From contig NC_002689.2 in the NCBI RefSeq assembly GCF_000011185.1, positions 744,001 through 808,000 on the forward strand: a stretch of DNA of 64,000 nt. The letters run 5' to 3'. The notes under the pieces were generated by a model that did no database searches, was not told the origin of the DNA, and was given only the letters and a program-made list of their open reading frames with translations. Below are positions 1 through 64,000 of this stretch, one piece after another (the first letter of the stretch is position 1; each line of letters opens with the position of its first letter). Origin of the DNA: Thermoplasma volcanium GSS1. GTDB lineage: Archaea; Thermoplasmatota; Thermoplasmata; Thermoplasmatales; Thermoplasmataceae. Made by a program: the position numbers and the translations under genes.

Positions 1-493
1 CATCGCAAGTAACTTCTCCAATCGACTTCATATAGCTTGTTATCTTTATTCCTAGAGAATCTAGGTAAGATTTTGCCAATGCACCTGCAGCGACCAGCGG
101 AGCTGTCATCCGCCCGGAGAGGAAACCTCCCCCCTCGTAATTGCGGAAATCCCCATATTTTACGTATAATGTGTAATCACTGTGTCCGGGCCGCGGATTT
201 TCTTTCAGTTCTTCATAGTAAGAGGATATGACGTTCTTGTTCTCTATGATCATAGTTATAGGGCTACCGTCCGTGAAGCCGTTGTGCATCCCAGATATTA
301 TCTTTACAACATCCTCTTCCTTCCTTTGGGAAGTTATAATAGTATTGCCTGGCCTTCTGTATTCCATATATTTTTGTATGTAGTCGAGAGGAATTTTATA
401 TCCAACAGGAAATCCGTCTACTAAGGATCCGACGCTTTCACCGTGGGATGAGCCAAATAGGCTTAACTTTAGTACATTGCCAAGATAAAACAT
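1..493 (-). CDS. aroC: Chorismate synthase, N-terminal part (cut by window edge)
   Basis: Converts 5-enolpyruvylshikimate-3-phosphate to chorismate, the last common step of aromatic amino acid synthesis, with reduced FMN as cofactor. The first 164 codons are present and run off the left edge. The protein opens with [14 protein letters not shown] followed by SSHGES, the flavin-site signature of the family, and later carries the conserved stretch [17 protein letters not shown]. The ATG at 493 gives the usual short N-terminus before the SHGES motif, which supports this start. The C-terminal two thirds lie outside the window, so completeness cannot be judged. Confidence 0.95.
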
Positions 494-793
494 GACCACA
501 TATTGCTAATATGGATTTAACTGTGATCGCCAATAGCCACAGAATATATGAGAATATGAATGTTTACGCTATATTGTCTTTGCTCTTCTATCATATTCGC
601 ACTATGGTTTCCATTTTGCATTCTTATCGAACAATATAGTTACCGTAAAAATTGATCATATCATCCAACGATGCATTCATCATTCAATAAGCACCTCGTG
701 GATTTAGTGTTACGAACGATATGCTTAGCTTTATGGTATTTCAATTTGCATTTAAACTAAGGATAAAAATGAGCTAACAGTTTCGGAGAATCG
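494..793. other. Intergenic region between aroC and the histidine phosphatase
   Basis: Three hundred AT-rich bases upstream of chorismate synthase and downstream of the next minus-strand gene. No frame looks coding on either strand and no tRNA fold or transposon end is visible. It presumably holds the aroC promoter, but several TATA-like A/T runs compete and I cannot choose one. Confidence 0.4.
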
Positions 794-1363
794 TCATGAA
801 AAGAATCTTTTGACTCTATCGCTTATCAAGAACGTGCCTATGCTAAGGACCCTTCCATTCGTAACATCAATTGCACTCATTGAAGCATTCTTTATCTCTA
901 CGCTGTAGCAGTCATCTTCTCCCATGCCAAGCATATCGCATATTAGAGCCTTTATTGGATATGCATGGCTAACGATTATATAACTACCATCATATTCGTT
1001 GATTACCTCTCTCATGCGTTTTACATGCGATTCCCAAGGTTCCATCTTCATATCCTCTCTGCTCTTCCACGGGATCTCAGAAATGTGCATATTATTATAT
1101 GGGCCAAACCCTGATTCTCTGACTCTGTCATCAGTTAATATTTCAAGGCCACATTTATTAGCAATGATCCTAGCGGTCTGTACTGCACGGAGGATTGGGC
1201 TAGTAATGATGCCATCAAACTTGAGTTCGGCAAGTTTAGGTGCAATAAAGGTAACCTGCTCTCTACCGTATTGAGTTAATGGATACCTATCATAATCGGA
1301 TGATATTATGCCGTAGAGGTTGGTTTCGCTTTCTCCGTGCCTTACCAGTATGGCCCTATTCAT
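794..1363 (-). CDS. Histidine phosphatase superfamily protein (phosphoglycerate mutase-like)
   Basis: A 189-residue member of the branch-1 histidine phosphatases. The catalytic RHGESETN box lies at residues 8-15, so His9 would be phosphorylated. The second arginine and acid-base region is seen around SPILRAVQTA (about 55-64), and the distal histidine in VSHAYPIK near residue 132. The family includes cofactor-dependent phosphoglycerate mutases, alpha-ribazole phosphatases and general phosphatases, and the sequence alone does not decide the substrate. The ATG at 1363 sits directly before the conserved ILVRHGE strand. It stands alone, with long gaps on both sides. Confidence 0.85.
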   Translation of the reverse strand: MNRAILVRHGESETNLYGIISSDYDRYPLTQYGREQVTFIAPKLAELKFDGIITSPILRAVQTARIIANKCGLEILTDDRVRESGFGPYNNMHISEIPWKSREDMKMEPWESHVKRMREVINEYDGSYIIVSHAYPIKALICDMLGMGEDDCYSVEIKNASMSAIDVTNGRVLSIGTFLISDRVKRFFS

Positions 1364-1715
1364 ATGTTTTTTGAATTTTGATTTGTTATAATAAGGTTAG
1401 GGAATGCATACCATTCATTAAACAATATTTTTTAAGGTATTTGTTGGTGAGAACCATTTAATTTTCCGACTTTGCTTCGTTATTGGTCCTTACTATCAAA
1501 GCATTCTAAAGTATTAGAAAATAAAGTGCTTCTATGAATATCTGGCGCGAGCTCAAATTGGGTATCAAGCCGTTTCTTCGTATCGTTGCCTATTCTCTCT
1601 TAAAATGAAATAGATCTTCCGATTTCTAAATCTAAATAATCAGGCAGTAACCTAATCAAAGAAATTGAATAAAAATAATACGAAGCTGTTATCAATAAGG
1701 TAATAATAATTCTCC
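1364..1715. other. Divergent intergenic region
   Basis: About 350 bases between the divergently read phosphatase and DUF255 genes. The A/T-rich stretch just before 1716 (around 1675-1705) could serve as promoter for the plus-strand gene. I see no convincing coding frame, RNA fold or transposon end. A 70-codon minus-strand frame at 1600-1812 overlaps the DUF255 gene and lacks family features. Confidence 0.4.
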
Positions 1716-3659
1716 ATGGCGAATGAACTTGTGCACGAAAAAAGCCCTTACCTGCTGATGCATTCCAACGACCCAATAGACTGGATGCCGTGGTCTGAAA
1801 GAGCCTTCTCAAAGGCTGCTGCGGAAAATAGGCTTATATTTTTGAGCATTGGATACTCAACCTGCCATTGGTGCCATGTTATTCATGACGAGAGTTTCTC
1901 TGATAAGGACGTAGCTGATATATTAAATAAAAACTATGTATGCATAAAGGTTGATAGGGAGGAAAGGCCTGATCTTGACTCTTATTTTATGAACGTTTCT
2001 GCAGTTATTAACGGCAGCGGGGGCTGGCCTCTGAACGTTATTTTGCTGCCTGACCGGCGCCCTGTCTTTGCTTTTACTTATGTGCCGAAAGAGGATAGAA
2101 GAGGGATGACAGGACTCAAGACGCTGGCTCAGCAGATCGCGTTAATATGGAAAAATGATCCTCAACAGTTCGAAAGTCAAGCTGTCGCTGTTATGGATGC
2201 AGTTAAAAATAGAATGCCAGGAAGAGCTAAAATCAATGTCGATGTTTTCTCAAAGCTTGAGTTGTCATTACGCACATCCTTTGACCTGCAGGATGGTGGT
2301 TTTTCTGGCTCTCCTAAGTTTTTCAATACACCGGCGCTTAACTATCTATTAGAAAGATTTTACGAAACGGGAAATGAGGAAATTCTCAACTTCATAGGCT
2401 TAACTCTGAAGACGATATCAATAAGGGGCATACATGATCTGGTAAACGGTGGTTTCTTTAGATATTCAACGGATACAATGTGGATAGTTCCGCATTTTGA
2501 GAAGATGCTTTATACTCAGACGCAACTTATGAAACTCTTTTCGAAGATGTTTATGCTTACCCGTGACAATGTGTATAGGGATATGATATATGACATCAAA
2601 AGGTTCATGGATGAAAATCTTTACTGGCCAGGCCATGGATATTATTCTGGCATGGATGCTGACGTTGATGGAAATGAAGGGGGGTACTATAAATGGAGTT
2701 TCCAAGACTTAAAAGTGGCTCTCGGCCAAGATTTTGAAGCATTTAGGGCCATATTTGATATTAGTGAAGGCGGCAACTATATGGATGAACTTTATGGCCA
2801 AACAGGTGACAATCTTATATATTTTACGGGCAGTTTCGATGAGTATAGAAGATCCATAGAGGAAAATGGAAGTACGGACATGTTAAGTAGGTCTATTGAA
2901 AAGCTAAGGGAAGCTGAGAAGAAGAGAAAGAAGCCATCGGTAGACAAAAAGATACTTACAGATTTGAATGGCCTGGCTATTTCTTCGCTTTCTTGGGCTT
3001 ACAGAGCAACAGGTGATAAAGAATTCCTTGACTCGGCAGTATCGGTATCCGAATTCATTATTAAGAACATGATTGGAGATTATCTTCTTCATAGCTTTTT
3101 TGAAGGCTCAGCATCGGTTAAATCCAGCTTGTTTGATTACGCCTTTTTGATCAGGGGCCTAATCGATCTCTACACTATAACATTTGATCAAAAGTACCTT
3201 GAAGAGGCTAAAAAATTAGCTGATGAGGCTATAAAATTTCTTTTTGATGGGAAGTTTAAACTATCAGAAGAAATAGATGACCCACAAATAGCTGATTCGG
3301 AAGTAGAATCCCCATACGCCACAATTGTTGCAGATCTTGATGATCTATCACTTTTAACAGAAGATCTTCAGTACCATCAGATTGCAGATCAAGCCCTTAC
3401 GTCTGTGTTCGATGCAGTATCTCGTTTTCCGTCTGCTTTCCCATCCATGGTTATCTCTGCTGAGAAGCACATATATGGAAAAGTAGTTTCTTGTAGAGCC
3501 AATAAAGTAAGGGAAGCTGAGAGCATAATTCCAAGTGAAATTGCGCTCTTCTCCCAATTAGAATCTGAAAAGTATAACATTTGCACGTATTTTGCATGCT
3601 TGAATCCAGTTGAATCTATTGATGTTTTGAAGAGATCAATTTATAAACTTGCCGATTAA
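1716..3659 (+). CDS. DUF255 / YyaL-type thioredoxin-domain protein
   Basis: A 647-residue protein of the DUF255 family (bacterial YyaL, animal SPATA20). The N-terminal part is a thioredoxin-like fold with [14 protein letters not shown] at about 48-61, which holds a CxxC redox pair. The C-terminal 400 residues form an alpha/alpha six-barrel like glycoside hydrolases and N-acylglucosamine epimerases. The family length is about 650-700 residues, so this copy is full length. No enzymatic activity is firmly established for the family, and a redox or carbohydrate role is inference. The ATG at 1716 precedes the conserved [17 protein letters not shown] motif. It is monocistronic. Confidence 0.9.
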
Positions 3660-3716
3660 CTACTTTCACATCTATTTATTTACAGTGGATACTATTTTAT
3701 AATAAGTTAATTTTAG

Positions 3717-3725
3717 TTTTAAATA
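3717..3725 (+). promoter_or_regulatory. TATA box of cydAB
   Basis: TTTTAAATA lies 23 bases before the cydA ATG at 3748. With archaeal spacing this puts transcription start at or next to the ATG, so the mRNA is probably leaderless. No GGTG-type ribosome site is seen. Confidence 0.6.
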
Positions 3726-3747
3726 CTACCTATGAATTACTTTAACC

Positions 3748-5124
3748 ATGAATATCGGAACTTTCGATAGGCTACTTTTCGCTTATTCTATTGGTTCTCA
3801 CATTCTGATCGTACTTATGAGCATAGGGCTTTCAGTGATATTGCCTGTGCTAGAGTACATAGCTATAAAATATAAAGACGTATACTACGATCTGCTTACA
3901 CGAAGAGTTGCTAAAGCACTGGTTATGTTCTTTGCGGTTGGTACTGCGTCAGGAGCTGTAATGGCTGTAGAACTTATCGATCTCTTTCCGAAGTTCATGA
4001 CTATTATAGCTGTCGTGGGCGTCCTTCCTTTCTACTATGAAATATTTGCATTCTTTCTCGAGACTATAATGCTTGTGTCTTACTATTACTACTGGGACGT
4101 CTTTAAGAACAGGATGCATCACTGGCTCCTCACATTTGGGGTAGCAGGCGGTACGCTCGCCTCCGCAGTATTTATAACTATGATCAATGCATGGATGAAT
4201 ACACCAAACGGATTCAACATAAGCTACTATGAAAAAACTGGCAAGCTTATAGATGTGAATCCATTTATAACAGCTTTAACGCCATCTACAGGAAGAGAAG
4301 TGTTCCACGTCGTTATAGTGACTGCTTTTGCAGGGTTGATGGTCCTTGGGGCGTTCTTTGCCTATCAGTATCTAAGGGCGAAGACCGAGGAAGCAAAGAC
4401 GCTTTACATGAAGGGGCTTAAAGTAACATTTCCGATGAACATGTTCTTGATTATAATGGCCGGACTGTCTGGGACCTTAGAGATGAGCGGGCTGCTCACA
4501 TACCAGCCTGAAAAATATGCTGCTCTAGATCTTAACCCATACCCAATAGCAAGAGACGCTCCAGAACACCTATTCGGCACGATCGTTGAAAAAAACGGGC
4601 ATTACTATGTATTAGGTGGAATCAAAATTCCATTTGTTCAGAGTCTCCTTGCGGGCAATGGAAATTTAAACACTCCTGTTCCAGGATTATCTCAGTTTCC
4701 GACGAGTACATGGCCTCCATTGGCAGTGCACGATACCTTCGATCTCATGGTAATTGGAGGCACGCTTCTCGGGCTCTTTCTGCTGTCTGTACTTATTGCC
4801 TGGATACTTAAGAAGAAACCCTACGAAAGCAAGGGTTTTATGGTAGCACAGATACTCTTCGCGATCCTGACTATACCGATTTACATTGGAGGCTGGGTGA
4901 CAGATGAGGTTGGAAGGCAGCCATGGATTATATACAATGTGATGACAGTTTACCAGGCTGCCAACTACTCGCCGTCAATTATTGTTCCAGGGTACTTGAT
5001 CATGGCGTTCTATACCATACTGATGCCATTCTCGTATTGGTATGCATTCAGGCTGATGAAACAGGGCGACGTCAAGAAGGAGATATCTAGTTATAAAATG
5101 CCTTCAACTGCTCACGGTAGGTGA
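3748..5124 (+). CDS. cydA: Cytochrome bd-type quinol oxidase subunit I
   Basis: A 458-residue, largely membrane-embedded subunit of the bd terminal oxidase, which oxidises quinol and reduces O2 in the cytoplasmic membrane. Visible marks are the N-terminal heme b595 histidine in AYSIGSHILIV (about residue 19), the acidic EIFAFFLETIM helix near 95-105, the REVFHVV histidine near 190 (heme b558), and the quinol-side GRQPWIIY motif near 390. Length fits the family. It overlaps or abuts cydB, forming a two-gene operon. No assembly genes cydCD or cydX are seen nearby. Confidence 0.93.
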   Translation: MNIGTFDRLLFAYSIGSHILIVLMSIGLSVILPVLEYIAIKYKDVYYDLLTRRVAKALVMFFAVGTASGAVMAVELIDLFPKFMTIIAVVGVLPFYYEIFAFFLETIMLVSYYYYWDVFKNRMHHWLLTFGVAGGTLASAVFITMINAWMNTPNGFNISYYEKTGKLIDVNPFITALTPSTGREVFHVVIVTAFAGLMVLGAFFAYQYLRAKTEEAKTLYMKGLKVTFPMNMFLIIMAGLSGTLEMSGLLTYQPEKYAALDLNPYPIARDAPEHLFGTIVEKNGHYYVLGGIKIPFVQSLLAGNGNLNTPVPGLSQFPTSTWPPLAVHDTFDLMVIGGTLLGLFLLSVLIAWILKKKPYESKGFMVAQILFAILTIPIYIGGWVTDEVGRQPWIIYNVMTVYQAANYSPSIIVPGYLIMAFYTILMPFSYWYAFRLMKQGDVKKEISSYKMPSTAHGR

Positions 5125-5129
5125 TAAAA

Positions 5130-6122
5130 ATGTTTACACTTTTTGCTATTCAATTTTTTACAACCGCTGCAGCCGTAGCCTTCCTACTGACAGAGTTGAT
5201 GGGAGGCTTTATGCTTCTGTTCGACTGGAAGAACAGCGGGCAGAAGATAATGACTTACGTGGCGCCAATTTGGGAAGTTACAGGTACATTCCTTGCAATG
5301 TTTGTTGTTGAAACCGATGCGACGTTTGCTGGCATACTCATCCCTGCAGCTTTTGCATTCGCCGCTTTATTGCTGATTTTCCTTATACTATTCATAGTTA
5401 GGAACGTGGCTATAATACTGGGCGAATTTGCTGGAAGCAGGAAAATTTTCACTGACAGGCAGCTTTATTACATTTACGTTATAGCTACTCTGCTCATATC
5501 TGTAGTGTTCTTAGCCTTTTCATCTGCCATAATAAGTGGAAACGGGGTGAAAATAGACATAGCTGGAAATCCAGTGGATTCGTTGCTTTCAGTAAGCAAC
5601 GCTGAGATATCTTTTAACCTAGCCTCATGGTTGGCTGGGCCTGGCGATATTCTATTTGTAGTATCCGCAGCACTCATAGCATTCGGCCTTTCTCCAGTAT
5701 TTTACGACGTGGATAGGTTTTCAACTTACGGCGTGATATCTTCAGTAATCGGTTTTATCCTAGGGATAGTGTCTTTCGTGCAGATGGGCGTCCACATATC
5801 TCCCATTATAATTATTCCAGCAATTATAATAATAGGTGTACCTATTCTTTACCGGATAGGCCTAGCCAAAAAGATTCTTACAAACAAGGCTTTGTTCATA
5901 GTATTGTTAATTGTCTCAATTTATTCATTGTACTTCACTGTTTATCCATCTGCTATGAACGGCAAGCTTCCGCTAAGTCAAATTATAACAACGGGACCAA
6001 TGGTTATTGGTACGATACTTACTACGGTAGTTGGATTCACTCTGCTAGCTTTCATGCTTTCGCTTTACGTGTATGTAAATTACAGAAGCAGCAGAAATCA
6101 AATGACTACACTACCCAAGTGA
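5130..6122 (+). CDS. cydB: Cytochrome bd-type oxidase subunit II
   Basis: A membrane protein of about 330 residues with 8-9 hydrophobic segments, encoded directly after cydA. The opening FFTTAAAVAFLLTELMGGFM and the FDWKNSG and PIWEVTG stretches resemble the CydB pattern of a Trp-rich first loop. Archaeal CydB proteins are divergent, so the call rests on context as well as sequence. The frame opens with GTG at 5121, overlapping the cydA stop, but the ATG at 5130 (MFTLFAIQFF) is the more natural start. CydA and CydB together form the proton-motive oxidase. Confidence 0.85.
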   Translation: MFTLFAIQFFTTAAAVAFLLTELMGGFMLLFDWKNSGQKIMTYVAPIWEVTGTFLAMFVVETDATFAGILIPAAFAFAALLLIFLILFIVRNVAIILGEFAGSRKIFTDRQLYYIYVIATLLISVVFLAFSSAIISGNGVKIDIAGNPVDSLLSVSNAEISFNLASWLAGPGDILFVVSAALIAFGLSPVFYDVDRFSTYGVISSVIGFILGIVSFVQMGVHISPIIIIPAIIIIGVPILYRIGLAKKILTNKALFIVLLIVSIYSLYFTVYPSAMNGKLPLSQIITTGPMVIGTILTTVVGFTLLAFMLSLYVYVNYRSSRNQMTTLPK

Positions 6123-6284
6123 CTCGTATTTTTAATACTTTATTTTCTGATATTTATGAGAAATAATAAGTAAGCAATTCTATTTTTTTAATAATTGATT
6201 AAGTACATCATTTTATTTTACGAGGTTCAGTATAGATATATTATTGTGGTAAAGCCCCATAACTTTTTACAAGTATCCCGATAT

Positions 6285-6386
6285 AGTGAGCGAGACAACG
6301 AGAAACCAAGCCGTTTAATACCTGATTTACAAGCCAATGAACCGCTCTAAGGGAATCCCTACCTTTAGGGCGAAGAGGAAGTCAGA
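6285..6386 (+). mobile_element. Solo right end of an IS200/IS605-family element
   Basis: The stretch ending near 6386 reads like the right end of IS605/IS1341 elements: GGGAATCCC, then a hairpin CCCTA-CCTT-TAGGG at 6357-6370, then a GAGGAAGTCAG-type terminus. The same terminus pattern is seen at the two other elements in this window (20965-20988 and 42087-42119). No tnpA or tnpB frame remains upstream. In active elements this end also encodes the guide-RNA scaffold of TnpB, so this is a fossil of such a scaffold. The flanking 6123-6284 is AT-rich with no other feature seen. Confidence 0.55.
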
Positions 6387-6623
6387 ATACCTTCCATCGT
6401 TGCACCTTCGAAGTACAAGGCTACTGCAAGCGGTTTTGCATACGTATTCGTCAAGCTTCCAACATTTCTATCAATATTCCTCTTCCCGTCTCTGTTCGAA
6501 GCCATAGGTAAAGGGTACGCAACTCTCTTCACAGCAATATTTCCGCTGATAGGTCTAATTGCAGCCATCACGATACTGCCAGAGATATACGGATATAATG
6601 AAGCAGTGCATATTCCGCAATGA
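6384..6623 (+). pseudogene. C-terminal fragment of an MFS transporter
   Basis: About 79 codons without a start read PSIVAPSKYKATASGFAYVF, continue through KLPTFLSIFLFPSLFEAIG and two further hydrophobic helices, and end TILPEIYGYNEAVHIPQ. This is the last pair of transmembrane helices of a major facilitator (sugar or organic acid family) transporter. It begins exactly where the transposon end at 6386 stops, and no upstream transporter sequence remains. Only the 3' end of the gene therefore survived, with the rest lost during or after insertion. It cannot make a working transporter. Confidence 0.75.
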
Positions 6624-6625
6624 AT

Positions 6626-7384
6626 TTAAACCGAATTTTTTATTTCAATGCTTTTTATTTTTCCTATAATGTTCCTGAGTACAGAGTAAACGTTGTTGCT
6701 TTTTTCAGCGATGCTTCCAGTAACTATCATGTCGGCTCCTGCTAGGGCTATCCTCATTGCAGTTTCAGGGTCTCTTATTCCGCCACCAACTATGAGTGGT
6801 ATATTTATCTTTGATTTAACATAAGATATCGTATCCTCACTGACAGGCCTCGGAGCTCCGCTTCCAGCTTCAAAGTATATAAGTTTGAAACCCATATATT
6901 GAGCTGCTAGACTATAAGACAAGGCCGTCTCGCGATCAAAACTATCAATGAGGTTTGCCTTCCCAACACGGCCAACGGTCATTCCTGGGGAGAAGACGAG
7001 GTAAGCCATAGGTATTTTTTCTATGCCCAAAAGCGAAAGGAATTTTGATGCTTTTACCTGATGGCCCACTATAAACTCTCTGTCGGAAGAATTTAAAAGG
7101 CTCATGAAGAATATTGCGTCTGCGTGTCTCGATATCATGTTCGATGATCCAGGAAAAAGGATGACCTTGAGGTTAGTATTCTCCTTTATAGCTGAAACTG
7201 TTTGATCCATAAGCCTTTCGTCTATGTCAGTAGAGCCGCCTACCATTATGAAGTCGGTCCCAGCCATCTCTGCTTCCTTAGCTATTTTTGCCGATTCATC
7301 AGGTGATTTAGCTGCGGGATCTATCAATGTCATGTGTATTTTTTCATTTTTTAGCTTTCTCATCATCTGCTTCAGTATAGTCAT
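6626..7384 (-). CDS. Geranylgeranylglyceryl phosphate synthase
   Basis: Joins geranylgeranyl diphosphate to sn-glycerol-1-phosphate, the first ether-bond step of archaeal membrane lipid synthesis. The 252-residue TIM-barrel protein shows MTLIDPAAKSPDESA near the N-terminus, FIMVGGSTDID at about 46-56, LFPGSSNMIS, YFEAGSGAPRPV near 170, PLIVGGGIRDPETA and ADMIVTGSIAEK. These are the phosphate-binding loops of PcrB/GGGPS enzymes. It is the last gene of the overlapping minus-strand operon and shares one base with the DGGGP synthase gene, which performs the next step. Confidence 0.95.
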   Translation of the reverse strand: MTILKQMMRKLKNEKIHMTLIDPAAKSPDESAKIAKEAEMAGTDFIMVGGSTDIDERLMDQTVSAIKENTNLKVILFPGSSNMISRHADAIFFMSLLNSSDREFIVGHQVKASKFLSLLGIEKIPMAYLVFSPGMTVGRVGKANLIDSFDRETALSYSLAAQYMGFKLIYFEAGSGAPRPVSEDTISYVKSKINIPLIVGGGIRDPETAMRIALAGADMIVTGSIAEKSNNVYSVLRNIIGKIKSIEIKNSV

Positions 7385-8253
7385 TAAAATGCACCCGCAA
7401 GGAATGAAGCCATACCAACTATCATTGCATACTTTGAGACTTTCTGGCCTATAGATGGGTTGCGGCTTGAAAAAATACCTGATAAAATGAATATAGCATC
7501 AGCGACTATAACAACGTAAAGGTAGTAAATTGAGAGTATTTTCAATAGATATGGTATAAATGATACTAAAATCAGTACACCTATGATAATATCAGATACT
7601 AGTAGCGCTTTTTTTACTCCATATTTTTTAGGAAAAGTTATTCTGTCCTTATCTCCGTTTACGTCCTCAACGTCTTTTATTATCTCACGGGACATATTTG
7701 ACGTAAAGGCAAGAACGAAGAGAAAGATCATCTTTCCATAGGATGAAACTGAAATACCGCCGAACACGAAAATAAGCCCAATAAGCAGGCTTATAACCGT
7801 GTTCCCTGGTAGGCCAGTCTTCTTAAAGTATAACTCGTAAAATATGAGCAGCATGATAGCCAAAACCACTATGCCTGTTGCAATAAACGATATTAACAGA
7901 GAGAGAACAATTGCAACTGCGAACATTGCAGATGCAATAAATTTTGCGCTGGAAACTCTTATTTCACCAGTTACCAATGGCCTATTCGGGTGGTTGACCC
8001 TATCCACATCGATATCTACTATATCATTAATTATATTGCCTCCAGACGTCACAAGAAAAACTGAAAAAGCTGCCAATGTAACGGGCAGGAGATGGCTCGT
8101 AACAGCATATCCAATAGCTATAAAAGCGGATATGTACGTGGATATGAAACCCATGAAGCCGTTTACCGGCCTCACGATGGAAAATCTGCTCATCCTGAGG
8201 GAATAAGCTCTAGCAGATATATTATTCTTGCTAATCGAACTATCGCTTCGCAT
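7384..8253 (-). CDS. ubiA: Digeranylgeranylglyceryl phosphate synthase (UbiA family)
   Basis: Adds the second geranylgeranyl chain to GGGP at the membrane. This 289-residue UbiA-superfamily prenyltransferase has the first aspartate-rich motif NDIVDIDVDRVNHPNRPL near residue 75 and the second, DVEDVNGDKDRITFP, near 200; both bind Mg2+ and the diphosphate. Around eight transmembrane helices are apparent. Direct adjacency to GGGP synthase in one operon makes this assignment firmer than for a lone UbiA protein. The 5' end overlaps the 3' end of trm1 by 14 bases. Confidence 0.93.
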   Translation of the reverse strand: MRSDSSISKNNISARAYSLRMSRFSIVRPVNGFMGFISTYISAFIAIGYAVTSHLLPVTLAAFSVFLVTSGGNIINDIVDIDVDRVNHPNRPLVTGEIRVSSAKFIASAMFAVAIVLSLLISFIATGIVVLAIMLLIFYELYFKKTGLPGNTVISLLIGLIFVFGGISVSSYGKMIFLFVLAFTSNMSREIIKDVEDVNGDKDRITFPKKYGVKKALLVSDIIIGVLILVSFIPYLLKILSIYYLYVVIVADAIFILSGIFSSRNPSIGQKVSKYAMIVGMASFLAGAF

Positions 8254-9268
8254 AGGCCTTCAATATTTCAGATACTTCAGCATAAGGGCAGTCAGTTTTT
8301 ATGCCAGTTGGCGAAAATGATGTCCTATGCGCCTCGTATCCGTGTTTCATTATTTCATCCATTACTTTGGCTAGTGGCGGTAGGCTTAGCGATGTTTTCC
8401 TTGCAATATCTGTCAGGTCAACGAAGAGCAGCCTATTATCATGCTTTATCATCTCTATCTTTTTGCTCACCCTTGGATCTCTTATCTTTTCCAAGAGTTC
8501 TGCGTTATTAAGATTGGATAGCCATACAGGGCCTTCATTTACATCTTTGAACGAATTATCGATCGTAGTGTGCTTGTTTAAATATCCAATATTTTCAATC
8601 ATTTTGTCTGCCCCATTAACGCCTTTTCCCACTTTTACGAAAACCCTATAATAATGATGGTTCCATATGGACAATTGCGGTTCTATGTATCTGTCAAATG
8701 CAGCAGCTCTTCTCGCGATATACCCTATAAGTGTTCGGATGCCCATTTCGTGCCTATATATGTCGTTGACTATATAGGCGCCATACCTTCTCCTTGTTTT
8801 ATTTAGTGTGGATCCGGTAAGTGTAGATTGGTCAGTGGCAGTGATCCCAAGGTATCCTCCTTTTCTTACATTCATTATAGCGGCATCTAGATAAGGCACA
8901 GGAGATCCGTATGGATCAACATCAATGTAATCGAAGGCGATATGGGAAGAGACGCACTGGAAATTATCGTGGATAAGATCAGCTTCGGCGTTGTTTATAG
9001 CAATATTTTGTTTTATTATTTCGCAGGAACTGGGTGAAATTTCAGCTATCACAACCTTTGCTTTCGTCTCAAGGGATATACGTATTCCCCTAACACCTGA
9101 ACCGCCGAACCCGTCTAAGACCTTTTCAACTCCAAATTCGTTGATTAGATCTATGGTTAAGTCTCTATTGAGCACTTGGTCAGCGTTGTAAAAACCTGGA
9201 GATCTTCTGCCGGGCCCAGAGTAAGCCTCCGGGACTTCTATTACGGCACTGCCTTCAGTTATTCTCAT
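8240..9268 (-). CDS. trm1: tRNA (guanine26-N2)-dimethyltransferase
   Basis: SAM-dependent enzyme that makes N2,N2-dimethylguanosine at position 26 of tRNA. The 342-residue protein has the SAM site VLDGFGGSGVRGIR (about 50-63), the catalytic-site DVDPYGSPVPYLDAA (about 116-130), and the family stretch GITATDQSTLTG. The C-terminal 100 residues are the Trm1-specific domain. Archaeal Trm1 proteins are usually 370-390 residues, so this copy is slightly short but keeps all core motifs. It overlaps both neighbouring operon genes by a few bases. Confidence 0.95.
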   Translation of the reverse strand: MRITEGSAVIEVPEAYSGPGRRSPGFYNADQVLNRDLTIDLINEFGVEKVLDGFGGSGVRGIRISLETKAKVVIAEISPSSCEIIKQNIAINNAEADLIHDNFQCVSSHIAFDYIDVDPYGSPVPYLDAAIMNVRKGGYLGITATDQSTLTGSTLNKTRRRYGAYIVNDIYRHEMGIRTLIGYIARRAAAFDRYIEPQLSIWNHHYYRVFVKVGKGVNGADKMIENIGYLNKHTTIDNSFKDVNEGPVWLSNLNNAELLEKIRDPRVSKKIEMIKHDNRLLFVDLTDIARKTSLSLPPLAKVMDEIMKHGYEAHRTSFSPTGIKTDCPYAEVSEILKAYAKR

Positions 9269-9810
9269 TCTTCGCCCTTCAAAACGTGCATAACTTTGAA
9301 TGGGAGTATGTTCTTGTTTATTGGCGTTATATCAAATACTCTTACACCTTCCAGGCTCTTTATTTCCTGGAGCACTGGATTCCTTGATCTCTTGTGTAGT
9401 GTCACGATAAGCGGCTTTCCACATTTTAGTGTCTCTTCTATTTCTGAGTGTATTTTTTTAGTTGTATTCTCGAGCTTCCCTACTTCATCTATTATAATTA
9501 CGTCTGCGCTTTCCCTGGCCTTTTGCAAACTGGGTATAAGAATCTCTTCAAGAAGTCTAGTGTCAACGCCTAGCTTGTCTATTTTTACCCTCGATACAAA
9601 CTTCTCATCACAGAACTGTACTTTTTTCTTTGTAAGAATATCTTCTATGGTGTAGCCAGTGAGCTTGCCGTCGTCCGATACCTTAGATATTAGCACACCT
9701 TGAACGTTCAAACCGTCGTTTTGGAGCATGCCTATGATTTTTTGAAGCGCTTCGGCCTTTATCGAACCCACAGGTCCAGTAATTCCAATTTTTATTGCCA
9801 TTTCGATCAT
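9265..9810 (-). CDS. THEP1-like NTPase with degenerate P-loop
   Basis: A 181-residue protein of the THEP1 nucleoside-triphosphatase type. The Walker B region IIIDEVGKLE (about 100-109) and the following THLHKR-like strand are recognisable. The Walker A site is odd: it reads GITGPVGSIKAEA instead of the usual GxxGxGKT/S, so the canonical lysine-serine/threonine pair is missing. The protein may bind nucleotide differently or not hydrolyse it. The start ATG at 9810 overlaps the mptD stop codon (ATGA), indicating translational coupling; an ATG four codons later is also possible. Confidence 0.7.
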   Translation of the reverse strand: MIEMAIKIGITGPVGSIKAEALQKIIGMLQNDGLNVQGVLISKVSDDGKLTGYTIEDILTKKKVQFCDEKFVSRVKIDKLGVDTRLLEEILIPSLQKARESADVIIIDEVGKLENTTKKIHSEIEETLKCGKPLIVTLHKRSRNPVLQEIKSLEGVRVFDITPINKNILPFKVMHVLKGEE

Positions 9811-10169
9811 TCCTCAATATACATCAGAGGATAATCCATCTCCGGAACATACCTCAGCCTTGCCTTCACCACAGAGCCTTCATAATCGACTTTTACCATT
9901 ACGTCAAGCATTTCACCAGAAAGCGTTAAGTATTTGTAAACCCCAGGTTTTTTATTATTTACATTCGGATCTATCTTAACCTCAGCTTCGACAACAAATG
10001 GCTGAACCATTATGCTATCTCTAATGGCCTTCTCTAACGAAGATATATTGGACTGGTTCAGCGGGATGCCGACGTACTGGTGATATACTGTCCCCAACTT
10101 TATTCCTGCTTCAAATATGGCTCTTTCCCTTGAGGTACATTTAAAATAATGGGCGGCTGGATCCTTCAT
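9807..10169 (-). CDS. mptD: Archaeal dihydroneopterin aldolase (MptD, DUF381)
   Basis: Converts 7,8-dihydroneopterin to 6-hydroxymethyl-dihydropterin and glycolaldehyde in archaeal pterin (folate or methanopterin) synthesis. The 120-residue length fits the family, as does the motif RERAIFEAGIKLGTVYHQYV at about 14-33. The later AIRDSIMVQPFVVEAEVKI strand also matches. It is the first gene of a five-gene operon with overlapping ends, upstream of the THEP1-like gene. The folylpolyglutamate synthase at 26 kb would act later in the same pathway. Confidence 0.82.
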   Translation of the reverse strand: MKDPAAHYFKCTSRERAIFEAGIKLGTVYHQYVGIPLNQSNISSLEKAIRDSIMVQPFVVEAEVKIDPNVNNKKPGVYKYLTLSGEMLDVMVKVDYEGSVVKARLRYVPEMDYPLMYIEE

Positions 10170-10204
10170 CTCACAGTAATAACATAAATATAGATAAATA
10201 ATTC

Positions 10205-12862
10205 TTATCTGTGTTTTAGATATCCGAGTATCCTGGCAACCAATGAATCATCCACATTATGGTTTACCCGGTTGAAATTGAGTAAATACTCTATAAACTT
10301 ATCTGGATCCTCCGTGAATGTTATGTATTTTCTTATCTCTTCTTCCAGATTTATGCTATTTGGATTATCGACTTCCTCCAAACGATAATCAACTTTACCC
10401 GTATTTACTGGTGTTCTTAATGATATGTATGCTATTAGAGTCTTAATTTTTGATCGGTCTAAAGATTGGCTTTTGCTGTATATGGTTTTGTAAAAATGAA
10501 GCTGTTTCGTGTGTTCTTTCTGCCGAGTCGTGGTTTTATCTGTTTTATAATCAACTATGTAATAGTAGTCCCCGGACTGAAAAACTGCGTCCAGCTTTCC
10601 ATATAGGATAAACGATTTAGCCTCTGGCAGCAAATATTGTCCAGGTAAAGTCACCTCTTCCTCCGCCGATATTTGCACTGCACCGTACCTCTTCTGCATA
10701 TCATCAATGACCTTCAGTATATTATCATATTGGGGTCGATAATTCGGTGGAATTTCTAACTCTGTTGATTCCTTTTTGAACAAAAGTTCGGCGAGTGTGT
10801 GTATCTCCGAACCTTGCTTCATTGCTGGCACTTTGTACTTCAATCCAAGGATGTGCTCCTTTAGGAATTGAAACGGATCTTGCAAGCTCTGCAAAAGAGA
10901 GAATGAAATAACGTTGTTTTTCTTCATATTATCGCGTATAAGGTTCCTTATCCAAGCATATCTATCTAGAGCGTTAATAGCCTGATCAAACCTGCCGTTG
11001 ATGAAGGCTGAATAAGCTTCTATGTTTGGATCTACACTAGTAATGGAGTAATGTTCAGTCGAAGGTGCTGTTGGTTTTCCCGATTTAATCGCATATTTGT
11101 TGGCATATCTTTCCAAATGGTCAGTTATAATTATTAACGTATGTACCGGCCTAGTTATAGCTACAAAATCTACCCTTGTATCTTCGTCTTCAAGTTCTGT
11201 CGATATATCTCTTTTAGTTTTTTCCCTTATAAGTTCATAGGCACAAAGATCTACAACGCTAAAATTATCCCTAGTAGTCTTTGGAAGATAAATTACATGA
11301 TCAAATTCGAGACCTTTTGCCTTATGCACTGTTAATACAGAGATCCTTTCAGTATTCGAAGATTCCGTCAGTTCTTGATCGCACACTTCTAAATAATTAA
11401 GAAGATCTTGCCTGTCATTTATTCCATACATATAGAGGTATTCCTGCAAGTTCATGTAAATCCTCTTAGCTGTCCCATAATAGTCAGAGCCTAAAGATAC
11501 TGCTACAGGGAGTACTACGTTTTCGAATATTTGAAGGAGTTCCTTGATACCGCTTACACTAAATTTTTTCTTTATGGAATTTAACGTAGTGAAATTTAGA
11601 AGACTCGAGTTGCCGCTTTCAACGCTTTCCTTTATATTATAGGCTTCTGCAATTGACAATCCACTAAAAGGTGTAAAAAGACCTTTAATTAAAAAATCAT
11701 CATCGTCAAAAAGTATCATACGGAGAAAATCTAATACATCATTTTTCGCCATTTCGCTATTTGACGAAGTTGCGCTCGATGAATATTTAATCCCATGTGA
11801 ATCTAGGACTTTTGATATATTGATAACTTGTGCATTTGTCCTAGCTATTATCCCAACAGACCCTCTCGGAAATCTATCCAAAACGCTTAGGATATCAGAA
11901 TAAGAGCCTTCAATTACTTCGACGTATCCATCATGATCCCTTACGCTTGTCAACTTCTCAAGATCCTCATCAAGGCCGCCCTTAGTACTTTTTTTAAAAA
12001 ATTCCTTGGCATATTTTAATATTGCTTTTCCGTTCCTGTGATCTTCTGTTAAGTATTTGAGTTGGTGATTCGGGAAATTAGATATGAAATTTGAGAAACC
12101 ACCACCTTGGAAACCAAATATCGATTGTTTTTTATCCCCTACTGCATAGATATTTTCTGCAACTGATCCGGCAATCTTAGCCTCAAGATCTGAGACATCC
12201 TGCAACTCGTCGATTAATACGTATTTGTAATGTGGTTTTTCAGAAAGATTGATGAATTTGATAAGCATATCGTTGTAATCTATAACCTTTCGGTTTTCTT
12301 TTTCCTGTTCATATAAATTTATTATATTTATGAAATGAGTCATAAATATTTCAGCTTGATCCAATGTTAATTTATCTATCTTTTTCTCTTTAATGACACG
12401 ATCCATGTCCTCACGGACGGAATTCAAAATATTCTGTGGATCTTCGATACGGCCTATGTTATAGCTTTTCACGTATCTTATTGCATTTTCTATGCTCGGA
12501 ACCATTCTATCAATTATGTACGATCTATCGTAGTTAAAGACATGGTTATTTGTAAGATAATCATAGATTAGCTTTCTCAAAAAATTGTGGTTTATAATAT
12601 CTCTATAACCTAAATTTTTTACAAAGTGAAAAGCAAAGCTATGGAATGTATGGACATTAAGTTTGTGTAATTCTAGTTCTACACCTTCCCTTTGGGCAGT
12701 TTTTAGAATTGCTTCCCTCATATTATCAACGGCCTTGTTTGTAAACGTTAGGCAGAGTATATCATTTTGATCAACGCCAGATTTTACTAGACTGACGTAT
12801 TTACTGGAGAGGCTAGTTGTTTTTCCTGTACCAGGACCTGCAGATACAAGTGTTGTCTCCAT
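10205..12862 (-). CDS. UvrD/Rep-family helicase with C-terminal RecB-type nuclease
   Basis: An 885-residue superfamily 1A DNA helicase. It begins almost at the Walker A motif, SAGPGTGKTTSL at 7-18, followed by motif Ia CLTFTNKAVDNM. Motif II is DELQDVSDLE near 218, and motif V is SVLTVHKAKGLEFDHVIYLP near 525. The C-terminal domain carries a PD-(D/E)xK nuclease core: FILYGKLDAVF followed by YIVDYKTDKT near 770. Architecture resembles AddA or RecB-like repair enzymes, which process double-strand breaks. No AddB partner is encoded next to it. The gene sits 35 bases upstream of mptD on the same strand. Confidence 0.88.
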   Translation of the reverse strand: METTLVSAGPGTGKTTSLSSKYVSLVKSGVDQNDILCLTFTNKAVDNMREAILKTAQREGVELELHKLNVHTFHSFAFHFVKNLGYRDIINHNFLRKLIYDYLTNNHVFNYDRSYIIDRMVPSIENAIRYVKSYNIGRIEDPQNILNSVREDMDRVIKEKKIDKLTLDQAEIFMTHFINIINLYEQEKENRKVIDYNDMLIKFINLSEKPHYKYVLIDELQDVSDLEAKIAGSVAENIYAVGDKKQSIFGFQGGGFSNFISNFPNHQLKYLTEDHRNGKAILKYAKEFFKKSTKGGLDEDLEKLTSVRDHDGYVEVIEGSYSDILSVLDRFPRGSVGIIARTNAQVINISKVLDSHGIKYSSSATSSNSEMAKNDVLDFLRMILFDDDDFLIKGLFTPFSGLSIAEAYNIKESVESGNSSLLNFTTLNSIKKKFSVSGIKELLQIFENVVLPVAVSLGSDYYGTAKRIYMNLQEYLYMYGINDRQDLLNYLEVCDQELTESSNTERISVLTVHKAKGLEFDHVIYLPKTTRDNFSVVDLCAYELIREKTKRDISTELEDEDTRVDFVAITRPVHTLIIITDHLERYANKYAIKSGKPTAPSTEHYSITSVDPNIEAYSAFINGRFDQAINALDRYAWIRNLIRDNMKKNNVISFSLLQSLQDPFQFLKEHILGLKYKVPAMKQGSEIHTLAELLFKKESTELEIPPNYRPQYDNILKVIDDMQKRYGAVQISAEEEVTLPGQYLLPEAKSFILYGKLDAVFQSGDYYYIVDYKTDKTTTRQKEHTKQLHFYKTIYSKSQSLDRSKIKTLIAYISLRTPVNTGKVDYRLEEVDNPNSINLEEEIRKYITFTEDPDKFIEYLLNFNRVNHNVDDSLVARILGYLKHR

Positions 12863-13004
12863 CTAGATAGATCAATCGTTACTTCTAAAAAAAGATTGCT
12901 GCATAAAATTCAATTGCCTGCTTTAACAAATATATGCGAATTAATTGAATACTGTTAGCATGTGCGTATCCTGATATTATATGCGAACGATATGAAAATT
13001 TTAT

Positions 13005-14219
13005 ATGAAACCCTTTGCTAACCGATGCATGGATCATGCGGCCTTTGAAAAAGAAATCGACGAATTTAACGAAAGGATGATAGAGATAAGGAGAGATCTA
13101 CATGAACATCCCGAACTTTCGTATAAAGAGGTTAGAACTGCCAAGTTAGTTGCTGATACACTTAGGAGCTTTGGCATAGAGGTTCGTGAAAACGTTGGTG
13201 GGACTGGTGTTGTAGGGCTTCTAAGGGGTAAAAAGGGCAACGTGACGATAGGACTGAGAGCAGACATGGACGCTTTGCCAGTACAAGAACAGACCGGATT
13301 GCCGTTTGCGTCAAAGAACAGTGGGGTTATGCATGCGTGCGGTCACGATTCCCACGTCGCTATGTTGATAGGTGCTGCATATGTCCTTTCCAAGCATGGG
13401 GATGAACTAGACGGCAACGTAAAGTTCTTGTTCCAGCCTGCCGAGGAAGATGGCGGCAGGGGTGGAGCTTTGCCGATGATAGAAGATGGAGCATTAGAAA
13501 ACCCGCACGTAGACCATGTGTTTGGCTTACACGTGCTCGGCGATTTCCCGGCTGGATACTTTGCCATAAGGGGAGGTCCGATAATGGCTGCGCCTGACTC
13601 ATTCAAGATAGAGGTTCACGGAAGAGGCGGCCATGGATCAGCCCCATGGGATACAGTAGATCCCATATTCGTATCTTCCCAGATAATACAGGCTTTGTAC
13701 GGAATGCGATCGAGGAATGTGGATCAAAGGGATCCTTTGGTAATATCTGTTTGTTCTGTACACTCTGGAACAAAGGATAACATTATACCGGATAACGCCT
13801 TATTAGAAGGCACCCTGAGGACATTAGACGAAGACGTTCGGGCTGATATGAAGAAGAAGATATCGAACACCGCTGAGGCTGTAGCAGGTGCATTTGGAGC
13901 CAAGGCTGATGTTTCATTTATAGAGAATGCATATCCTGTGACCTATAACGACCCAGCAATAACCGAAGAAGTTAAAAGTATACTCTCGAGCATAAAGGGG
14001 ATGAAAACGATGGAAACAAAACCTCTTCTCGGGGGAGAAGATGTATCAAGATTTCTGCAAAGAGCACCTGGCACATATTATTTCCTCGGGACTAGAAATG
14101 AAAAGAAGGGCATAATATATCCAAACCACAGCTCTAAATTTACTGTGGACGAGGATTATTTGAAGTATGGTGCACTATCGCATGTACTTGTGGCAATGCA
14201 TTTTGCGGGTAAAAAATAA
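13005..14219 (+). CDS. M20 family amidohydrolase / metallopeptidase
   Basis: A 404-residue zinc hydrolase of the M20D type (N-acyl-L-amino acid or IAA-amino acid amidohydrolases). Metal ligands are visible in HACGHDSHVAML near 108-119 and FQPAEEDGGRGG near 140, and the dimerisation-domain motif GRGGHGSAPWDTVDP near 205. The C-terminal metal ligand is in YPNHSSKF. It probably releases amino acids from N-acylated forms or trims carboxy-terminal residues of peptides, which suits a peptide-scavenging heterotroph. An ATG at 13026 is an alternative start. Monocistronic. Confidence 0.88.
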   Translation: MKPFANRCMDHAAFEKEIDEFNERMIEIRRDLHEHPELSYKEVRTAKLVADTLRSFGIEVRENVGGTGVVGLLRGKKGNVTIGLRADMDALPVQEQTGLPFASKNSGVMHACGHDSHVAMLIGAAYVLSKHGDELDGNVKFLFQPAEEDGGRGGALPMIEDGALENPHVDHVFGLHVLGDFPAGYFAIRGGPIMAAPDSFKIEVHGRGGHGSAPWDTVDPIFVSSQIIQALYGMRSRNVDQRDPLVISVCSVHSGTKDNIIPDNALLEGTLRTLDEDVRADMKKKISNTAEAVAGAFGAKADVSFIENAYPVTYNDPAITEEVKSILSSIKGMKTMETKPLLGGEDVSRFLQRAPGTYYFLGTRNEKKGIIYPNHSSKFTVDEDYLKYGALSHVLVAMHFAGKK

Positions 14220-14277
14220 TCCCGCTATTATAATATTTTATTACTGTACATGCACTCTTTGGAGTATCGAATAGATC

Positions 14278-14931
14278 CTAAGGCTGCTTAAAGCCGCAAT
14301 ACGGGCAGTATACTGAATCAATAGGTATATCTTTTCCGCAGTTAGGGCATCTTTTCGTTTTAGGAAGCGCTTTGGTTTCTTCTCCCTTTTCGAGTCTTTC
14401 CGGATTTATTTCACTAAAAGTAGTTTCTATGAAATTCTTATTTTGGTTTTCAGCACCTTCCTTTTTGCCTGCGTTTATATACATACCTATATTCGCCGTA
14501 GGCGCCTTTGCCCTTGCTAGCTCTATTTCCCTTCTCTTTTCCTCTTCGGACTTAATTTTTTCTTCTTGCTCATGTCTACGTTTAGCATCAGTCGTCCATC
14601 TCATCATTTCAGACTGCCATTTACCTGGGTCTTTCAAAACAAAAGTTGCTCTATCATCACCTTTTTCGGTGGTAAACTCGACTGAAAGGGTCTTTTTAGT
14701 CCCTAACTTGATCTTAGGTACTGCGATCGATATATTTACCACCAAGTACAGCGGAAGATCTAGAAGAATTTTAGAGGGATGAGCATGAATGAGTCCCCTA
14801 TGACCCTTTTCTTCGTATATTAGCCTCTTATCTGTGAGGTAAAGTGTACCCTTAAAGTACTGCTCTCCCCCTCTTGTCATGCTTGATTTCTCTTGCAGAA
14901 GTTCGTGTTCGTCTGGATCGTATACTGGCAT
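14278..14931 (-). CDS. PH-like domain protein with C-terminal zinc ribbon (function unknown)
   Basis: I do not recognise a characterised family. Residues about 10-110 look like a PH/GRAM-type beta domain (GTLYLTDKRLIYEEKG is typical of that fold). They are followed by a charged helical stretch, about 112-145, rich in Lys and Glu that may be a coiled coil. The last 25 residues are a zinc ribbon, KRCPNCGKDIPIDSVYCPYCG, with two CxxC pairs. No signal peptide or transmembrane segment is seen. It lies between M20 and TFS genes without obvious functional coupling. Confidence 0.75.
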   Translation of the reverse strand: MPVYDPDEHELLQEKSSMTRGGEQYFKGTLYLTDKRLIYEEKGHRGLIHAHPSKILLDLPLYLVVNISIAVPKIKLGTKKTLSVEFTTEKGDDRATFVLKDPGKWQSEMMRWTTDAKRRHEQEEKIKSEEEKRREIELARAKAPTANIGMYINAGKKEGAENQNKNFIETTFSEINPERLEKGEETKALPKTKRCPNCGKDIPIDSVYCPYCGFKQP

Positions 14932-14999
14932 CGCTTATGTTAGTAAAGAATACATATAAACATTTCTTATTTTAATTTAAAGACTAATTTTGTCGAAGA

Positions 15000-15302
15000 T
15001 CAGTATTCCCTCCAACGATATCCACATTCTTCACAGGTATAGAATTTTGTTTCTGGCTCATCAGCCGATCTTGTTTGCTTGAGTACATATCTTGCTCCTT
15101 TATGGTGGCAGCGTGGACAAATTGCATCTGAATCTAGTGGCTCAGCTGATACTTCTTCTCGGATCATTATAGTTTCCTTATCGTTGCTTTTATTCACTAT
15201 CTTGAGATCTTCCTTTTTCTTTGAAACTTCATACCCACATGAAGGGCATACATATCTGCCGTTTACAGGAGTCATCAGACTTCCACATTTGGGGCAAAAC
15301 AT
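15000..15302 (-). CDS. tfs: Transcription elongation factor S (TFS / RpoM-like)
   Basis: Archaeal TFIIS homologue that stimulates RNA cleavage by backtracked RNA polymerase. The N-terminal zinc ribbon is FCPKCGSLM...YVCPSCGYEV, and the C-terminal ribbon CPRCHHKGARY...YTCEECGYRWREY. The acidic tip loop QTRSADEPET, which reaches the polymerase active site and holds the essential DE pair, is intact. The ATG at 15302 places the first ribbon at the extreme N-terminus as in the family; an upstream TTG at 15320 is less likely. It is divergent from the CoA-binding protein gene. Confidence 0.95.
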   Translation of the reverse strand: MFCPKCGSLMTPVNGRYVCPSCGYEVSKKKEDLKIVNKSNDKETIMIREEVSAEPLDSDAICPRCHHKGARYVLKQTRSADEPETKFYTCEECGYRWREY

Positions 15303-15352
15303 AGATAGAGATGATTGCAAATTCCTATTTAAATGATATTTTAATAATCCCT

Positions 15353-15368
15353 ATGAAATTAATTTCAT
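15353..15368. promoter_or_regulatory. Perfect 16-bp palindrome in divergent promoter region
   Basis: ATGAAATTAATTTCAT lies between the divergent tfs and CoA-binding protein genes. A near-identical sequence occurs at 31875-31891 upstream of the second glutamate dehydrogenase and a one-mismatch version at 15910-15924. The shape suits a dimeric HTH regulator; the regulator is unknown. Confidence 0.45.
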
Positions 15369-15484
15369 GATTATTTTCTGGTCTACGTTTTTTTCGCAGA
15401 TCCTTTCAAGACAAAATAATCAAAAATTTACTGTCTAGATCCTAGTGACAAAGGATTTCAATATTGATTTTTGAATATGCATTT

Positions 15485-15889
15485 ATGGATCAAATAGTGG
15501 ATATATTAACACATTACAAGAACGTTGCAGTTGTAGGCATTTCATCAAATCCTGAAAAGGACAGCTACAGAGTAGCCAAATACTTAATGGAACACGGGTT
15601 TAGAGTGATTCCTGTAAATCCTAATCTCTCTTCATGGGAAGGCTTAAAGGCTTATCCTTCAGTATCTGCTATAGAGGATAAAGTCGAGATCGTAGATGTG
15701 TTCAGGAAACCAGAGGCGGTACTTGAAGTAGTAGACGATGCTTTGAAGGTTTCGCCTAAAGTCATCTGGATGCAAGAGGGCGTAGTAAATGAAGAGGCAA
15801 GGCAATTAGCCGAAAAACACGGCATTAATGTGGTCATGGACAAATGCATGATGAAGGAACACATCAAACTGGCCAATAGTCAGAGATAA
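15485..15889 (+). CDS. CoA-binding (YccU-type) domain protein
   Basis: A 134-residue Rossmann-fold protein of the CoA_binding_2 family. The nucleotide loop VVGISSNPEKDSYRVAKYL at the N-terminus, the strand VIPVNPNLSSWEGLKAYPSV, and the C-terminal VVMDKCMMKEH match this family. Members bind CoA, and their physiological role is poorly known. The ATG at 15485 starts seven codons after an upstream TTG at 15464 and gives the normal N-terminus. It is divergent from tfs across a region that carries the ATGAAATTAATTTCAT palindrome. Confidence 0.85.
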   Translation: MDQIVDILTHYKNVAVVGISSNPEKDSYRVAKYLMEHGFRVIPVNPNLSSWEGLKAYPSVSAIEDKVEIVDVFRKPEAVLEVVDDALKVSPKVIWMQEGVVNEEARQLAEKHGINVVMDKCMMKEHIKLANSQR

Positions 15890-15909
15890 AATGCGATCCC
15901 TTATTATTA

Positions 15910-15924
15910 ATGAAGTAATTTCAT
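15910..15924. promoter_or_regulatory. Imperfect copy of the ATGAAA-TTTCAT palindrome
   Basis: ATGAAGTAATTTCAT, one mismatch from a symmetric site, lies 12 bases upstream of the ATG of the small gene at 15936. It resembles the sites at 15353 and 31875. Its position at the transcription start would suit a repressor operator. Confidence 0.35.
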
Positions 15925-15935
15925 ATTGATTATCC

Positions 15936-16229
15936 ATGGTCTATGTCGTATACACATACGAGAAAGCAAATGAAAAGGATGCTGAGGAATTCCTCAAGAA
16001 CGATACTGTTTCAAGGTTGACTGTTGTAAAGAAAGATGGTGCTGCATACGGGCTATCAGGAAACATATTAATGCTGGAAGGAAACGAAGACATTGTTAAG
16101 AAACTCAAAGAACTGAAGCCTGATAGTTTGAAGGAAGTAAACGCAGAAGAAGCGGAAAAAATACATCATGCGATAAAAAATGAAAATGAAAATGCTGAAA
16201 GTGGCATGGGCTTCATTTTTGGAGATTAA
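15936..16229 (+). CDS. Small uncharacterised protein
   Basis: A 97-residue protein, not recognised. It is soluble, strongly charged and Glu/Lys-rich, with an alternating strand-helix pattern (MVYVVYTYEKA, then DAEEFLKND, then SRLTVVKKDG) and a glycine-rich C-terminal tail ESGMGFIFGD. Codon usage resembles its neighbours and the ATG follows a TTATTATTAATG stretch typical of short leaders. It lies between the CoA-binding protein and sdhD, convergent to the latter. A palindrome lies at its promoter. Confidence 0.7.
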   Translation: MVYVVYTYEKANEKDAEEFLKNDTVSRLTVVKKDGAAYGLSGNILMLEGNEDIVKKLKELKPDSLKEVNAEEAEKIHHAIKNENENAESGMGFIFGD

Positions 16230-16261
16230 TATTATAAAAAAATATTAAAATTTAAAATAGT

Positions 16262-16633
16262 TTATGTTGGAAAAGTCATCCTTGATACAAGAACAGCAAG
16301 TATTGTTCCATAAATTATTGTTATAACGTATATCACCATTAGTGCTATCCCTATGTATTTCTTTGATTTATCGCTTATGCTCGTATCGTCAATTACGTGG
16401 GAAAGACCATTTATGCCATGGTAAGTAACGATGTATACGAATATTAAAAAGAATGCTAGCCACCACGGATTATGGAGCTGATTTACAACTGACCCAAAGA
16501 GGGCAACAGGATTTCCAAAGTTTATATGTGCAACATAGAGATGCACACCGAGGAAGAACACGAGGAAGAGGCCAGTAGCTGCCTGTACAAATCTGTTCAG
16601 TGCCCCGTATCTTACCTTAGAACTTTTTTCCAT
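16262..16633 (-). CDS. sdhD: Succinate dehydrogenase membrane subunit D
   Basis: A 123-residue protein with three hydrophobic segments and a conserved histidine in the second half of helix one (LVFFLGVHLYVAH), suited to bind heme b or quinone. It is the last gene of the sdhABCD operon and shares its start with the sdhC stop (overlap at 16633). Together with SdhC it anchors the dehydrogenase to the membrane. Assignment as C or D is positional. Confidence 0.85.
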   Translation of the reverse strand: MEKSSKVRYGALNRFVQAATGLFLVFFLGVHLYVAHINFGNPVALFGSVVNQLHNPWWLAFFLIFVYIVTYHGINGLSHVIDDTSISDKSKKYIGIALMVIYVITIIYGTILAVLVSRMTFPT

Positions 16634-17055
16634 CAGAACTTCACCCCCGCGAACTGAAGAGCATAATAGTCGAAGAGTCCAAGAAGTATCATTGAAATAA
16701 CTTCGAAGATTATGAACAGAGCTTTATTCTTGTTCAGGCCGATACCAAACTCGTTCAACGCAAGCCTCACACCGTTGGCTCCATGGTAAAATATGACTAA
16801 CGCGAGTAGGAAATCGAGTACAAGAAAACTGTCATATGGACCCACGGTAATCGAAGTTACTATCTTGTTGTAGTCTATGCCGTTAGGGCCAGGGTGAAGG
16901 AGATTCGATAGAACAATGTAGTGCAGATATAGATAAAACAGTATAACTATACCGGAAATTCTGTGCATAGTGAAAGCAAAGTAGTCCCAACCCTTTCTGT
17001 AAAACTTGGCCCATGACCATATACCTTCTCTAATTTCCTTATTTGCTTCAACCAA
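16633..17055 (-). CDS. sdhC: Succinate dehydrogenase membrane subunit C (cytochrome b)
   Basis: A 140-residue integral membrane protein with three transmembrane segments. The stretch FAFTMHRISGIVILFYLYLH matches the H-R-I-S-G motif of SdhC, with a histidine for heme b, and a later YHGANGVRLALNEFG matches the second heme-side motif. It lies between sdhB and sdhD with six bases and one-base spacing respectively. It should transfer electrons from SdhB to the quinone pool used by the bd oxidase. Confidence 0.9.
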   Translation of the reverse strand: MVEANKEIREGIWSWAKFYRKGWDYFAFTMHRISGIVILFYLYLHYIVLSNLLHPGPNGIDYNKIVTSITVGPYDSFLVLDFLLALVIFYHGANGVRLALNEFGIGLNKNKALFIIFEVISMILLGLFDYYALQFAGVKF

Positions 17056-17061
17056 TTTAAT

Positions 17062-17784
17062 CTACCTCCCAAATATACTTGCAAGTTCAATCTTTAGAGC
17101 GGTCTTTCTAAGCTTCTGAATAGCGAAGGATGGATTTACACCCTTAGGACAGACCTCAGTGCACTCACCTGCAAAATGGCAGCGTGCAGTCCCGTTCTCT
17201 CCATCGACTACTTCTACCCTGTATTTTGCGCCTTTGTCCCTGTTATCAGCTATGTATCTCCAAGCGGCAGCTAGTGGTGCAGGCCCAAGATAAGACGGAT
17301 CAGAACCTTCGATAGGACATGCAGCCATGCACAAACCGCATTTAATGCACATAGCGTAATTTGCATATTCATGGAATTGTTCAGGAGTCTGGGACAATTC
17401 CTTATCGTACTTTCCATCGTCGTCTCTAATCACGTACGGTTTTACTTCCTTGTATTTGTCAAAGAATGGGTCAATGTCAACAACAAGATCTCTTATTACC
17501 TTATAGTGTTTCAATGGCTCTATCCTTATCTTATCGCTCTTCAAATCCTCTATTATTGTGGAGCACGCCATACGTGGCTTTCCCTGTATCTCCATCCCGC
17601 AGCTTCCGCAAATCTCCATCCTGCAGGAGTATCTAAAGGATAGGGTCTGATCTAGATTTTCCTTGATGTAGAGTAGACCCTCCAGAACGGTAGAAACTTT
17701 GTCTTTTGGAACATTGTACTTTTGGAAATAAGTCTTTCCCGAGCCATCCTTTCTTTTAATTTCAAACTCAAATTCATCCGACAT
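17062..17784 (-). CDS. sdhB: Succinate dehydrogenase iron-sulfur subunit
   Basis: A 240-residue subunit that passes electrons from FAD to quinone. The [2Fe-2S] domain has YSCRMEICGSCGMEIQGKPR and a following ACS cysteine (about 53-78). The [4Fe-4S] site is CIKCGLCMAACPI (about 147-159), and the third site CHFAGECTEVCPKGVNP (about 203-219). All expected cysteines are present. It lies nine bases downstream of sdhA. Confidence 0.96.
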   Translation of the reverse strand: MSDEFEFEIKRKDGSGKTYFQKYNVPKDKVSTVLEGLLYIKENLDQTLSFRYSCRMEICGSCGMEIQGKPRMACSTIIEDLKSDKIRIEPLKHYKVIRDLVVDIDPFFDKYKEVKPYVIRDDDGKYDKELSQTPEQFHEYANYAMCIKCGLCMAACPIEGSDPSYLGPAPLAAAWRYIADNRDKGAKYRVEVVDGENGTARCHFAGECTEVCPKGVNPSFAIQKLRKTALKIELASIFGR

Positions 17785-17793
17785 CGAATCACC

Positions 17794-19497
17794 TCAATAC
17801 GTCCTGACAGTTGGCTGCCATTTTGTTATCACGACTGGCTTATATGTTATCCTCGGTCCGTCCTTCGTATAGGTAGCTATTGTGTGCTTTAAGTAGTTTT
17901 CGTCGTCTCTGTTCGGATAATCCTTACGGTAATGGGCTCCTCTGCTCTCCTTTCTAAGTAGTGCGCCAGTTGTTATTACTTCAGCTATATCGAGCATAAA
18001 ACCAACTTCGAGCGCCCATTCCAATTCCATGTTGAAGGTGCTTGATTTGTCCTGTATTGATATGTTATTATACCTTTCCTTTAGCTGTTTTATATTCTTC
18101 AAGGACGTATTTAAGCCGTTTTCATCTCTGAAAATACCTACATTTTTGTCCATATTGATACGGAGATCTTCCCTTATCTTCGCTACGTTTTCTCCTCCAT
18201 TTCTCTTCAATAGATCATCCCATATCCTTTTCTCTTCATTCTCAACATTTGAAACTACGAGATCGGGGATATCGTGTTCCATTGCATATTTTGCCGCAGA
18301 AACTCCTGCCACGTTCCCTAAGGCAAGGCATTCGTTAGTAGAGTTTGATCCTAATCTGTTCGCTCCGTGTATGCTAACGCATGCATTTTCTCCAGCAGCA
18401 AATATACCGCTGTAATCTGTGGTGGTCCTGACATTTGAATCTATACCGCCCATTGTGTAGTGAGTTGCAGGATGGACTGGTATTAGTTCAGTATGTGCAT
18501 CTATCCCATTGAATTTCTTCGCTATTTCAGTTATCATAGGAAGGCGCTCATCAAGCACATCAGCCATGTGCCTTAGGTCAAGCCAGACATACTCCATGTC
18601 TCCATATTCTCCTTTAACACCTCTTCCGGCTTCAATTTCCCACATTATCGCCCTTGAGACAACGTCCCTTGAGGCTTTTTCTAGCTTATTTGGGGCGTAA
18701 GCTTGCATGAACCTCTTATTTTCACCATTTAGGAGATAACCGCCATCTGCCCTTGCCCCTTCGGTAATCAATATGCCTGACGGGACAAGGCCTGTGGGAT
18801 GGAATTGAATAAATTCCATATCTTTTAGAGGTATTCCGGCCCTGTAGGCGATGGCGTCGCCGTCACCGGAAACAGAATGTGCGTAAGTACTAAATTGATA
18901 AAGCCTTCCAGCGCCTCCTGCGGCGAAAATAAAGGCTTTACTCTGAAATACTACGAAATCTCCTGTTCTCAAGTTTATGGTAGTTAAGGAATTCATGCGG
19001 CCATTGTCAAGGAACATTGAGGTTGCAAAATATTCATTATAGAAATGAATATTTTCGTACCTGAGGGCCCTGCTGAAAAGTGTTTGCATAACGTGAAAGC
19101 CGGTCTTATCTGCTGCAAATGTAGCCCGAGGAAAACTCAGGGCACCAAAATCCCTTTGGGAAATAGTACCGTCAGGATTTCTGCTCCAGGGGCATCCCCA
19201 ATGATCAGTGGTATATATTTGTTCTGGTACGAGCCTGACGAACTCCTCTACTGCATCTTGGTCAGCTAGATAATCTGAGCCTTTTATGGTATCATAGGCG
19301 TGCAGATCAAAACTATCCTTTGGATTTAGTACTGCGCTTGTGCCTCCTTCTGCAGACACTGAATGTGATCGGAGTGGATACAACTTTGAAACAACTCCAA
19401 CGGAGATATTTTTGTTGTACTCTGCGGCAGCAACGGCAGCTCTAAGGCCAGCCATTCCACCACCAAGAACGATGACATCCTCTTTTATCTTCTCCAC
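17794..19497 (-). CDS. sdhA: Succinate dehydrogenase flavoprotein subunit
   Basis: The 567-residue catalytic subunit oxidises succinate to fumarate. It has the FAD dinucleotide motif VLGGGMAGLRAAVAAAEYN at 10-28, then the SHSVSAEGGTSAVL region holding the flavin-attachment histidine. The substrate-site stretches FIQFHPTGLVPSG and HYTMGGI follow, with the GANRLGSNSTNECL motif near 375. The start is GTG at 19497. The gene leads an sdhABCD operon; with the bd oxidase at 3.7 kb it gives a complete quinone-linked respiratory path. Confidence 0.97.
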   Translation of the reverse strand: MEKIKEDVIVLGGGMAGLRAAVAAAEYNKNISVGVVSKLYPLRSHSVSAEGGTSAVLNPKDSFDLHAYDTIKGSDYLADQDAVEEFVRLVPEQIYTTDHWGCPWSRNPDGTISQRDFGALSFPRATFAADKTGFHVMQTLFSRALRYENIHFYNEYFATSMFLDNGRMNSLTTINLRTGDFVVFQSKAFIFAAGGAGRLYQFSTYAHSVSGDGDAIAYRAGIPLKDMEFIQFHPTGLVPSGILITEGARADGGYLLNGENKRFMQAYAPNKLEKASRDVVSRAIMWEIEAGRGVKGEYGDMEYVWLDLRHMADVLDERLPMITEIAKKFNGIDAHTELIPVHPATHYTMGGIDSNVRTTTDYSGIFAAGENACVSIHGANRLGSNSTNECLALGNVAGVSAAKYAMEHDIPDLVVSNVENEEKRIWDDLLKRNGGENVAKIREDLRINMDKNVGIFRDENGLNTSLKNIKQLKERYNNISIQDKSSTFNMELEWALEVGFMLDIAEVITTGALLRKESRGAHYRKDYPNRDDENYLKHTIATYTKDGPRITYKPVVITKWQPTVRTY

Positions 19498-19615
19498 TTT
19501 AAATACACCAAAAATAGTATCGGTGAAACGGATAAATTTTTTTGCTTATCATTGAACGTGAAAGAAAGCAGACAATAAGATAACATTAATTAAAGCAGCT
19601 TGTATTCCGCAAAGA

Positions 19616-20458
19616 ATGAAGGAGATAAAATACCTGATCCCTTATGTAATATTCACATCTTTTTCGTATTATTTTGCGAAGAACGGTGTAGAACAGGTAT
19701 CTCCTTCGTTATTCATGGGAATTAGGTACCTTTTGTCTGGGCTTATCTTGCTTCCGTTTGCTAAAAAGCTTCGAATAACTAAGAACATTATTTTGCTGGC
19801 CATTATGACTTCTACGAGTACGGCTTTTTGGGCTTACGGGCTTCTCTATGTTTCACCAGCTGAATCTGCTGTTCTAAGTTACTCTATGCCTATCTTCTCT
19901 CTTCCGATAGCTTTCCTCATGGTGTCGGAGAGGCCATCGAAAGTGGAAATAATTGGTATTGTAATAGGATTTACCGGAGTCATTATCTATGGAATACCTC
20001 TTATGAAGGGCTTCACCATTTTCGGAGCAGTTCTTACTATATCCAACGCAGTCTTTTGGGCATCTTTCACAGTGTTTTACAGAAAATTGAAGGAAGAAGA
20101 TCCGTTTTCAACCAACGCTATGCAGTTCTTAATAGGATCACTATTTCTATTTGCCCTGGTTCCACTTGACCCAAGCCACAACTTTTCTCTTTCCTTTGCA
20201 GTAGACGTGATTTGGATGGCTACTCTCGGCGGAGCGCTCCAATTTATACTATGGAACTTTATGGTCAAAATAAGCGCAGTCAACAGAATAACAGTTCTTG
20301 CCTTCGCAGTCCCAATCTTTACCACTATTCTGGGCGTAATTTTGAGTCACGAAATTCCATCGGGTCTTGCAATTGCAGGCGTAATAATAATGTTCACGGG
20401 AATATTTGTTTCCAGGTTAAAGGGAGGTATTTCTATAGTAAGGGAAACTTCTGGATAA
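19616..20458 (+). CDS. DMT-superfamily transporter (EamA domains)
   Basis: A 280-residue protein with ten hydrophobic segments in two homologous EamA halves. The first half ends near VIIYGIPLMKGF, and the second repeats the pattern ending GVIIMFTGIFVSRLKGG. The stretch SPAESAVLSYSMPIFSLPIA is typical of DMT drug/metabolite exporters. The substrate cannot be inferred. Its stop codon nearly abuts the convergent moaC stop. Confidence 0.88.
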   Translation: MKEIKYLIPYVIFTSFSYYFAKNGVEQVSPSLFMGIRYLLSGLILLPFAKKLRITKNIILLAIMTSTSTAFWAYGLLYVSPAESAVLSYSMPIFSLPIAFLMVSERPSKVEIIGIVIGFTGVIIYGIPLMKGFTIFGAVLTISNAVFWASFTVFYRKLKEEDPFSTNAMQFLIGSLFLFALVPLDPSHNFSLSFAVDVIWMATLGGALQFILWNFMVKISAVNRITVLAFAVPIFTTILGVILSHEIPSGLAIAGVIIMFTGIFVSRLKGGISIVRETSG

Positions 20459-20459
20459 A

Positions 20460-20912
20460 TTACTCTTGGCTCTTCGTCTTTTTAATTACGTGAACCCCTT
20501 CTATCCTTGTTTCTGGATAATTGCCTGTCTCATCCTTCTCAAGGTATTTTACCATATCCCAAATGTTGAGAAGAGCACCATTTACGCAATTTATTGCCTC
20601 CATCTCGATCCCGGTCTTATAACTAGTTGTCGTAGAACAAGTTACTTCTACGTAATTCTCACCCAAGGAAAAGTCAACATCTACACCTTCAATAGGAATA
20701 TTATGACAGTATGGTATCTGAAGGAACGTATTTTTGGCGTACATAGTTCCAACGGCCCTGCTTATTTCTATGACATTCCCTTTTTTTACCTGATTATTTT
20801 TAATTGCAGTTATTGTTTCTTTACGCAGGTATATTCTTCCCACCGCCGTAGCTTTTCTTGCAACTACGTCTTTTCTAGATATGTTGATCATATTCCCATC
20901 AAAGTCAATCAC
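20460..20912 (-). CDS. moaC: Cyclic pyranopterin monophosphate synthase MoaC
   Basis: Works with MoaA to make cyclic pyranopterin monophosphate in molybdenum/tungsten cofactor synthesis. The 150-residue protein has the family start MIDFDGNMINISRKDVVARKATAVGR (split over residues 1-26), the active-site PYCHNIPIEGVDVDF near 67-81, and GIEMEAINCVNGALLNIWDM near 100-119. moaB lies 0.7 kb away on the other strand, and a decayed IS200 sits between them. Confidence 0.95.
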   Translation of the reverse strand: MIDFDGNMINISRKDVVARKATAVGRIYLRKETITAIKNNQVKKGNVIEISRAVGTMYAKNTFLQIPYCHNIPIEGVDVDFSLGENYVEVTCSTTTSYKTGIEMEAINCVNGALLNIWDMVKYLEKDETGNYPETRIEGVHVIKKTKSQE

Positions 20913-20964
20913 AGATTTAAGGTTTCTTGAACAAGGACAGATTAAAAATATTTATTTGAAAAAT

Positions 20965-21500
20965 CTGACTCCATTCCTGCCCTGAAGGACTAGGCTGACC
21001 ACACTTTTGTCAAAATCATTTTCCTTTATGCTCCTCTATGTATTTTTTTACAGCATCAAGGGTTACTGAACCCACAGAGGAAATGAATTTTGAATGTATC
21101 CACAAAGTAGATAGCTTCCTTCTTAGCTCATGAAATTCCACTCGAAGAGTGTATGAAACGTATCCTTTGATCCTGTTCACAACGTAATATACGCCCATCT
21201 TTGGATTAACATCGAGAATAAGATACACATTGTCTTGCATAATTTCCATTTCTAGCAAATTTTATCCATATGCACTCTGCTTCCCAAGAATGAGCTATTT
21301 CAAACTTTAATCAATAGGATGGACTAGAATGTTTCTCCTGTATTTAGGACAAAATATCACGTGTCTTGCCAGCTATACACCATGTGTTCTCCATGATGAT
21401 CCTGTTTCTCTCTTTTTCTTATCTCCATATATAAAAGATAATATATCAAACCAATACGTAGGCCCTTTGCAATTCATCTCCTCACTCAAGATCAGAGCTT
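20965..21500 (-). mobile_element. Decayed IS200-type element
   Basis: The element holds a dead tnpA (21016-21391) and, downstream on the minus strand, a right-end-like CTTCAGGGC followed by GGAGTCAG (20965-20988). This parallels the CTTTAGGGC...AGTCAG end at 6367-6386. The left boundary is uncertain and is placed near 21500 by the return to ordinary promoter-like sequence. It sits between moaC and moaB. The remaining stretch 21500-21627 appears to be the moaB promoter region. Confidence 0.6.
21016..21391 (-). pseudogene. tnpA: IS200 family transposase TnpA, inactivated
   Basis: Reading the minus strand from 21391 gives THGV-stop-LARHVIFCPKYRRNIL, matching the TnpA N-terminus. Further in-frame stops precede LLEMEIMQDNVYLILDVNP and the intact C-terminal 80 codons. 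The catalytic HUH site of Y1 transposases, normally DHVHL, reads DNVYL here, so both histidines are gone. The catalytic tyrosine helix DAVKKYIEEHKGK is still present. Stops plus loss of HUH show this is non-functional. Confidence 0.85.
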
Positions 21501-21627
21501 TCTTGCTATATTCTCTTGTAATGCATATTTAAACTGTTAACAATGGTTTTCTAAGCTGAAGTCACGAAGATACAATTTTCGAATGTATAAAGAAAACATA
21601 TAAGCATCAATCGAGCATTAACATACT

Positions 21628-22116
21628 ATGACTCAGGATACGCACCATTCTGATGTGCATAGGAAACTTCGTATAAAAGTGGTTACAGTTTCAAGCACTA
21701 GAAACATAAACAATGATGAATCAGGGAAGATATTGGAGGAAAAGCTTGGATTTCATAACATATCAAGAGAAGTAGTACGTGACGATCCTGTCAGAATACT
21801 TTCCGCAATATTTTCAAAATGGGATGATTTTGATGCATTTGTCCTTAATGGTGGTACAGGAATAAGTAAATATGATGTAACAACAAACACTCTTAGGAGG
21901 ATAGCTGATAAGGAGATTCCAGGATTTGGTGAACTATTTAGGAGAATGGGAGAGTCTGATGCCGGGGTTTTCTCCTACCTATCTGGTGCTGGCATGTTCA
22001 TTGTCTACGGAAAACCTATATTTTCGCTTCCTGGGGCCCCATCTGCACAGCCCATTGGTGCCTCACTTATACTCGATATTCTGGACCATGTCTTTCATGA
22101 GATAACGAAAGAATGA
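21628..22116 (+). CDS. moaB: Molybdopterin adenylyltransferase-type protein MoaB/MogA
   Basis: A 162-residue MPT-binding protein that adenylylates molybdopterin ahead of metal insertion. Characteristic motifs are VLNGGTGISKYDVTTNTLR (near 75-93), IPGFGELFRRMG, and the nucleotide-binding FSLPGAPSAQPIG near 133-145. Archaea use MoaB in place of MogA. It lies divergently from moaC across an IS200 remnant. Confidence 0.93.
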   Translation: MTQDTHHSDVHRKLRIKVVTVSSTRNINNDESGKILEEKLGFHNISREVVRDDPVRILSAIFSKWDDFDAFVLNGGTGISKYDVTTNTLRRIADKEIPGFGELFRRMGESDAGVFSYLSGAGMFIVYGKPIFSLPGAPSAQPIGASLILDILDHVFHEITKE

Positions 22117-22177
22117 TAACACATTCATACCTTGTCGAATAAAATATATTTATGTATGAAATATACAGGTGAGTGCC

Positions 22178-22549
22178 ATGGCAGAGTCGAAAGTTTTAGT
22201 AAAGGGAACACCTTTCAATAAACCCGTTATTAAAGGTAAGCTTGAGAATAATTACGATATGAGCCAAGATGAAGTATCTCTTTTACTTTTCTTAAAGACA
22301 CATGGTGGAAAGATCCCGTTATATAGAATCAAAAATGAAACAGGTCTTAAAGATCCGGAATCAGTCCTTAAAAACCTTATGGACTACGGATTCGCCTTGG
22401 AAGATAAGGAGAGGCTAGGAGAAAAAATTGTACTTACAAGTGAGGGTGAGTTTGTAGCTCAGGCTATTAGAGTTAGAGATGAAGAGTTAAGATTAAAGGA
22501 AATGAAACAAAAAAAGAACGTCAATCGTTCTTCAGCCCCGCCCCAGTAA
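22178..22549 (+). CDS. Winged-helix-like protein of unknown function
   Basis: About 123 residues from the ATG at 22178, which follows a GGTGAG ribosome-site-like stretch; an in-frame start at 22169 is less likely. Residues about 27-90 look like a winged helix: MSQDEVSLLLFLKTHGGKI, then LYRIKNETGLKDPESVLKNL, then a hairpin. The C-terminal tail is lysine-rich and disordered (LRLKEMKQKKNVNRSS). It is probably a DNA-binding or regulatory protein. The 3' end overlaps the convergent threonine synthase gene by 29 bases. Confidence 0.65.
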   Translation: MAESKVLVKGTPFNKPVIKGKLENNYDMSQDEVSLLLFLKTHGGKIPLYRIKNETGLKDPESVLKNLMDYGFALEDKERLGEKIVLTSEGEFVAQAIRVRDEELRLKEMKQKKNVNRSSAPPQ

Positions 22550-23543
22550 GTACAAGTAGGCTATTTTCTAATTTTTTCTTTTTATAAGCTGCAAATACTG
22601 TGGATGAGCTGTATTCGGCGTAAATGCCTTTCAACGCCAATTCTTTTCTGGCTTCGATTATTTCGTTGTCGCTTACTCTTATGCATTTTCCATTCTCTCT
22701 TAGTATAGACAGCATCTTTTCCAATAAGATTGGCTTTTTCGATACTAGAGCATCTGCTATGGATGTCGCATTAGAATTTTCATCAAATTGTTCTCCGTTT
22801 AGTTTGGCACAAACCGGAGATACAGCTTCGGCTTGAACTGCCACGATATTGGGTATTTTCTCTATTTCTCCAGACCTGAATAGGTGTTCGAATCCTGAGT
22901 AAAGCCCAATAAGCAAGGTGCCAGCGGAAACTGGTATGAAAATATGATCTGGCATTTTTTCGGTCTGCATAAAAATTTCATATGCGAGGGAACGTATTCC
23001 ATCCCTAAATTCCGGTCTTAGCACATGGCTTGCATAGTAATATCCAGAATTTTCGGCGGCTATCTGTACGTCTTCACGATTGCCATCTATTTTAACAGCT
23101 TCGGCTCCGTAGACAAGAATCTGTTTAAACTTTTGGCCGGATACAGTCTTAGGCACGTAAACCTTTACTTTAAGACCGGCTGCCGCTCCATAAGCTGCAA
23201 TAGATGCACCAGCATTCCCTGATGAATCTTCAGATATAGTTGAAATATTCTGCGATGGCGTAATATCCCTTATGTGTGAGATCAGAACTTTGCTCCCCCT
23301 GTCTTTATATGAAAATGTAGGCTGGTAGTAATCAATCTTGAACTTGACTTCGCCGTAATTGACGATAGGAGTCTCAACTTCTCCGAGAGAAACCCATTTC
23401 TTTATGTATGGGAAATTTTTTTCATAGTCGTCTTGAAACTTAAAGTCAGGATATATTTCATATAGATTCCCGCATACAGGGCACCGCAATTCTTCGTTTT
23501 TTCTTACATTACCGCACCTTATGCATCTAACTATACAAGGCAT
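22521..23543 (-). CDS. thrC: Threonine synthase-like PLP enzyme
   Basis: Converts O-phosphohomoserine to threonine. The 340-residue fold-type II PLP protein opens with a zinc ribbon (CIRCGNVRKNEELRCPVCG at about 7-25), as in the ThrC subfamily of archaea and bacteria. The PLP lysine is in PTFSYKDRGS near 82, the phosphate-side loop is EDSSGNAGAS, and the end LLVLTGAGLK is typical. Threonine dehydratases share the fold, but the ribbon and SYKDRG favour synthase. It overlaps the convergent winged-helix gene. Confidence 0.85.
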   Translation of the reverse strand: MPCIVRCIRCGNVRKNEELRCPVCGNLYEIYPDFKFQDDYEKNFPYIKKWVSLGEVETPIVNYGEVKFKIDYYQPTFSYKDRGSKVLISHIRDITPSQNISTISEDSSGNAGASIAAYGAAAGLKVKVYVPKTVSGQKFKQILVYGAEAVKIDGNREDVQIAAENSGYYYASHVLRPEFRDGIRSLAYEIFMQTEKMPDHIFIPVSAGTLLIGLYSGFEHLFRSGEIEKIPNIVAVQAEAVSPVCAKLNGEQFDENSNATSIADALVSKKPILLEKMLSILRENGKCIRVSDNEIIEARKELALKGIYAEYSSSTVFAAYKKKKLENSLLVLTGAGLKND

Positions 23544-23608
23544 CTATGGTAATAGATAAATTTACATAAAAATATAGCTAATTGTCATTTAAGTTCAAAA
23601 AAGACTGT

Positions 23609-24061
23609 TTAAATGCTAACTGTATTGATCGAAGAGGATGTTTTTAAGTCTACGAAGATTATTGAATGTAGAGGCAGCGTACTATTTATCACGAATATGA
23701 GACCCTGCGTAAAATAGCCGGCGCTTGGATATTGGGATATCGTGATGCTTCCATTGTTAAGAGTAGTTTTCCCAAAAGGCGATAACATTTTTAGATTAAT
23801 GTATTCGTAACTGGAACCAACATGAAGTGAAATTTCTACCTGGGAAGCGGTCAGATTTGCTGGGAAAAATTGTATGTAGATGTCGTATGAAAAGGAAGAT
23901 CCATTGCTTACGTTCATTACATCTGTAACTGCCTGAGGAGTATAGTATTGAGCTTCTGTAAAATACGGTGTAACTTCCGTGTAAAATGTTGCAGCCAGGG
24001 CCACAGTTATTGCTATCAGAAGTATAGTAGCAATAATAGGTGACACTGCCTTGTCTTCCAT
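23609..24061 (-). CDS. Archaeal type IV pilin-like protein
   Basis: A 150-residue secreted or pilus subunit-like protein. The N-terminus MEDKAVSPIIATILLIAITVALAA fits the archaeal Pilin_N (DUF1628) class III signal: short basic-acidic leader, cleavage near KA/VSP, then a hydrophobic assembly helix. The rest is beta-rich and Ser/Thr/Tyr-rich with few charges, as for surface proteins. No pilus ATPase or membrane platform gene is next to it, so it must use machinery encoded elsewhere. Confidence 0.8.
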   Translation of the reverse strand: MEDKAVSPIIATILLIAITVALAATFYTEVTPYFTEAQYYTPQAVTDVMNVSNGSSFSYDIYIQFFPANLTASQVEISLHVGSSYEYINLKMLSPFGKTTLNNGSITISQYPSAGYFTQGLIFVINSTLPLHSIIFVDLKTSSSINTVSI

Positions 24062-24170
24062 AGCATCATACTATTTTTAAAGCCTGTATAAACATTTTCA
24101 CGTTGTTTCAATTTTTCGGTTAAGGATCAACAAGTAAATATCTAATATTATACTTAGGTTTATGTTATAG

Positions 24171-25271
24171 ATGGATCGCAGGGATATACCTGGATTGGTA
24201 TTTGGACTGTTTTCGATCGTCCTGTCAATAGGGGTTCTTATTTATTACTTACCGGATATAATCTACAAGGCAAGCATTATAGCTGAGATGCCATCGGCGT
24301 ATTATGCGCTTTTATCTTTTAAGGTAAATTCTTTAGAAATCTATACATTTACGATAATTTCGATAATAGTGCTTCTGATATCAATAATATCTTTGCGAAA
24401 ATTCAATGCTGATAAGACAACATCTTTCTCCAAAATCGGTGGAAACAAGTTTTTCTGGTATCTTTCAATATATGTATTCTTTGATCTTCTCCTATCTTTT
24501 ATAATTTCAAGCATATACCCATCCTACGGTATAACCTCAATCAATTCCTATCCTCAGTTCCAACAGGTTTACTATTATTCAGTTTCTGTAATATTTGACA
24601 CTATACTTTTTCAGGCTATACCAATAACTGTTATGCTCGGTATATATGCGATAGTAGCAAAAAAACCCCGCATAATGCTGAATTCATCAGGACTTAATTG
24701 GAATATAATTGGCGCCATAGCTATTATATCTGCAACCTATTCTTCTATAATTTACATATTGTTAGGTCAAAACATCTTCTATACCATATCCATCTATGTT
24801 TCTTCCATAATTATGACTATAATATACGTTAAGTTTGGTTTTCTAAGAGCGTTTCTTGGAAATTTCATAATTAGCATGGTAAGTTACCTAAGTGTGCTCG
24901 TCCATACTTATCCTCTGTACTCTCTTCTGTTCACATTGTATCTATTCGCCTGGGCCTCTGTAGGCATATATTATATGTTCGTAGAAAATGAAGCAAGACA
25001 TACTGTTCAGAAATCTCAGAAGCAGAAAGAAGAAGTTAAGAGAGAGCCTGTTCAAATTCCGATGCTTGGCCCATCTGACCTATTTATAAGGAGCGTTTGT
25101 CCCGAGTGTGGCGGGGTTGTATTTCACGTTAAAGAGGATATGTCTCTAGAATGTGATCACTGCCATCATGTCTTAGCACCGGAGGATGTAGGGCCATTTA
25201 ACGTTAAGGTAGATATATATGGGCGCCTGCACGATCATTTTTACGAGCCTACTGATATAGGTACACAATAA
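24171..25271 (+). CDS. Multi-pass membrane protein with C-terminal zinc-ribbon domain
   Basis: A 366-residue protein with about eight transmembrane segments in residues 5-285. These are followed by a short basic linker (HTVQKSQKQKEEVKREP) and a soluble zinc ribbon, SVCPECGGVVFHVKEDMSLECDHCHH, in the last 60 residues. I do not recognise the membrane domain. It starts 110 bases from the divergent pilin gene, so the two may share a promoter region, but nothing in the sequence shows they act together. Confidence 0.75.
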   Translation: MDRRDIPGLVFGLFSIVLSIGVLIYYLPDIIYKASIIAEMPSAYYALLSFKVNSLEIYTFTIISIIVLLISIISLRKFNADKTTSFSKIGGNKFFWYLSIYVFFDLLLSFIISSIYPSYGITSINSYPQFQQVYYYSVSVIFDTILFQAIPITVMLGIYAIVAKKPRIMLNSSGLNWNIIGAIAIISATYSSIIYILLGQNIFYTISIYVSSIIMTIIYVKFGFLRAFLGNFIISMVSYLSVLVHTYPLYSLLFTLYLFAWASVGIYYMFVENEARHTVQKSQKQKEEVKREPVQIPMLGPSDLFIRSVCPECGGVVFHVKEDMSLECDHCHHVLAPEDVGPFNVKVDIYGRLHDHFYEPTDIGTQ

Positions 25272-25332
25272 GTTAAAGAAAGTTTTTTAGATAGTGAAAA
25301 AAGGTTCATATTCCTTAGCTACATACGGTATT

Positions 25333-25512
25333 ATGTCTTATGTTTTCAGATGCCGTGATTACGGTTTTGATTGCAGCTATACCCTTGAGGAGGAACGAAA
25401 GGAGGACATACCGCCTATGGTTAAGATGCATCTCAGGTATGCCCATGGGATTTATGATTTTACAGATGAAGTTAGGGACAAAGTTCTTTCAGTTATTAAG
25501 GAAAAGAAATAG
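25333..25512 (+). CDS. DUF1059 small metal-binding-like protein
   Basis: About 60 residues from the ATG at 25333. The protein MSYVFRCRDYGFDCSYTLEEE, with MVKMHLRYAHGI near the C-terminus, has the two cysteines and the HxxxxHG of DUF1059, common in haloarchaea and Thermoplasmata. The cysteines and histidines could bind a metal. No role is known. A GTG at 25294 would add 13 residues that do not fit the family. Confidence 0.75.
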   Translation: MSYVFRCRDYGFDCSYTLEEERKEDIPPMVKMHLRYAHGIYDFTDEVRDKVLSVIKEKK

Positions 25513-25524
25513 GTATATCTATAT

Positions 25525-26235
25525 TTAAAAGTTTATATTTATCCGGTTAGATACTTTACCCCTGGCTTTTGTGGTCTTATATTTTATTTCTCCAACTTCT
25601 CCTGTATTCTTTACGTTTACGCCGAATTCTGGTTGATCAGGAAGGCCAGGAACCCTCATTATCCTGATCTTTTCATCATCAAAAGTCTCATGAATACTCA
25701 TTTTCTTGAGATCATCCCTGTTTAGGAACTCATCCATTGATATATAGGAAAACGATATTTCCAGATTCTGTTTTACCATCTCATTTGCCTTGGACATTAC
25801 CTCTGTTATTTCCTCTTCTGTGATATCTGGTTTCTCTATGTCAATCCAAGCCCTATCATCGTATGTCTCGTTGACCCTGCATGAAACGCCCCAGAGTTTA
25901 TATGAGAGGCCGGATATTAGCCTTAACGCCGTTCTAAACCGCATGTGTACATACCTCTTTTCCCAGTCTATCACCTGTTTAACGCTTTTTCCTACAAGTC
26001 CTTGAGGATAAGTATCCATGGAAATCAAGTGTATGTATTCACCATCGTATATCGTATCAACGATTTGATACTCCTTTCCCTCAATTATTACTTTTCCTGT
26101 ATCGTTTGGTTCTCCAAAGAGTGTAGGATAGAAGATAGATTTATCAACTTTCATATCTGTAAATTCAACAAACAGTGCAGTTCCTATTCCTTCAATCTTG
26201 TACGCGTCATTGAGATACAATGCTTCTGTCTTCAT
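25525..26235 (-). CDS. alaX: AlaX-like alanyl-tRNA editing domain protein lacking zinc ligands
   Basis: A 236-residue homologue of free-standing AlaX proteins, which hydrolyse mischarged Ser- or Gly-tRNA(Ala). Family features are TEALYLNDAYKIE at the start, FYPTLFGEPNDTGKV near 36-50, and the C-terminal VKNTGEVGEIKYKTTKARGK. The two zinc motifs are altered: the HTALH motif reads RTALR, and CGGTH reads EFGVN, so all four ligands are absent. Editing activity by the known mechanism is unlikely. The ATG at 26235 is chosen because the family begins there; an ATG at 26277 adds 14 residues. Confidence 0.75.
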   Translation of the reverse strand: MKTEALYLNDAYKIEGIGTALFVEFTDMKVDKSIFYPTLFGEPNDTGKVIIEGKEYQIVDTIYDGEYIHLISMDTYPQGLVGKSVKQVIDWEKRYVHMRFRTALRLISGLSYKLWGVSCRVNETYDDRAWIDIEKPDITEEEITEVMSKANEMVKQNLEISFSYISMDEFLNRDDLKKMSIHETFDDEKIRIMRVPGLPDQPEFGVNVKNTGEVGEIKYKTTKARGKVSNRININF

Positions 26236-26325
26236 ACTATTCGTTATCGCACGTTCTTTAAATATTATCCGTTCCATTTGATTGTAAATGGCATAAGGTA
26301 ATATATCGATTAAATATCCCTTTAC

Positions 26326-27612
26326 GTGCTTTCTAACCTTGATTATTTATACAATCTCAAGAGAGCTGGAATAAAATACGACTTAACTGTGATGAGGGAA
26401 TTTGCCGATATGCTTGGCCATCCTGAGAGAGACTTTAGGTCTATTCATATAACAGGATCAAACGGTAAAGGATCAACATCTGCCTTTATATATAGTATAT
26501 TGAGGCAGAAGTTCAGTGTTGGAGTATATACATCACCACATCTAGAAAGATTCAATGAAAGGATCATTGTTGACAATGAAGAAGTTCCAGATGAATACAT
26601 AGACGGTTTTATAGAAAAATATAGGCCAAAGTTTGATGAACTTTCCAAGGTAAATAGGAACCCTACATTCTTTGAAGTAACTACAATGATGGCTTTTCAG
26701 TATTTCAAGGATCGTAAGGTGGATTATGCGTCCGTTGAAGTTGGTCTTGGCGGGAGGCTTGATGCTACAAACATTATCATGCCAGAAGTTTCAGTTATAG
26801 CGCAAGTCGGCTATGAACATGCAGATAAGTTAGGCTGTTCTCTTACGTCTATAGCTTATGAAAAAGCTGGGATCATAAAGGAAGGGAGACCTATAGTGCT
26901 CCAGGATGATAAGCCTGAAGTTGTAAATGAAGTAAGAAGGATAGCGCAAGTTAAGCATTCCCCTTTAATTACCCTTGATAGGAACAAGATAAAAAATTTA
27001 CATGTTGATGAAAACGGGACGGATTTCGATTTTGACGGTACAAACGATACTTATCACATACATACTTCGCTGATTGGTGATTACCAGGCTTTGAACGCAG
27101 CAACTGCAATACTTGCAGTTGAAAACTCTAAAGTCCAAGTATACAAAAAAGATATAGAGACCGGTATAAGCAGGACTATATGGCCTGGCAGGCTTGAAAT
27201 AATAGATAGATCACCGCTCGTAATAATTGATGCTGCACACAACCCGCCGGCGGCAAATAAAATGGTGAGAACCGTCAAGAAGGTATTTAACCGTGAACCG
27301 ACTATTGTAGCAGGAATTCTCTCGGATAAAGACGCTTATTCGTTTTTTAGTGTTTTGAGGCAGTTATCCGGAAAGATAATATTCACTACCCCCGAAGAGA
27401 AAGAAAGGGCAGTAGATCCTAACATACTCATGGCTCAATATGGCAATCTATTCAGATCAGCTAGAGTAATACCAGATCCTATTTCCGCGTTCGAACATGC
27501 TAAGAAAGTCGATGACTTTGTATTTGTTACAGGATCAATATATCTCATCGGAGTTATACGAGGACTATATGATAAGGCGAATGAAAAGAAGGGAACAAAA
27601 ATTGTTGTATAA
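26326..27612 (+). CDS. folC: Folylpolyglutamate / dihydrofolate synthase (Mur ligase family)
   Basis: An ATP-dependent ligase that adds glutamate to a pterin-derived cofactor such as folate. The 428-residue protein has the P-loop ITGSNGKGSTSAFIYSIL near 42-59, the SPHLERFNERI motif, VGLGGRLDATN near 145, the YEKAGIIKEG lysine site, and VIIDAAHNPPAANK near 305. Start GTG at 26326 lies just after an A/T-rich promoter-like stretch. MptD at 9.8 kb supplies an earlier step of the same cofactor pathway. Confidence 0.92.
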   Translation: MLSNLDYLYNLKRAGIKYDLTVMREFADMLGHPERDFRSIHITGSNGKGSTSAFIYSILRQKFSVGVYTSPHLERFNERIIVDNEEVPDEYIDGFIEKYRPKFDELSKVNRNPTFFEVTTMMAFQYFKDRKVDYASVEVGLGGRLDATNIIMPEVSVIAQVGYEHADKLGCSLTSIAYEKAGIIKEGRPIVLQDDKPEVVNEVRRIAQVKHSPLITLDRNKIKNLHVDENGTDFDFDGTNDTYHIHTSLIGDYQALNAATAILAVENSKVQVYKKDIETGISRTIWPGRLEIIDRSPLVIIDAAHNPPAANKMVRTVKKVFNREPTIVAGILSDKDAYSFFSVLRQLSGKIIFTTPEEKERAVDPNILMAQYGNLFRSARVIPDPISAFEHAKKVDDFVFVTGSIYLIGVIRGLYDKANEKKGTKIVV

Positions 27613-27753
27613 TCAACGTTTATTCTCTTCGGTATTCTTATTTTGCTGTTTAAAATGAAGTTGAGAGTAGAGTATTTGGTTCTTGTATCGCAATAATCGA
27701 CGTATATAATATTAAAGCAATCCAAGGATCATTTATATTTAGATTGCGTTATT

Positions 27754-27766
27754 TTATAAATATATA
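27754..27766 (+). promoter_or_regulatory. TATA box upstream of orc1/cdc6
   Basis: TTATAAATATATA lies about 53 bases before the ATG at 27819, which leaves a leader of about 25-30 bases. The intergenic space 27613-27818 was read for origin recognition boxes and an AT-rich unwinding element, but no repeated box was found. Confidence 0.45.
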
Positions 27767-27818
27767 CGTATTTCGGATTAAAAAGATTTTAGTACTGAGT
27801 GTCGTTAATCATATCTCT

Positions 27819-29033
27819 ATGGATAACCCGTTCTCTAAATTCACGAATTCACGTACAATACAAGCGGATTTGTCGTTGCTTGAAGAGAACTATATTCCAG
27901 ATTCGTTTCCGCACCGTGAAAAACAGATCAACGACATGGTTACTATCCTAAGCAGTATAATGCGCAATTCGCGGCCATCCAATATAATAGTGTATGGCAA
28001 AACGGGAACTGGAAAGACATCAACCACGAAATACGTTACAAGGATGCTGCAGGAGGCAACATCCAATGTAGAAGTTATCTATGTTAACTGTGAAATATAC
28101 GATTCTCCATATTCAATCCTAGTGTATGTAGCCAATTTTGCGGGTGGAGAAAAGATACCTGAACTTGGTTGGCCAGTAGACAGGATCTACCGTGAAGCTG
28201 TAGATCGTATAAATGGTACTGGTAAATTCTTCGTTATAGTGTTGGACGAGATGGATCGCCTGATCAAGAAGAGTGGTGGAGATTCATTATACGTACTCTT
28301 AAAGTTAATGACCGATGTGGAAAACGTTAAAGTATCGATGATTGGAATAACAAATGATACAACTCTCCTCGAAAATCTTGATTCCAGAATCAAGAGTCGT
28401 CTGAACCAAGAAAGCATTGTTTTTCCGCCATATAATGCTACAGAGATAAGGGATATAATAGCGTCAAGACTAGAAAAGGTGTTTGGGCCAGGTGTAGTGG
28501 ATGATACCGCCATTAACCTTTGTGCCGCAATTGGGGCGCAGGAACACGGAGATGCCAGAAAGGCAATCGATCTCATGCGAATAGCAATAGAGATCGCTAT
28601 CAGGGAAAACAGGCTCAAGGTTACCGAGAAGGAAGTATACGAAGCAAGGGACAAATACGAAATGAATGTAATGCATGAAGCCATAAATACGCTCCCGATC
28701 CACTCTAAAATAGTTCTTTTAAGTGCTATAGTCACACAGGAAATTGAGCCAAATTCCGTTATAACAGGGGAAATATATGAAAATTATCGCAGGATCTGCG
28801 AAGATCTCGGCTTCACGCCACTCACACCAAGAAGAATTAGCGATCTTTTAACTGAACTTTCTGACTATGGCCTTATCGTAGTTGACGAAAGAAATATGGG
28901 AAAGTATGGCAGAACTCGTGGATTTTCCGTTGTGAAAGAGATCGAAACGATCAAAAAATACCTTATGGAAGATGAAAACCTATCTATGTTTAAAACCTCA
29001 AAAATGACAAAACAGGCAAGATTTGATTCTTAA
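27819..29033 (+). CDS. cdc6: Orc1/Cdc6 replication initiator
   Basis: Binds replication origins and helps load MCM. The 404 residues from ATG 27819 (MDNPFSKFTNS) comprise an AAA+ ATPase with Walker A VYGKTGTGKTSTTK (near 55-68), Walker B FFVIVLDEMDRL near 135 and sensor 2 around HGDARKAIDLM. The C-terminal winged helix includes LTPRRISDLLTELSDYGL. An upstream in-frame extension to 27744 lacks family similarity. Archaeal initiator genes often lie beside an origin, but no clear origin repeats were seen here. Confidence 0.94.
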   Translation: MDNPFSKFTNSRTIQADLSLLEENYIPDSFPHREKQINDMVTILSSIMRNSRPSNIIVYGKTGTGKTSTTKYVTRMLQEATSNVEVIYVNCEIYDSPYSILVYVANFAGGEKIPELGWPVDRIYREAVDRINGTGKFFVIVLDEMDRLIKKSGGDSLYVLLKLMTDVENVKVSMIGITNDTTLLENLDSRIKSRLNQESIVFPPYNATEIRDIIASRLEKVFGPGVVDDTAINLCAAIGAQEHGDARKAIDLMRIAIEIAIRENRLKVTEKEVYEARDKYEMNVMHEAINTLPIHSKIVLLSAIVTQEIEPNSVITGEIYENYRRICEDLGFTPLTPRRISDLLTELSDYGLIVVDERNMGKYGRTRGFSVVKEIETIKKYLMEDENLSMFKTSKMTKQARFDS

Positions 29034-29050
29034 AAAGAATTAAAGGGGGC

Positions 29051-30358
29051 TTAATACCAGCCCCTTACTTTCATCGCATCAGCGACTTTCTTTACTGCAA
29101 TCACGTACGCTGCAGTCCTAGGATCTACATGGTATTTGTCCATAGTATCAAGGACTTGCCTTGCAGCTTTAGTTATTTTCTGATCTAATTTGTCGTAAAC
29201 CTCCTCTGTAGTCCAGTATTCTCCGTAGTTGTTCTGTACCCACTCGAAGTATGAAACTATGACACCTCCTGAGTTAGAGAGAACATCTGGTAGTACTAGT
29301 TTTCCTTTCTTGTATAGAATCTCATCTGCCTCTGGCGTTGTAGGTCCGTTTGCAAGTTCGAGTATTATCTTTGCTTTTATCTTGTCAGCATTCTTTTCAG
29401 TTATCTGTTCTTCAATGGCTGCAGGTATTAGTACATCCACATCAGATTCAAGTAGTTCTTCATTTGTAATAGGTTTCGATCCAGGGAAGCCAACAACACT
29501 CCCTATTTTCTTGCTCCAAGCCAACAGATCATCGAACTTGAATCCATTTTCACTGTAAATACCTCCCTTTATATCTGAGACCGCAACCACCTTTGCACCG
29601 AACATTTCCTGTACGAACTTTACAGCGAACTGACCTACATTTCCGAAACCCTGAACGGCTACGCGTGCCTTGGAGAGATCGAGGCCGATCTTCTTAGCGC
29701 CTTCCCTAAGGACGAACATCCCGCCCTTACCAGTGGAATCAAACCTACCTAACGAACCACCGACTTCTAAAGGCTTACCAGTTATTACATTAGCAGCAGA
29801 ATGTCGTACGATGTTTTCATACTCATCCATCATCCATGCCATAATTTGTGGATTTGTGTTGACGTCTGGAGCCGGTACATCTACTTCAGGGCCTATGAAA
29901 TCTGCTATTGCCCTGATGTAACCTCTGCTTAACCTCTCAAGTTCTCCCTGGCTGAGCGTTGATGGGTCGCATATTATGCCCCCCTTCGCGCCGCCATACG
30001 GTATGTCAGCTATGGCGCACTTCCAGGTCATCCACATGGAAAGCGCCTTAACCGTAGATAGAGTCTCCTGGGGATGGTACCTAATCCCTCCCTTAGCCGG
30101 ACCCCTAGCGATGTTGTGCCTTACTCTAAACCCAGTGAAAACCCTAACCTTCCCATCATCCATTTTCACTGGTATGCTCACCTGCAAAATTTTCTGAGGT
30201 GAACTTAATATCTCTAGAGCCTGCTCGTCTAGGTTCAAAACTTTTGCGGCTTTGTTTAACTGCTTTAGGGCTATCTCAAAAGGATCTTCTTCAATTTCCT
30301 CCTTTACTGGAGCCACTTGTTCCTTGGCGATCTCAAGTGGATCTGCTTTTCCAGACAT
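29051..30358 (-). CDS. gdhA: Glutamate dehydrogenase (paralogue 1)
   Basis: Interconverts glutamate and 2-oxoglutarate plus ammonia with NAD(P). The 435-residue protein has the substrate lysine motif [12 protein letters not shown] near 84, the catalytic [13 protein letters not shown] near 119, [19 protein letters not shown], and the Rossmann loop [14 protein letters not shown] near 243. Its N-terminus is about 16 residues longer than paralogue 2, with an acidic insert ([11 protein letters not shown]). It is followed 210 bases upstream by the second copy on the same strand, and the two share long identical DNA blocks. Confidence 0.95.
29302..29500. repeat. 199-bp block identical to 30820-31018
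   Basis: Within gdh paralogue 1, 199 consecutive bases match paralogue 2 at 30820-31018 without a mismatch in my reading, while flanking coding sequence differs by many synonymous changes. Shorter identical runs occur near 29577-29636 and 29805-29860. This patchiness points to gene conversion. Confidence 0.85.
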
Positions 30359-30568
30359 ACAGTCACCATGTCCATAAGGACAAAACCATAATTACGATTA
30401 TATAATTTAAGTTTATCTGAAAGTATTTATCACTCAATGTGAATTATTGGTATTGTATGTGTTATCATTATGCAAGTAGGAAAATATTATTTAATATGGA
30501 AAAAAACATAAAAAAGAAGGATACGGAAAAAATTCTTATAAGAAACCTTTAGGTTTTAAGCTAAATCT

Positions 30569-31828
30569 CTAATACATCCCTCTTGCCTTCATGGCGTCTG
30601 CGACCTTTTTTACCGAGATTACGTATGCAGCTGTTCTTGGATTTATTTTATACTTATCCATGGCATCAAAGACCTCGTGTGCAGCTTTGGTCATCTTCTT
30701 GTCTAGTTTTTCGTAAACCTCTTCTGCAGTCCAATATTCTCCGTAGTTGTTCTGTACCCACTCGAAGTATGAAACCGTTACGCCCCCTGAATTTGAAAGA
30801 AAGTCTGGAAGGTCAAGTCTTCCTTTCTTGTATAGAATCTCATCTGCCTCTGGCGTTGTAGGTCCGTTTGCAAGTTCGAGTATTATCTTTGCTTTTATCT
30901 TGTCAGCATTCTTTTCAGTTATCTGTTCTTCAATGGCTGCAGGTATTAGTACATCCACATCAGATTCAAGTAGTTCTTCATTTGTAATAGGTTTCGATCC
31001 AGGGAAGCCAACAACACTGCCTGTTTTCCTCTTGTGATCGAGGAGTGCTTCGTAGTTTATTCCATCTGATTTAAATATGCCTCCTTTAGTGTCTGAGACC
31101 GCAACCACCTTTGCACCGAACATTTCCTGTACGAACTTTACAGCGAACTGACCTGCATTTCCGAAACCCTGAACGGCTACAGTAGCTTTTGAAAGATCGA
31201 GACCTACTCTCTTTGCTCCTTCCCTCAAAACGTACATGCCCCCCTTCGCTGTCGCATCGCCTCTTCCTTCGGAACCTCCAATCTCTAAGGGCTTACCGGT
31301 TATTACGTTCGGTGCAGAATGTCGTACGATGTTTTCATACTCATCCATCATCCATGCCATAATTTGTGGATTTGTGTATACATCCGGCGCCGGTACATCT
31401 ACTTCAGGGCCTATGAAATCTGCTATTGCCCTGATGTAACCTCTGCTTAACCTCTCAAGTTCTCCCTGGCTCATTGACTTAGGGTCGCATATTATGCCCC
31501 CCTTCGCGCCGCCATACGGTATGTCAGCTATGGCGCACTTCCAGGTCATCCATGAAGCTAAGGCTTTTACAGTGGAAAGAGTTTCGTCAGGATGGTATCT
31601 TATCCCACCTTTTCCAGGGCCTCTTGCTGTATTATACCTTACTCTGAAGCCGGTAAACACTTTTATTTTTCCGTTATCCATTCTCACTGGAATGCTAACC
31701 TGCAAGATCTTCTCCGGTTGTCTTAGTATTTCAAGAGCTTGTTCATCTAGGTTCAACACCCTTGCAGCCTTATCCAGTTGCTGCAGTGCCATCTCAAATG
31801 GATCTATACTTTCTGGCATATCATTCAC
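30569..31828 (-). CDS. gdhA: Glutamate dehydrogenase (paralogue 2)
   Basis: A 419-residue glutamate dehydrogenase with the same active-site motifs as the neighbouring copy ([39 protein letters not shown]). Differences are concentrated at the N-terminus, around residues 205-260 ([20 protein letters not shown]) and the C-terminus. Its own promoter region holds an A/T-rich box near 31835-31845 and the palindrome at 31875, so it may be regulated separately from copy 1. The two copies may form mixed hexamers; that is inference. Confidence 0.95.
30820..31018. repeat. 199-bp block identical to 29302-29500
   Basis: The partner of the gene-conversion tract in paralogue 1. It encodes the C-terminal half around [18 protein letters not shown] and the [14 protein letters not shown] region of both enzymes. 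Confidence 0.85.
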
Positions 31829-31874
31829 CTTATTTTTAAATATCTATTGCAAGAATGATATGCATTAATAATAT

Positions 31875-31891
31875 ATGAAATTAAGTTTCAT
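31875..31891. promoter_or_regulatory. Palindrome upstream of gdh paralogue 2
   Basis: ATGAAATTAAGTTTCAT is an inverted repeat around a central base, about 47-63 bases upstream of the gdh2 ATG at 31828. It closely matches the palindrome at 15353. A shared transcription regulator is plausible. It could also lie in the leuS 3' region, which ends just below 31903. Confidence 0.4.
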
Positions 31892-31902
31892 GATATTAAG
31901 GT

Positions 31903-34587
31903 TCATGTTATGTGTATGACCGGCTTGCCAGGAACGGCGATTTTTCCATTTATTATATCTCCGGTATTTATGGATACATCGGCTTTTACTTGGCGACTGA
32001 TATAGGATGAATTGCGCCTCAAGATGTCTATTTCGTTAAATGGATAGACCACTATGTCTTTTCTCCTCTTGGCAAGATACTGGAGATACCTCTTCGATCT
32101 TTCTGAAACAGAGTTGCTTAGGAATTCTCTTGAAGCCTTAATAACATCTTCGTTCGCTACTGTTATTTCTACGCTTTTTGGTTCAATTCCAGTTACTGAT
32201 ATTATATTGTTTATGTCTTGTATTATGTGTTCCACGTAGTCCATAACCTGGTAGAATTCTGAAGTAGAGAGTCCATAAACTTTAGCAAGTCTTTCGTATT
32301 TCTCTGCAAAATTATCATCGAAGGGATTGATTGAAACATAGGTATTAGATACATATCTGTGCCAATATTCCTCTGCATGGTGCGAAATTACAGGCATCAG
32401 AGCCCTCAACCAGTCCGCGATAATTGAAGCTAAAGATCTATTTTGGCTGGCACCGCGGTTAACAGCATACTTCAGGTCGTTTAAAGTTCCGTAAAATATG
32501 TTTATGTAAGCATCCCTTATTTGGAATCCATCCATTTGATCCATAAATTGTTTTAATCTCTCGGCAAACCTTGAAACAAACCAAGTCTCTTCGAAATTTA
32601 GTTCACTGGTATCAGGTTTAAAAGAATCCATTATGGTCTTGAATTCATTGAACCTTCTTACTATGTTTGAAAGGTCGTTTTCATTCCAGTCCATCGTTGA
32701 CGACACATCTGCCTGAACAGCAACGTACAGTCTGTATATGTCCGCTGAGTATTTTTTTGTTATTTCTAGAAGTGAAACAACGTTTCCCTTGCTCTTTGAG
32801 ATCTTTGCTCCATTGGATACAACTAAGCCGGATATTATTAATCCACTTGGCCATTTTTCTGGTGGGAATATTGCTGCATGGTTCATTACATAAAATGAGA
32901 GGTGATTCGATATATGCGGAACGGCAGTTAACCTTATATCGACGGGATACCAGTATGAAAATTCGTTTCGTGCTGTTCTTTCTTCATCATTTTGCACTTC
33001 TCCGCCATCAAATATCCTTTCAATTGCGTTTTCGTCAAGTTTTCCATTTTCGTATAGTTTTCTCATTTGTATAGATGTTGTGTATACGGCTGGATAAATA
33101 GTAGAATCTGAAAGTGATTCTATTACCCATCTATCATCGAACGGCAGCTTGGTGCCCAAGCCCCTTCTTCTGGCACATGGTCTCTCTTTAAGCCAATCTA
33201 TGGCATCATTCATCACGTTTCTATACATTTCAGGATAGATCATCATCCTATTGAGCATATCGTGGGACAATTTTTTAAGCCAATCCGCCGAGTAGTCTAT
33301 AAACCACTGGTCGGGTAGTACAGCGACTATTACTTTTGAACCACCTCTAGTCACTGCTTTTCTGGATGTTTCGTAGAAGATGATTGCCTTGCCCGATCCT
33401 ATAAGGTCTTTTTTTATCTTTTCCCTTGCATCCCTTACGGTTAACCCTGTGTATTCTCCAGAGTTGACTAACTTGCCGTAATAAAATTCACTTTTGTAAA
33501 GTTCCTTGGTAGCCTCATCTAAGCCTTCCTTTGAATTAAGATCAAACTTTATTTCAACCTCCGGCATTTTAAGTGGTGCCTCTATTACAACCGGAGTCTG
33601 CCCGCTTTTCTTTCTTCTGTAGTAAACAAAATCATATACTGAATGTGATGGCACAGAATATACAACTCCAGTACCGTTATCGGTGTCTACAAAGTCAGCT
33701 TTGTATACTGGCACTTCTTTTCCAAATGGAGTGGTGAACTTCTTTCTTTGTATACTCTCTGCTGATATTGGGCCGATCACAGATACGTCATTTCTTTGGT
33801 ACTTAAGTTTATCGACGGCTTCTTTAGACACAACTGCGATTTTATCACCAATTTTTATCTTAACGTATTCTCCAGTAGGATTAATCCATATATTTGTAAC
33901 CCCGAAAAGTGTTTCAGGTCTTAGGGATGCCGCAATAAGTGAATATGAATTCGATTCAAAGAATACTGCGGTGTATTCCTCAACAGAAACTTTGTCTGTA
34001 TCCCCATCCTTTATGTCATCTTCTCCCACTGCATTGTCGTCATCTATGCTATATAGGATAGGATATTTATCTTGTTTTATCAATCCTTTTTCATTAAGTT
34101 TGTGGAATTGCCATTTTACAACATTTTGGTAAAATTCATCTGCTGATGTGAACTTCCTCGTCCAATCTATTGAATAGCCAAGGTGTTTAAAATCATTTAT
34201 TATCGCGTTTGAGAAATAATCCGCTATATTTCGGGGATCTTTGAATTTTTCAAGCCAGCCATCTATGTCTTTTTCCCCATACTCTGACAAGTACGATCTG
34301 TATAGCGCGATTGTGCTCGCATCTCCCGCCCTTATTCTTTCCGAGAAGGCCAGGATCGGTGTACCACTTTGGTGAAATCCCATTGGAAACAGAACATTAT
34401 AGTTTCTGGATCTCTTGTATCTAGCTATTATATCTCCAAGCGTATATGTGCGGCCGTGTCCTACGTGTAGTGATCCGTTGGTATATGGCCAAGGTACGGT
34501 GATCATAAATTTCTTGCGCTCATCGATTTTAGGTTCGAACACATGATCTCTTTCCCAGGCATTTTGCCATTTCTCATCTATGTTCAT
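31903..34587 (-). CDS. leuS: Leucyl-tRNA synthetase (archaeal type)
   Basis: Charges tRNA(Leu) with leucine. About 894 residues from the ATG at 34587 (MNIDEKWQNAWE). The class I HIGH-type site is WPYTNGSLHVGHGRTYTLGD near 32-51, the CP1 editing domain begins about 190 (the SLRPETLFGVTNIW strand is its threonine-rich site), and the KMSKS-type loop reads ISKSKGNVVS near 610. A longer frame to 34635 would overlap the upstream arginine decarboxylase gene and lacks similarity. The two genes are five bases apart and may be cotranscribed. Confidence 0.95.
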   Translation of the reverse strand: MNIDEKWQNAWERDHVFEPKIDERKKFMITVPWPYTNGSLHVGHGRTYTLGDIIARYKRSRNYNVLFPMGFHQSGTPILAFSERIRAGDASTIALYRSYLSEYGEKDIDGWLEKFKDPRNIADYFSNAIINDFKHLGYSIDWTRKFTSADEFYQNVVKWQFHKLNEKGLIKQDKYPILYSIDDDNAVGEDDIKDGDTDKVSVEEYTAVFFESNSYSLIAASLRPETLFGVTNIWINPTGEYVKIKIGDKIAVVSKEAVDKLKYQRNDVSVIGPISAESIQRKKFTTPFGKEVPVYKADFVDTDNGTGVVYSVPSHSVYDFVYYRRKKSGQTPVVIEAPLKMPEVEIKFDLNSKEGLDEATKELYKSEFYYGKLVNSGEYTGLTVRDAREKIKKDLIGSGKAIIFYETSRKAVTRGGSKVIVAVLPDQWFIDYSADWLKKLSHDMLNRMMIYPEMYRNVMNDAIDWLKERPCARRRGLGTKLPFDDRWVIESLSDSTIYPAVYTTSIQMRKLYENGKLDENAIERIFDGGEVQNDEERTARNEFSYWYPVDIRLTAVPHISNHLSFYVMNHAAIFPPEKWPSGLIISGLVVSNGAKISKSKGNVVSLLEITKKYSADIYRLYVAVQADVSSTMDWNENDLSNIVRRFNEFKTIMDSFKPDTSELNFEETWFVSRFAERLKQFMDQMDGFQIRDAYINIFYGTLNDLKYAVNRGASQNRSLASIIADWLRALMPVISHHAEEYWHRYVSNTYVSINPFDDNFAEKYERLAKVYGLSTSEFYQVMDYVEHIIQDINNIISVTGIEPKSVEITVANEDVIKASREFLSNSVSERSKRYLQYLAKRRKDIVVYPFNEIDILRRNSSYISRQVKADVSINTGDIINGKIAVPGKPVIHIT

Positions 34588-34592
34588 ATATA

Positions 34593-35141
34593 TCACTCTA
34601 CTATTAGTACTGCCGCAGCAACGACTGTAGTCCATTCATCATGGCTTAGAACTACAGCTGTCGCTGATATATTACCTGTAGTTAGGATTTTATCCTCAAG
34701 AACATACTCCTCTTTTTCCTTATCATAAATTAACTGTGAAGTAGATCCGAAGGTAGAGGAAAGCATTTCAGCAGCGAGCTTCTCTGCAAAAGATCCGGCC
34801 ACCTTTTCAGTTTCACCGAAGCTATGATGTTCGCTTAGGTAACCCCACTTGCTTTTATCTCTTGGTATCGCATACCCAATAGCTGCTGATATCATTCTAT
34901 TAAGTTCGTTTGATGTATTCCTTGCTAAAACTGTGAACAATATCTGGCCAGGGGATAGTTTTTTCAGCCCTTCCTCTTTACTAACCATTTTAGCATGTGG
35001 AGGAAAAATTGAGCTTATACTGGATAGATTGAATTGGGCAATTCCAGCATCCCTCAGGGCAGCTTCGAATGACTCCAATTGTGTTTCTCCGCGGCCTACT
35101 CCTCTGGTAAAGAATATTTCACTTGGCACAAATCCAGACAT
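34593..35141 (-). CDS. pdaD: Pyruvoyl-dependent arginine decarboxylase
   Basis: Makes agmatine from arginine for polyamine and agmatidine synthesis in archaea. The 182-residue proenzyme self-cleaves at a serine pair to create the pyruvoyl group; the expected site is visible in [14 protein letters not shown] near 38-51. Other family features are [20 protein letters not shown] near 10-29 and [14 protein letters not shown] near 98-111. Length matches the family (about 155-185). It lies immediately upstream of leuS. Confidence 0.93.
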
Positions 35142-35375
35142 GCAGAACTGATCTTTATACTTCTTATATTACTTTTGCTGGGTCTTTGAATTATCGGTTT
35201 GATTTTACGCGTGTATTTTGCATTGCAGTTTTTTATTACATTAAATTCACGTATGGTGTAAAATTTCACAAATATATATTCGTATCTACTTCAAAAACAT
35301 TATAAATGTTAATATTCCTATTTAACACTAAATAAATAGACAAAAAAATAAATATTCTAGATGCATGTTTTATAT
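35142..35375. other. Promoter region of the permease pseudogene and pdaD
   Basis: About 230 AT-rich bases between the divergent pdaD and permease genes. Several TATA-like stretches occur (for example around 35268-35280 and 35330-35350). No coding frame or RNA fold stands out. Confidence 0.4.
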
Positions 35376-36822
35376 ATGGAGTCTTCGTTTTCAAAAGGCT
35401 ACAAGAAAGACCTTTCCCTTTTCAACTTGGTAATGCTGAATTCAATGGGGATGATAGGCTCTGGATGGCTCTTTGCTGCCCTTTATACATCATCCTATGC
35501 TGGATCATTTGGGTCAATAGTGTCTTGGATTTTAGGCGGTGTAATCGTCGCTTTAGTGGCCCTAACGTTCATGGAGGTTTCGTCTGCCTTTCCGCTTGCA
35601 GGAGGATCGACACCCATGGGTGAATTCGCCTTTGGGAAACTAGGAGGCTTTATCGCTGGGTGGGGAGCATGGATATCAGACATAATGACGCCGCCAATTG
35701 AAGCAGTTGCTATGGTTACTTATCTCTCGTTTTTCGTTAAGGGGCTTATAACGCCATCTGGGATACTTCTTCCGCTTGGTTATCTTGTCGTAATAATCGT
35801 ATTGATCGTAATATTCTTAATTAATCTGCAAGCAGTAAAGGTATTTGGAAACGTAACGAGTGGAATAATGATTTGGAAATGGGCTGTACCAGCATTAGCT
35901 GTCATCACATTGATAAGCCTGGCTTTTCATCCTTCCAATTTTGCTATAGCCGGAAGGTTTTATCAAGGATATTCTGGTATATTCTATGCACTTGTCCTTG
36001 GTGGAGTAGTGTTTTCATTTGAGGGTTTCCGCGGGGCCATAAATATGGCTGCTGAATCCCAGCATAGAGACTACATTTGGAAATCGGTAATTATTGCTGT
36101 GGGGGGTTGTGCTTGCCCTTTATTTAGCAATACAGGTAGCTTTCATCGGTGCGCTTGATTGGAACAAAGCTGGTGTTTCTCTTGGGGATTGGGGATCTTT
36201 AAGCACATCTGTCCTGTTAAGCGGGCCGTTTGCTGAAGAAGCTAAATTTGTTTGATTGGGATGGCTGGTATTTATACTGCTCATAGATGCAGTGGTATCA
36301 CCAGGGGGTGCAGGGCTCAGCTATGCTGCCTATCCAGCTAGGATTTTTCAATCTATGGCGGAATTTGGATATGCCCCAAAATGGTTCAAGGAGCTTAGTA
36401 AAAAGAAGGTGCCTGCTCGTGCACTAATTCTGGGATTTTTTGTTGGCCTCGTATTTCTTTATGAATTTCCAGGTTGGGATCTGCTTCTAGGTATACTCAC
36501 CTCTACTCTCGTAATAGGCTACGTAATGGGCCCCGCCTCCATAAACATATTAAGAAAGCATGCACCTAACGTTGAAAGGATGTTTATGCTGCGTGGTTCT
36601 AGTTTTATTGCCCCGATTGCATTCATCTTTTCTTCACTAATAATATATTGGTCTGGATGGCCTCTGTCCGGAGAAGTCGTAGTTGCTGTCATAGCAGGCT
36701 TGTTCATGTTTTCCTATTTCACACATGTAAACGACTTTGATTGGGTAGAGATAAGAAGCGGTATGTGGCTCGTAGCGCTCTTATTTGTCATTGCTGTACT
36801 ATCAGGTTACGATTTCTGTTAA
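35376..36822 (+). pseudogene. APC amino-acid permease, frameshifted, stopped and split by IS607
   Basis: The N-terminal 245 codons read as an APC-superfamily permease (NLVMLNSMGMIGSGWLFAA near 18-36). A run of six G at 36101-36106 shifts the frame; in the next frame VVLALYLAIQVAFIGALDW continues the protein. A TGA at 36253-36255 interrupts it again, after which translation runs LGWLVFILLIDAVVSPGG to SGYDF at about 36818. There an IS607 element starts. The missing C-terminus resumes at 38530. Three independent lesions show a dead gene; the G-run could in principle be a sequencing error. Confidence 0.88.
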
Positions 36823-36827
36823 CAATG

Positions 36828-38078
36828 TTAACAGCCACCTTTGGAAGTTATCATCTGTCTTATGCTTAAACTTCGTGGATATAACCCTATACCCTCTATC
36901 CCGTTAGCAAAAGCTTCGGGGATTGCTTTCTTTATTATGTTGTACGACGACTGTAGATCAGCATGAATCAACTTTCCAGTTGCAGATTGGAATATGCCCC
37001 TATGAATCCGCTTGCCCATGTATGTGCCATGATGCTCTATGCTCTCATTGTCCAGGAATGAACATTTGCTTGTGTAATCCTCGTTCTGCATTATGACAGT
37101 GATCCCAATCTCTTCGGCTTTGTATTTTATCTGGGATATGAGCATGTTGAATGGCAGCTGGACAAAGTTCTGGTTATTCTTCTTTCCCATGTTGGATGAA
37201 TCCTTCCATCTGTTGTTATGGCCTATAACTATTGTATCGATGTTCATGATCTTTGCATACTCCACAATGGATTTCGAAACCTTATGCATGATGTCCTTGA
37301 CTTTCCTGTTTCTCTTCATGAAGAGTTTTCTTATCTTCACTGTCTGTTTTCTCTCATTTCCCTGGAGATCGTTTATGCTCCTATACCTTGCAAGCTCCTT
37401 GTTGAAGTACTGGTTGATCGATTTGAGCAATCCTGCCTTTACAGCAATCCCTCTTTCATGGATGTTGTTACCTATAGTTACAAGATTCCTCACACCGATG
37501 TCGATGCCCATGACCCTTTTCGGTTTTGTTATGGGTATGTCCGCTGTCTCCTTCTCGTACACTATTTCTATCATGTATCCTGTGCCCTGAGGCACTATCC
37601 TTACTTCTTTCAGCTTAATTTCATTTTCATTCAGCCTTGTTTTTACCTCCATGTTCATTATCTTAGGGAATTTCAGTATACCATCCCTGATCCTGCACTG
37701 CTGATTCGTAAAGACAAGCAGGAACTCACCATCTGTTTCCTTATATCCCGGCAATCTAGGCCTTCCCTTGAATTTATCAGGATGCTTCTTCCATGCTTTC
37801 ATGGACTTGAAGAATGAATACCATGCCATTACAGTCTTTTTTACTGTCCACTGTGCTGTCTGTGCCGGCAACCTCTGGTAGTTGTTGTGATCCTCTATCT
37901 CGGATGGTTCCTGGAATAACTTCACAAGATCCCTATAGCCAGTGAGTTTCTCCCCCTTCAGGAACTGCTGCCTGAGAATGTAGTTGACCTGGTTGTAGAG
38001 ATTCTTGGAGAGATGGCACATATATGAGATGGTATCATTTTCCTTCAGGTATATCTGTTCTGTTCTCCTAACCTTCAT
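36828..38078 (-). CDS. tnpB: TnpB, RNA-guided nuclease of IS607-type element
   Basis: A 416-residue TnpB, the transposon-encoded relative of Cas12 that uses an RNA transcribed from the element's right end. RuvC-I is GIDIGVRNLVTI (Asp193). RuvC-III is HADLQSSYNI (Asp374). At the usual RuvC-II position the Glu is missing (IVIGHNNRWK, 284-293), but an acidic pair occurs in NEDYTSKCSFLDNE (Glu333). I recall reports of a rearranged catalytic Glu in such variants. No frameshift or stop is present. The ATG overlaps the tnpA stop codon. Confidence 0.9.
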   Translation of the reverse strand: MKVRRTEQIYLKENDTISYMCHLSKNLYNQVNYILRQQFLKGEKLTGYRDLVKLFQEPSEIEDHNNYQRLPAQTAQWTVKKTVMAWYSFFKSMKAWKKHPDKFKGRPRLPGYKETDGEFLLVFTNQQCRIRDGILKFPKIMNMEVKTRLNENEIKLKEVRIVPQGTGYMIEIVYEKETADIPITKPKRVMGIDIGVRNLVTIGNNIHERGIAVKAGLLKSINQYFNKELARYRSINDLQGNERKQTVKIRKLFMKRNRKVKDIMHKVSKSIVEYAKIMNIDTIVIGHNNRWKDSSNMGKKNNQNFVQLPFNMLISQIKYKAEEIGITVIMQNEDYTSKCSFLDNESIEHHGTYMGKRIHRGIFQSATGKLIHADLQSSYNIIKKAIPEAFANGIEGIGLYPRSLSIRQMITSKGGC

Positions 38079-38480
38079 ACCCGACCTCGATGTAGTGATT
38101 CTTTCGTTTGGAATACATCTTCATGGAGTAAGAGTGCAGCATTGAAACTGTTTCTTCAAAGACTTCCTCAGAATCAAGTTTTGTACTGCCTACTTCCGAG
38201 CATGTAAAAGTGCACTTATTGTATATCCGTTCATAAAACACCACTGCTTCATCTGGTCTATCTGGTTCTGAAGATCGTTCTTCTGCTTTGCCGTTGATAC
38301 ACGTTCATACAGCACAGTTTTTCTCTTAACATCCTTGTTAAGGATTTTATAAACGTCTTCCTCATTGTAATTGTATCGTTTGTTCGGCATCACAGTGTAC
38401 CTGATCCTGCCATCCTTTGAATAGACATGAAGAGTTTTTCTGGATATCTGCAATAAATTCAAAACTTCTTCAGCTTTCAT
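38068..38480 (-). pseudogene. tnpA: IS607 serine recombinase TnpA with internal deletion and frameshift
   Basis: The first 95 codons from the ATG at 38480 give a MerR-like helix-turn-helix (AEEVLNLLQISRKTLHVYSK) and the start of the resolvase domain with the active serine (LYERVSTAKQKNDLQNQI). Just after NGYTIS the frame fails. A different frame from about 38200 down to the stop at 38068 gives FEETVSMLHSYSMKMYSKRK, the known C-terminal helix of IS607 TnpA. About 80 central residues are lost, so the recombinase cannot work. Confidence 0.82.
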
Positions 38481-38529
38481 GGTCAATGTATTATACATAA
38501 TAGGTATACATCATTATCGTTTTAATTAA

Positions 38530-38694
38530 CCATACACTGATCCATCGGTATATGGGGGAATAAACATCGTGCCGTTTCCATATGATTTCATAGTGACTGC
38601 CCTAGTGTCACTGGGTTTTTACTTTTTGTCGCAGTCTTCGGGAATTAAGTCAAAATCCCTTGATACGTATTTGTCTGATTTGGAGAGAAGGTGA
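38530..38694 (+). pseudogene. Displaced C-terminus of the split permease
   Basis: This frame reads TDPSVYGGINIVPFPYDF, then VTALVSLGFYFLSQSSG and a short tail ending SDLERR before TGA at 38692-38694. Its GGINxVPFPxDF and last transmembrane helix match APC permease C-termini, and it lacks a start codon. It completes the gene broken at 36818 by the IS607 insertion. Its stop overlaps the start of the next small membrane gene, so the two were once coupled. Confidence 0.8.
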
Positions 38695-38903
38695 TGTATA
38701 TGGAGATGAAAACAAAAAAAGCGGTATTGATGAGTTCACTTGCACTATCTATAATTGCATTTCTACTTGCTCTTATCCTTATGCAGCCTAATTCAGCTGG
38801 TTATCCAGAAGTACCTGCAGTGCCAACTTACGTATTGTTTGGACTTTCGGCAGCGTCTTTCGCTGTTTTCATATATGAATATTTTACGGCGACTAGGACA
38901 TAA
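38694..38903 (+). CDS. Small two-helix membrane protein
   Basis: About 69 residues with two transmembrane segments (VLMSSLALSIIAFLLALILM and TYVLFGLSAASFAVFIYEYF) separated by a short Pro-rich loop. The ATG at 38694 overlaps the stop of the permease tail (a GTG at 38691 and an ATG at 38700 are alternatives). Translational coupling suggests it was an accessory protein of the permease. With the permease dead and IS607 inserted upstream, it may now lack a promoter. No family recognised. Confidence 0.65.
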   Translation: MYMEMKTKKAVLMSSLALSIIAFLLALILMQPNSAGYPEVPAVPTYVLFGLSAASFAVFIYEYFTATRT

Positions 38904-38916
38904 AATTATAAAACTG

Positions 38917-39822
38917 TTATTTATTTTCACTTAGAGTTTCTATGTAAATAACATATTTGCGCTGCCCTGAATATTCGAATCCCATCTTTTTGTACAGATC
39001 TATTGCAGGGTTACCTTCTGACACGATAAGGGAGACGTCTTCTATTTTCAGGTTCCTCAAGGCCTTAGCCGCCTCGTTCAGTAAAGCCGTTGCTATTCCT
39101 TTATTTCTTTGTTCTTTCGAGACGAATAGATCAGATATGAAGTACTCACCTGTACCCAGGTATTTCACAGTTATTAGACCTCCTTGTATCTTCTCACTGC
39201 CATAAATGAAGCTTGCTTCTGGTACTATTGTGCTTTCTGTCCCGTTGATTTCCTCTTCGATATAAGTAATCCTACCAGATTCATTGCTTGGCAACAGAGT
39301 GAGATCCACGGTGTCTTTGAACGCTTCATATTCTGCTTCAACAAATTCCTTTATCTTTTTTTTATTAAAAGATTCGACCTTTATTGTTTTTACAGATCTA
39401 TTAGCTAGATCATTTGTTTTGGCGGTAAGTTTTATCCTTGTCACCTTCGAGTATCCAAGCTTTGCCAATATATCATCACACTCATCGTTAGCATTGAATA
39501 TTTCATCAAGGAAAACTCGTAAGCCACCAGAATTTACGTGGATCCATTCTAAAAGATTCTTGAGGCGGATATCGTTGCAATAGTCCTTTTTCATAAAACC
39601 TATATTTCCAATGCTCCTATCGCCGTACATTGAATTGATCATAAAGGCGTATCCCATAACTTCATCCCCATGTATAAGGACGCGATTTTTTATTTCGTTG
39701 TTTGTTAATTTTTCTATAAGGATGTTGAATCTCTTTTCGTTGCTAGGGTCTGGATAGTACCGGCTTACGAAATCTATATATGGCCTGAGGATAAGATCCC
39801 ATCTTAGGTTAGCGTTATCCAT
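38917..39822 (-). CDS. GNAT-family acetyltransferase with two GNAT-like domains
   Basis: A 301-residue protein. The C-terminal half is a clear GNAT domain: YFISDLFVSKEQRNKGIATALLNEA near 225-249 is the acetyl-CoA motif A, followed by NPAIDLYKKMGFEYSGQRKYVI. The N-terminal half has a GNAT-like pattern (VMGYAFMINSMYGD, ILAKLGYSKVTRI) but a degenerate CoA loop. Such tandem GNAT arrangements occur in mycothiol synthase-like proteins; the substrate here is unknown. Confidence 0.82.
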   Translation of the reverse strand: MDNANLRWDLILRPYIDFVSRYYPDPSNEKRFNILIEKLTNNEIKNRVLIHGDEVMGYAFMINSMYGDRSIGNIGFMKKDYCNDIRLKNLLEWIHVNSGGLRVFLDEIFNANDECDDILAKLGYSKVTRIKLTAKTNDLANRSVKTIKVESFNKKKIKEFVEAEYEAFKDTVDLTLLPSNESGRITYIEEEINGTESTIVPEASFIYGSEKIQGGLITVKYLGTGEYFISDLFVSKEQRNKGIATALLNEAAKALRNLKIEDVSLIVSEGNPAIDLYKKMGFEYSGQRKYVIYIETLSENK

Positions 39823-39935
39823 ATCTATTCCACTTCCTTATGTCTTGTAACGATAAAATGATGATCCATAATCGCCATTGCTATACGGCGTTAGACGTAG
39901 AAACAATTTAATAATTGACGGTTATTTTGACGACG

Positions 39936-41282
39936 ATGATAATGGAGAACGAAGAGAGAACAGAAAAATACAACGAAGACGCTCTCCGGTACTCGGAATA
40001 CTATAAAGGCAAAATTCAAACTATGTCCAAAGTCCCTGTAAGAAGTCTTGACGATTTTTCGATCTGGTATACTCCGGGTGTCGCAGCTGTCTCAAGAAAG
40101 ATTGCAACCGATCATGATCTCTCTTTTGAGCTGACAGGTAGATGGAACACGATTGCTATTCTTACTGACGGTACCCGGGTTTTAGGTTTAGGGAATATAG
40201 GGCCAGAAGCTGCAATGCCTGTGATGGAAGGAAAGGCCCTGATATTCAATTATCTTGGCGGGGTAAATGCTATACCTGTTCCGATAAGAGTATCTTCGAG
40301 GGAAGAATTCGTTAGTGTGGCGAAGTCTTTGGAACCATCCTTCGGTGGTATAAACCTTGAGGATATTGAATCTCCAAAGTGCTTTTTCCTGCTTGAGACG
40401 TTACAAAAGGAAATGAATATACCAGTATGGCACGACGATCAGCTAGGAACTGCTTCGATCACTCTTGCTGGAATAATAAATTCAATTAGAATTGTCGGTA
40501 AAAAAATAGAGGAAGTTAAGGTTGTGTTCAATGGTGCTGGTGCGGCAAATATAGCTGCAGCTTACTTATTCAAAGCTGCAGGATTCAAGAAGGAAAATAT
40601 CATACTAGTTGATTCTAAAGGCGTGCTGCAACCGGAACGTCAGGATATGGATTCGCTGATGCTTAACAATCCATGGAAGTATCAGCTTGCAATAGAAACA
40701 AACGGTGAAAGAGTAAAGGGAGATCTTAAGGAAGCACTGAAGGGAGCAGATATACTGATTTCAGCAGCAAAATCTGGGCCGGATACCGTTGATGCAAAGC
40801 TAGTCAAGGAAATGAATAACGATCCAATAGTATTTGTCTTAGCAAATCCAATACCAGAAATGTGGCCCGAAGAAGCAAAGGAAAATGGAGCTAAGATAGT
40901 TGCTACCGGTAGGAGTGATTTTCCGAACCAGATAAATAATAGCCTTGTTTTTCCAGGTGTTTTCAGAGGGGTTCTCGATGCAAGAGCCAAAGGTGTAAAC
41001 TTTGACGTCATGGTTGCTGCATCTTACGAAATCGCCAATTTCGTTGAGGAACCTACAGCAGAAAAGATAGTACCAACAATGGAGGAATGGGAATTGTATC
41101 CTAGACTTGCCAGTGCAGTCGCAACTAAGACCGTAGAACTTGGACTTGCCAGAAAAATAGACAGCAAGGAAGGATTTTATAAGAGAGCGCGTGATATTAT
41201 AGAAAATAATAGGAACATCTATAGAAAGATGATGGATCTTGGTTTGATAAGGATGATGCCAAATGGTGAACGTAAATATTAG
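39936..41282 (+). CDS. Malic enzyme (malate dehydrogenase, decarboxylating)
   Basis: Oxidatively decarboxylates malate to pyruvate and reduces NAD(P). About 448 residues. Motifs seen are FSIWYTPGVAAVSRKI near the N-terminus, TRVLGLGNIGPEAAMPVMEGKA (residues about 75-96, in two runs), the metal-site VWHDDQLGTASITLAGI near 165, and the Rossmann FNGAGAANIAAAYLF near 193. ATG 39936 lies about 26 bases after an AATTTAATAATT box centred near 39908, suggesting a leaderless start; ATG 39942 is also possible. The 3' end overlaps the next GNAT gene by 20 bases. Confidence 0.93.
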   Translation: MIMENEERTEKYNEDALRYSEYYKGKIQTMSKVPVRSLDDFSIWYTPGVAAVSRKIATDHDLSFELTGRWNTIAILTDGTRVLGLGNIGPEAAMPVMEGKALIFNYLGGVNAIPVPIRVSSREEFVSVAKSLEPSFGGINLEDIESPKCFFLLETLQKEMNIPVWHDDQLGTASITLAGIINSIRIVGKKIEEVKVVFNGAGAANIAAAYLFKAAGFKKENIILVDSKGVLQPERQDMDSLMLNNPWKYQLAIETNGERVKGDLKEALKGADILISAAKSGPDTVDAKLVKEMNNDPIVFVLANPIPEMWPEEAKENGAKIVATGRSDFPNQINNSLVFPGVFRGVLDARAKGVNFDVMVAASYEIANFVEEPTAEKIVPTMEEWELYPRLASAVATKTVELGLARKIDSKEGFYKRARDIIENNRNIYRKMMDLGLIRMMPNGERKY

Positions 41283-41733
41283 AAGGATGAAAAAGGAAGA
41301 CATGGAATCTGTCATGGATCAGTTGCTTCGCCTGAAAAGACTTAACTCTGAATTCGATTGCATATTCAATGTCTCAGAACAATCGAAGGCAGATATCGAA
41401 AAGTACATAAACAAGATAATGAACAGTGATGATCACGTTCTGCTCGTAGCAGAACTTGACAACAAAATTACCGGCATTCTCTTTGCCGATATACTATTTA
41501 GGATATACTATGAACCAAAGTATGAGGCCAGAATCAGGGAATTTTACGTCATGCCTGAATACAGACGAAATGGAATAGGAAAGAAGCTTATTGATGCACT
41601 TAAACGCGAGCTGGATCCTAAGGGAATTACTTTCATAACTGCTGAGTTTCCAGCATTGAACCTTATTGCACAGAATTTTTATAAGAAAATAGGCTACAGG
41701 GAAATCGTCACAATATATGGACAGATACATTAA
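41263..41733 (+). CDS. GNAT-family N-acetyltransferase
   Basis: A 156-residue single-domain GNAT protein. Motif A is IREFYVMPEYRRNGIGKKLIDAL near 87-109, and motif B ends in NLIAQNFYKKIGYREIVTIY. The region before it (VLLVAELDNKITGILFADI) matches strands 2-4. The substrate cannot be predicted; members acetylate protein N-termini, polyamines or antibiotics. It overlaps the malic enzyme gene by 20 bases and is probably cotranscribed. Confidence 0.88.
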   Translation: MVNVNIRRMKKEDMESVMDQLLRLKRLNSEFDCIFNVSEQSKADIEKYINKIMNSDDHVLLVAELDNKITGILFADILFRIYYEPKYEARIREFYVMPEYRRNGIGKKLIDALKRELDPKGITFITAEFPALNLIAQNFYKKIGYREIVTIYGQIH

Positions 41734-42086
41734 GTGTTTTATTTTCGAACTTCGTAAATTTACATTATTTTTTAAAACTATATACATTCTGGATTATTCA
41801 AATAAAATATTTCAAAGGAAATCGATAAAGAAGGACAAATTTTCTGGGAGTGATGAATTTTAAATTAAGCATCTAAGTGTATATGGGAGTTTATCTTAGA
41901 AAAGATAAAGCACACCTTAATCAACATTTTTTGCAAGCACTAATTACTGGGCTCTGAAAATTTTATCTCGCGTAATGTCATTGATGAGCCTGATATATAA
42001 GATCTTATATATATTTTTAGAAGTTAATGCAGTGTACGGTCAAATAAATCTTATAAGAAGCGGAGGAATTTAAAATAGATCTATTT
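41734..42086. other. Intergenic region with palindromes
   Basis: About 350 AT-rich bases downstream of the GNAT gene and outside the tnpB element. It holds a perfect 20-bp palindrome ATATATAAGATCTTATATAT at 41993-42012. It also has a 7-bp hairpin TTATCTT-AGAA-AAGATAA at 41891-41908, which could act as a transcript-end structure. No coding frame is convincing. The material may be old transposon flank. Confidence 0.4.
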
Positions 42087-43260
42087 GCTGACATACTCGC
42101 ACGGCTAAAGCTCGTGGGGTTCTAAGGTCGCTATCGCTCATAACGTTGCCTCTCTGTGGGTATCAGTGCTCCCCTTGCATGCATCCCTGTCTGCATGCAA
42201 TCGATCAATGCCTTTCTCAAATACTGGACGCAATGCTATGTTGAACGAAGCATTGGCATCGGCATTATCAACGTGTCCGCAACCCGGACACTTGAATTCC
42301 TTTCCTGAACGGTTGCCTTTGAGTCCACACCTTGAACACTCCTTTGAGGTGTTGTATGGATCGACATAGACAACGGGTATTCCAAGTAGTCTGGCCTTGT
42401 ATTCTATCATCTTTTCAATCTGATAGAACGACCAGCTATTCAGGGGGTACCTGAAATTCCTGCTCGACTTTGCATTCCTTATTCCATTTAGATATTCGAG
42501 CTTTATTCCCATCCCATTCTGTTTTGCTTCCTGTACTATCTTCTTCGATACCTTGTGATTCACATCCTTCTCGATCCTATTCTCACGATCCTTTGCCTTC
42601 TTCACCATCCTGTACTTGCCCTTCTTCTGAAGGTGTTTCCTGATATTCTTGTACTTCCTGTGGATGTGTTCTGCACTCTTCCTAAGCTTCAAAACATTTC
42701 CAGTTTCTGGATTCCCAACAACGGCAATGTGCCCTGTTGTATTCCTGTCCACTACGAGATATGCCTTCGGTTCTATCATTGGATTTTCACGTATCGTTAC
42801 TGATACGTATGCGAATTCTCTGCCGAGTTCGACCTGGTTGATCTTCTCAAAATCATTCCTGAAATAGTAGCTTAAGGTGAGTTTCAAGGACGGTATGGTT
42901 ATGGTCCTATCTTCATGGTTAAAATGTATACCCTGAGCAGGTATAGTTAATTTTACATTGTGAACATTCTTTGCCTTTCGGTCTCTGGAATATTTTCTTA
43001 ATATCTGGTTTGATATTATTGATTTAAGGCCAAATTGACTGACATCTTTATATCATATTTTTTAATATCATTATAAAGTTCCTTTGATACGGAATTTATT
43101 GATGTAATATTCTTATCTATCATAATACTTATCGTGAAATTACCTGTGTTGGTAAACTTACGCATTTAACGTCTATAATTTATCGTACGGTAGAAAATCA
43201 TGTACTATTGCGTTGAGAGCACGCACAGAACCATATATTCTTATGGTTTCTCACTTTCAA
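42087..43260 (-). mobile_element. IS1341-type element (tnpB only)
   Basis: A tnpB pseudogene with a recognisable right end at 42087-42119: on the minus strand a hairpin around CACGAGCTTTAGCCGTG followed by GCGAGTATGTCAG. It matches the CTTTAG...GTCAG ends at 6367-6386 and 20965-20988. No tnpA is present, so it relies on a helper transposase. The left end is uncertain; a hairpin AGAACCATA...TATGGTTTCT at 43227-43251 is a candidate. Confidence 0.6.
42138..43165 (-). pseudogene. tnpB: TnpB of IS1341-type element, frameshifted
   Basis: From the ATG at 43165 the minus strand reads MRKFTNTGNFTISIMID to SVNLALNQ and stops near 43018. A second frame open from 43052 continues with ILRKYSRDRKAKNVHNVKLT and runs to 42138 without a start codon other than an internal TTG. 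Joined, they give about 340 residues of TnpB. RuvC-I VVDRNTTGHIAVV, RuvC-II IKLEYLNGIR, the zinc finger CSRCG...CPGCG and RuvC-III DNADANASFNIA are intact. One indel near 43018-43050 broke the gene. Confidence 0.82.
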
Positions 43261-43295
43261 TAAAGGTTATATAAATATTTTTCAATATATGAACG

Positions 43296-43823
43296 ATGAC
43301 GAAGGGACTTGTTGTTATAGATATGCTTAACGATTTTGTGCATGGTACATTGAAAACTCAAGAAAGTTTGAGCACAGTTATCCCGGCCAGAAATGTGCTT
43401 GAAGCATTTAGAAAGAAAGGCCTGCCTATATTTTTTACCAATGATGCGCATTATAAGGAAGACCCAGAGATGAAGATCTGGGGATCACACGCAATGAAGG
43501 GTTCATGGGGAGCTCAGATAATAGAAGAACTGAAACCCTTAGAGAGCGAATTCGTGATAGAGAAGCACGCATATAGTGCATTTTATGGAACAAACCTCGA
43601 CCAGATACTTAGAGCAAGAGGCGTAACCGAATTATTCCTAATTGGACTTGATGCAGACATTTGTGTAAGACACACTGCTGCTGATGCCTTATACAGAAAT
43701 TATGCTATAACAGTTGTTGAGGATGCTGTTGCGGCCAGAATCGATAAGAATTGGAAAGATTATTTTATACGTGTATATGGTGCCAATATTGTTAAGTCAG
43801 ATGAAATTAATAAGGTAATTTGA
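43296..43823 (+). CDS. Nicotinamidase / isochorismatase-family hydrolase
   Basis: Probably deamidates nicotinamide to nicotinate for NAD salvage. The 175-residue protein has the catalytic aspartate in LVVIDMLNDFVHG (near residue 9), the lysine in FVIEKHAYSAFYGT (near 91), and the cysteine in LIGLDADICVRHTAADAL (near 130), forming the D-K-C triad. The metal-side FTNDAHYKED is also present. Isochorismatase is the alternative, but the archaeal context favours nicotinamidase. Confidence 0.87.
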   Translation: MTKGLVVIDMLNDFVHGTLKTQESLSTVIPARNVLEAFRKKGLPIFFTNDAHYKEDPEMKIWGSHAMKGSWGAQIIEELKPLESEFVIEKHAYSAFYGTNLDQILRARGVTELFLIGLDADICVRHTAADALYRNYAITVVEDAVAARIDKNWKDYFIRVYGANIVKSDEINKVI

Positions 43824-43899
43824 ATGTCGCAAAACGATATTTTATCTCTATGCCATATATCAGCATAAGCTTAATCTATAATGTATTATTAGGTAAAAT

Positions 43900-45597
43900 A
43901 TGGATAGCTATTGGAGAAAAAAGCTTAATGAGATCTCCAAGCCAGAAAAGAACCATGAATATGAGCGCTGGAAGTCAAATACTTTGGATCCTTGGAATAA
44001 AAAAACTGGATATAAAGAAAGAGTATATCAGAATTCTTCAGAGATAAAGTTAAAAGAGGTTTACACCAAAGAGGATGTTCCAGATCTTGAATCCAGATTG
44101 GGCATGCCCGGGGAATACCCTTTCACAAGGGGAATATACCCGAACATGTACAGAGGAAAACTATGGACTATGAGAATGTTTTCAGGTTTTGGAACTCCTG
44201 AAGATACCAACAGGAGGCTTCACTACCTGATCGAAAATGGTGAAACTGGTCTCAGCATAGCATTTGATATGCCAACTCTGTATGGATACGATGCTGACAG
44301 TGAAAGATCAGAGGGAGAAATAGGCAAGTGCGGAGTAAACGTATCAACGCTGAAGGACATGGAGGTTATATTCAAAGGAATAGATTTAAGCAAGGTATCC
44401 ACATCAATGACAATAAATGCACCAGCGGCAATTCTTACCGCTATGTACCTTGCAATAGCAAAAAAGCAAGGCGTTCCCTTTGATCAAGTATCTGGAACAG
44501 TACAAGCCGACATCCTTAAGGAATACATAGCACAGAAAGAATGGATGTATCCTCCTGAGGCGCACATAAGAATTATTAGGGACATGATGGTCTACTGTAC
44601 TAAGAACGTACCAAAGTGGAATTACATTAGCATATCCGGATATCATATTAGGGAGGCCGGATCAAGTGCAGTTCAGGAACTTGCCTTTACCCTTGCTGAT
44701 GGTTTCTATTATGTAGATTTGGGCATAAAGGCAGGTTTAGACGTCGATTCGTTTGCACCCAGGCTCTCGTTCTTCTTCAACTCATCTATAAATTTCTTTG
44801 AGGAAATTGCAAAATTGAGAGCCGCTAGAAGAATATGGGCCACCGTCATGAAGGAAAAGTATGGAGCTAAAAATCCAAGGTCAATGATGCTCCGTTTCCA
44901 CACGCAGACCTCGGGTTATACCCTAACCTGGCAGCAGCCTCTTAACAACATTATCCGTACAACTATTGAGGCAATGGCGGCAGTTCTAGGTGGAACACAG
45001 AGCTTGCATACTAATTCCTACGATGAGGCATGGGCCTTGCCTTCCGATCAAGCCGTCAAGGTTGCGTTAAGAACACAGCAGATCATAGCCGAGGAAAGCG
45101 GTATTCCGGACGTCATTGATCCGCTTGGTGGATCTTACTATGTTGAATGGCTTACCGATAGGATGGAAGAGGAAGCTTACAAGTATTTCGACAGAATAGA
45201 AAGCATGGGTGGAATATTAGAGGCCATAAAGCGTGGCTACATACAAAAGGAGATTGCAGATACTTCTTACAAGCGGCAAAAGAAGCTTGAAACCGGCCAG
45301 GAAGTTATGGTCGGTGTCAACAAGTATATAGAGGAAGGAGAAGAGCCTATCAACTACCTGAAGATTGATAAGAAGGCCGAAGAAATGCAAAGAAATCGAT
45401 TAAAAGAGGTAAAGAAAACGAGAGATGAATCAAAAGTCAGAGAAGCACTTGATGAACTTCGTAAGGCAATGCTTAACGAGAACGAGAACCTAATGCCGTA
45501 TTATATTAAGGCAGTTGAGGCTTATGCTACAATACAAGAGATATCTGATGTAGGGAGGGATGTATTTGGAAGCTGGAAAGAACCTATCATCGTCTAG
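43900..45597 (+). CDS. mcmA: Methylmalonyl-CoA mutase, catalytic (large) subunit
   Basis: Isomerises methylmalonyl-CoA and succinyl-CoA with adenosylcobalamin. The 565-residue subunit is a TIM-barrel domain only: YPFTRGIYPNMYRGKLWTMR near 71-90, GLSIAFDMPTLYGYDSD-like stretch near 120, FHTQTSGYTLTWQQP near 333, and SLHTNSYDEAWALPS near 368. The B12-binding domain is a separate gene, overlapping by 38 bases. Archaeal mutases are typically split this way. A GTPase chaperone follows in the operon. Confidence 0.96.
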   Translation: MDSYWRKKLNEISKPEKNHEYERWKSNTLDPWNKKTGYKERVYQNSSEIKLKEVYTKEDVPDLESRLGMPGEYPFTRGIYPNMYRGKLWTMRMFSGFGTPEDTNRRLHYLIENGETGLSIAFDMPTLYGYDADSERSEGEIGKCGVNVSTLKDMEVIFKGIDLSKVSTSMTINAPAAILTAMYLAIAKKQGVPFDQVSGTVQADILKEYIAQKEWMYPPEAHIRIIRDMMVYCTKNVPKWNYISISGYHIREAGSSAVQELAFTLADGFYYVDLGIKAGLDVDSFAPRLSFFFNSSINFFEEIAKLRAARRIWATVMKEKYGAKNPRSMMLRFHTQTSGYTLTWQQPLNNIIRTTIEAMAAVLGGTQSLHTNSYDEAWALPSDQAVKVALRTQQIIAEESGIPDVIDPLGGSYYVEWLTDRMEEEAYKYFDRIESMGGILEAIKRGYIQKEIADTSYKRQKKLETGQEVMVGVNKYIEEGEEPINYLKIDKKAEEMQRNRLKEVKKTRDESKVREALDELRKAMLNENENLMPYYIKAVEAYATIQEISDVGRDVFGSWKEPIIV

Positions 45598-46006
45598 GCC
45601 GATAAAAGTCCTATTGGCGAAGCCGGCTATTGATGGGCATGACAGAGGCATATTTGTGCTAGCTAGAGCGCTCAGAGACGCAGGGATGGATGTCATATAC
45701 GCGGGTCTTCTTCCGACTCCTGAACAGGTCGTAGACATAGCTATAAGCGAGGATGTTGATGTAATAGGCCTTAGCTTGCTTAACGGAGCACATATGACTG
45801 CCTTTAAGAAGGTAGTAGATCTTTTGCACGAGAAGGGAATAGACGACATAGCTGTCGTAGGCGGCGGCATAATACCGGACGACGACAAGCCCCTGCTTGA
45901 AAAGATAGGAATAACAGGAAATTACGGCCCCGGAACTCCATTGTCAGTTATAATAGACCACATAAGGAAGAGGGGTGAAGAAGCAAGAAGGAAGAAGGAG
46001 ATGTAG
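45560..46006 (+). CDS. mcmB: Methylmalonyl-CoA mutase, B12-binding (small) subunit
   Basis: The 148-residue cobalamin-binding partner of the large subunit. It has the lower-ligand motif AKPAIDGHDRGIFVLARAL (near 18-36, DxHxxG with the Co-ligating histidine), then IGLSLLNGAHMTAF and VVGGGIIPDDD. The ATG at 45560 lies inside the end of the large-subunit gene, giving translational coupling and equal stoichiometry. The stop is immediately followed by the ATG of the MeaB-type GTPase. Confidence 0.95.
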   Translation: MYLEAGKNLSSSRPIKVLLAKPAIDGHDRGIFVLARALRDAGMDVIYAGLLPTPEQVVDIAISEDVDVIGLSLLNGAHMTAFKKVVDLLHEKGIDDIAVVGGGIIPDDDKPLLEKIGITGNYGPGTPLSVIIDHIRKRGEEARRKKEM

Positions 46007-46954
46007 ATGGACAAATCCACTCTTGTAGAATACATAAGAAAAGGTGAGCCAAGGGCCATAGCAAGGGCCATATCATTAGTCGAAGAAGACAATGATTATT
46101 CCTACGAACTTATAAGGGAAATATACCCATACACTGGAAAAGCCCATATAATAGGAATAACCGGCCCTCCTGGAGTCGGTAAAAGCACAATGATAGGTAT
46201 TCTGTCGAAGATGCTCTCAGAACATGGGAAAAAAGTATCAATACTAGCGGTTGACGCAAGCAGCCCATTTAGTGGAGGTACTCTTCTTGGTAATAGGATC
46301 AGAATGCAGGAAATACTATCGAAATATGGAATATATATGAGAAGCGTTGCAAACAGAGGTTTCACTGGTGGGTTGTCACGATCTACGTGGAACATAGTAA
46401 AGGTGTTAGACGCCTCAGGAAGTGATTACATAATAATTGAAACTGTTGGAGCGGGTCAATCAGATATTGATATAGTTTACCTTGCAGATACTGTAATTGT
46501 TACTTTAGCACCAGGATTAGGGGACAGCATACAAGCGATAAAGTCAGGAATGATGGAAATTGGCGATATATTCGTTATAAATAAGATGGATAGGGAAGGG
46601 TCATTCTTTGCGTTGAAAGATATAATGGATAACGTATATGAACATAATGGCTGGAATCCAAGGGTTGTGGGTACAAACTCTCTTAAAGGAGAAGGATATG
46701 ACAAGCTTCTGGAAGCTATCGATGAACATAGGAAATACTCTGAGGCAAGCGGCAATAAGAAGGAGATAAGGTACAAGGAAGAGATTCGGCTTGCGATTTC
46801 TAGAGAGATTGAAAAAAAGGTTAACGGTGCTTTCGGTGAATTAATATCAGCTGAGGACATTGCTAGGGATATGAGGATGAAGATCGATCCGAGTACAGTG
46901 GCTAGAAGGCTATTTCACTCATCAAATGTAGCAGAAAAAGAAGTTAATTTTTAA
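46007..46954 (+). CDS. meaB: MeaB/ArgK-type GTPase, mutase chaperone
   Basis: A 315-residue G3E-family GTPase that gates cofactor loading and protects methylmalonyl-CoA mutase. Walker A is ITGPPGVGKSTMIG near 48-61, and the switch segments include AVDASSPFSGGTLLGNRIRM near 82-101. ETVGAGQSDIDI follows near 145, and the NKMD guanine-specificity motif near 200. The ATG follows the small-subunit stop directly, so all three genes form one operon. No methylmalonyl-CoA epimerase is in the operon. Confidence 0.95.
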   Translation: MDKSTLVEYIRKGEPRAIARAISLVEEDNDYSYELIREIYPYTGKAHIIGITGPPGVGKSTMIGILSKMLSEHGKKVSILAVDASSPFSGGTLLGNRIRMQEILSKYGIYMRSVANRGFTGGLSRSTWNIVKVLDASGSDYIIIETVGAGQSDIDIVYLADTVIVTLAPGLGDSIQAIKSGMMEIGDIFVINKMDREGSFFALKDIMDNVYEHNGWNPRVVGTNSLKGEGYDKLLEAIDEHRKYSEASGNKKEIRYKEEIRLAISREIEKKVNGAFGELISAEDIARDMRMKIDPSTVARRLFHSSNVAEKEVNF

Positions 46955-46960
46955 ATATAT
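46948..46960 (+). promoter_or_regulatory. TATA box of hsp20
   Basis: TTTTTAAATATAT overlaps the end of meaB and lies 18 bases before the ATG at 46978 (about 25 bases centre to start). This fits a leaderless transcript for the heat-shock gene. Confidence 0.6.
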
Positions 46961-46977
46961 GCACGTATTTATTAAGT

Positions 46978-47352
46978 ATGTATACACCCATAAAGTTCTT
47001 TACGAATGAGATGATAAAAAACGTATCGAATACTGTGAAAGAGGTCTCATCCTTTATATATCCACCAGTCACGTTATATCAAGATAGCTCTGATCTGGTA
47101 TTGGAAGCAGAAATGGCCGGGTTTGACAAGAAAAACATAAAGGTCTCGGTAAATAAGAATGTACTCACTATAAGTGCGGAGAGAAAGAGAGAATACTCTA
47201 CCGTATATATCGATCAGCGCGTTGACAAAGTGTATAAAGTAGTTAAGCTGCCCGTAGAGATTGAGCAGCAGGACATATCTGCTAAGTATAGTGAAGGCAT
47301 ACTTACAGTTAGAATGAAAACCAAGAACATAAAGAACGTAGAAATAGAATAA
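46978..47352 (+). CDS. Small heat shock protein, Hsp20/alpha-crystallin family
   Basis: A 124-residue ATP-independent holdase. The alpha-crystallin domain spans about 35-120, with LVLEAEMAGFDKKNIKVSVN, LTISAERKREY and the closing KYSEGILTVRMKTK, which matches the A-x-x-x-G-V-L pattern. The N-terminal arm is short and the C-terminal I-x-I/V tail may be represented by VEIE. Proteins of this family form large oligomers that bind unfolded proteins. Confidence 0.9.
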   Translation: MYTPIKFFTNEMIKNVSNTVKEVSSFIYPPVTLYQDSSDLVLEAEMAGFDKKNIKVSVNKNVLTISAERKREYSTVYIDQRVDKVYKVVKLPVEIEQQDISAKYSEGILTVRMKTKNIKNVEIE

Positions 47353-47354
47353 AA

Positions 47355-48887
47355 TCATTTTTTAATAATAATATATATGAAAAGTATTGCATCTATTGCT
47401 ATAAGTATGCTTGATGTGATTGGGTGAATTTTTTCCATTTGAAAAAAAGATAGGAGCAAGAAACCCAGAAATATTGAAGCAGGTATTTTGTAATCCTTGC
47501 GCTTAATAGGCTCCTCTTCATATTCCAACTTCCTTTTCAGCAATGGAACAAGCTGTACTGCTTTCTCGAGAGAAATCAACGTATCATCCAAGAAATTTGT
47601 CAGTCTCTTTTTGTAGAGTGTCTGTATGAGGCCCTCATCGTATAGTAGTTTCTGTAGTACCCTTATAAATTTGAAATCTGGGTCGAGTTGCTGACAGACA
47701 CCTTCCAGTAGTGATGACATCCTCATGTAGAGAACCAATGCTCTAGGCAGGCGAAACGGAAACTGGAATATAACGTCATTCGCAACGTCTAAAAGTTCAC
47801 GTATTTCTAAGTCTTCTGGCGTTCTGCCATAGAAATTTGCTATGGCCATGTCGATTCCACGCTTCACTATTCCCCGATTGGCCGCAGGAGAAAGTGCACC
47901 CAATGATAAAAGTGCGTCTATTATTTCGTCGGAGTCTTTGTTGAGAAGCCCGTCGTATAGTAAAAGAAGCTTGAACCTTAAATCATCGTTAATGAAACCT
48001 ACCATGCCAAAATCGTAGAGAATTATAGAACCGTCGTCTGCTACCGAGATATTTCCAGGATGTGGGTCTGCATGAAAGATTGTATCCTTTAGCAGCATGC
48101 GCATGAAAACGGTGTCCACTCTGAGGGCGAGTTCCTTTGTATCGATATTCTTTTCCTTTAAAATCTGTACATTATCTATTTTTGTCCCTGAAATGTATTC
48201 CATCACAAGAACTTCCTTCGAGCTAAGCCCTTCAATTACTTGTGGTATTATGACTCTATCGTCCTCGTGTAAATTTGATCTTATTAGGTTCATGTTGGAA
48301 ACTTCCTTCCGATAGTCGATCTCATCGAATATTCTCTTGTTAAAGTCCATTATTACATTTTCAATGCTTAGATACAGGAAATTTTCTATTCTCCCTTTTG
48401 CGTGCTTTAGGAGCCTTCTTATGGCTATAAGATCGGACTTCAAACGATCTTCAATATTGAAACGGTTAACCTTTACAACAACCAGCCTTCCCTTGTAGGT
48501 TGCCCTATATACCTGGCCCAAAGAAGCCCCGGAGATTGCATTTTCATCAAATTCATCAAAAACTTGATCAATTTTTCCTAAATTTCTCTCTATAATCTGT
48601 TTTACCAGGGGAAACGGATCTGGATCTACTTGATCCTGCAATTTTCTAAAAGCTGCAAGATATTCCTTGGGCATGAGATCGGGCCTGGCAGATAGTACTT
48701 GCCCTAGTTTTATAAAAGTCGGACCTAGATCCATAAAGGCTTTGACCGCTAATTCACCATTCCTCTGAATTTCATAGTCCCACTCATCGTTTTCTTTGGC
48801 TCTTTTCCGATCCTTTAGATACCTTCGGAATACAGGGTACAGTTTTAGAAGGATATGTATTTCTCGTTTTAGCGTAGCTGATGGCAT
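47355..48887 (-). CDS. ABC1/UbiB-family atypical kinase-like protein
   Basis: About 510 residues. The UbiB-specific KxGQ motif reads PTFIKLGQVLSARPDLMP near 55-72. The ATP-lid loop is SGASLGQVYRATYKGRLVVVKV near 120. The catalytic loop is FHADPHPGN near 280 and the Mg-binding DFG is in ILYDFGMVGF. Two transmembrane helices close the protein. UbiB members support quinone synthesis or lipid metabolism. The ATG at 48887 follows a GGAGAGGTC ribosome site; an upstream frame overlaps the thioredoxin gene. Confidence 0.88.
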   Translation of the reverse strand: MPSATLKREIHILLKLYPVFRRYLKDRKRAKENDEWDYEIQRNGELAVKAFMDLGPTFIKLGQVLSARPDLMPKEYLAAFRKLQDQVDPDPFPLVKQIIERNLGKIDQVFDEFDENAISGASLGQVYRATYKGRLVVVKVNRFNIEDRLKSDLIAIRRLLKHAKGRIENFLYLSIENVIMDFNKRIFDEIDYRKEVSNMNLIRSNLHEDDRVIIPQVIEGLSSKEVLVMEYISGTKIDNVQILKEKNIDTKELALRVDTVFMRMLLKDTIFHADPHPGNISVADDGSIILYDFGMVGFINDDLRFKLLLLYDGLLNKDSDEIIDALLSLGALSPAANRGIVKRGIDMAIANFYGRTPEDLEIRELLDVANDVIFQFPFRLPRALVLYMRMSSLLEGVCQQLDPDFKFIRVLQKLLYDEGLIQTLYKKRLTNFLDDTLISLEKAVQLVPLLKRKLEYEEEPIKRKDYKIPASIFLGFLLLSFFQMEKIHPITSSILIAIDAILFIYIIIKK

Positions 48888-48901
48888 TAATTGACCTCTC
48901 C

Positions 48902-49234
48902 TTATTCGGGGGAATCGCATAGAATTTTTGAGGCTTCTTCTATTATAACGTCTGATTTTTGAAAGCCCTTTATTTCTCCAGTCTTTTCGCCGTTAACAAA
49001 AAGAATTATCCTTGGTATGCTATTTATATTCAATTCATCTATAATCTTTGGATTCTTATCAACATTTATCCTAAAAAAATAGCAAGCGTTGAGCTTCTCA
49101 CAGGCCTCCTCTAAGTAAGGCATCATTATTTTGCACGGATGGCACCATTCAGCCCATAATTCAAGTATAAACGACTTTGAAGTGCCGATCAACTCCTTGT
49201 ACTCCTCGTAATTTATCTCTTTGACGCACGCCAT
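48902..49234 (-). CDS. trxA: Thioredoxin
   Basis: A 110-residue thioredoxin with the active site WAEWCHPCKIMMP (residues about 28-40; the canonical is WCGPC, here WCHPC), the cis-proline segment SIPRIILFVNGEKTGEIKGF and the full fold. It reduces protein disulfides. It lies 14 bases upstream of the ABC1 kinase on the same strand, so the two are probably cotranscribed. Confidence 0.92.
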   Translation of the reverse strand: MACVKEINYEEYKELIGTSKSFILELWAEWCHPCKIMMPYLEEACEKLNACYFFRINVDKNPKIIDELNINSIPRIILFVNGEKTGEIKGFQKSDVIIEEASKILCDSPE

Positions 49235-49260
49235 ATAGGTGAAAAGTGTTATTAAGGATA

Positions 49261-49584
49261 TTATCTTTTTTGGTTTGTGTTGCGAATCTCTATCTCTCTA
49301 CTTCTCTTTTCGAAATCGGTTTCATCTTCTCCAATAATATCGTTGATATACGCCTTGCATTTTCGCATTGTTCCGCTTGTGACTAAAGTGCGAGATCCTA
49401 TTATTTCTGAATTTATGTAGTTTATAACTTTATCCTTATTGAATTGGCTTGCTAGCACTATTATGAAGTTCTCTTTCCTAAATTTAGTCTTGCATCTGAA
49501 TTTACGAAACAATGCGTCAGAGAGCAATTCCGGTGTTTCGGAATAGACGACTATATACCGTTTCCTCAGCAACGATCCCTTCAA
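49261..49584 (-). CDS. rnp2: Probable RNase P protein subunit Pop5 (Rnp2)
   Basis: A 107-residue basic protein. The opening KGSLLRKRYIVVYSE, the alternation through FIIVLASQFNKDKVINYI, and the signature TSGTMRKCKAYI near 82-93 (family: SGTIRKxx) suggest the Pop5/Rpp14 fold, which supports the RNA catalytic core in tRNA 5' maturation. The start is TTG at 49584. Family identity is moderate and rests mainly on the SGT motif and size. It lies 27 bases upstream of thioredoxin. Confidence 0.6.
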   Translation of the reverse strand: MKGSLLRKRYIVVYSETPELLSDALFRKFRCKTKFRKENFIIVLASQFNKDKVINYINSEIIGSRTLVTSGTMRKCKAYINDIIGEDETDFEKRSREIEIRNTNQKR

Positions 49585-49725
49585 TTTATTAGATAATACA
49601 TAATCACTAGATTAATGTATACTTCCTTTCCCCTTTTGCCTTAACAAATATTTTAAACACGTGTGTGTTCATAAACCAGGTGAATTGGATACATATCGAT
49701 TCAACAGTGGCGTGGTGAAATAAGT

Positions 49726-50454
49726 ATGGATGATGTCGAAACGTTAATAAAGAACGCCGATCGAAACTTTGAGAAAGAGAAGTACATCGATGCCCTAAGG
49801 GATTATCTTGCTGCAATTGAAAAAGTGCAAGATGATGACCTTAAAGCTGAAATTGCCTATAAAGTTTCACAGATATACCATTACCTTCAGAAGGACAGTG
49901 ATGAAAACTCGATGAAGTTTGCGGAAATTGCGCTAAAGATACATGAGGAAAAAGGCGAAATGGATCTGCAGGTCCTCGACCTCATAAATATCGGAACAAT
50001 ACTCATAGATTCTGGTAAAAAGGAAGATGGGATGCGAAAGCTGGACGAGGCAATAGAGAAAGCAAAAGAAACTAACGATGACGAGCTCATCATGATTTCG
50101 CTTACATCAAAAGCTGGAATTATTTCTGATAGCGATCCGGATGAAGCTTTTAAGATATACCAGGATGTCGCCGAAAAAAGCGAAAAGATAGAGGACTGGG
50201 AAGATTACTTCGATGCGCTCAGCGGTTTAATTAATATTACAAGAAAGAAAGATGAAGGGAAAGCTTTCCAAATGGCCATGGATGCGATTGACAAGCTTGA
50301 AAAGATATCTGCAACAATAAAATCTAAGAAAGAGAGAAAGGAGTTCATAGAATCATTTTCTTACCTTTACGATACAGCATCGGATATTGCTATGGCACTG
50401 GATAACGTTGAAGACGCCATAGAGATAGCAAAACGCCTTCAGAATCAAGCGTAG
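49726..50454 (+). CDS. TPR-repeat protein
   Basis: A 242-residue, acidic, all-helical protein of four to five tetratricopeptide-like repeats (for example EKEKYIDALRDYLAAIEK near 16-33 and GKKEDGMRKLDEAIEKAKET near 95-114). Such proteins act as scaffolds for partners. No enzymatic motif is present. The ATG follows a GGTGAAATAAGT leader that contains a ribosome site. The 3' end overlaps the convergent DUF2240 gene by ten bases. Confidence 0.8.
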   Translation: MDDVETLIKNADRNFEKEKYIDALRDYLAAIEKVQDDDLKAEIAYKVSQIYHYLQKDSDENSMKFAEIALKIHEEKGEMDLQVLDLINIGTILIDSGKKEDGMRKLDEAIEKAKETNDDELIMISLTSKAGIISDSDPDEAFKIYQDVAEKSEKIEDWEDYFDALSGLINITRKKDEGKAFQMAMDAIDKLEKISATIKSKKERKEFIESFSYLYDTASDIAMALDNVEDAIEIAKRLQNQA

Positions 50455-50924
50455 AGCTTTCTCTCTTCTATCTCCCTTAAGAAATCGGATATATCTATCC
50501 CGTGTTCATTCATTATTGCAAGCAATGCTGTTTGAAAAGTTATTAGCTTTAGATTCTCCATGAACTCATGAGCTTCGGCTATGGCTTCTTTTTTAGTCAA
50601 TTTCCCGGATGCCGTCGCAGCGTCTAGTATTCTATCTATTAGAGGCTTATCCTTTGATGCGGAAAATAGATCTTTTTCGCTTACTGTGAAGTCAAGCGGA
50701 ACTACGATCCCAGATGTACTAAAGTTTGGTGCAAACCTTTCTCCTTTTTTGACGAGGAGGTTTTCCTTAACAGCTTCATCTACAAACCTTTTAACTGTGT
50801 CCGGAGCCAGTAATTTTCTCCTAAAGGATATCACGTTTATGAAGTCCTGGAGGCCAAATGATTCAACCTTTTTAGTATCAGCTGCTACCATGGCGATAAG
50901 CTTTCTGGCGGCATCTCTATCCAT
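50445..50924 (-). CDS. DUF2240-like archaeal protein
   Basis: A 159-residue helical, archaea-specific protein that I match to DUF2240. The N-terminal half resembles a winged helix (SFRRKLLAPDTVKRFVDEAVK, then LLVKKGERFAPNF). The central DFTVSEKDLFSASKDKPLIDRILDAA is followed by a helix. The function of the family is not known. The downstream end overlaps the TPR gene. Confidence 0.65.
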   Translation of the reverse strand: MDRDAARKLIAMVAADTKKVESFGLQDFINVISFRRKLLAPDTVKRFVDEAVKENLLVKKGERFAPNFSTSGIVVPLDFTVSEKDLFSASKDKPLIDRILDAATASGKLTKKEAIAEAHEFMENLKLITFQTALLAIMNEHGIDISDFLREIEERKLYA

Positions 50925-50989
50925 ATTCCTTTATGTTGGCGTTACTAAAAAGGATTGCTAAATAGCAAACTTTACCAGCAAATACGCAT

Positions 50990-51955
50990 ATGCTGAGCGT
51001 GGATTATGAGAACTTTGATCTTATATCATACCTTTATAACTTGGTTCGCCAGATACCAGACGGGATGGTAAGTACTTACGGCGATCTCGCTGAAGCTCTT
51101 GGTGATCCTGTTGCAGCAAGATCGGTTGGTTTCATGCTTTCAATAAACAAAGAACCAGATTATATCCCCTGTTATAAAGTCGTTCCACATGACGGTAGCG
51201 TTGGGAATTACACCCATCCGCTTGGATCAGCTGAAAAGATGAGGAGGCTCATCCGTGACGGAATAACGATCACAAATGGACATATTTCCAATTTCGAAAA
51301 AGTGAGATTCCGAGAATTTAAGACAGATTATCCGTTAAGAAAGCTAAGGGAACTTCAATTTAAAATTGGCCGATTGTACGATGATAGAAACGACTACTCT
51401 CTCGATACAATAGCAGCGTTCGATGTTTCATACAAAGAAACCCGCGGCTATGCATCCAAGGTAGTTTATAATAAAGGTAAGATAGGGGCATACGTATACA
51501 GTTCGGATTCCATGTTCCCTTATATCCCAGGATACTTAGCTTTTAAGGAATTTAAGTTTATTAGGGCCCTCTATGACAATGAAACTATGATACTCATAGA
51601 TGGTAACGGCATATTGCATCCAAGGTTCGCCGGTCTTGCTACGCATGCTGGTGTCAGTCTCAAAACGGCTTCAATTGGAATTGCAAAACACCTAATCAAC
51701 TGTACAGTAAAGGGATCGGATCTGTTAATTTCCGGAGTGGTTGCTGGAAAGATGATCGGGCATCACACGATCGTCAGTCCAGGGAACAGGATCAATGTTG
51801 AGGAGGCTGGAAGACTTATTGAGCAAAGGGAGGGAAAGGAGATGAGGAGCCTTTTAAGACTTGCGCACAACCTTACTAGACTTCACATTGAAACGAATGG
51901 AAATATAGCAAGATACGATTTTTCAACTCGGAATACTGCAATACAATCGAGTTAG
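50990..51955 (+). CDS. Bifunctional O6-alkylguanine-DNA alkyltransferase / endonuclease V
   Basis: A 321-residue fusion. Residues about 10-85 form an MGMT-like domain: GMVSTYGDLAEALGDPVAARSVG, then the acceptor cysteine in IPCYKVVPHDG (the usual PCHRV reads PCYKV). Residues about 120-320 are endonuclease V, which nicks DNA near deoxyinosine. It has AAFDVSYKE (catalytic Asp), IPGYLAFKE and LIDGNGILHPRFAGLATHAG. Both domains repair deaminated or alkylated bases, a stress common in hot acid. This fusion is known from Thermoplasma. Confidence 0.93.
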   Translation: MLSVDYENFDLISYLYNLVRQIPDGMVSTYGDLAEALGDPVAARSVGFMLSINKEPDYIPCYKVVPHDGSVGNYTHPLGSAEKMRRLIRDGITITNGHISNFEKVRFREFKTDYPLRKLRELQFKIGRLYDDRNDYSLDTIAAFDVSYKETRGYASKVVYNKGKIGAYVYSSDSMFPYIPGYLAFKEFKFIRALYDNETMILIDGNGILHPRFAGLATHAGVSLKTASIGIAKHLINCTVKGSDLLISGVVAGKMIGHHTIVSPGNRINVEEAGRLIEQREGKEMRSLLRLAHNLTRLHIETNGNIARYDFSTRNTAIQSS

Positions 51956-53031
51956 TGTTTTGCAAAGTATCGTTCAGCTGATTCTACAAAAGAGCTAGGT
52001 ATATCCGGTGCTCCATTTGGTACGGAGGCGTCGATGCATTCCCCATTGTAACGTTCTTTGAATTCTTTAATCAAATCTTCCCTATCTGCCATCACGAGAA
52101 CCGATGGGCCGGTATCTATGGAAAAGCCAATTAAACGGCCGATTCTACGCATATCTTCGACGATACCCATTGCCCTCAGCGTATCCTGGTTCCATAGGAG
52201 TTTTCCGGTTGAGATGAGCACTGAGTGCATAAGGTAGGTATTAGTCGTTGCGTTTTCAATTATCTGTGCTGAATATCCACCTCTACTGATTATCGAGTAG
52301 ACAGCGTCAAACTGAAGCCTAGACCATTGCTGATAGAATGGAGATTTGATTACGGTGTTGTGAGCCTCTGCTGTAGACACGCTATCTCGTATAGGTACTG
52401 CGCATAAAAAAATATCATCAATTTCTTTTCTAAGGTTTAAAGAAAACGATCCTTCGTGTGAAACTGCAGGCGCTGTAAGCCATAAAGAGAGTGGGCCTGC
52501 AACGGATTTAGACCCTGAACCAGATGCTAGTCTAGCAACAATAGAGATAAAGTTTGAATCTTTTAGCGCCTCCTTTTCGAAAAGGGCTGATACTAGAGAT
52601 CTTGAAGCTGCAGCCGCTACTGCTGCTGATTCGCCTAGTCCTTTCGCACCAGCGTATTTTCTTTTAATTCTCAAATAGAAATGGAATGAACCTTTGATAT
52701 CGTAGAGATTCTTAAACACGTTTATGGCCGTCATAGCCTTCTTAGTTATGTTTGGTGAATTCTCTCCTTCTACGACTGCTGTGTCGTTTCCATTATCTTT
52801 GGATATCATGAAGGCAGAATACGCTTCTGATACATCGGTGTTAAGTGATATAGATGGAAAATTTGCTATCTTTAAGCTTTCATCATAGTAACCAAGAAAT
52901 TTTATTAACCCGGTTATAGGATATCCAGAACCGTAATGGATCTCTCCGTATCTCATTTCTTTACGGTACTTTCCTGGGGCTCTATAAAGTCCTTTCTCTT
53001 TCAAAAGCGATACTATACCAGGAAGATCCAT
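51952..53031 (-). CDS. Mevalonate-pathway decarboxylase, probably (3,5-bisphospho)mevalonate type
   Basis: A 359-residue GHMP-superfamily protein related to diphosphomevalonate decarboxylase. Family features are GLIKFLGYYD near 40-50 (lysine of the KYWGK-type motif), GLGESAAVAAAASRSL near 130, RLASGSGSKSVAGPLSLW near 165, and the catalytic aspartate in FSIDTGPSVLV near 310. Thermoplasma uses mevalonate-3-kinase, then a 5-kinase, then a 3,5-bisphosphate decarboxylase; retention of the Asp and Lys favours the decarboxylase. Exact substrate is inference. Confidence 0.75.
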   Translation of the reverse strand: MDLPGIVSLLKEKGLYRAPGKYRKEMRYGEIHYGSGYPITGLIKFLGYYDESLKIANFPSISLNTDVSEAYSAFMISKDNGNDTAVVEGENSPNITKKAMTAINVFKNLYDIKGSFHFYLRIKRKYAGAKGLGESAAVAAAASRSLVSALFEKEALKDSNFISIVARLASGSGSKSVAGPLSLWLTAPAVSHEGSFSLNLRKEIDDIFLCAVPIRDSVSTAEAHNTVIKSPFYQQWSRLQFDAVYSIISRGGYSAQIIENATTNTYLMHSVLISTGKLLWNQDTLRAMGIVEDMRRIGRLIGFSIDTGPSVLVMADREDLIKEFKERYNGECIDASVPNGAPDIPSSFVESAERYFAKH

Positions 53032-53108
53032 GTATAATTATATAACATAATTCCATATTATCTTTAACATATCCAATTTTTTAGAAAAATGTTCTAATTC
53101 ATCTTTGT

Positions 53109-54371
53109 TTAACGGAGTGAGACGTAGCCTACCATTATATCTGATACATTATTTCCTGTTCTGCCAGTCATTATAGCACCATGGTATGCAGATAGTAGCG
53201 TAAAGGCATCATTCCTATCTAGAGTTTCCTCTAATTCTTGAGAGGATATTTTTAATTTCATATCCGAGGAGACTATCCCTCCAGCAGCAGGACTAACGCC
53301 ATCTATGCCGTCTGTTCCTATACTCAGGAACAAGAAATCTGAGAAATTGGCAAGTTTCATAAAGCGCAAAGCCAGCTCTAAGTTTCTCCCTCCGATACCA
53401 TTGCCTTTGACATTCACTGTGGTTTCTCCTCCAGCAACAAACCAAAAAGACTTACCTTTTATTTTGGATATTTCATAAATAGATCGTACAAATGCCTCAG
53501 ACACCTCGGTAACATCTCCCTGTATGTTTGACCCGAAGGAAACGATTGGTTCGTTTATTCTCTTATAAATTTCAAAAACGAAATCTCTATTCGATAGAAT
53601 GATGCGATTCATAACATTCCTGAAGTAAAGGTCCTCGATACTTGAATTTTCTACGTACTTTGTTATATCTATAGGTATAATATCCCTGTATTTTGCATAT
53701 ACTGCCGATGGATCTAGCTTATTCTCAGCAAGCGGGCCGGAAGCTATTATTGAAATATCGTCACCAGGAACATCTGATATTATGAGGGCTATTATCGTCG
53801 CAGGATATAGAATTCGTGCAAGCTTCCCTCCCTTTACTGATGATAAAGCTGATCTTATAGTGTTAAGTTCGTATATATTTGCAGAATGATCCATCATAGC
53901 TCTCGATATGGACGCCATCTGGTCTATGGTAATTCCCTCTTGGGGTATTTCAAACAGTGACGAACCACCCCCGGAGATAAGTACAAGAACTAGGTCGTTA
54001 GCTGATGGCCTAGCCTTGGATAGCAACTTTTTTGAAGAGGTTACCGAGAGCGTGGAGGTTAAAGGATGAGTCCCTCTTAGTATGTCTAATTCAGGAAGAT
54101 ACTGAACTTCCTGATCAGAAGGTATTATTATGCCAGCATACTTTAACTTCCTTTTTACGTGTTCTCTGACTCCAAGGTACATCTCATACGCTGCCTTTCC
54201 AAATCCTATTACGTAAACTCCTGCATATTTATTCAGATCTATTTCATTTACGGCTTTTTCCGTCACTTTGTTAGGTTCGAAGTCCTTGAAAACCTCATTC
54301 AGCGTCCTGAATATGAAAGCCCTTCTTTCATCATAGGCTACATCGCTTATATTCTTCACTGAGAACGGCAT
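53109..54371 (-). CDS. Glycerate 2-kinase (MOFRL family)
   Basis: Phosphorylates D-glycerate at C2 to give 2-phosphoglycerate, the exit step of the non-phosphorylative Entner-Doudoroff route used by Thermoplasma. The 420-residue protein has the DUF4147 N-terminal domain (GFGKAAYEM near 55, LVLISGGGSSLFEIP near 130, IISDVPGDDISIIASGP near 195). The C-terminal MOFRL domain is marked by GGETTVNVKGNGIGGRNLEL near 305 and SIGTDGIDG near 343. All ligand loops appear intact. It is monocistronic and reads towards the mevalonate gene. Confidence 0.93.
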   Translation of the reverse strand: MPFSVKNISDVAYDERRAFIFRTLNEVFKDFEPNKVTEKAVNEIDLNKYAGVYVIGFGKAAYEMYLGVREHVKRKLKYAGIIIPSDQEVQYLPELDILRGTHPLTSTLSVTSSKKLLSKARPSANDLVLVLISGGGSSLFEIPQEGITIDQMASISRAMMDHSANIYELNTIRSALSSVKGGKLARILYPATIIALIISDVPGDDISIIASGPLAENKLDPSAVYAKYRDIIPIDITKYVENSSIEDLYFRNVMNRIILSNRDFVFEIYKRINEPIVSFGSNIQGDVTEVSEAFVRSIYEISKIKGKSFWFVAGGETTVNVKGNGIGGRNLELALRFMKLANFSDFLFLSIGTDGIDGVSPAAGGIVSSDMKLKISSQELEETLDRNDAFTLLSAYHGAIMTGRTGNNVSDIMVGYVSLR

Positions 54372-54466
54372 AAACCAACAGTGATCGGAGAGTTAAAACA
54401 GTTTGTATGATAGATAAATACATACTATCACATAAAAATTATCTATAAAACGAAATATAGCTAAGC

Positions 54467-55969
54467 ATGAAGGCTTCCGAGATTTTTGCAAAAACACTTG
54501 AAGAACACGAGTTGTATCCTGTCTACGGAAATCCTGGCACAACAGAGATTCCTATGTTATCCTTCGTTAAAGATTACAGGCTTACTCTACACGATTCGAT
54601 TTCCGTTGCTATGGCTGATGCTGTATCGCAATATTCAGGCAGGCCTGCTGTTGTTAACCTTCACTCATTGCCTGGCATATCCAATTCTATGGCATTTATA
54701 TATTCTGCCTTTAAGAATAATTCACCGATCATAATCACGGCGGGTCAGCAGGATCGCCGCCATCTGATATACGATCCGCTTCTCTCTGGCGATCAGGTTG
54801 ATATGGTTTCGCCTTATGTGAAATACGCTTACGAGGTAAGAATGCCATCTGAAATTCCGGAGGCCATGAAGAGAGCCTATGAGATTGCTATGACACCACC
54901 ATATGGGCCTGTTTTCTTATCTTTTCCCATGGACCTTATGGATGAAGATGCTGAGTATCATAGTTCGGAATTTTACAGCACGCCAGGCATTGCAATCGAT
55001 GAAGATATTGTAAAGTCTATAATGGACAGAGTAAACTCTGCCCGCAAAGTAGCTATAGTGTACGGTTATGAGGTAGACTTGTATGGTGCCATGGACCTAG
55101 CAAGGGAGTTTTCAACAAAATTGAACGTACCAGTTTTTTCGGAACCTTGGTCTCAGGGCTCATGCTGCTACAGAGACCAGAACTTTGTTAGGGATTTGCC
55201 GCCAGCAATGGCAGCTATAGATGCGATATTATCTACTTTTGATCTGGTTCTTTTCATAGGCTCCGATATATTTGTTTATCCGTATACTCCGGCGGAAGCC
55301 CTGAGAAACGTAGAAGCATACTTTATAAGCACAAGGCCCACACATTTTGCAGGACATTCAATTATTTCAGATCCGCGTTCTTTCCTTTCCGTAGCGCTGA
55401 AATATGCCAAAAAGAAGGAAAATTATAAAATTGCGATGGGCGGAGGGAATGAGGTAGCTGAAGAGGAAATAAAGATGATTCATGACTATTTCAAGGGCTA
55501 TACTGCGATAGATGAAGCTGTTACAGCTTCCGGTGCTGTAAGAAAGTATTTTGCGGATGGCCCTAAGTCTTATTATACGTCTCGTGGAGGGCCACTAGGC
55601 TGGGGTGATGCTGCTACCGTAGGCATTTCTGCCCTTCAGGAAAGAACTCTTGGCATTATAGGCGATGGAGCCTTCATGTACACGGTTCAAAGTCTATGGA
55701 CTGCGAGCAGGTATGGTATGCCATCTAAGTTTGTGGTTCTTAGAAACAATGCATACAATATACTCAGGAGCTACTCGAAGGCTTTCGGATACGGAATTGA
55801 AGACGCTGACTTTCTTAAGCTGGAATACGATCCTGTTAAAGTTTCTGAAGGCCTTGGTGTAGAGGCAAGAGTATACGCATCTATCGATGACATAAAGTGG
55901 CTTAAGGAGGAGAAAAAAGCAAAGGTACTTGTAATCGATACGGATCAAAGGATTCCAGAGATGTTCTGA
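54467..55969 (+). CDS. ThDP-dependent decarboxylase, benzoylformate decarboxylase-like
   Basis: A 500-residue enzyme with Pyr and PP domains. The activating glutamate is in GNPGTTEIPML (about 21-31), and the LHSLPGISNSMAF loop near 63-75 carries an active-site histidine as in benzoylformate decarboxylase. The ThDP-Mg motif runs GDGAFMYTVQSL... to ...RNNAYNIL near 395-425. It decarboxylates a 2-oxo acid, but the substrate is not predictable. Its stop overlaps the ATG of the next gene (TGATG). Confidence 0.88.
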   Translation: MKASEIFAKTLEEHELYPVYGNPGTTEIPMLSFVKDYRLTLHDSISVAMADAVSQYSGRPAVVNLHSLPGISNSMAFIYSAFKNNSPIIITAGQQDRRHLIYDPLLSGDQVDMVSPYVKYAYEVRMPSEIPEAMKRAYEIAMTPPYGPVFLSFPMDLMDEDAEYHSSEFYSTPGIAIDEDIVKSIMDRVNSARKVAIVYGYEVDLYGAMDLAREFSTKLNVPVFSEPWSQGSCCYRDQNFVRDLPPAMAAIDAILSTFDLVLFIGSDIFVYPYTPAEALRNVEAYFISTRPTHFAGHSIISDPRSFLSVALKYAKKKENYKIAMGGGNEVAEEEIKMIHDYFKGYTAIDEAVTASGAVRKYFADGPKSYYTSRGGPLGWGDAATVGISALQERTLGIIGDGAFMYTVQSLWTASRYGMPSKFVVLRNNAYNILRSYSKAFGYGIEDADFLKLEYDPVKVSEGLGVEARVYASIDDIKWLKEEKKAKVLVIDTDQRIPEMF

Positions 55970-56469
55970 TGCCGGAGTTAAATATAGCTGTAATAGGTGG
56001 TTCAAGGGTTTCTCAGGAGGTTTGCACTCTCTCCTACAACGTCGGACGTATACTTGCAAAATATAACGTTGTAGTTTTTTGCGGTGGACTTACAGGCGTT
56101 ATGGAGTGCGTTTCAAAAGGAGTCAGCGAAGGAAATGGGATAGTAGTAGGAATTCTTCCTGGGTATGATCCATCTGAAGCCAACGATTATGTAACGATAA
56201 AAGTACCAACCGGGATGGGATATATGCGGAACTTCCTGATAATAAGGGCTTCACAGGCAGTCATCTCAATAGATGGCTCGGCTGGTACACTCTCCGAAGC
56301 TTCTTTTGCAATAAGTGAGGGAAAGGATGTAGTTTCATTATTTGAATTAAATATACCGAGAAAGAAGGAAAAGGAGGGGCATGTATACGTTGAGCCGGAT
56401 CCAGAGAAAGCAGTCCAGATGGCTATAGAACTTGCAAAGAACTGGAAATGGCATGAAGAAAACGAATGA
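55969..56469 (+). CDS. LOG-family / TIGR00725-type nucleotide-binding protein
   Basis: A 166-residue Rossmann-like protein of the LOG (lysine-decarboxylase-like) superfamily. It has VIGGSRVSQEV at the N-terminus, the FCGGLTGVMECVSKGVSEGNG motif near 44-64 (PGGxGTxxE counterpart), and MGYMRNFLIIRASQAVISIDGSAGTLSEAS near 83-112. Relatives hydrolyse nucleoside monophosphates or carry Moco. The gene overlaps the ThDP enzyme stop and is probably cotranscribed. Confidence 0.8.
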   Translation: MPELNIAVIGGSRVSQEVCTLSYNVGRILAKYNVVVFCGGLTGVMECVSKGVSEGNGIVVGILPGYDPSEANDYVTIKVPTGMGYMRNFLIIRASQAVISIDGSAGTLSEASFAISEGKDVVSLFELNIPRKKEKEGHVYVEPDPEKAVQMAIELAKNWKWHEENE

Positions 56470-56472
56470 TAA

Positions 56473-56483
56473 TTTTTAAATAC
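56473..56483 (+). promoter_or_regulatory. TATA box for PsiE-like gene
   Basis: TTTTTAAATAC lies 18 bases before a GTG at 56502. This supports an internal promoter and a GTG start rather than an ATG at 56466 that overlaps the previous stop. Confidence 0.55.
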
Positions 56484-56501
56484 AATACACATATCCAAAT
56501 C

Positions 56502-56897
56502 GTGAACGATCCAACTCAGTATGTAGTCAAATATTTTGGTTATATCATCGAGGCCATACTTATTCTAGCAATCGTCTTCGATCTTTGTTTTTCGATCTAT
56601 CAGCTTATCATACTTAGGTCATCAGGGTTGGAAGAATTAGTTTATAGTGCTGTAGGAAACGCCTTCTTTGCTCTCGTTCTGCTTGAACTCTTTGAAGGCG
56701 TTCATGATTTCATCGTAAAAAGCCCGCAGGGCCTTAGACATGTAGTCGAAGCCGGTCTTTCCTACATCATAAGGGAGATAATAATTGATATTTCAACTGG
56801 CATCAAAGATATATACTCCCTTTCTGCACTGGCCATAGTAATTATTGCCCTTTCTGTATCTCTCTATTTCTTAGTTCTTACAAAGAATACTCAATGA
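56502..56897 (+). CDS. PsiE-like four-helix membrane protein
   Basis: About 131 residues with four transmembrane helices: YIIEAILILAIVFDLCFSIY, ALVLLELFEGVHDF, AGLSYIIREIIIDI and a closing SALAIVIIALSVSLYFLVL. The LLELFE pattern and IIREIIID motif resemble the PsiE (phosphate-starvation-inducible E) family. Its biochemical role is unknown. The GTG start at 56502 follows the TATA box with leaderless spacing. Confidence 0.65.
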   Translation: MNDPTQYVVKYFGYIIEAILILAIVFDLCFSIYQLIILRSSGLEELVYSAVGNAFFALVLLELFEGVHDFIVKSPQGLRHVVEAGLSYIIREIIIDISTGIKDIYSLSALAIVIIALSVSLYFLVLTKNTQ

Positions 56898-56943
56898 TCG
56901 GTTCTTTAATACGCATTAAATAATATATCCGTACAGTAAACAT

Positions 56944-58512
56944 TCAGAAAATAGCCTTTCTCTCTATGTGATACCGCGTAATTGCATTTGCCAACAGTAT
57001 AACAACCAATACTAAGACCGAGATTTGCAGAAACAAGAGATTGTAAGGCGATCTTACTGCTATATTGCCAATTATTAAGACAGAGGGAGACGCTGAAGAC
57101 TTCATGACGAGTGTTGAAAGAAGTGAAAGCGTACCAAAAAAGGCTCCAAGGACTTCTAGCCCAAAAAGCTTCAAGCGCAGAATGTCATAGAGAAGAAAAC
57201 TAGCTATTAGTGCTATTACCCCAAAGACTACAACTATTCTATCAATCATGTATATGCTGATTGCAGATATCATGAACATAAGGAATGTGATTAAGGAAAT
57301 AACGGAAAGCCTATCAAATTTTGAATTCTCCTTTAATACCATTGCAGACAGGGCAACAAAGGATAGGCTAACTAACACCATGAAATCCGTGATATTTACT
57401 AAGAACGCAGTCCCCCCAAAGCTCATGAACAATATCAGTATGAATGTAAACACCCAGGATAGAGATGCAAGGGGCCTAGGGAATATGCCATCCTCAGAAA
57501 GTGATCGAAGGTGCCTTGAGGCAGCCATGAAGGCCGGGACAAAGGTTGTTACAGTAGCTAAGAGAAAAGAGAAGGCCATCATGAGCGCCCACATCTTGTT
57601 TTGGAACTCTGACGCTAGGTATATGGCTGGAATAACGGCCTGTTCGACCGATGAGGTATTTGCATGTAAAGAAAAGACTGCCAACCCATAAAGTATTTGA
57701 ATTATTCCAGCTGCAGCTATTGTAGCATACATAGATGCTGGCAAATATTTTGTTTTTGGATACTTCTTGTGTTTGATCTGTGACAAGATAGGGATGCTAC
57801 CTTCTTCTTTTGAATCCCTCTCCATAACTTGAATCTCCTGGTATCCAAAGAAAAGTATGAAGAGATAACCCGTGTTCATAATTATTGCACTTGCTAAATT
57901 GCCGTGAAAGGATGACAAGCCGCTCAGGTTCCATGAAAATTTGAACCCTAGATCAAGAGTGTCCGTGAATATTATCGATACCATTATGATAAGAAACCCT
58001 ATTTGGGTATAACCTATACCCCTAATGAATCTCTTTCCGTAAAATGCGTTAATTATAAACCATACGACCATGAATATTATTATGGCAGCACTCAGCAGGT
58101 CTATATCAAGTTGTGAGAACCCTATTGACTGGACTAGTGGATCTATAACTGTGAATGTAAAATCAACGAAATAAATCACAGAGAAGGAAGCAAGCGACGT
58201 GTTTGCTATCCACATTGAAAATCTGGATATAAAATATCGAAGGCTAGATCTACCATGGGCCGATCTTATGAAGGACGGCCCTCCAAAAGTTTCTAGATTG
58301 TTTTTTATTGAATAATATCCCATCTTGTCGTAAAGATAGGCCAGAAGATAGGACATTACGATAGCTAGGCACAAAGATATAATGGTCACATAAAAATATT
58401 CGTATATATTTTCAGGTATTAGTACGAACAACGGTGACCCGATTGTTGTGCCGAGGCCTATTGCAAAAAGAGTAAAGAAGCCGTAAACAGGATTCCTCGT
58501 CTCCTTTAGCAT
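56944..58512 (-). CDS. APC-superfamily amino-acid permease
   Basis: A 522-residue protein with about 12-14 transmembrane helices. The first helix GLGTTIGSPLFVLIPENI carries the Gly-rich substrate motif of APC transporters, and loop regions such as YQEIQVMERDSKEEGSIPIL are cytoplasmic. Substrate unknown. The ATG at 58512 is the only normal start in this frame, but the frame stays open for 80 further codons upstream and looks coding there (58513-58752). That may indicate a longer protein or a broken upstream gene. Confidence 0.85.
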   Translation of the reverse strand: MLKETRNPVYGFFTLFAIGLGTTIGSPLFVLIPENIYEYFYVTIISLCLAIVMSYLLAYLYDKMGYYSIKNNLETFGGPSFIRSAHGRSSLRYFISRFSMWIANTSLASFSVIYFVDFTFTVIDPLVQSIGFSQLDIDLLSAAIIIFMVVWFIINAFYGKRFIRGIGYTQIGFLIIMVSIIFTDTLDLGFKFSWNLSGLSSFHGNLASAIIMNTGYLFILFFGYQEIQVMERDSKEEGSIPILSQIKHKKYPKTKYLPASMYATIAAAGIIQILYGLAVFSLHANTSSVEQAVIPAIYLASEFQNKMWALMMAFSFLLATVTTFVPAFMAASRHLRSLSEDGIFPRPLASLSWVFTFILILFMSFGGTAFLVNITDFMVLVSLSFVALSAMVLKENSKFDRLSVISLITFLMFMISAISIYMIDRIVVVFGVIALIASFLLYDILRLKLFGLEVLGAFFGTLSLLSTLVMKSSASPSVLIIGNIAVRSPYNLLFLQISVLVLVVILLANAITRYHIERKAIF

Positions 58513-58752
58513 CGGCTTCTTGAACCTTATCCTAAAGGCTGTAGGAAACTCAGAGATCGATATTGCAGAAATTCCGGCCCCAACTATGACAAGCAGAAGA
58601 ACTATTAAGCTTGGAAAATTAAAATCTCTCTGAAAATTAAAAGTCAGAAAATAAAATATATATGAATATAAAAAAAATATCCCAGAAAACAGTGATAGCG
58701 ATTTTATTATGACTAGGTATCTTCTGTAATCTTTAAACGTTGTCTCACCATA
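58513..58752 (-). other. Open frame with two hydrophobic segments, no start codon
   Basis: On the minus strand, in frame with the permease, about 80 codons encode YRRYLVIIKSLSLFSGIFF, then IFYFLTFNF, then SLIVLLLVIVGAGISAISIS and a basic RIRFKKP before the permease Met. It has the hydrophobicity of membrane helices. No ATG, GTG or TTG lies in frame after the stop at 58757-58759. An ATG in another frame overlaps the previous gene's stop (ATGGTGA) and runs 12 codons, so a +1 shift would join it. It could be an N-terminal extension or a decayed gene. Confidence 0.5.
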
Positions 58753-59263
58753 GATTGTTTATCTTCTCGGCTGCAAGCCTTATAGTATGGAGAGCTAGAA
58801 ACAGAATGGTAAAGGCTATTGCGAGCGTGGCTATTATTTCGATATATCCGGCCGTATTGAACTTCACAACATTCAGCGCAAACGACCTTAGATAATTATA
58901 AGACAATTGCGTATTGACGAAAGAAAAAAGGCTTGGAACCATCATTATTACAGAAAGGAGTATCATAAAGGCAGACAGAAAAAATTCACCTATAGCTGCA
59001 TATATTAAGTCATTATGGTTCTCTTGCTGTCCGACTATTTGCCTGAATTCCATAAGATTCTGATCCTTACTTGTCTGGAACGTCCTTCTTATTCTGTTTA
59101 TGGATGTCTTATCATTTCCTGCGATAAGCATCATAGCCTTTATTTGAAGGATAGTATCGTCGATAGCCTTTTCCAGAGTGTCTGCCAATGCATCACCGCT
59201 CAGTAATTGAGATATTGCTTTATAATACTTTTGAATAAACCACTTAGTATGGGAATCAATCAA
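58745..59263 (-). CDS. Two-helix membrane protein, unknown
   Basis: About 172 residues from a TTG at 59263. The N-terminal half is helical with an acidic-polar pattern (DALADTLEKAIDDTILQIK). The C-terminal half has two transmembrane helices, AIGEFFLSAFMILLSVIMMV and IEIIATLAIAFTILFLALHT. No ATG or GTG exists in the first 40 codons; ATG codons follow at residues 44-45, so the start is uncertain. The 5' end overlaps that of the divergent gene at 59249 by up to 15 bases. Its stop overlaps the start of the unassigned frame 58513-58752. Confidence 0.6.
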   Translation of the reverse strand: MIDSHTKWFIQKYYKAISQLLSGDALADTLEKAIDDTILQIKAMMLIAGNDKTSINRIRRTFQTSKDQNLMEFRQIVGQQENHNDLIYAAIGEFFLSAFMILLSVIMMVPSLFSFVNTQLSYNYLRSFALNVVKFNTAGYIEIIATLAIAFTILFLALHTIRLAAEKINNLW

Positions 59264-60319
59264 GAAACTATTTCAAACTTGCTGGATTCTTTGATCTTTA
59301 TGGAAGCTTATAGAAAAGAAAAGAGTGATTACGATAACTTCAGCTCAATAATAGAAGCGCGCAAAAAGGCAGCTGATAACTTTGCCCTTGAAATAAAGAA
59401 TACCGTAACGAACTTTGATTCATCGCCCATGGGCATAGACATAGCAGATACGAAATCTAAGATAATAGACTTCGTAAACCTTGCTGTTTCTCAGCTAAAG
59501 GAGAAGATAGAGGAAAGGGCAAAAGCTGATCAGCAGCTGATCAAACAAAAGATGGAAGGTGATTTTAACAAGGCTATAGGGAGCCTTAACCTTTTTATGG
59601 CACAAGACCCTCTGACGATACTTGATTATACCCTCTATTTAAGCAATGAAGGTGGGTCGTACCAGGCTAGGGTTTTGTTTAAGTGCGACGACGGCATATC
59701 CTACGAATTTATCCTCAACTGTGGCATAATACCAGAACTAAAGGAAAGCCTTGAAGTATCCAGTATAGTAAAGGGGGTAAGACTGCCAGTTAGGAAAGGC
59801 AGATCCCTTATGAGTTCTGAGATCTCAGTAGACTACGAAAAGTTGGATCGCTATTATCTCAAATACGCAGAATATAGCCCGAAATATCTAAACGTTACAT
59901 TTACTGATGAAGATACAATGTCAGAAGTTTCCATATTTTATCCAATAGACAACCCAGATATGATCAAGATCGATTACAAGGATGATTCTGGAAAAATAAG
60001 CGTTGATGGAGATCCTGTCCTATCAAAGAATACCGATTATAAAGCTATAAAAGACATAACAAAAGGCATAATTTCCGTACTTCAGAATGTCTTGAGCAAG
60101 AAGAAGAGTGTCAGCAGCATATTGATGGATAACCAAAACATAATTGAAAAAGGTGATATTACTGCATTTGTAAAATACATATTCCAGAAATATTCTTACT
60201 TAATTAAGGATCTTATATCGAAAGGATCGATGTCCATTGATCAGCTTAAGGCAAGGCTCGATCCAGTTAATCCCTCAATAATGCAGGACCTAGTTGCTAT
60301 AGTTGGTGTATCAAAATGA
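59249..60319 (+). CDS. Uncharacterised 356-residue protein
   Basis: Starts at ATG 59249 (MGINQETISNLLDSL); an upstream in-frame start at 59207 is less likely. The first 130 residues are charged helices (EKIEERAKADQQLIKQKMEG looks like a coiled coil). The middle, about 135-270, is beta-rich (LDYTLYLSNEGGSYQARVLF), and the rest helical. No catalytic motif is recognised. It is divergent from the two-helix membrane gene with overlapping 5' ends, and its stop overlaps the ThiI start (ATGA), so it is probably cotranscribed with thiI. Confidence 0.7.
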   Translation: MGINQETISNLLDSLIFMEAYRKEKSDYDNFSSIIEARKKAADNFALEIKNTVTNFDSSPMGIDIADTKSKIIDFVNLAVSQLKEKIEERAKADQQLIKQKMEGDFNKAIGSLNLFMAQDPLTILDYTLYLSNEGGSYQARVLFKCDDGISYEFILNCGIIPELKESLEVSSIVKGVRLPVRKGRSLMSSEISVDYEKLDRYYLKYAEYSPKYLNVTFTDEDTMSEVSIFYPIDNPDMIKIDYKDDSGKISVDGDPVLSKNTDYKAIKDITKGIISVLQNVLSKKKSVSSILMDNQNIIEKGDITAFVKYIFQKYSYLIKDLISKGSMSIDQLKARLDPVNPSIMQDLVAIVGVSK

Positions 60320-61746
60320 AGACATATCTGGTAAGGTATTCTGAAATTGGGCTTAAAGGGGATAGGGAAAGGGCCAGGATGGAAAGGATTCTAGCCGATA
60401 ATATAATTAATTATTATAAAAAAATAGGCTATGAGGCAAGGTGCCAACTACTAGCCGGAAGGCTGTTGGTAGAAGCTGAGAATGATATTCCGTTGTCAAA
60501 AGTTTTTGGCATAAAGTCTTACTCAGAATGCATTAGAATAAAATTTGAGAACCAAGAAGATATAGTAAAGAAGGTTCATGCCCTCTACGAAGAGAAGGTC
60601 AAAGGCAAGACATTCGGTGTCAGATGCCGTAGGACAGGCACACATAGCTTCACATCTATTGATATGGAAAAAGCTATTGGCGATGCCCTTTATAGCATAT
60701 CCAATGGAGTCGATCTTAAATCTCCAGAGGTATGGATTCACGTCGACATAGTTGGGAAGGATGCACTTATATACGATAAGATATACAAGGGTCCAGGAGG
60801 CCTCCCGCTTGGATCTGAGGGGAAGCTGATTTCAATGGTTTCCGGTGGCATAGATTCACCCGTCGCTACTTGGCTGATGATGAAAAGGGGATCACCATGC
60901 GACATTTTCTTCTGTTCATTGGCGGATCCTATAGATACCCAAGCATTTTTGGAAATTGCTAAGAAGCTAGTAGAAAGATGGTCTCCGTATAGAGATGGGA
61001 ACGTCTTCATAGCAGACTGCCGAGATTTAATTCGTGATATGGTGATAGAAAAGAAGACGAATTTTAACAACGTTACGTTCAAAAAGGTGCTTTACAGGCT
61101 AGCTGAACGTTTAGCTGAAAAGTACAGATACCTCGGCATAGTAACTGGAGAATCCCTTGGGCAAGTATCGTCTCAAACTGCCGAGAACCTATTGTCAATA
61201 GAGCACGGAATAAATTTCCCCATATACAGGCCACTCATAGGCCTCGACAAGGATGAGATTACTGCTATTGCAAGGGATATAGGCACATTCCCAGAGAAGA
61301 ACGTGGGCGAATTCTGCTCCTTATTTTCTGCCCATCCTGTAACTCGCTCCAAATGGGAAGATATAGAAGAAGATGTAAAGAAAATAGATATAGAAAAATT
61401 TATAGAAAGAGTAACCGCCATAAAGTTTTCTGAGATTGGAAAAATAGTGATAAATTCCGATCTTATGCTTAACAAGAATTTGGAAGATGCGGTATTTATA
61501 GATCTAAGAAAGAAAGATCTTTATGAAAAATCCCATTATCAAGGGGCTAGACACTTGGATTTGGAGCAGGCATTGGCAATAAATGACACTAGCAAAAAAT
61601 ACGTGTTTTATTGTAGTATGGGATTACAGAGCGCATATGTAGCATCTGTGCTTAGGGAGAGGGGAATTGAAGCCTATTTTACAACGTTCAGTAAACTTTC
61701 AAAACAAAAAGGATCAGTTGATGAAACCATCGGAAAGCGTGTTTAG
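60316..61746 (+). CDS. thiI: tRNA 4-thiouridine synthetase ThiI with rhodanese domain
   Basis: Forms s4U8 in tRNA and may supply sulfur for thiamine. The 476-residue protein has an N-terminal ferredoxin-like and THUMP domain (RCRRTGTHSFTSIDMEKAIG near 96-115). The PP-loop ATP site MVSGGIDSPVATWLM is near 175-189, and GEFCSLFSAHPVTRS near 334. A C-terminal rhodanese domain has the active-site cysteine in VFYCSMGLQSAYVA near 433-446. The C-terminal rhodanese is common in bacteria and less so in archaea. It overlaps the Cld-family gene convergently by 33 bases. Confidence 0.95.
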   Translation: MKTYLVRYSEIGLKGDRERARMERILADNIINYYKKIGYEARCQLLAGRLLVEAENDIPLSKVFGIKSYSECIRIKFENQEDIVKKVHALYEEKVKGKTFGVRCRRTGTHSFTSIDMEKAIGDALYSISNGVDLKSPEVWIHVDIVGKDALIYDKIYKGPGGLPLGSEGKLISMVSGGIDSPVATWLMMKRGSPCDIFFCSLADPIDTQAFLEIAKKLVERWSPYRDGNVFIADCRDLIRDMVIEKKTNFNNVTFKKVLYRLAERLAEKYRYLGIVTGESLGQVSSQTAENLLSIEHGINFPIYRPLIGLDKDEITAIARDIGTFPEKNVGEFCSLFSAHPVTRSKWEDIEEDVKKIDIEKFIERVTAIKFSEIGKIVINSDLMLNKNLEDAVFIDLRKKDLYEKSHYQGARHLDLEQALAINDTSKKYVFYCSMGLQSAYVASVLRERGIEAYFTTFSKLSKQKGSVDETIGKRV

Positions 61747-62385
61747 ATCTATCAGCCTCCCAAGAATTATTGGCGTCTCTTTGACAATCCACTTCCTGGC
61801 CTTTACCTCTCTGAGTTTTTCTGTTACCCTAGACCAGGCTGCAATATCTGGAAGCTCATATAACACCACGAATTCTTGATCTCCTATTCCAAACGAGTAA
61901 GTTGTGTATGAGCGTATCCCTTTTTCGTCAGGGTGCTTTAAGGCAGTATCTATGTGCTCACGCATTATCTCTTTCCTTTCATCAAAAGGGAGCAAGTACC
62001 ATTCAGGGTCTTTTGACATTGGGTAAGCTACAAAATAGTCCAATGGTTTTAGCTTCAAGCTGTCCTCAAGCTTCTTGTTCATGGCGTTATACGGGGATTC
62101 ATCATAAATCGAAATAGAGGAATATGTTGCATTTGCATAGGGGAGAAGCGTAAACCCAATTTTTTCCTTCAATTCCAAAATATCATCGGGCGTCCTAGAC
62201 GAGAACCAAAACACTAAGTCAGAATCGTACCTGAAGGATCTGTAGGTATGTAAATTGATCATCTTAGATTTCGCATCTCGCAAAATAGAGGAGAGCTTAT
62301 TCAACGGTTCCTTTACAGATCCAATATCCTTAACATAGCCATTCAGGAATTTGTAGGCCGTGACGAAAGTATAAACTTCATTCAT
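61714..62385 (-). CDS. Chlorite dismutase / HemQ-family protein
   Basis: A 223-residue member of the Cld-like superfamily, known in other organisms as coproheme decarboxylase HemQ. Family features are VTAYKFLNGYV near the N-terminus, YPMSKDPEWYLLPFDERKEIM near 120-140, and TTYSFGIGDQEFVVLYELPD near 165-184. The residue that would supply the axial heme histidine could not be assigned confidently from the sequence. Its role here is likely heme synthesis or a heme-binding function. Confidence 0.83.
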   Translation of the reverse strand: MNEVYTFVTAYKFLNGYVKDIGSVKEPLNKLSSILRDAKSKMINLHTYRSFRYDSDLVFWFSSRTPDDILELKEKIGFTLLPYANATYSSISIYDESPYNAMNKKLEDSLKLKPLDYFVAYPMSKDPEWYLLPFDERKEIMREHIDTALKHPDEKGIRSYTTYSFGIGDQEFVVLYELPDIAAWSRVTEKLREVKARKWIVKETPIILGRLIDLNTLSDGFIN

Positions 62386-62422
62386 ATATTCGATATCAAT
62401 TAGGAGTAATTATAAGTGATTT

Positions 62423-63460
62423 TTATCCTACTTCCTCAATTCCTGGCTCAAATTTGAAATTGGGTTTTACACCGGCAACTATAACGAGAATCTTCACAGA
62501 CGATCTGATGCTCTCATCTACGACTGTACCCCACATTATTGTAGCATCACGGGCGATCTTCTTCTTGAGTATATCAGCGGCTTGCTGAGCTTCCTGAAGT
62601 TGAAGATCCCTGCCGCCAGTCACGTTAATTATAGCGCCTTTGGCCTTTGAAATATCAACGTCCATGAAAGGAGAATCCAATGCTTTTTCTAGAGCTTCTA
62701 CTATACGGTCATTCACTGCTTGGCTGGACGAGCCCATACCTATAGCAGAATAACCTGCATCCTTCATAACCTTCCTCAGGTCATTGAAGTCCAAGTTGAT
62801 GGTGCCTGTACTCATTATGAGGTCAGTTATGCCCTTTATTCCTGTGGCAATAACCTCGTCCTCAAATTTAAATGCTTTGTAAACAGGCACGTCATTGAAC
62901 TTTTCGATGAGCTTATCATTGGGAATAATAACAGCTGCATCAGAATTCTTGACTAATTTTCGAACGCCTTCGTAGGCGTTCTTCATTCTGACGAAACCCT
63001 CGGTGGAGAAGGGGAGAGTAGCGAAGGATATTGTTAGGGCCCCCCTGTCCTTTGCAAGTTTAGCAACGTATGGGGCAGCACCAGTGCCTGTGCCGCCGCC
63101 AAGACCCGCCGTTATGAATACAATGCTTGTTTCATCTATTTGTTTCAATATCTCAGATTCAGATTCCTTTGCAGCCATCTCCCCTACAGACGGATCAGCA
63201 CCAGCTCCTAACCCGCGGGTTAAGTTCTTCCCAAGCAGTATTTTTGAGTGGGCTCTAATCCTGAGGAGATGTGCCGCATCTGTATTACACGCTATAAGCT
63301 TTACACCAGAGAGGTTTTCCCTCATTAGCCTGTTGATTGTATTCGATCCCGATCCCCCGAAACCAAACACTTTGATCCTGAAATTAAGCTCTTCAATTAT
63401 CTTTTGTAATTTCTCATCATTAGTCCATATATCCTCCTCAGAATTATTGGAGTTATCCAT
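62423..63460 (-). CDS. ftsZ: Cell-division GTPase FtsZ
   Basis: Tubulin-like GTPase that forms the division ring. The 345-residue protein has the G-site FGFGGSGSNTINRL near 34-47, the signature AGLGGGTGTGAAPYVAKLAK near 118-137, the T7 region NLDFNDLRKVM near 212-222, and a short variable C-terminus. The ATG at 63460 lies about 26 bases from a TTATTAAA box near 63485 on this strand, which supports a leaderless start there; another ATG at 63466 is in frame. FtsZ in a wall-less archaeon is expected from the lineage. Confidence 0.96.
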   Translation of the reverse strand: MDNSNNSEEDIWTNDEKLQKIIEELNFRIKVFGFGGSGSNTINRLMRENLSGVKLIACNTDAAHLLRIRAHSKILLGKNLTRGLGAGADPSVGEMAAKESESEILKQIDETSIVFITAGLGGGTGTGAAPYVAKLAKDRGALTISFATLPFSTEGFVRMKNAYEGVRKLVKNSDAAVIIPNDKLIEKFNDVPVYKAFKFEDEVIATGIKGITDLIMSTGTINLDFNDLRKVMKDAGYSAIGMGSSSQAVNDRIVEALEKALDSPFMDVDISKAKGAIINVTGGRDLQLQEAQQAADILKKKIARDATIMWGTVVDESIRSSVKILVIVAGVKPNFKFEPGIEEVG

Positions 63461-63592
63461 ACACATACTATATGCAAGGTTTTAATAACTTTTTTTCTGC
63501 TGCAGCGAATTATAGTTTAGGATAACTAATAATCTATCAAACAAAATTGTTTTTTCTTTAAACGAACTGTCTACGATCGCCATTTACACAAT

Positions 63593-63602
63593 TTTAAAAT
63601 AT
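63593..63602 (+). promoter_or_regulatory. TATA box of the CbiZ-like gene
   Basis: TTTAAAATAT is centred about 26 bases before the ATG at 63623, consistent with a leaderless start. The region 63467-63592 separates it from the divergent ftsZ promoter and shows no further feature. Confidence 0.5.
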
Positions 63603-63622
63603 GCCTTTTAAGTTTCTTGCTA

Positions 63623-64000
63623 ATGCTCATCAGCTTTGACTTTCTGGAAGAAAATGATTATTACATGCTGAAATTTCATAGTGAAGCTAGAAAATTCAGC
63701 TCAGCGCCATTCAACGGTGGCGTAGGAAGAGCCAAAGCCTATATCAATCGAACGGTTAATTTAGACTACAACGAGGAAGTAATATCTGAAACTAAGGAGT
63801 TTTTGGCTAGAAATAAAATAGAGGAAAACGGTACAGTCTGTACACTCACTGCAGTTGATGTTAATACGCATGTCGTGGCAAAAAAATATCTAGATACGAA
63901 TTCTCTAATTGTGTATATTACTGCCGGCTTCGACAATACAGTTTCCATAGGCAATGTTAAGGGCATGCACGGAACCATAAACATAGCACTCTTAACAGAC
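63623..64000 (+). CDS. cbiZ: Adenosylcobinamide amidohydrolase CbiZ-like, N-terminal part
   Basis: 126 codons up to the right edge of the window. The sequence SSAPFNGGVGRAKAYINRTV near 27-46, TAVDV near 88, and the GFDNTVSIGN...HGTINIALLTD stretch at the end match the CbiZ family, which cleaves adenosylcobinamide or pseudo-B12 for salvage. It would link to the cobalamin used by the methylmalonyl-CoA mutase. The gene is cut by the window end, so its full length is unknown. Confidence 0.75.
   Translation, partial: MLISFDFLEENDYYMLKFHSEARKFSSAPFNGGVGRAKAYINRTVNLDYNEEVISETKEFLARNKIEENGTVCTLTAVDVNTHVVAKKYLDTNSLIVYITAGFDNTVSIGNVKGMHGTINIALLTD

Follow-up and report, generated by a model that had tools for sequence, protein, structure and literature searches.

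The gene at 25525-26235 of the window (the whole stretch of 64,000 nucleotides of Thermoplasma volcanium GSS1 DNA that was analysed) belongs to an old group of AlaX-M paralogues in the Thermoplasmataceae. It is AlaX by descent, but its ligand positions and the curated family cut-off both exclude an AlaX editing enzyme. The former active-site pocket appears from the alignment to have been rebuilt rather than ruined, and the pairing of the gene with one coding for a membrane protein is the main clue to its function. Our preferred reading, put forward tentatively, is that the product is a metal-free AlaX paralogue which binds tRNA ends or aminoacyl-tRNA and acts with the membrane partner, where we infer the metal state, the tRNA binding and the partnership. 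A protein that scores to an AlaX model is easily annotated as an alanyl-tRNA editing protein. The features referred to below are the following:

25525..26235, minus strand: zinc-less AlaX-M paralogue, 236 aa
25921..25935, minus strand: RTALR, residues 101-105, replacing the HxxxH ligands (R101 in 55/55; residue 105 F/K/R/Y)
25615..25629, minus strand: EFGVN, residues 203-207, replacing C/DxxxH (residue 203 D/E in 55/55)
26257..26265, minus strand: TATA-like box ATATTTAAA, 30 nt upstream of the start codon (26235)
24171..25271, plus strand: partner, a multi-TM membrane protein of 366 aa with about 8 hydrophobic segments and a C-terminal zinc ribbon
25098..25163, plus strand: zinc ribbon of the partner, CPxC...CxxC, Cys 310, 313, 328 and 331 (all four invariant in 20 partners)
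L003:1477-2205, same genome: canonical AlaX, HTAIH...DGGTH

The first-pass annotation of the window had reported this reading frame with its strand and coordinates and the motifs RTALR and EFGVN, and all of these are as reported. The frame can also open upstream, at 26277, but the TATA-like box would then fall inside it; because this conserved box lies 30 nt before it, the ATG at 26235 is the better start, and the annotated length of 236 aa is preferred. The box is kept at four other Thermoplasma loci, the sequence farther upstream diverging, and it makes a leaderless transcript beginning at the ATG likely. The genome carrying the gene comprises 1,584,804 bases, with the zinc-less gene at position 769,528 and the canonical AlaX at 206,643, so the two are not neighbours. 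An AlaRS with the ligands H-H-C-H is encoded as well, as is a third tRNA_SAD protein, its size that of a ThrRS. At 25294-25512, in the gap that separates zinc-less AlaX from the partner gene, lies a gene for a small DUF1059 protein, which among the loci compared was found at this place in the genus Thermoplasma alone. The window also contains tandem glutamate-dehydrogenase-like genes (29051-30358 and 30569-31828) with 346 identities over 435 aligned columns.

The loss of the zinc site is common to the whole group. In the alignment of 55 zinc-less orthologues the position of the first ligand histidine is Arg in every copy, and that of the second, residue 105, is occupied by Phe (20 copies), Lys (16), Arg (13) or Tyr (6) and never by His, which shows that the replacement of HxxxH by RTALR is not due to chance. 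The third position, residue 203, is Asp or Glu in all 55 copies, and the fourth, residue 207, is Asn, Gln, Tyr, Leu or Asp, with His present in 6/55 and lost in 49/55. In the canonical relatives (n = 40) the four positions are invariantly H, H, D and H. The earlier claim that all four zinc ligands are absent holds always for the first two histidines and mostly for the fourth, but an acidic residue is kept at the third position, where Glu is a conservative change since the nearest zinc-type relatives have Asp there. CGGTH, which had served as the reference motif for that claim, had to be abandoned: all 40 canonical Thermoplasmata AlaX examined have DGGTH, with Asp and not Cys as the third ligand. 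The AlaRS of the same genome, unlike the canonical AlaX there, keeps Cys at this position.

No substitute set of His or Cys is present among the conserved columns of the zinc-less orthologue alignment, and the ligand pattern of AlaX-M, HxxxH with C(D)xxxH, is not found in the 236-aa protein. Because three of the four positions are non-ligand across nearly the whole family and no His/Cys substitute cluster is available, standard zinc AlaX activity is excluded, as the first-pass annotation had argued. The two observations that it had named as contrary to its view, another His/Cys set and ligands kept in orthologues, were both sought and neither was found, while the alignment check against related Thermoplasmata proteins showed the loss to be shared by the orthologues and under constraint. 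A compensating salt bridge between residues 105 and 203 was also considered (Lys or Arg with Glu in 26 copies, Phe or Tyr with Asp in 26, and Arg with Asp in 3), but the tree has one independent change only and so gives no evidence of contact.

The distribution of the gene was examined with a protein query against 400 genomes of the class and with a profile of the 55 copies against 117 searchable genomes of the order and 390 of the phylum. With the profile, the zinc-less copies score 200-410 bits versus at most about 187 for everything else. Of the 77 Thermoplasmataceae genomes searched, 69 have an orthologue, among them all that are at least 90% complete; the eight genomes without it are 62-86% complete, and one genus, represented by two incomplete genomes, lacks the gene. 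Outside the family, the profile search detected it in 0 of the order's 40 remaining genomes, and a search of viral contigs gave no relative of the zinc-less group. In the tree the orthologues form one clade with a support of 100/100 and a long stem of 0.98, and a duplication within the family is not rejected by the AU test (p 0.175). Shared ancestry with archaeal AlaX is established by the tree and by the match to the genome's own canonical AlaX, with which the protein is 34% identical (E 3e-37).

The frame, noted as intact in the first pass, is intact in 54 distinct orthologues from most genera of the family, and the gene is under purifying selection: dN/dS is 0.05 for the sole unsaturated Thermoplasma pair, synonymous sites being saturated between most Thermoplasma species, and 0.04-0.08 for canonical AlaX. 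Over the same 105 genome pairs the identity is 51.5% for the zinc-less protein versus 54.9% for canonical AlaX. A sequencing error or a pseudogene was rejected, as the same losses occur in all of the 54 distinct orthologues.

The sequence surrounding the ligands had been described as conserved, which is true of the scaffold common to canonical AlaX (W91, R94, M98, D132, G205, K225-G226 and R231) but not of three other elements: the glycine-rich GGGQP motif of AlaX-M is reduced, most copies keeping its last Gly only, the universal Arg of the AlaX RxD motif is replaced by Trp130 in 55/55 zinc-less copies, and the canonical Thr119-Gly120 has become Arg120-Ile/Val121. Position 40, which is Gly in 40/40 canonical copies, is mostly Asp, Glu, Tyr or Phe. 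The zinc-less copies possess the invariant new residues R101, R120, T124 and W130 in the old active-site region as well as an invariant EFTD motif (residues 24-27). By homology, R101, R120, W130 and E203 would lie close together.

The protein scores 155 bits with the AlaXM model NF040865 (E 1.9e-45; cut-off 300) and 12.3 bits with PF07973 (cut-off 24); a Birnavirus Pfam match (E 7e-4), below its own cut-off, was taken as chance. The AF2 model produced with a seven-sequence alignment has a pLDDT of 88.7 and a pTM of 0.88 (pLDDT 36 from the single sequence), and its predicted fold is that of AlaX-M and the AlaRS editing region, with PDB matches at E 1e-16 to 4e-22. The top match is an AlaRS editing region (TM 0.88), and AlaX-M matches with a TM of 0.81 (P. 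furiosus 9iuw, TMt 0.89; P. horikoshii 2e1b, TMt 0.87). Lower matches are AlaX-S and ThrRS editing domains and then, weakly, a mitoribosomal large-subunit chain, which we take to be L39; the mitoribosomal matches have an rmsd of 8-9 and come via the editing fold shared by ThrRS and AlaRS.

The partner gene adjoins the zinc-less AlaX gene in 23/23 neighbourhoods examined and, according to the profile search, lies at most 2 kb away in 66 of the 69 genomes with zinc-less AlaX, the median gap being 49 nt. Two of the three exceptions come from one genus (one of them with a diverged adjoining copy), and in the third the AlaX gene is at a contig end. The two genes point in the same direction outside the genus Thermoplasma, where they are usually operon-like, and are convergent inside it. 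The partner itself is a fast-evolving protein. In one of the two genomes of the genus lacking zinc-less AlaX, a partner gene (L157:4657-5811) is located in an intact contig stretch without an AlaX-like gene, between ribosomal L10e-like and MFS-like genes; since this genome has the partner alone, the latter is not always dependent on zinc-less AlaX. The search for a phage or defence link of the locus gave no informative matches.

Homologues of the partner in another family of the order match PF02517 above its cut-off (E 1e-12 to 1e-14), have the same zinc ribbon and possess the EExxxR, AH and HxxD motifs. At the aligned positions EExxxR, FxxxH and HxxxN/D are present in the four homologues of that family compared and absent in 20/20 partners, and PF02517 matches none of the partner proteins searched. 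When the TM part without the ribbon was compared using hhalign, the two were aligned in register with a probability of 89% (E 2e-6), the shuffled and reversed controls giving 0.1-0.2%. The partner is probably a CPBP-derived pseudo-protease whose catalytic residues have been lost, an assignment held with moderate confidence. In the related family, the CPBP protease genes L158-L161, whose products likewise carry the zinc ribbon at their C-terminus, are found near a SIS-domain-like gene.

Because both HxxxH residues are lost everywhere and the canonical AlaX and AlaRS are present, standard zinc editing is untenable as the role of the protein. With the editing-domain fold kept and the zinc site lost, zinc-dependent deacylation of Ser/Gly-tRNA(Ala) would be impossible for the paralogue, and this reaction would still be handled by the canonical AlaX and the AlaRS of the same genome. 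In the position of the zinc site there is now a strictly conserved one containing Arg, which suggests that a defined ligand is bound in a metal-free manner: the former active site, rebuilt from invariant Arg101, Arg120, Thr124 and Trp130 and an acidic residue 203, probably binds a ligand without metal, the likeliest candidate being the tRNA 3' end, charged or uncharged. Contacts with tRNA may be altered too, since the Arg of RxD and the glycine-rich motif are changed. The gene pairing with a membrane protein suggests a membrane-associated role, and it is reasonable to suppose that zinc-less AlaX works with its membrane neighbour, the simplest arrangement being a membrane-associated adaptor for tRNA binding or sensing. 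Besides the possible change in tRNA contacts, what counts against this explanation is that the partner also occurs in a genome without zinc-less AlaX and that in the genus Thermoplasma the genes are a convergent pair and not an operon. A speculative extension, to which we give little weight, is that the AlaX-type and the CPBP-type relative both lost catalytic metal sites and now form one non-enzymatic apparatus in the Thermoplasmataceae, in which the membrane protein would be coupled to an AlaX pocket for tRNA ends and would serve to sense aminoacyl-tRNA or to tether translation at the membrane.

The same conserved pocket could belong to an enzyme. R101, R120, T124, W130 and D/E203 are strictly conserved and not relaxed, which fits an active pocket as well as a binding one, and aminoacyl-tRNA deacylases that work without metal are known from other folds (INS, DTD), so the paralogue might still be a metal-free deacylase acting on another aminoacyl-tRNA, its invariant arginines reading a new, for example acidic, aminoacyl group. 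We consider this unlikely, given that both His residues of HxxxH are gone, that the sequence reveals no catalytic residue to replace them and that no synthetase gene is linked to the locus in the neighbourhoods. A non-catalytic subunit which pairs with and regulates the canonical AlaX or AlaRS is quite unlikely: nearly every genome of the family with the zinc-less copy also has canonical AlaX, and the editing-impaired ThrRS T2 of Anabaena pairs with T1 (PMC4787780), but the gene adjoins that of a membrane protein and not canonical AlaX, and conserved pocket residues are unexpected in a purely structural subunit. The mitoribosomal fold matches raise the idea of a structural or ribosome-associated adaptor like L39 that links translation to the membrane via the partner. 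MRPL39 resembles the ThrRS N-terminal region and is found at the polypeptide exit site (PMC4099522), and the partner, which carries a zinc ribbon, is itself a membrane protein; still, the matches are weak and explained by the shared editing fold, and this role is improbable. That the gene is decaying or the annotation an artefact, as the loss of three ligand residues might suggest, is scarcely credible and is refuted by conservation, namely the intact orthologous frames, the strong purifying selection and the conserved promoter.

The family shows that a conserved free-standing AlaX can lose its zinc site altogether and persist with the pocket remodelled. It also connects a tRNA-editing fold with a membrane protein, a combination that would be unusual. 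Both paired genes are directly testable in a cultivated archaeon. In the literature searched, which did not extend to most subscription journals, there was no paper on this paralogue of Thermoplasma and none on an AlaX-M that is free-standing, zinc-less throughout a family and accompanied by a membrane protein.

Among the known systems, the AlaX-M proteins (P. horikoshii 2e1b, P. furiosus 9iuw; NF040865) resemble the zinc-less protein in their full-length fold, similar length, W-R-M helix and KG..R C-terminus, whereas in the latter the ligands are gone except the acidic third one, the Arg of RxD is Trp, and the score is half the NF040865 cut-off. The partner is probably related to the CPBP/Rce1-like proteases (PF02517), with which it shares the zinc ribbon of the other-family homologues and TM regions aligning in register, but not EExxxR, both His motifs or a match to the family model. 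The paralogue T2 of Anabaena ThrRS, with an impaired editing site beside a competent copy, differs from zinc-less AlaX in having kept its motifs and residual activity, its defect being an insertion (PMC4787780). MRPL39, a relative of the ThrRS N-terminal region with a non-synthetase role near the membrane (PMC4099522) and thus a precedent for recruitment of such a domain, is unlike it in being a ThrRS-derived ribosomal subunit with only a weak fold match. Another precedent is the AlaX-like domain of Plasmodium falciparum TrpRS, in which none of the four zinc ligands is left; it is part of an N-terminal region that the enzyme requires to bind tRNA, and has been proposed to function in tRNA binding and not editing (PMC3680381). 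This domain is eukaryotic, of the AlaX-S type and fused to TrpRS, with the replacements D, S, N and V, whereas the zinc-less protein is archaeal, free-standing and of the AlaX-M type, has an invariant Arg and is paired with a membrane protein.
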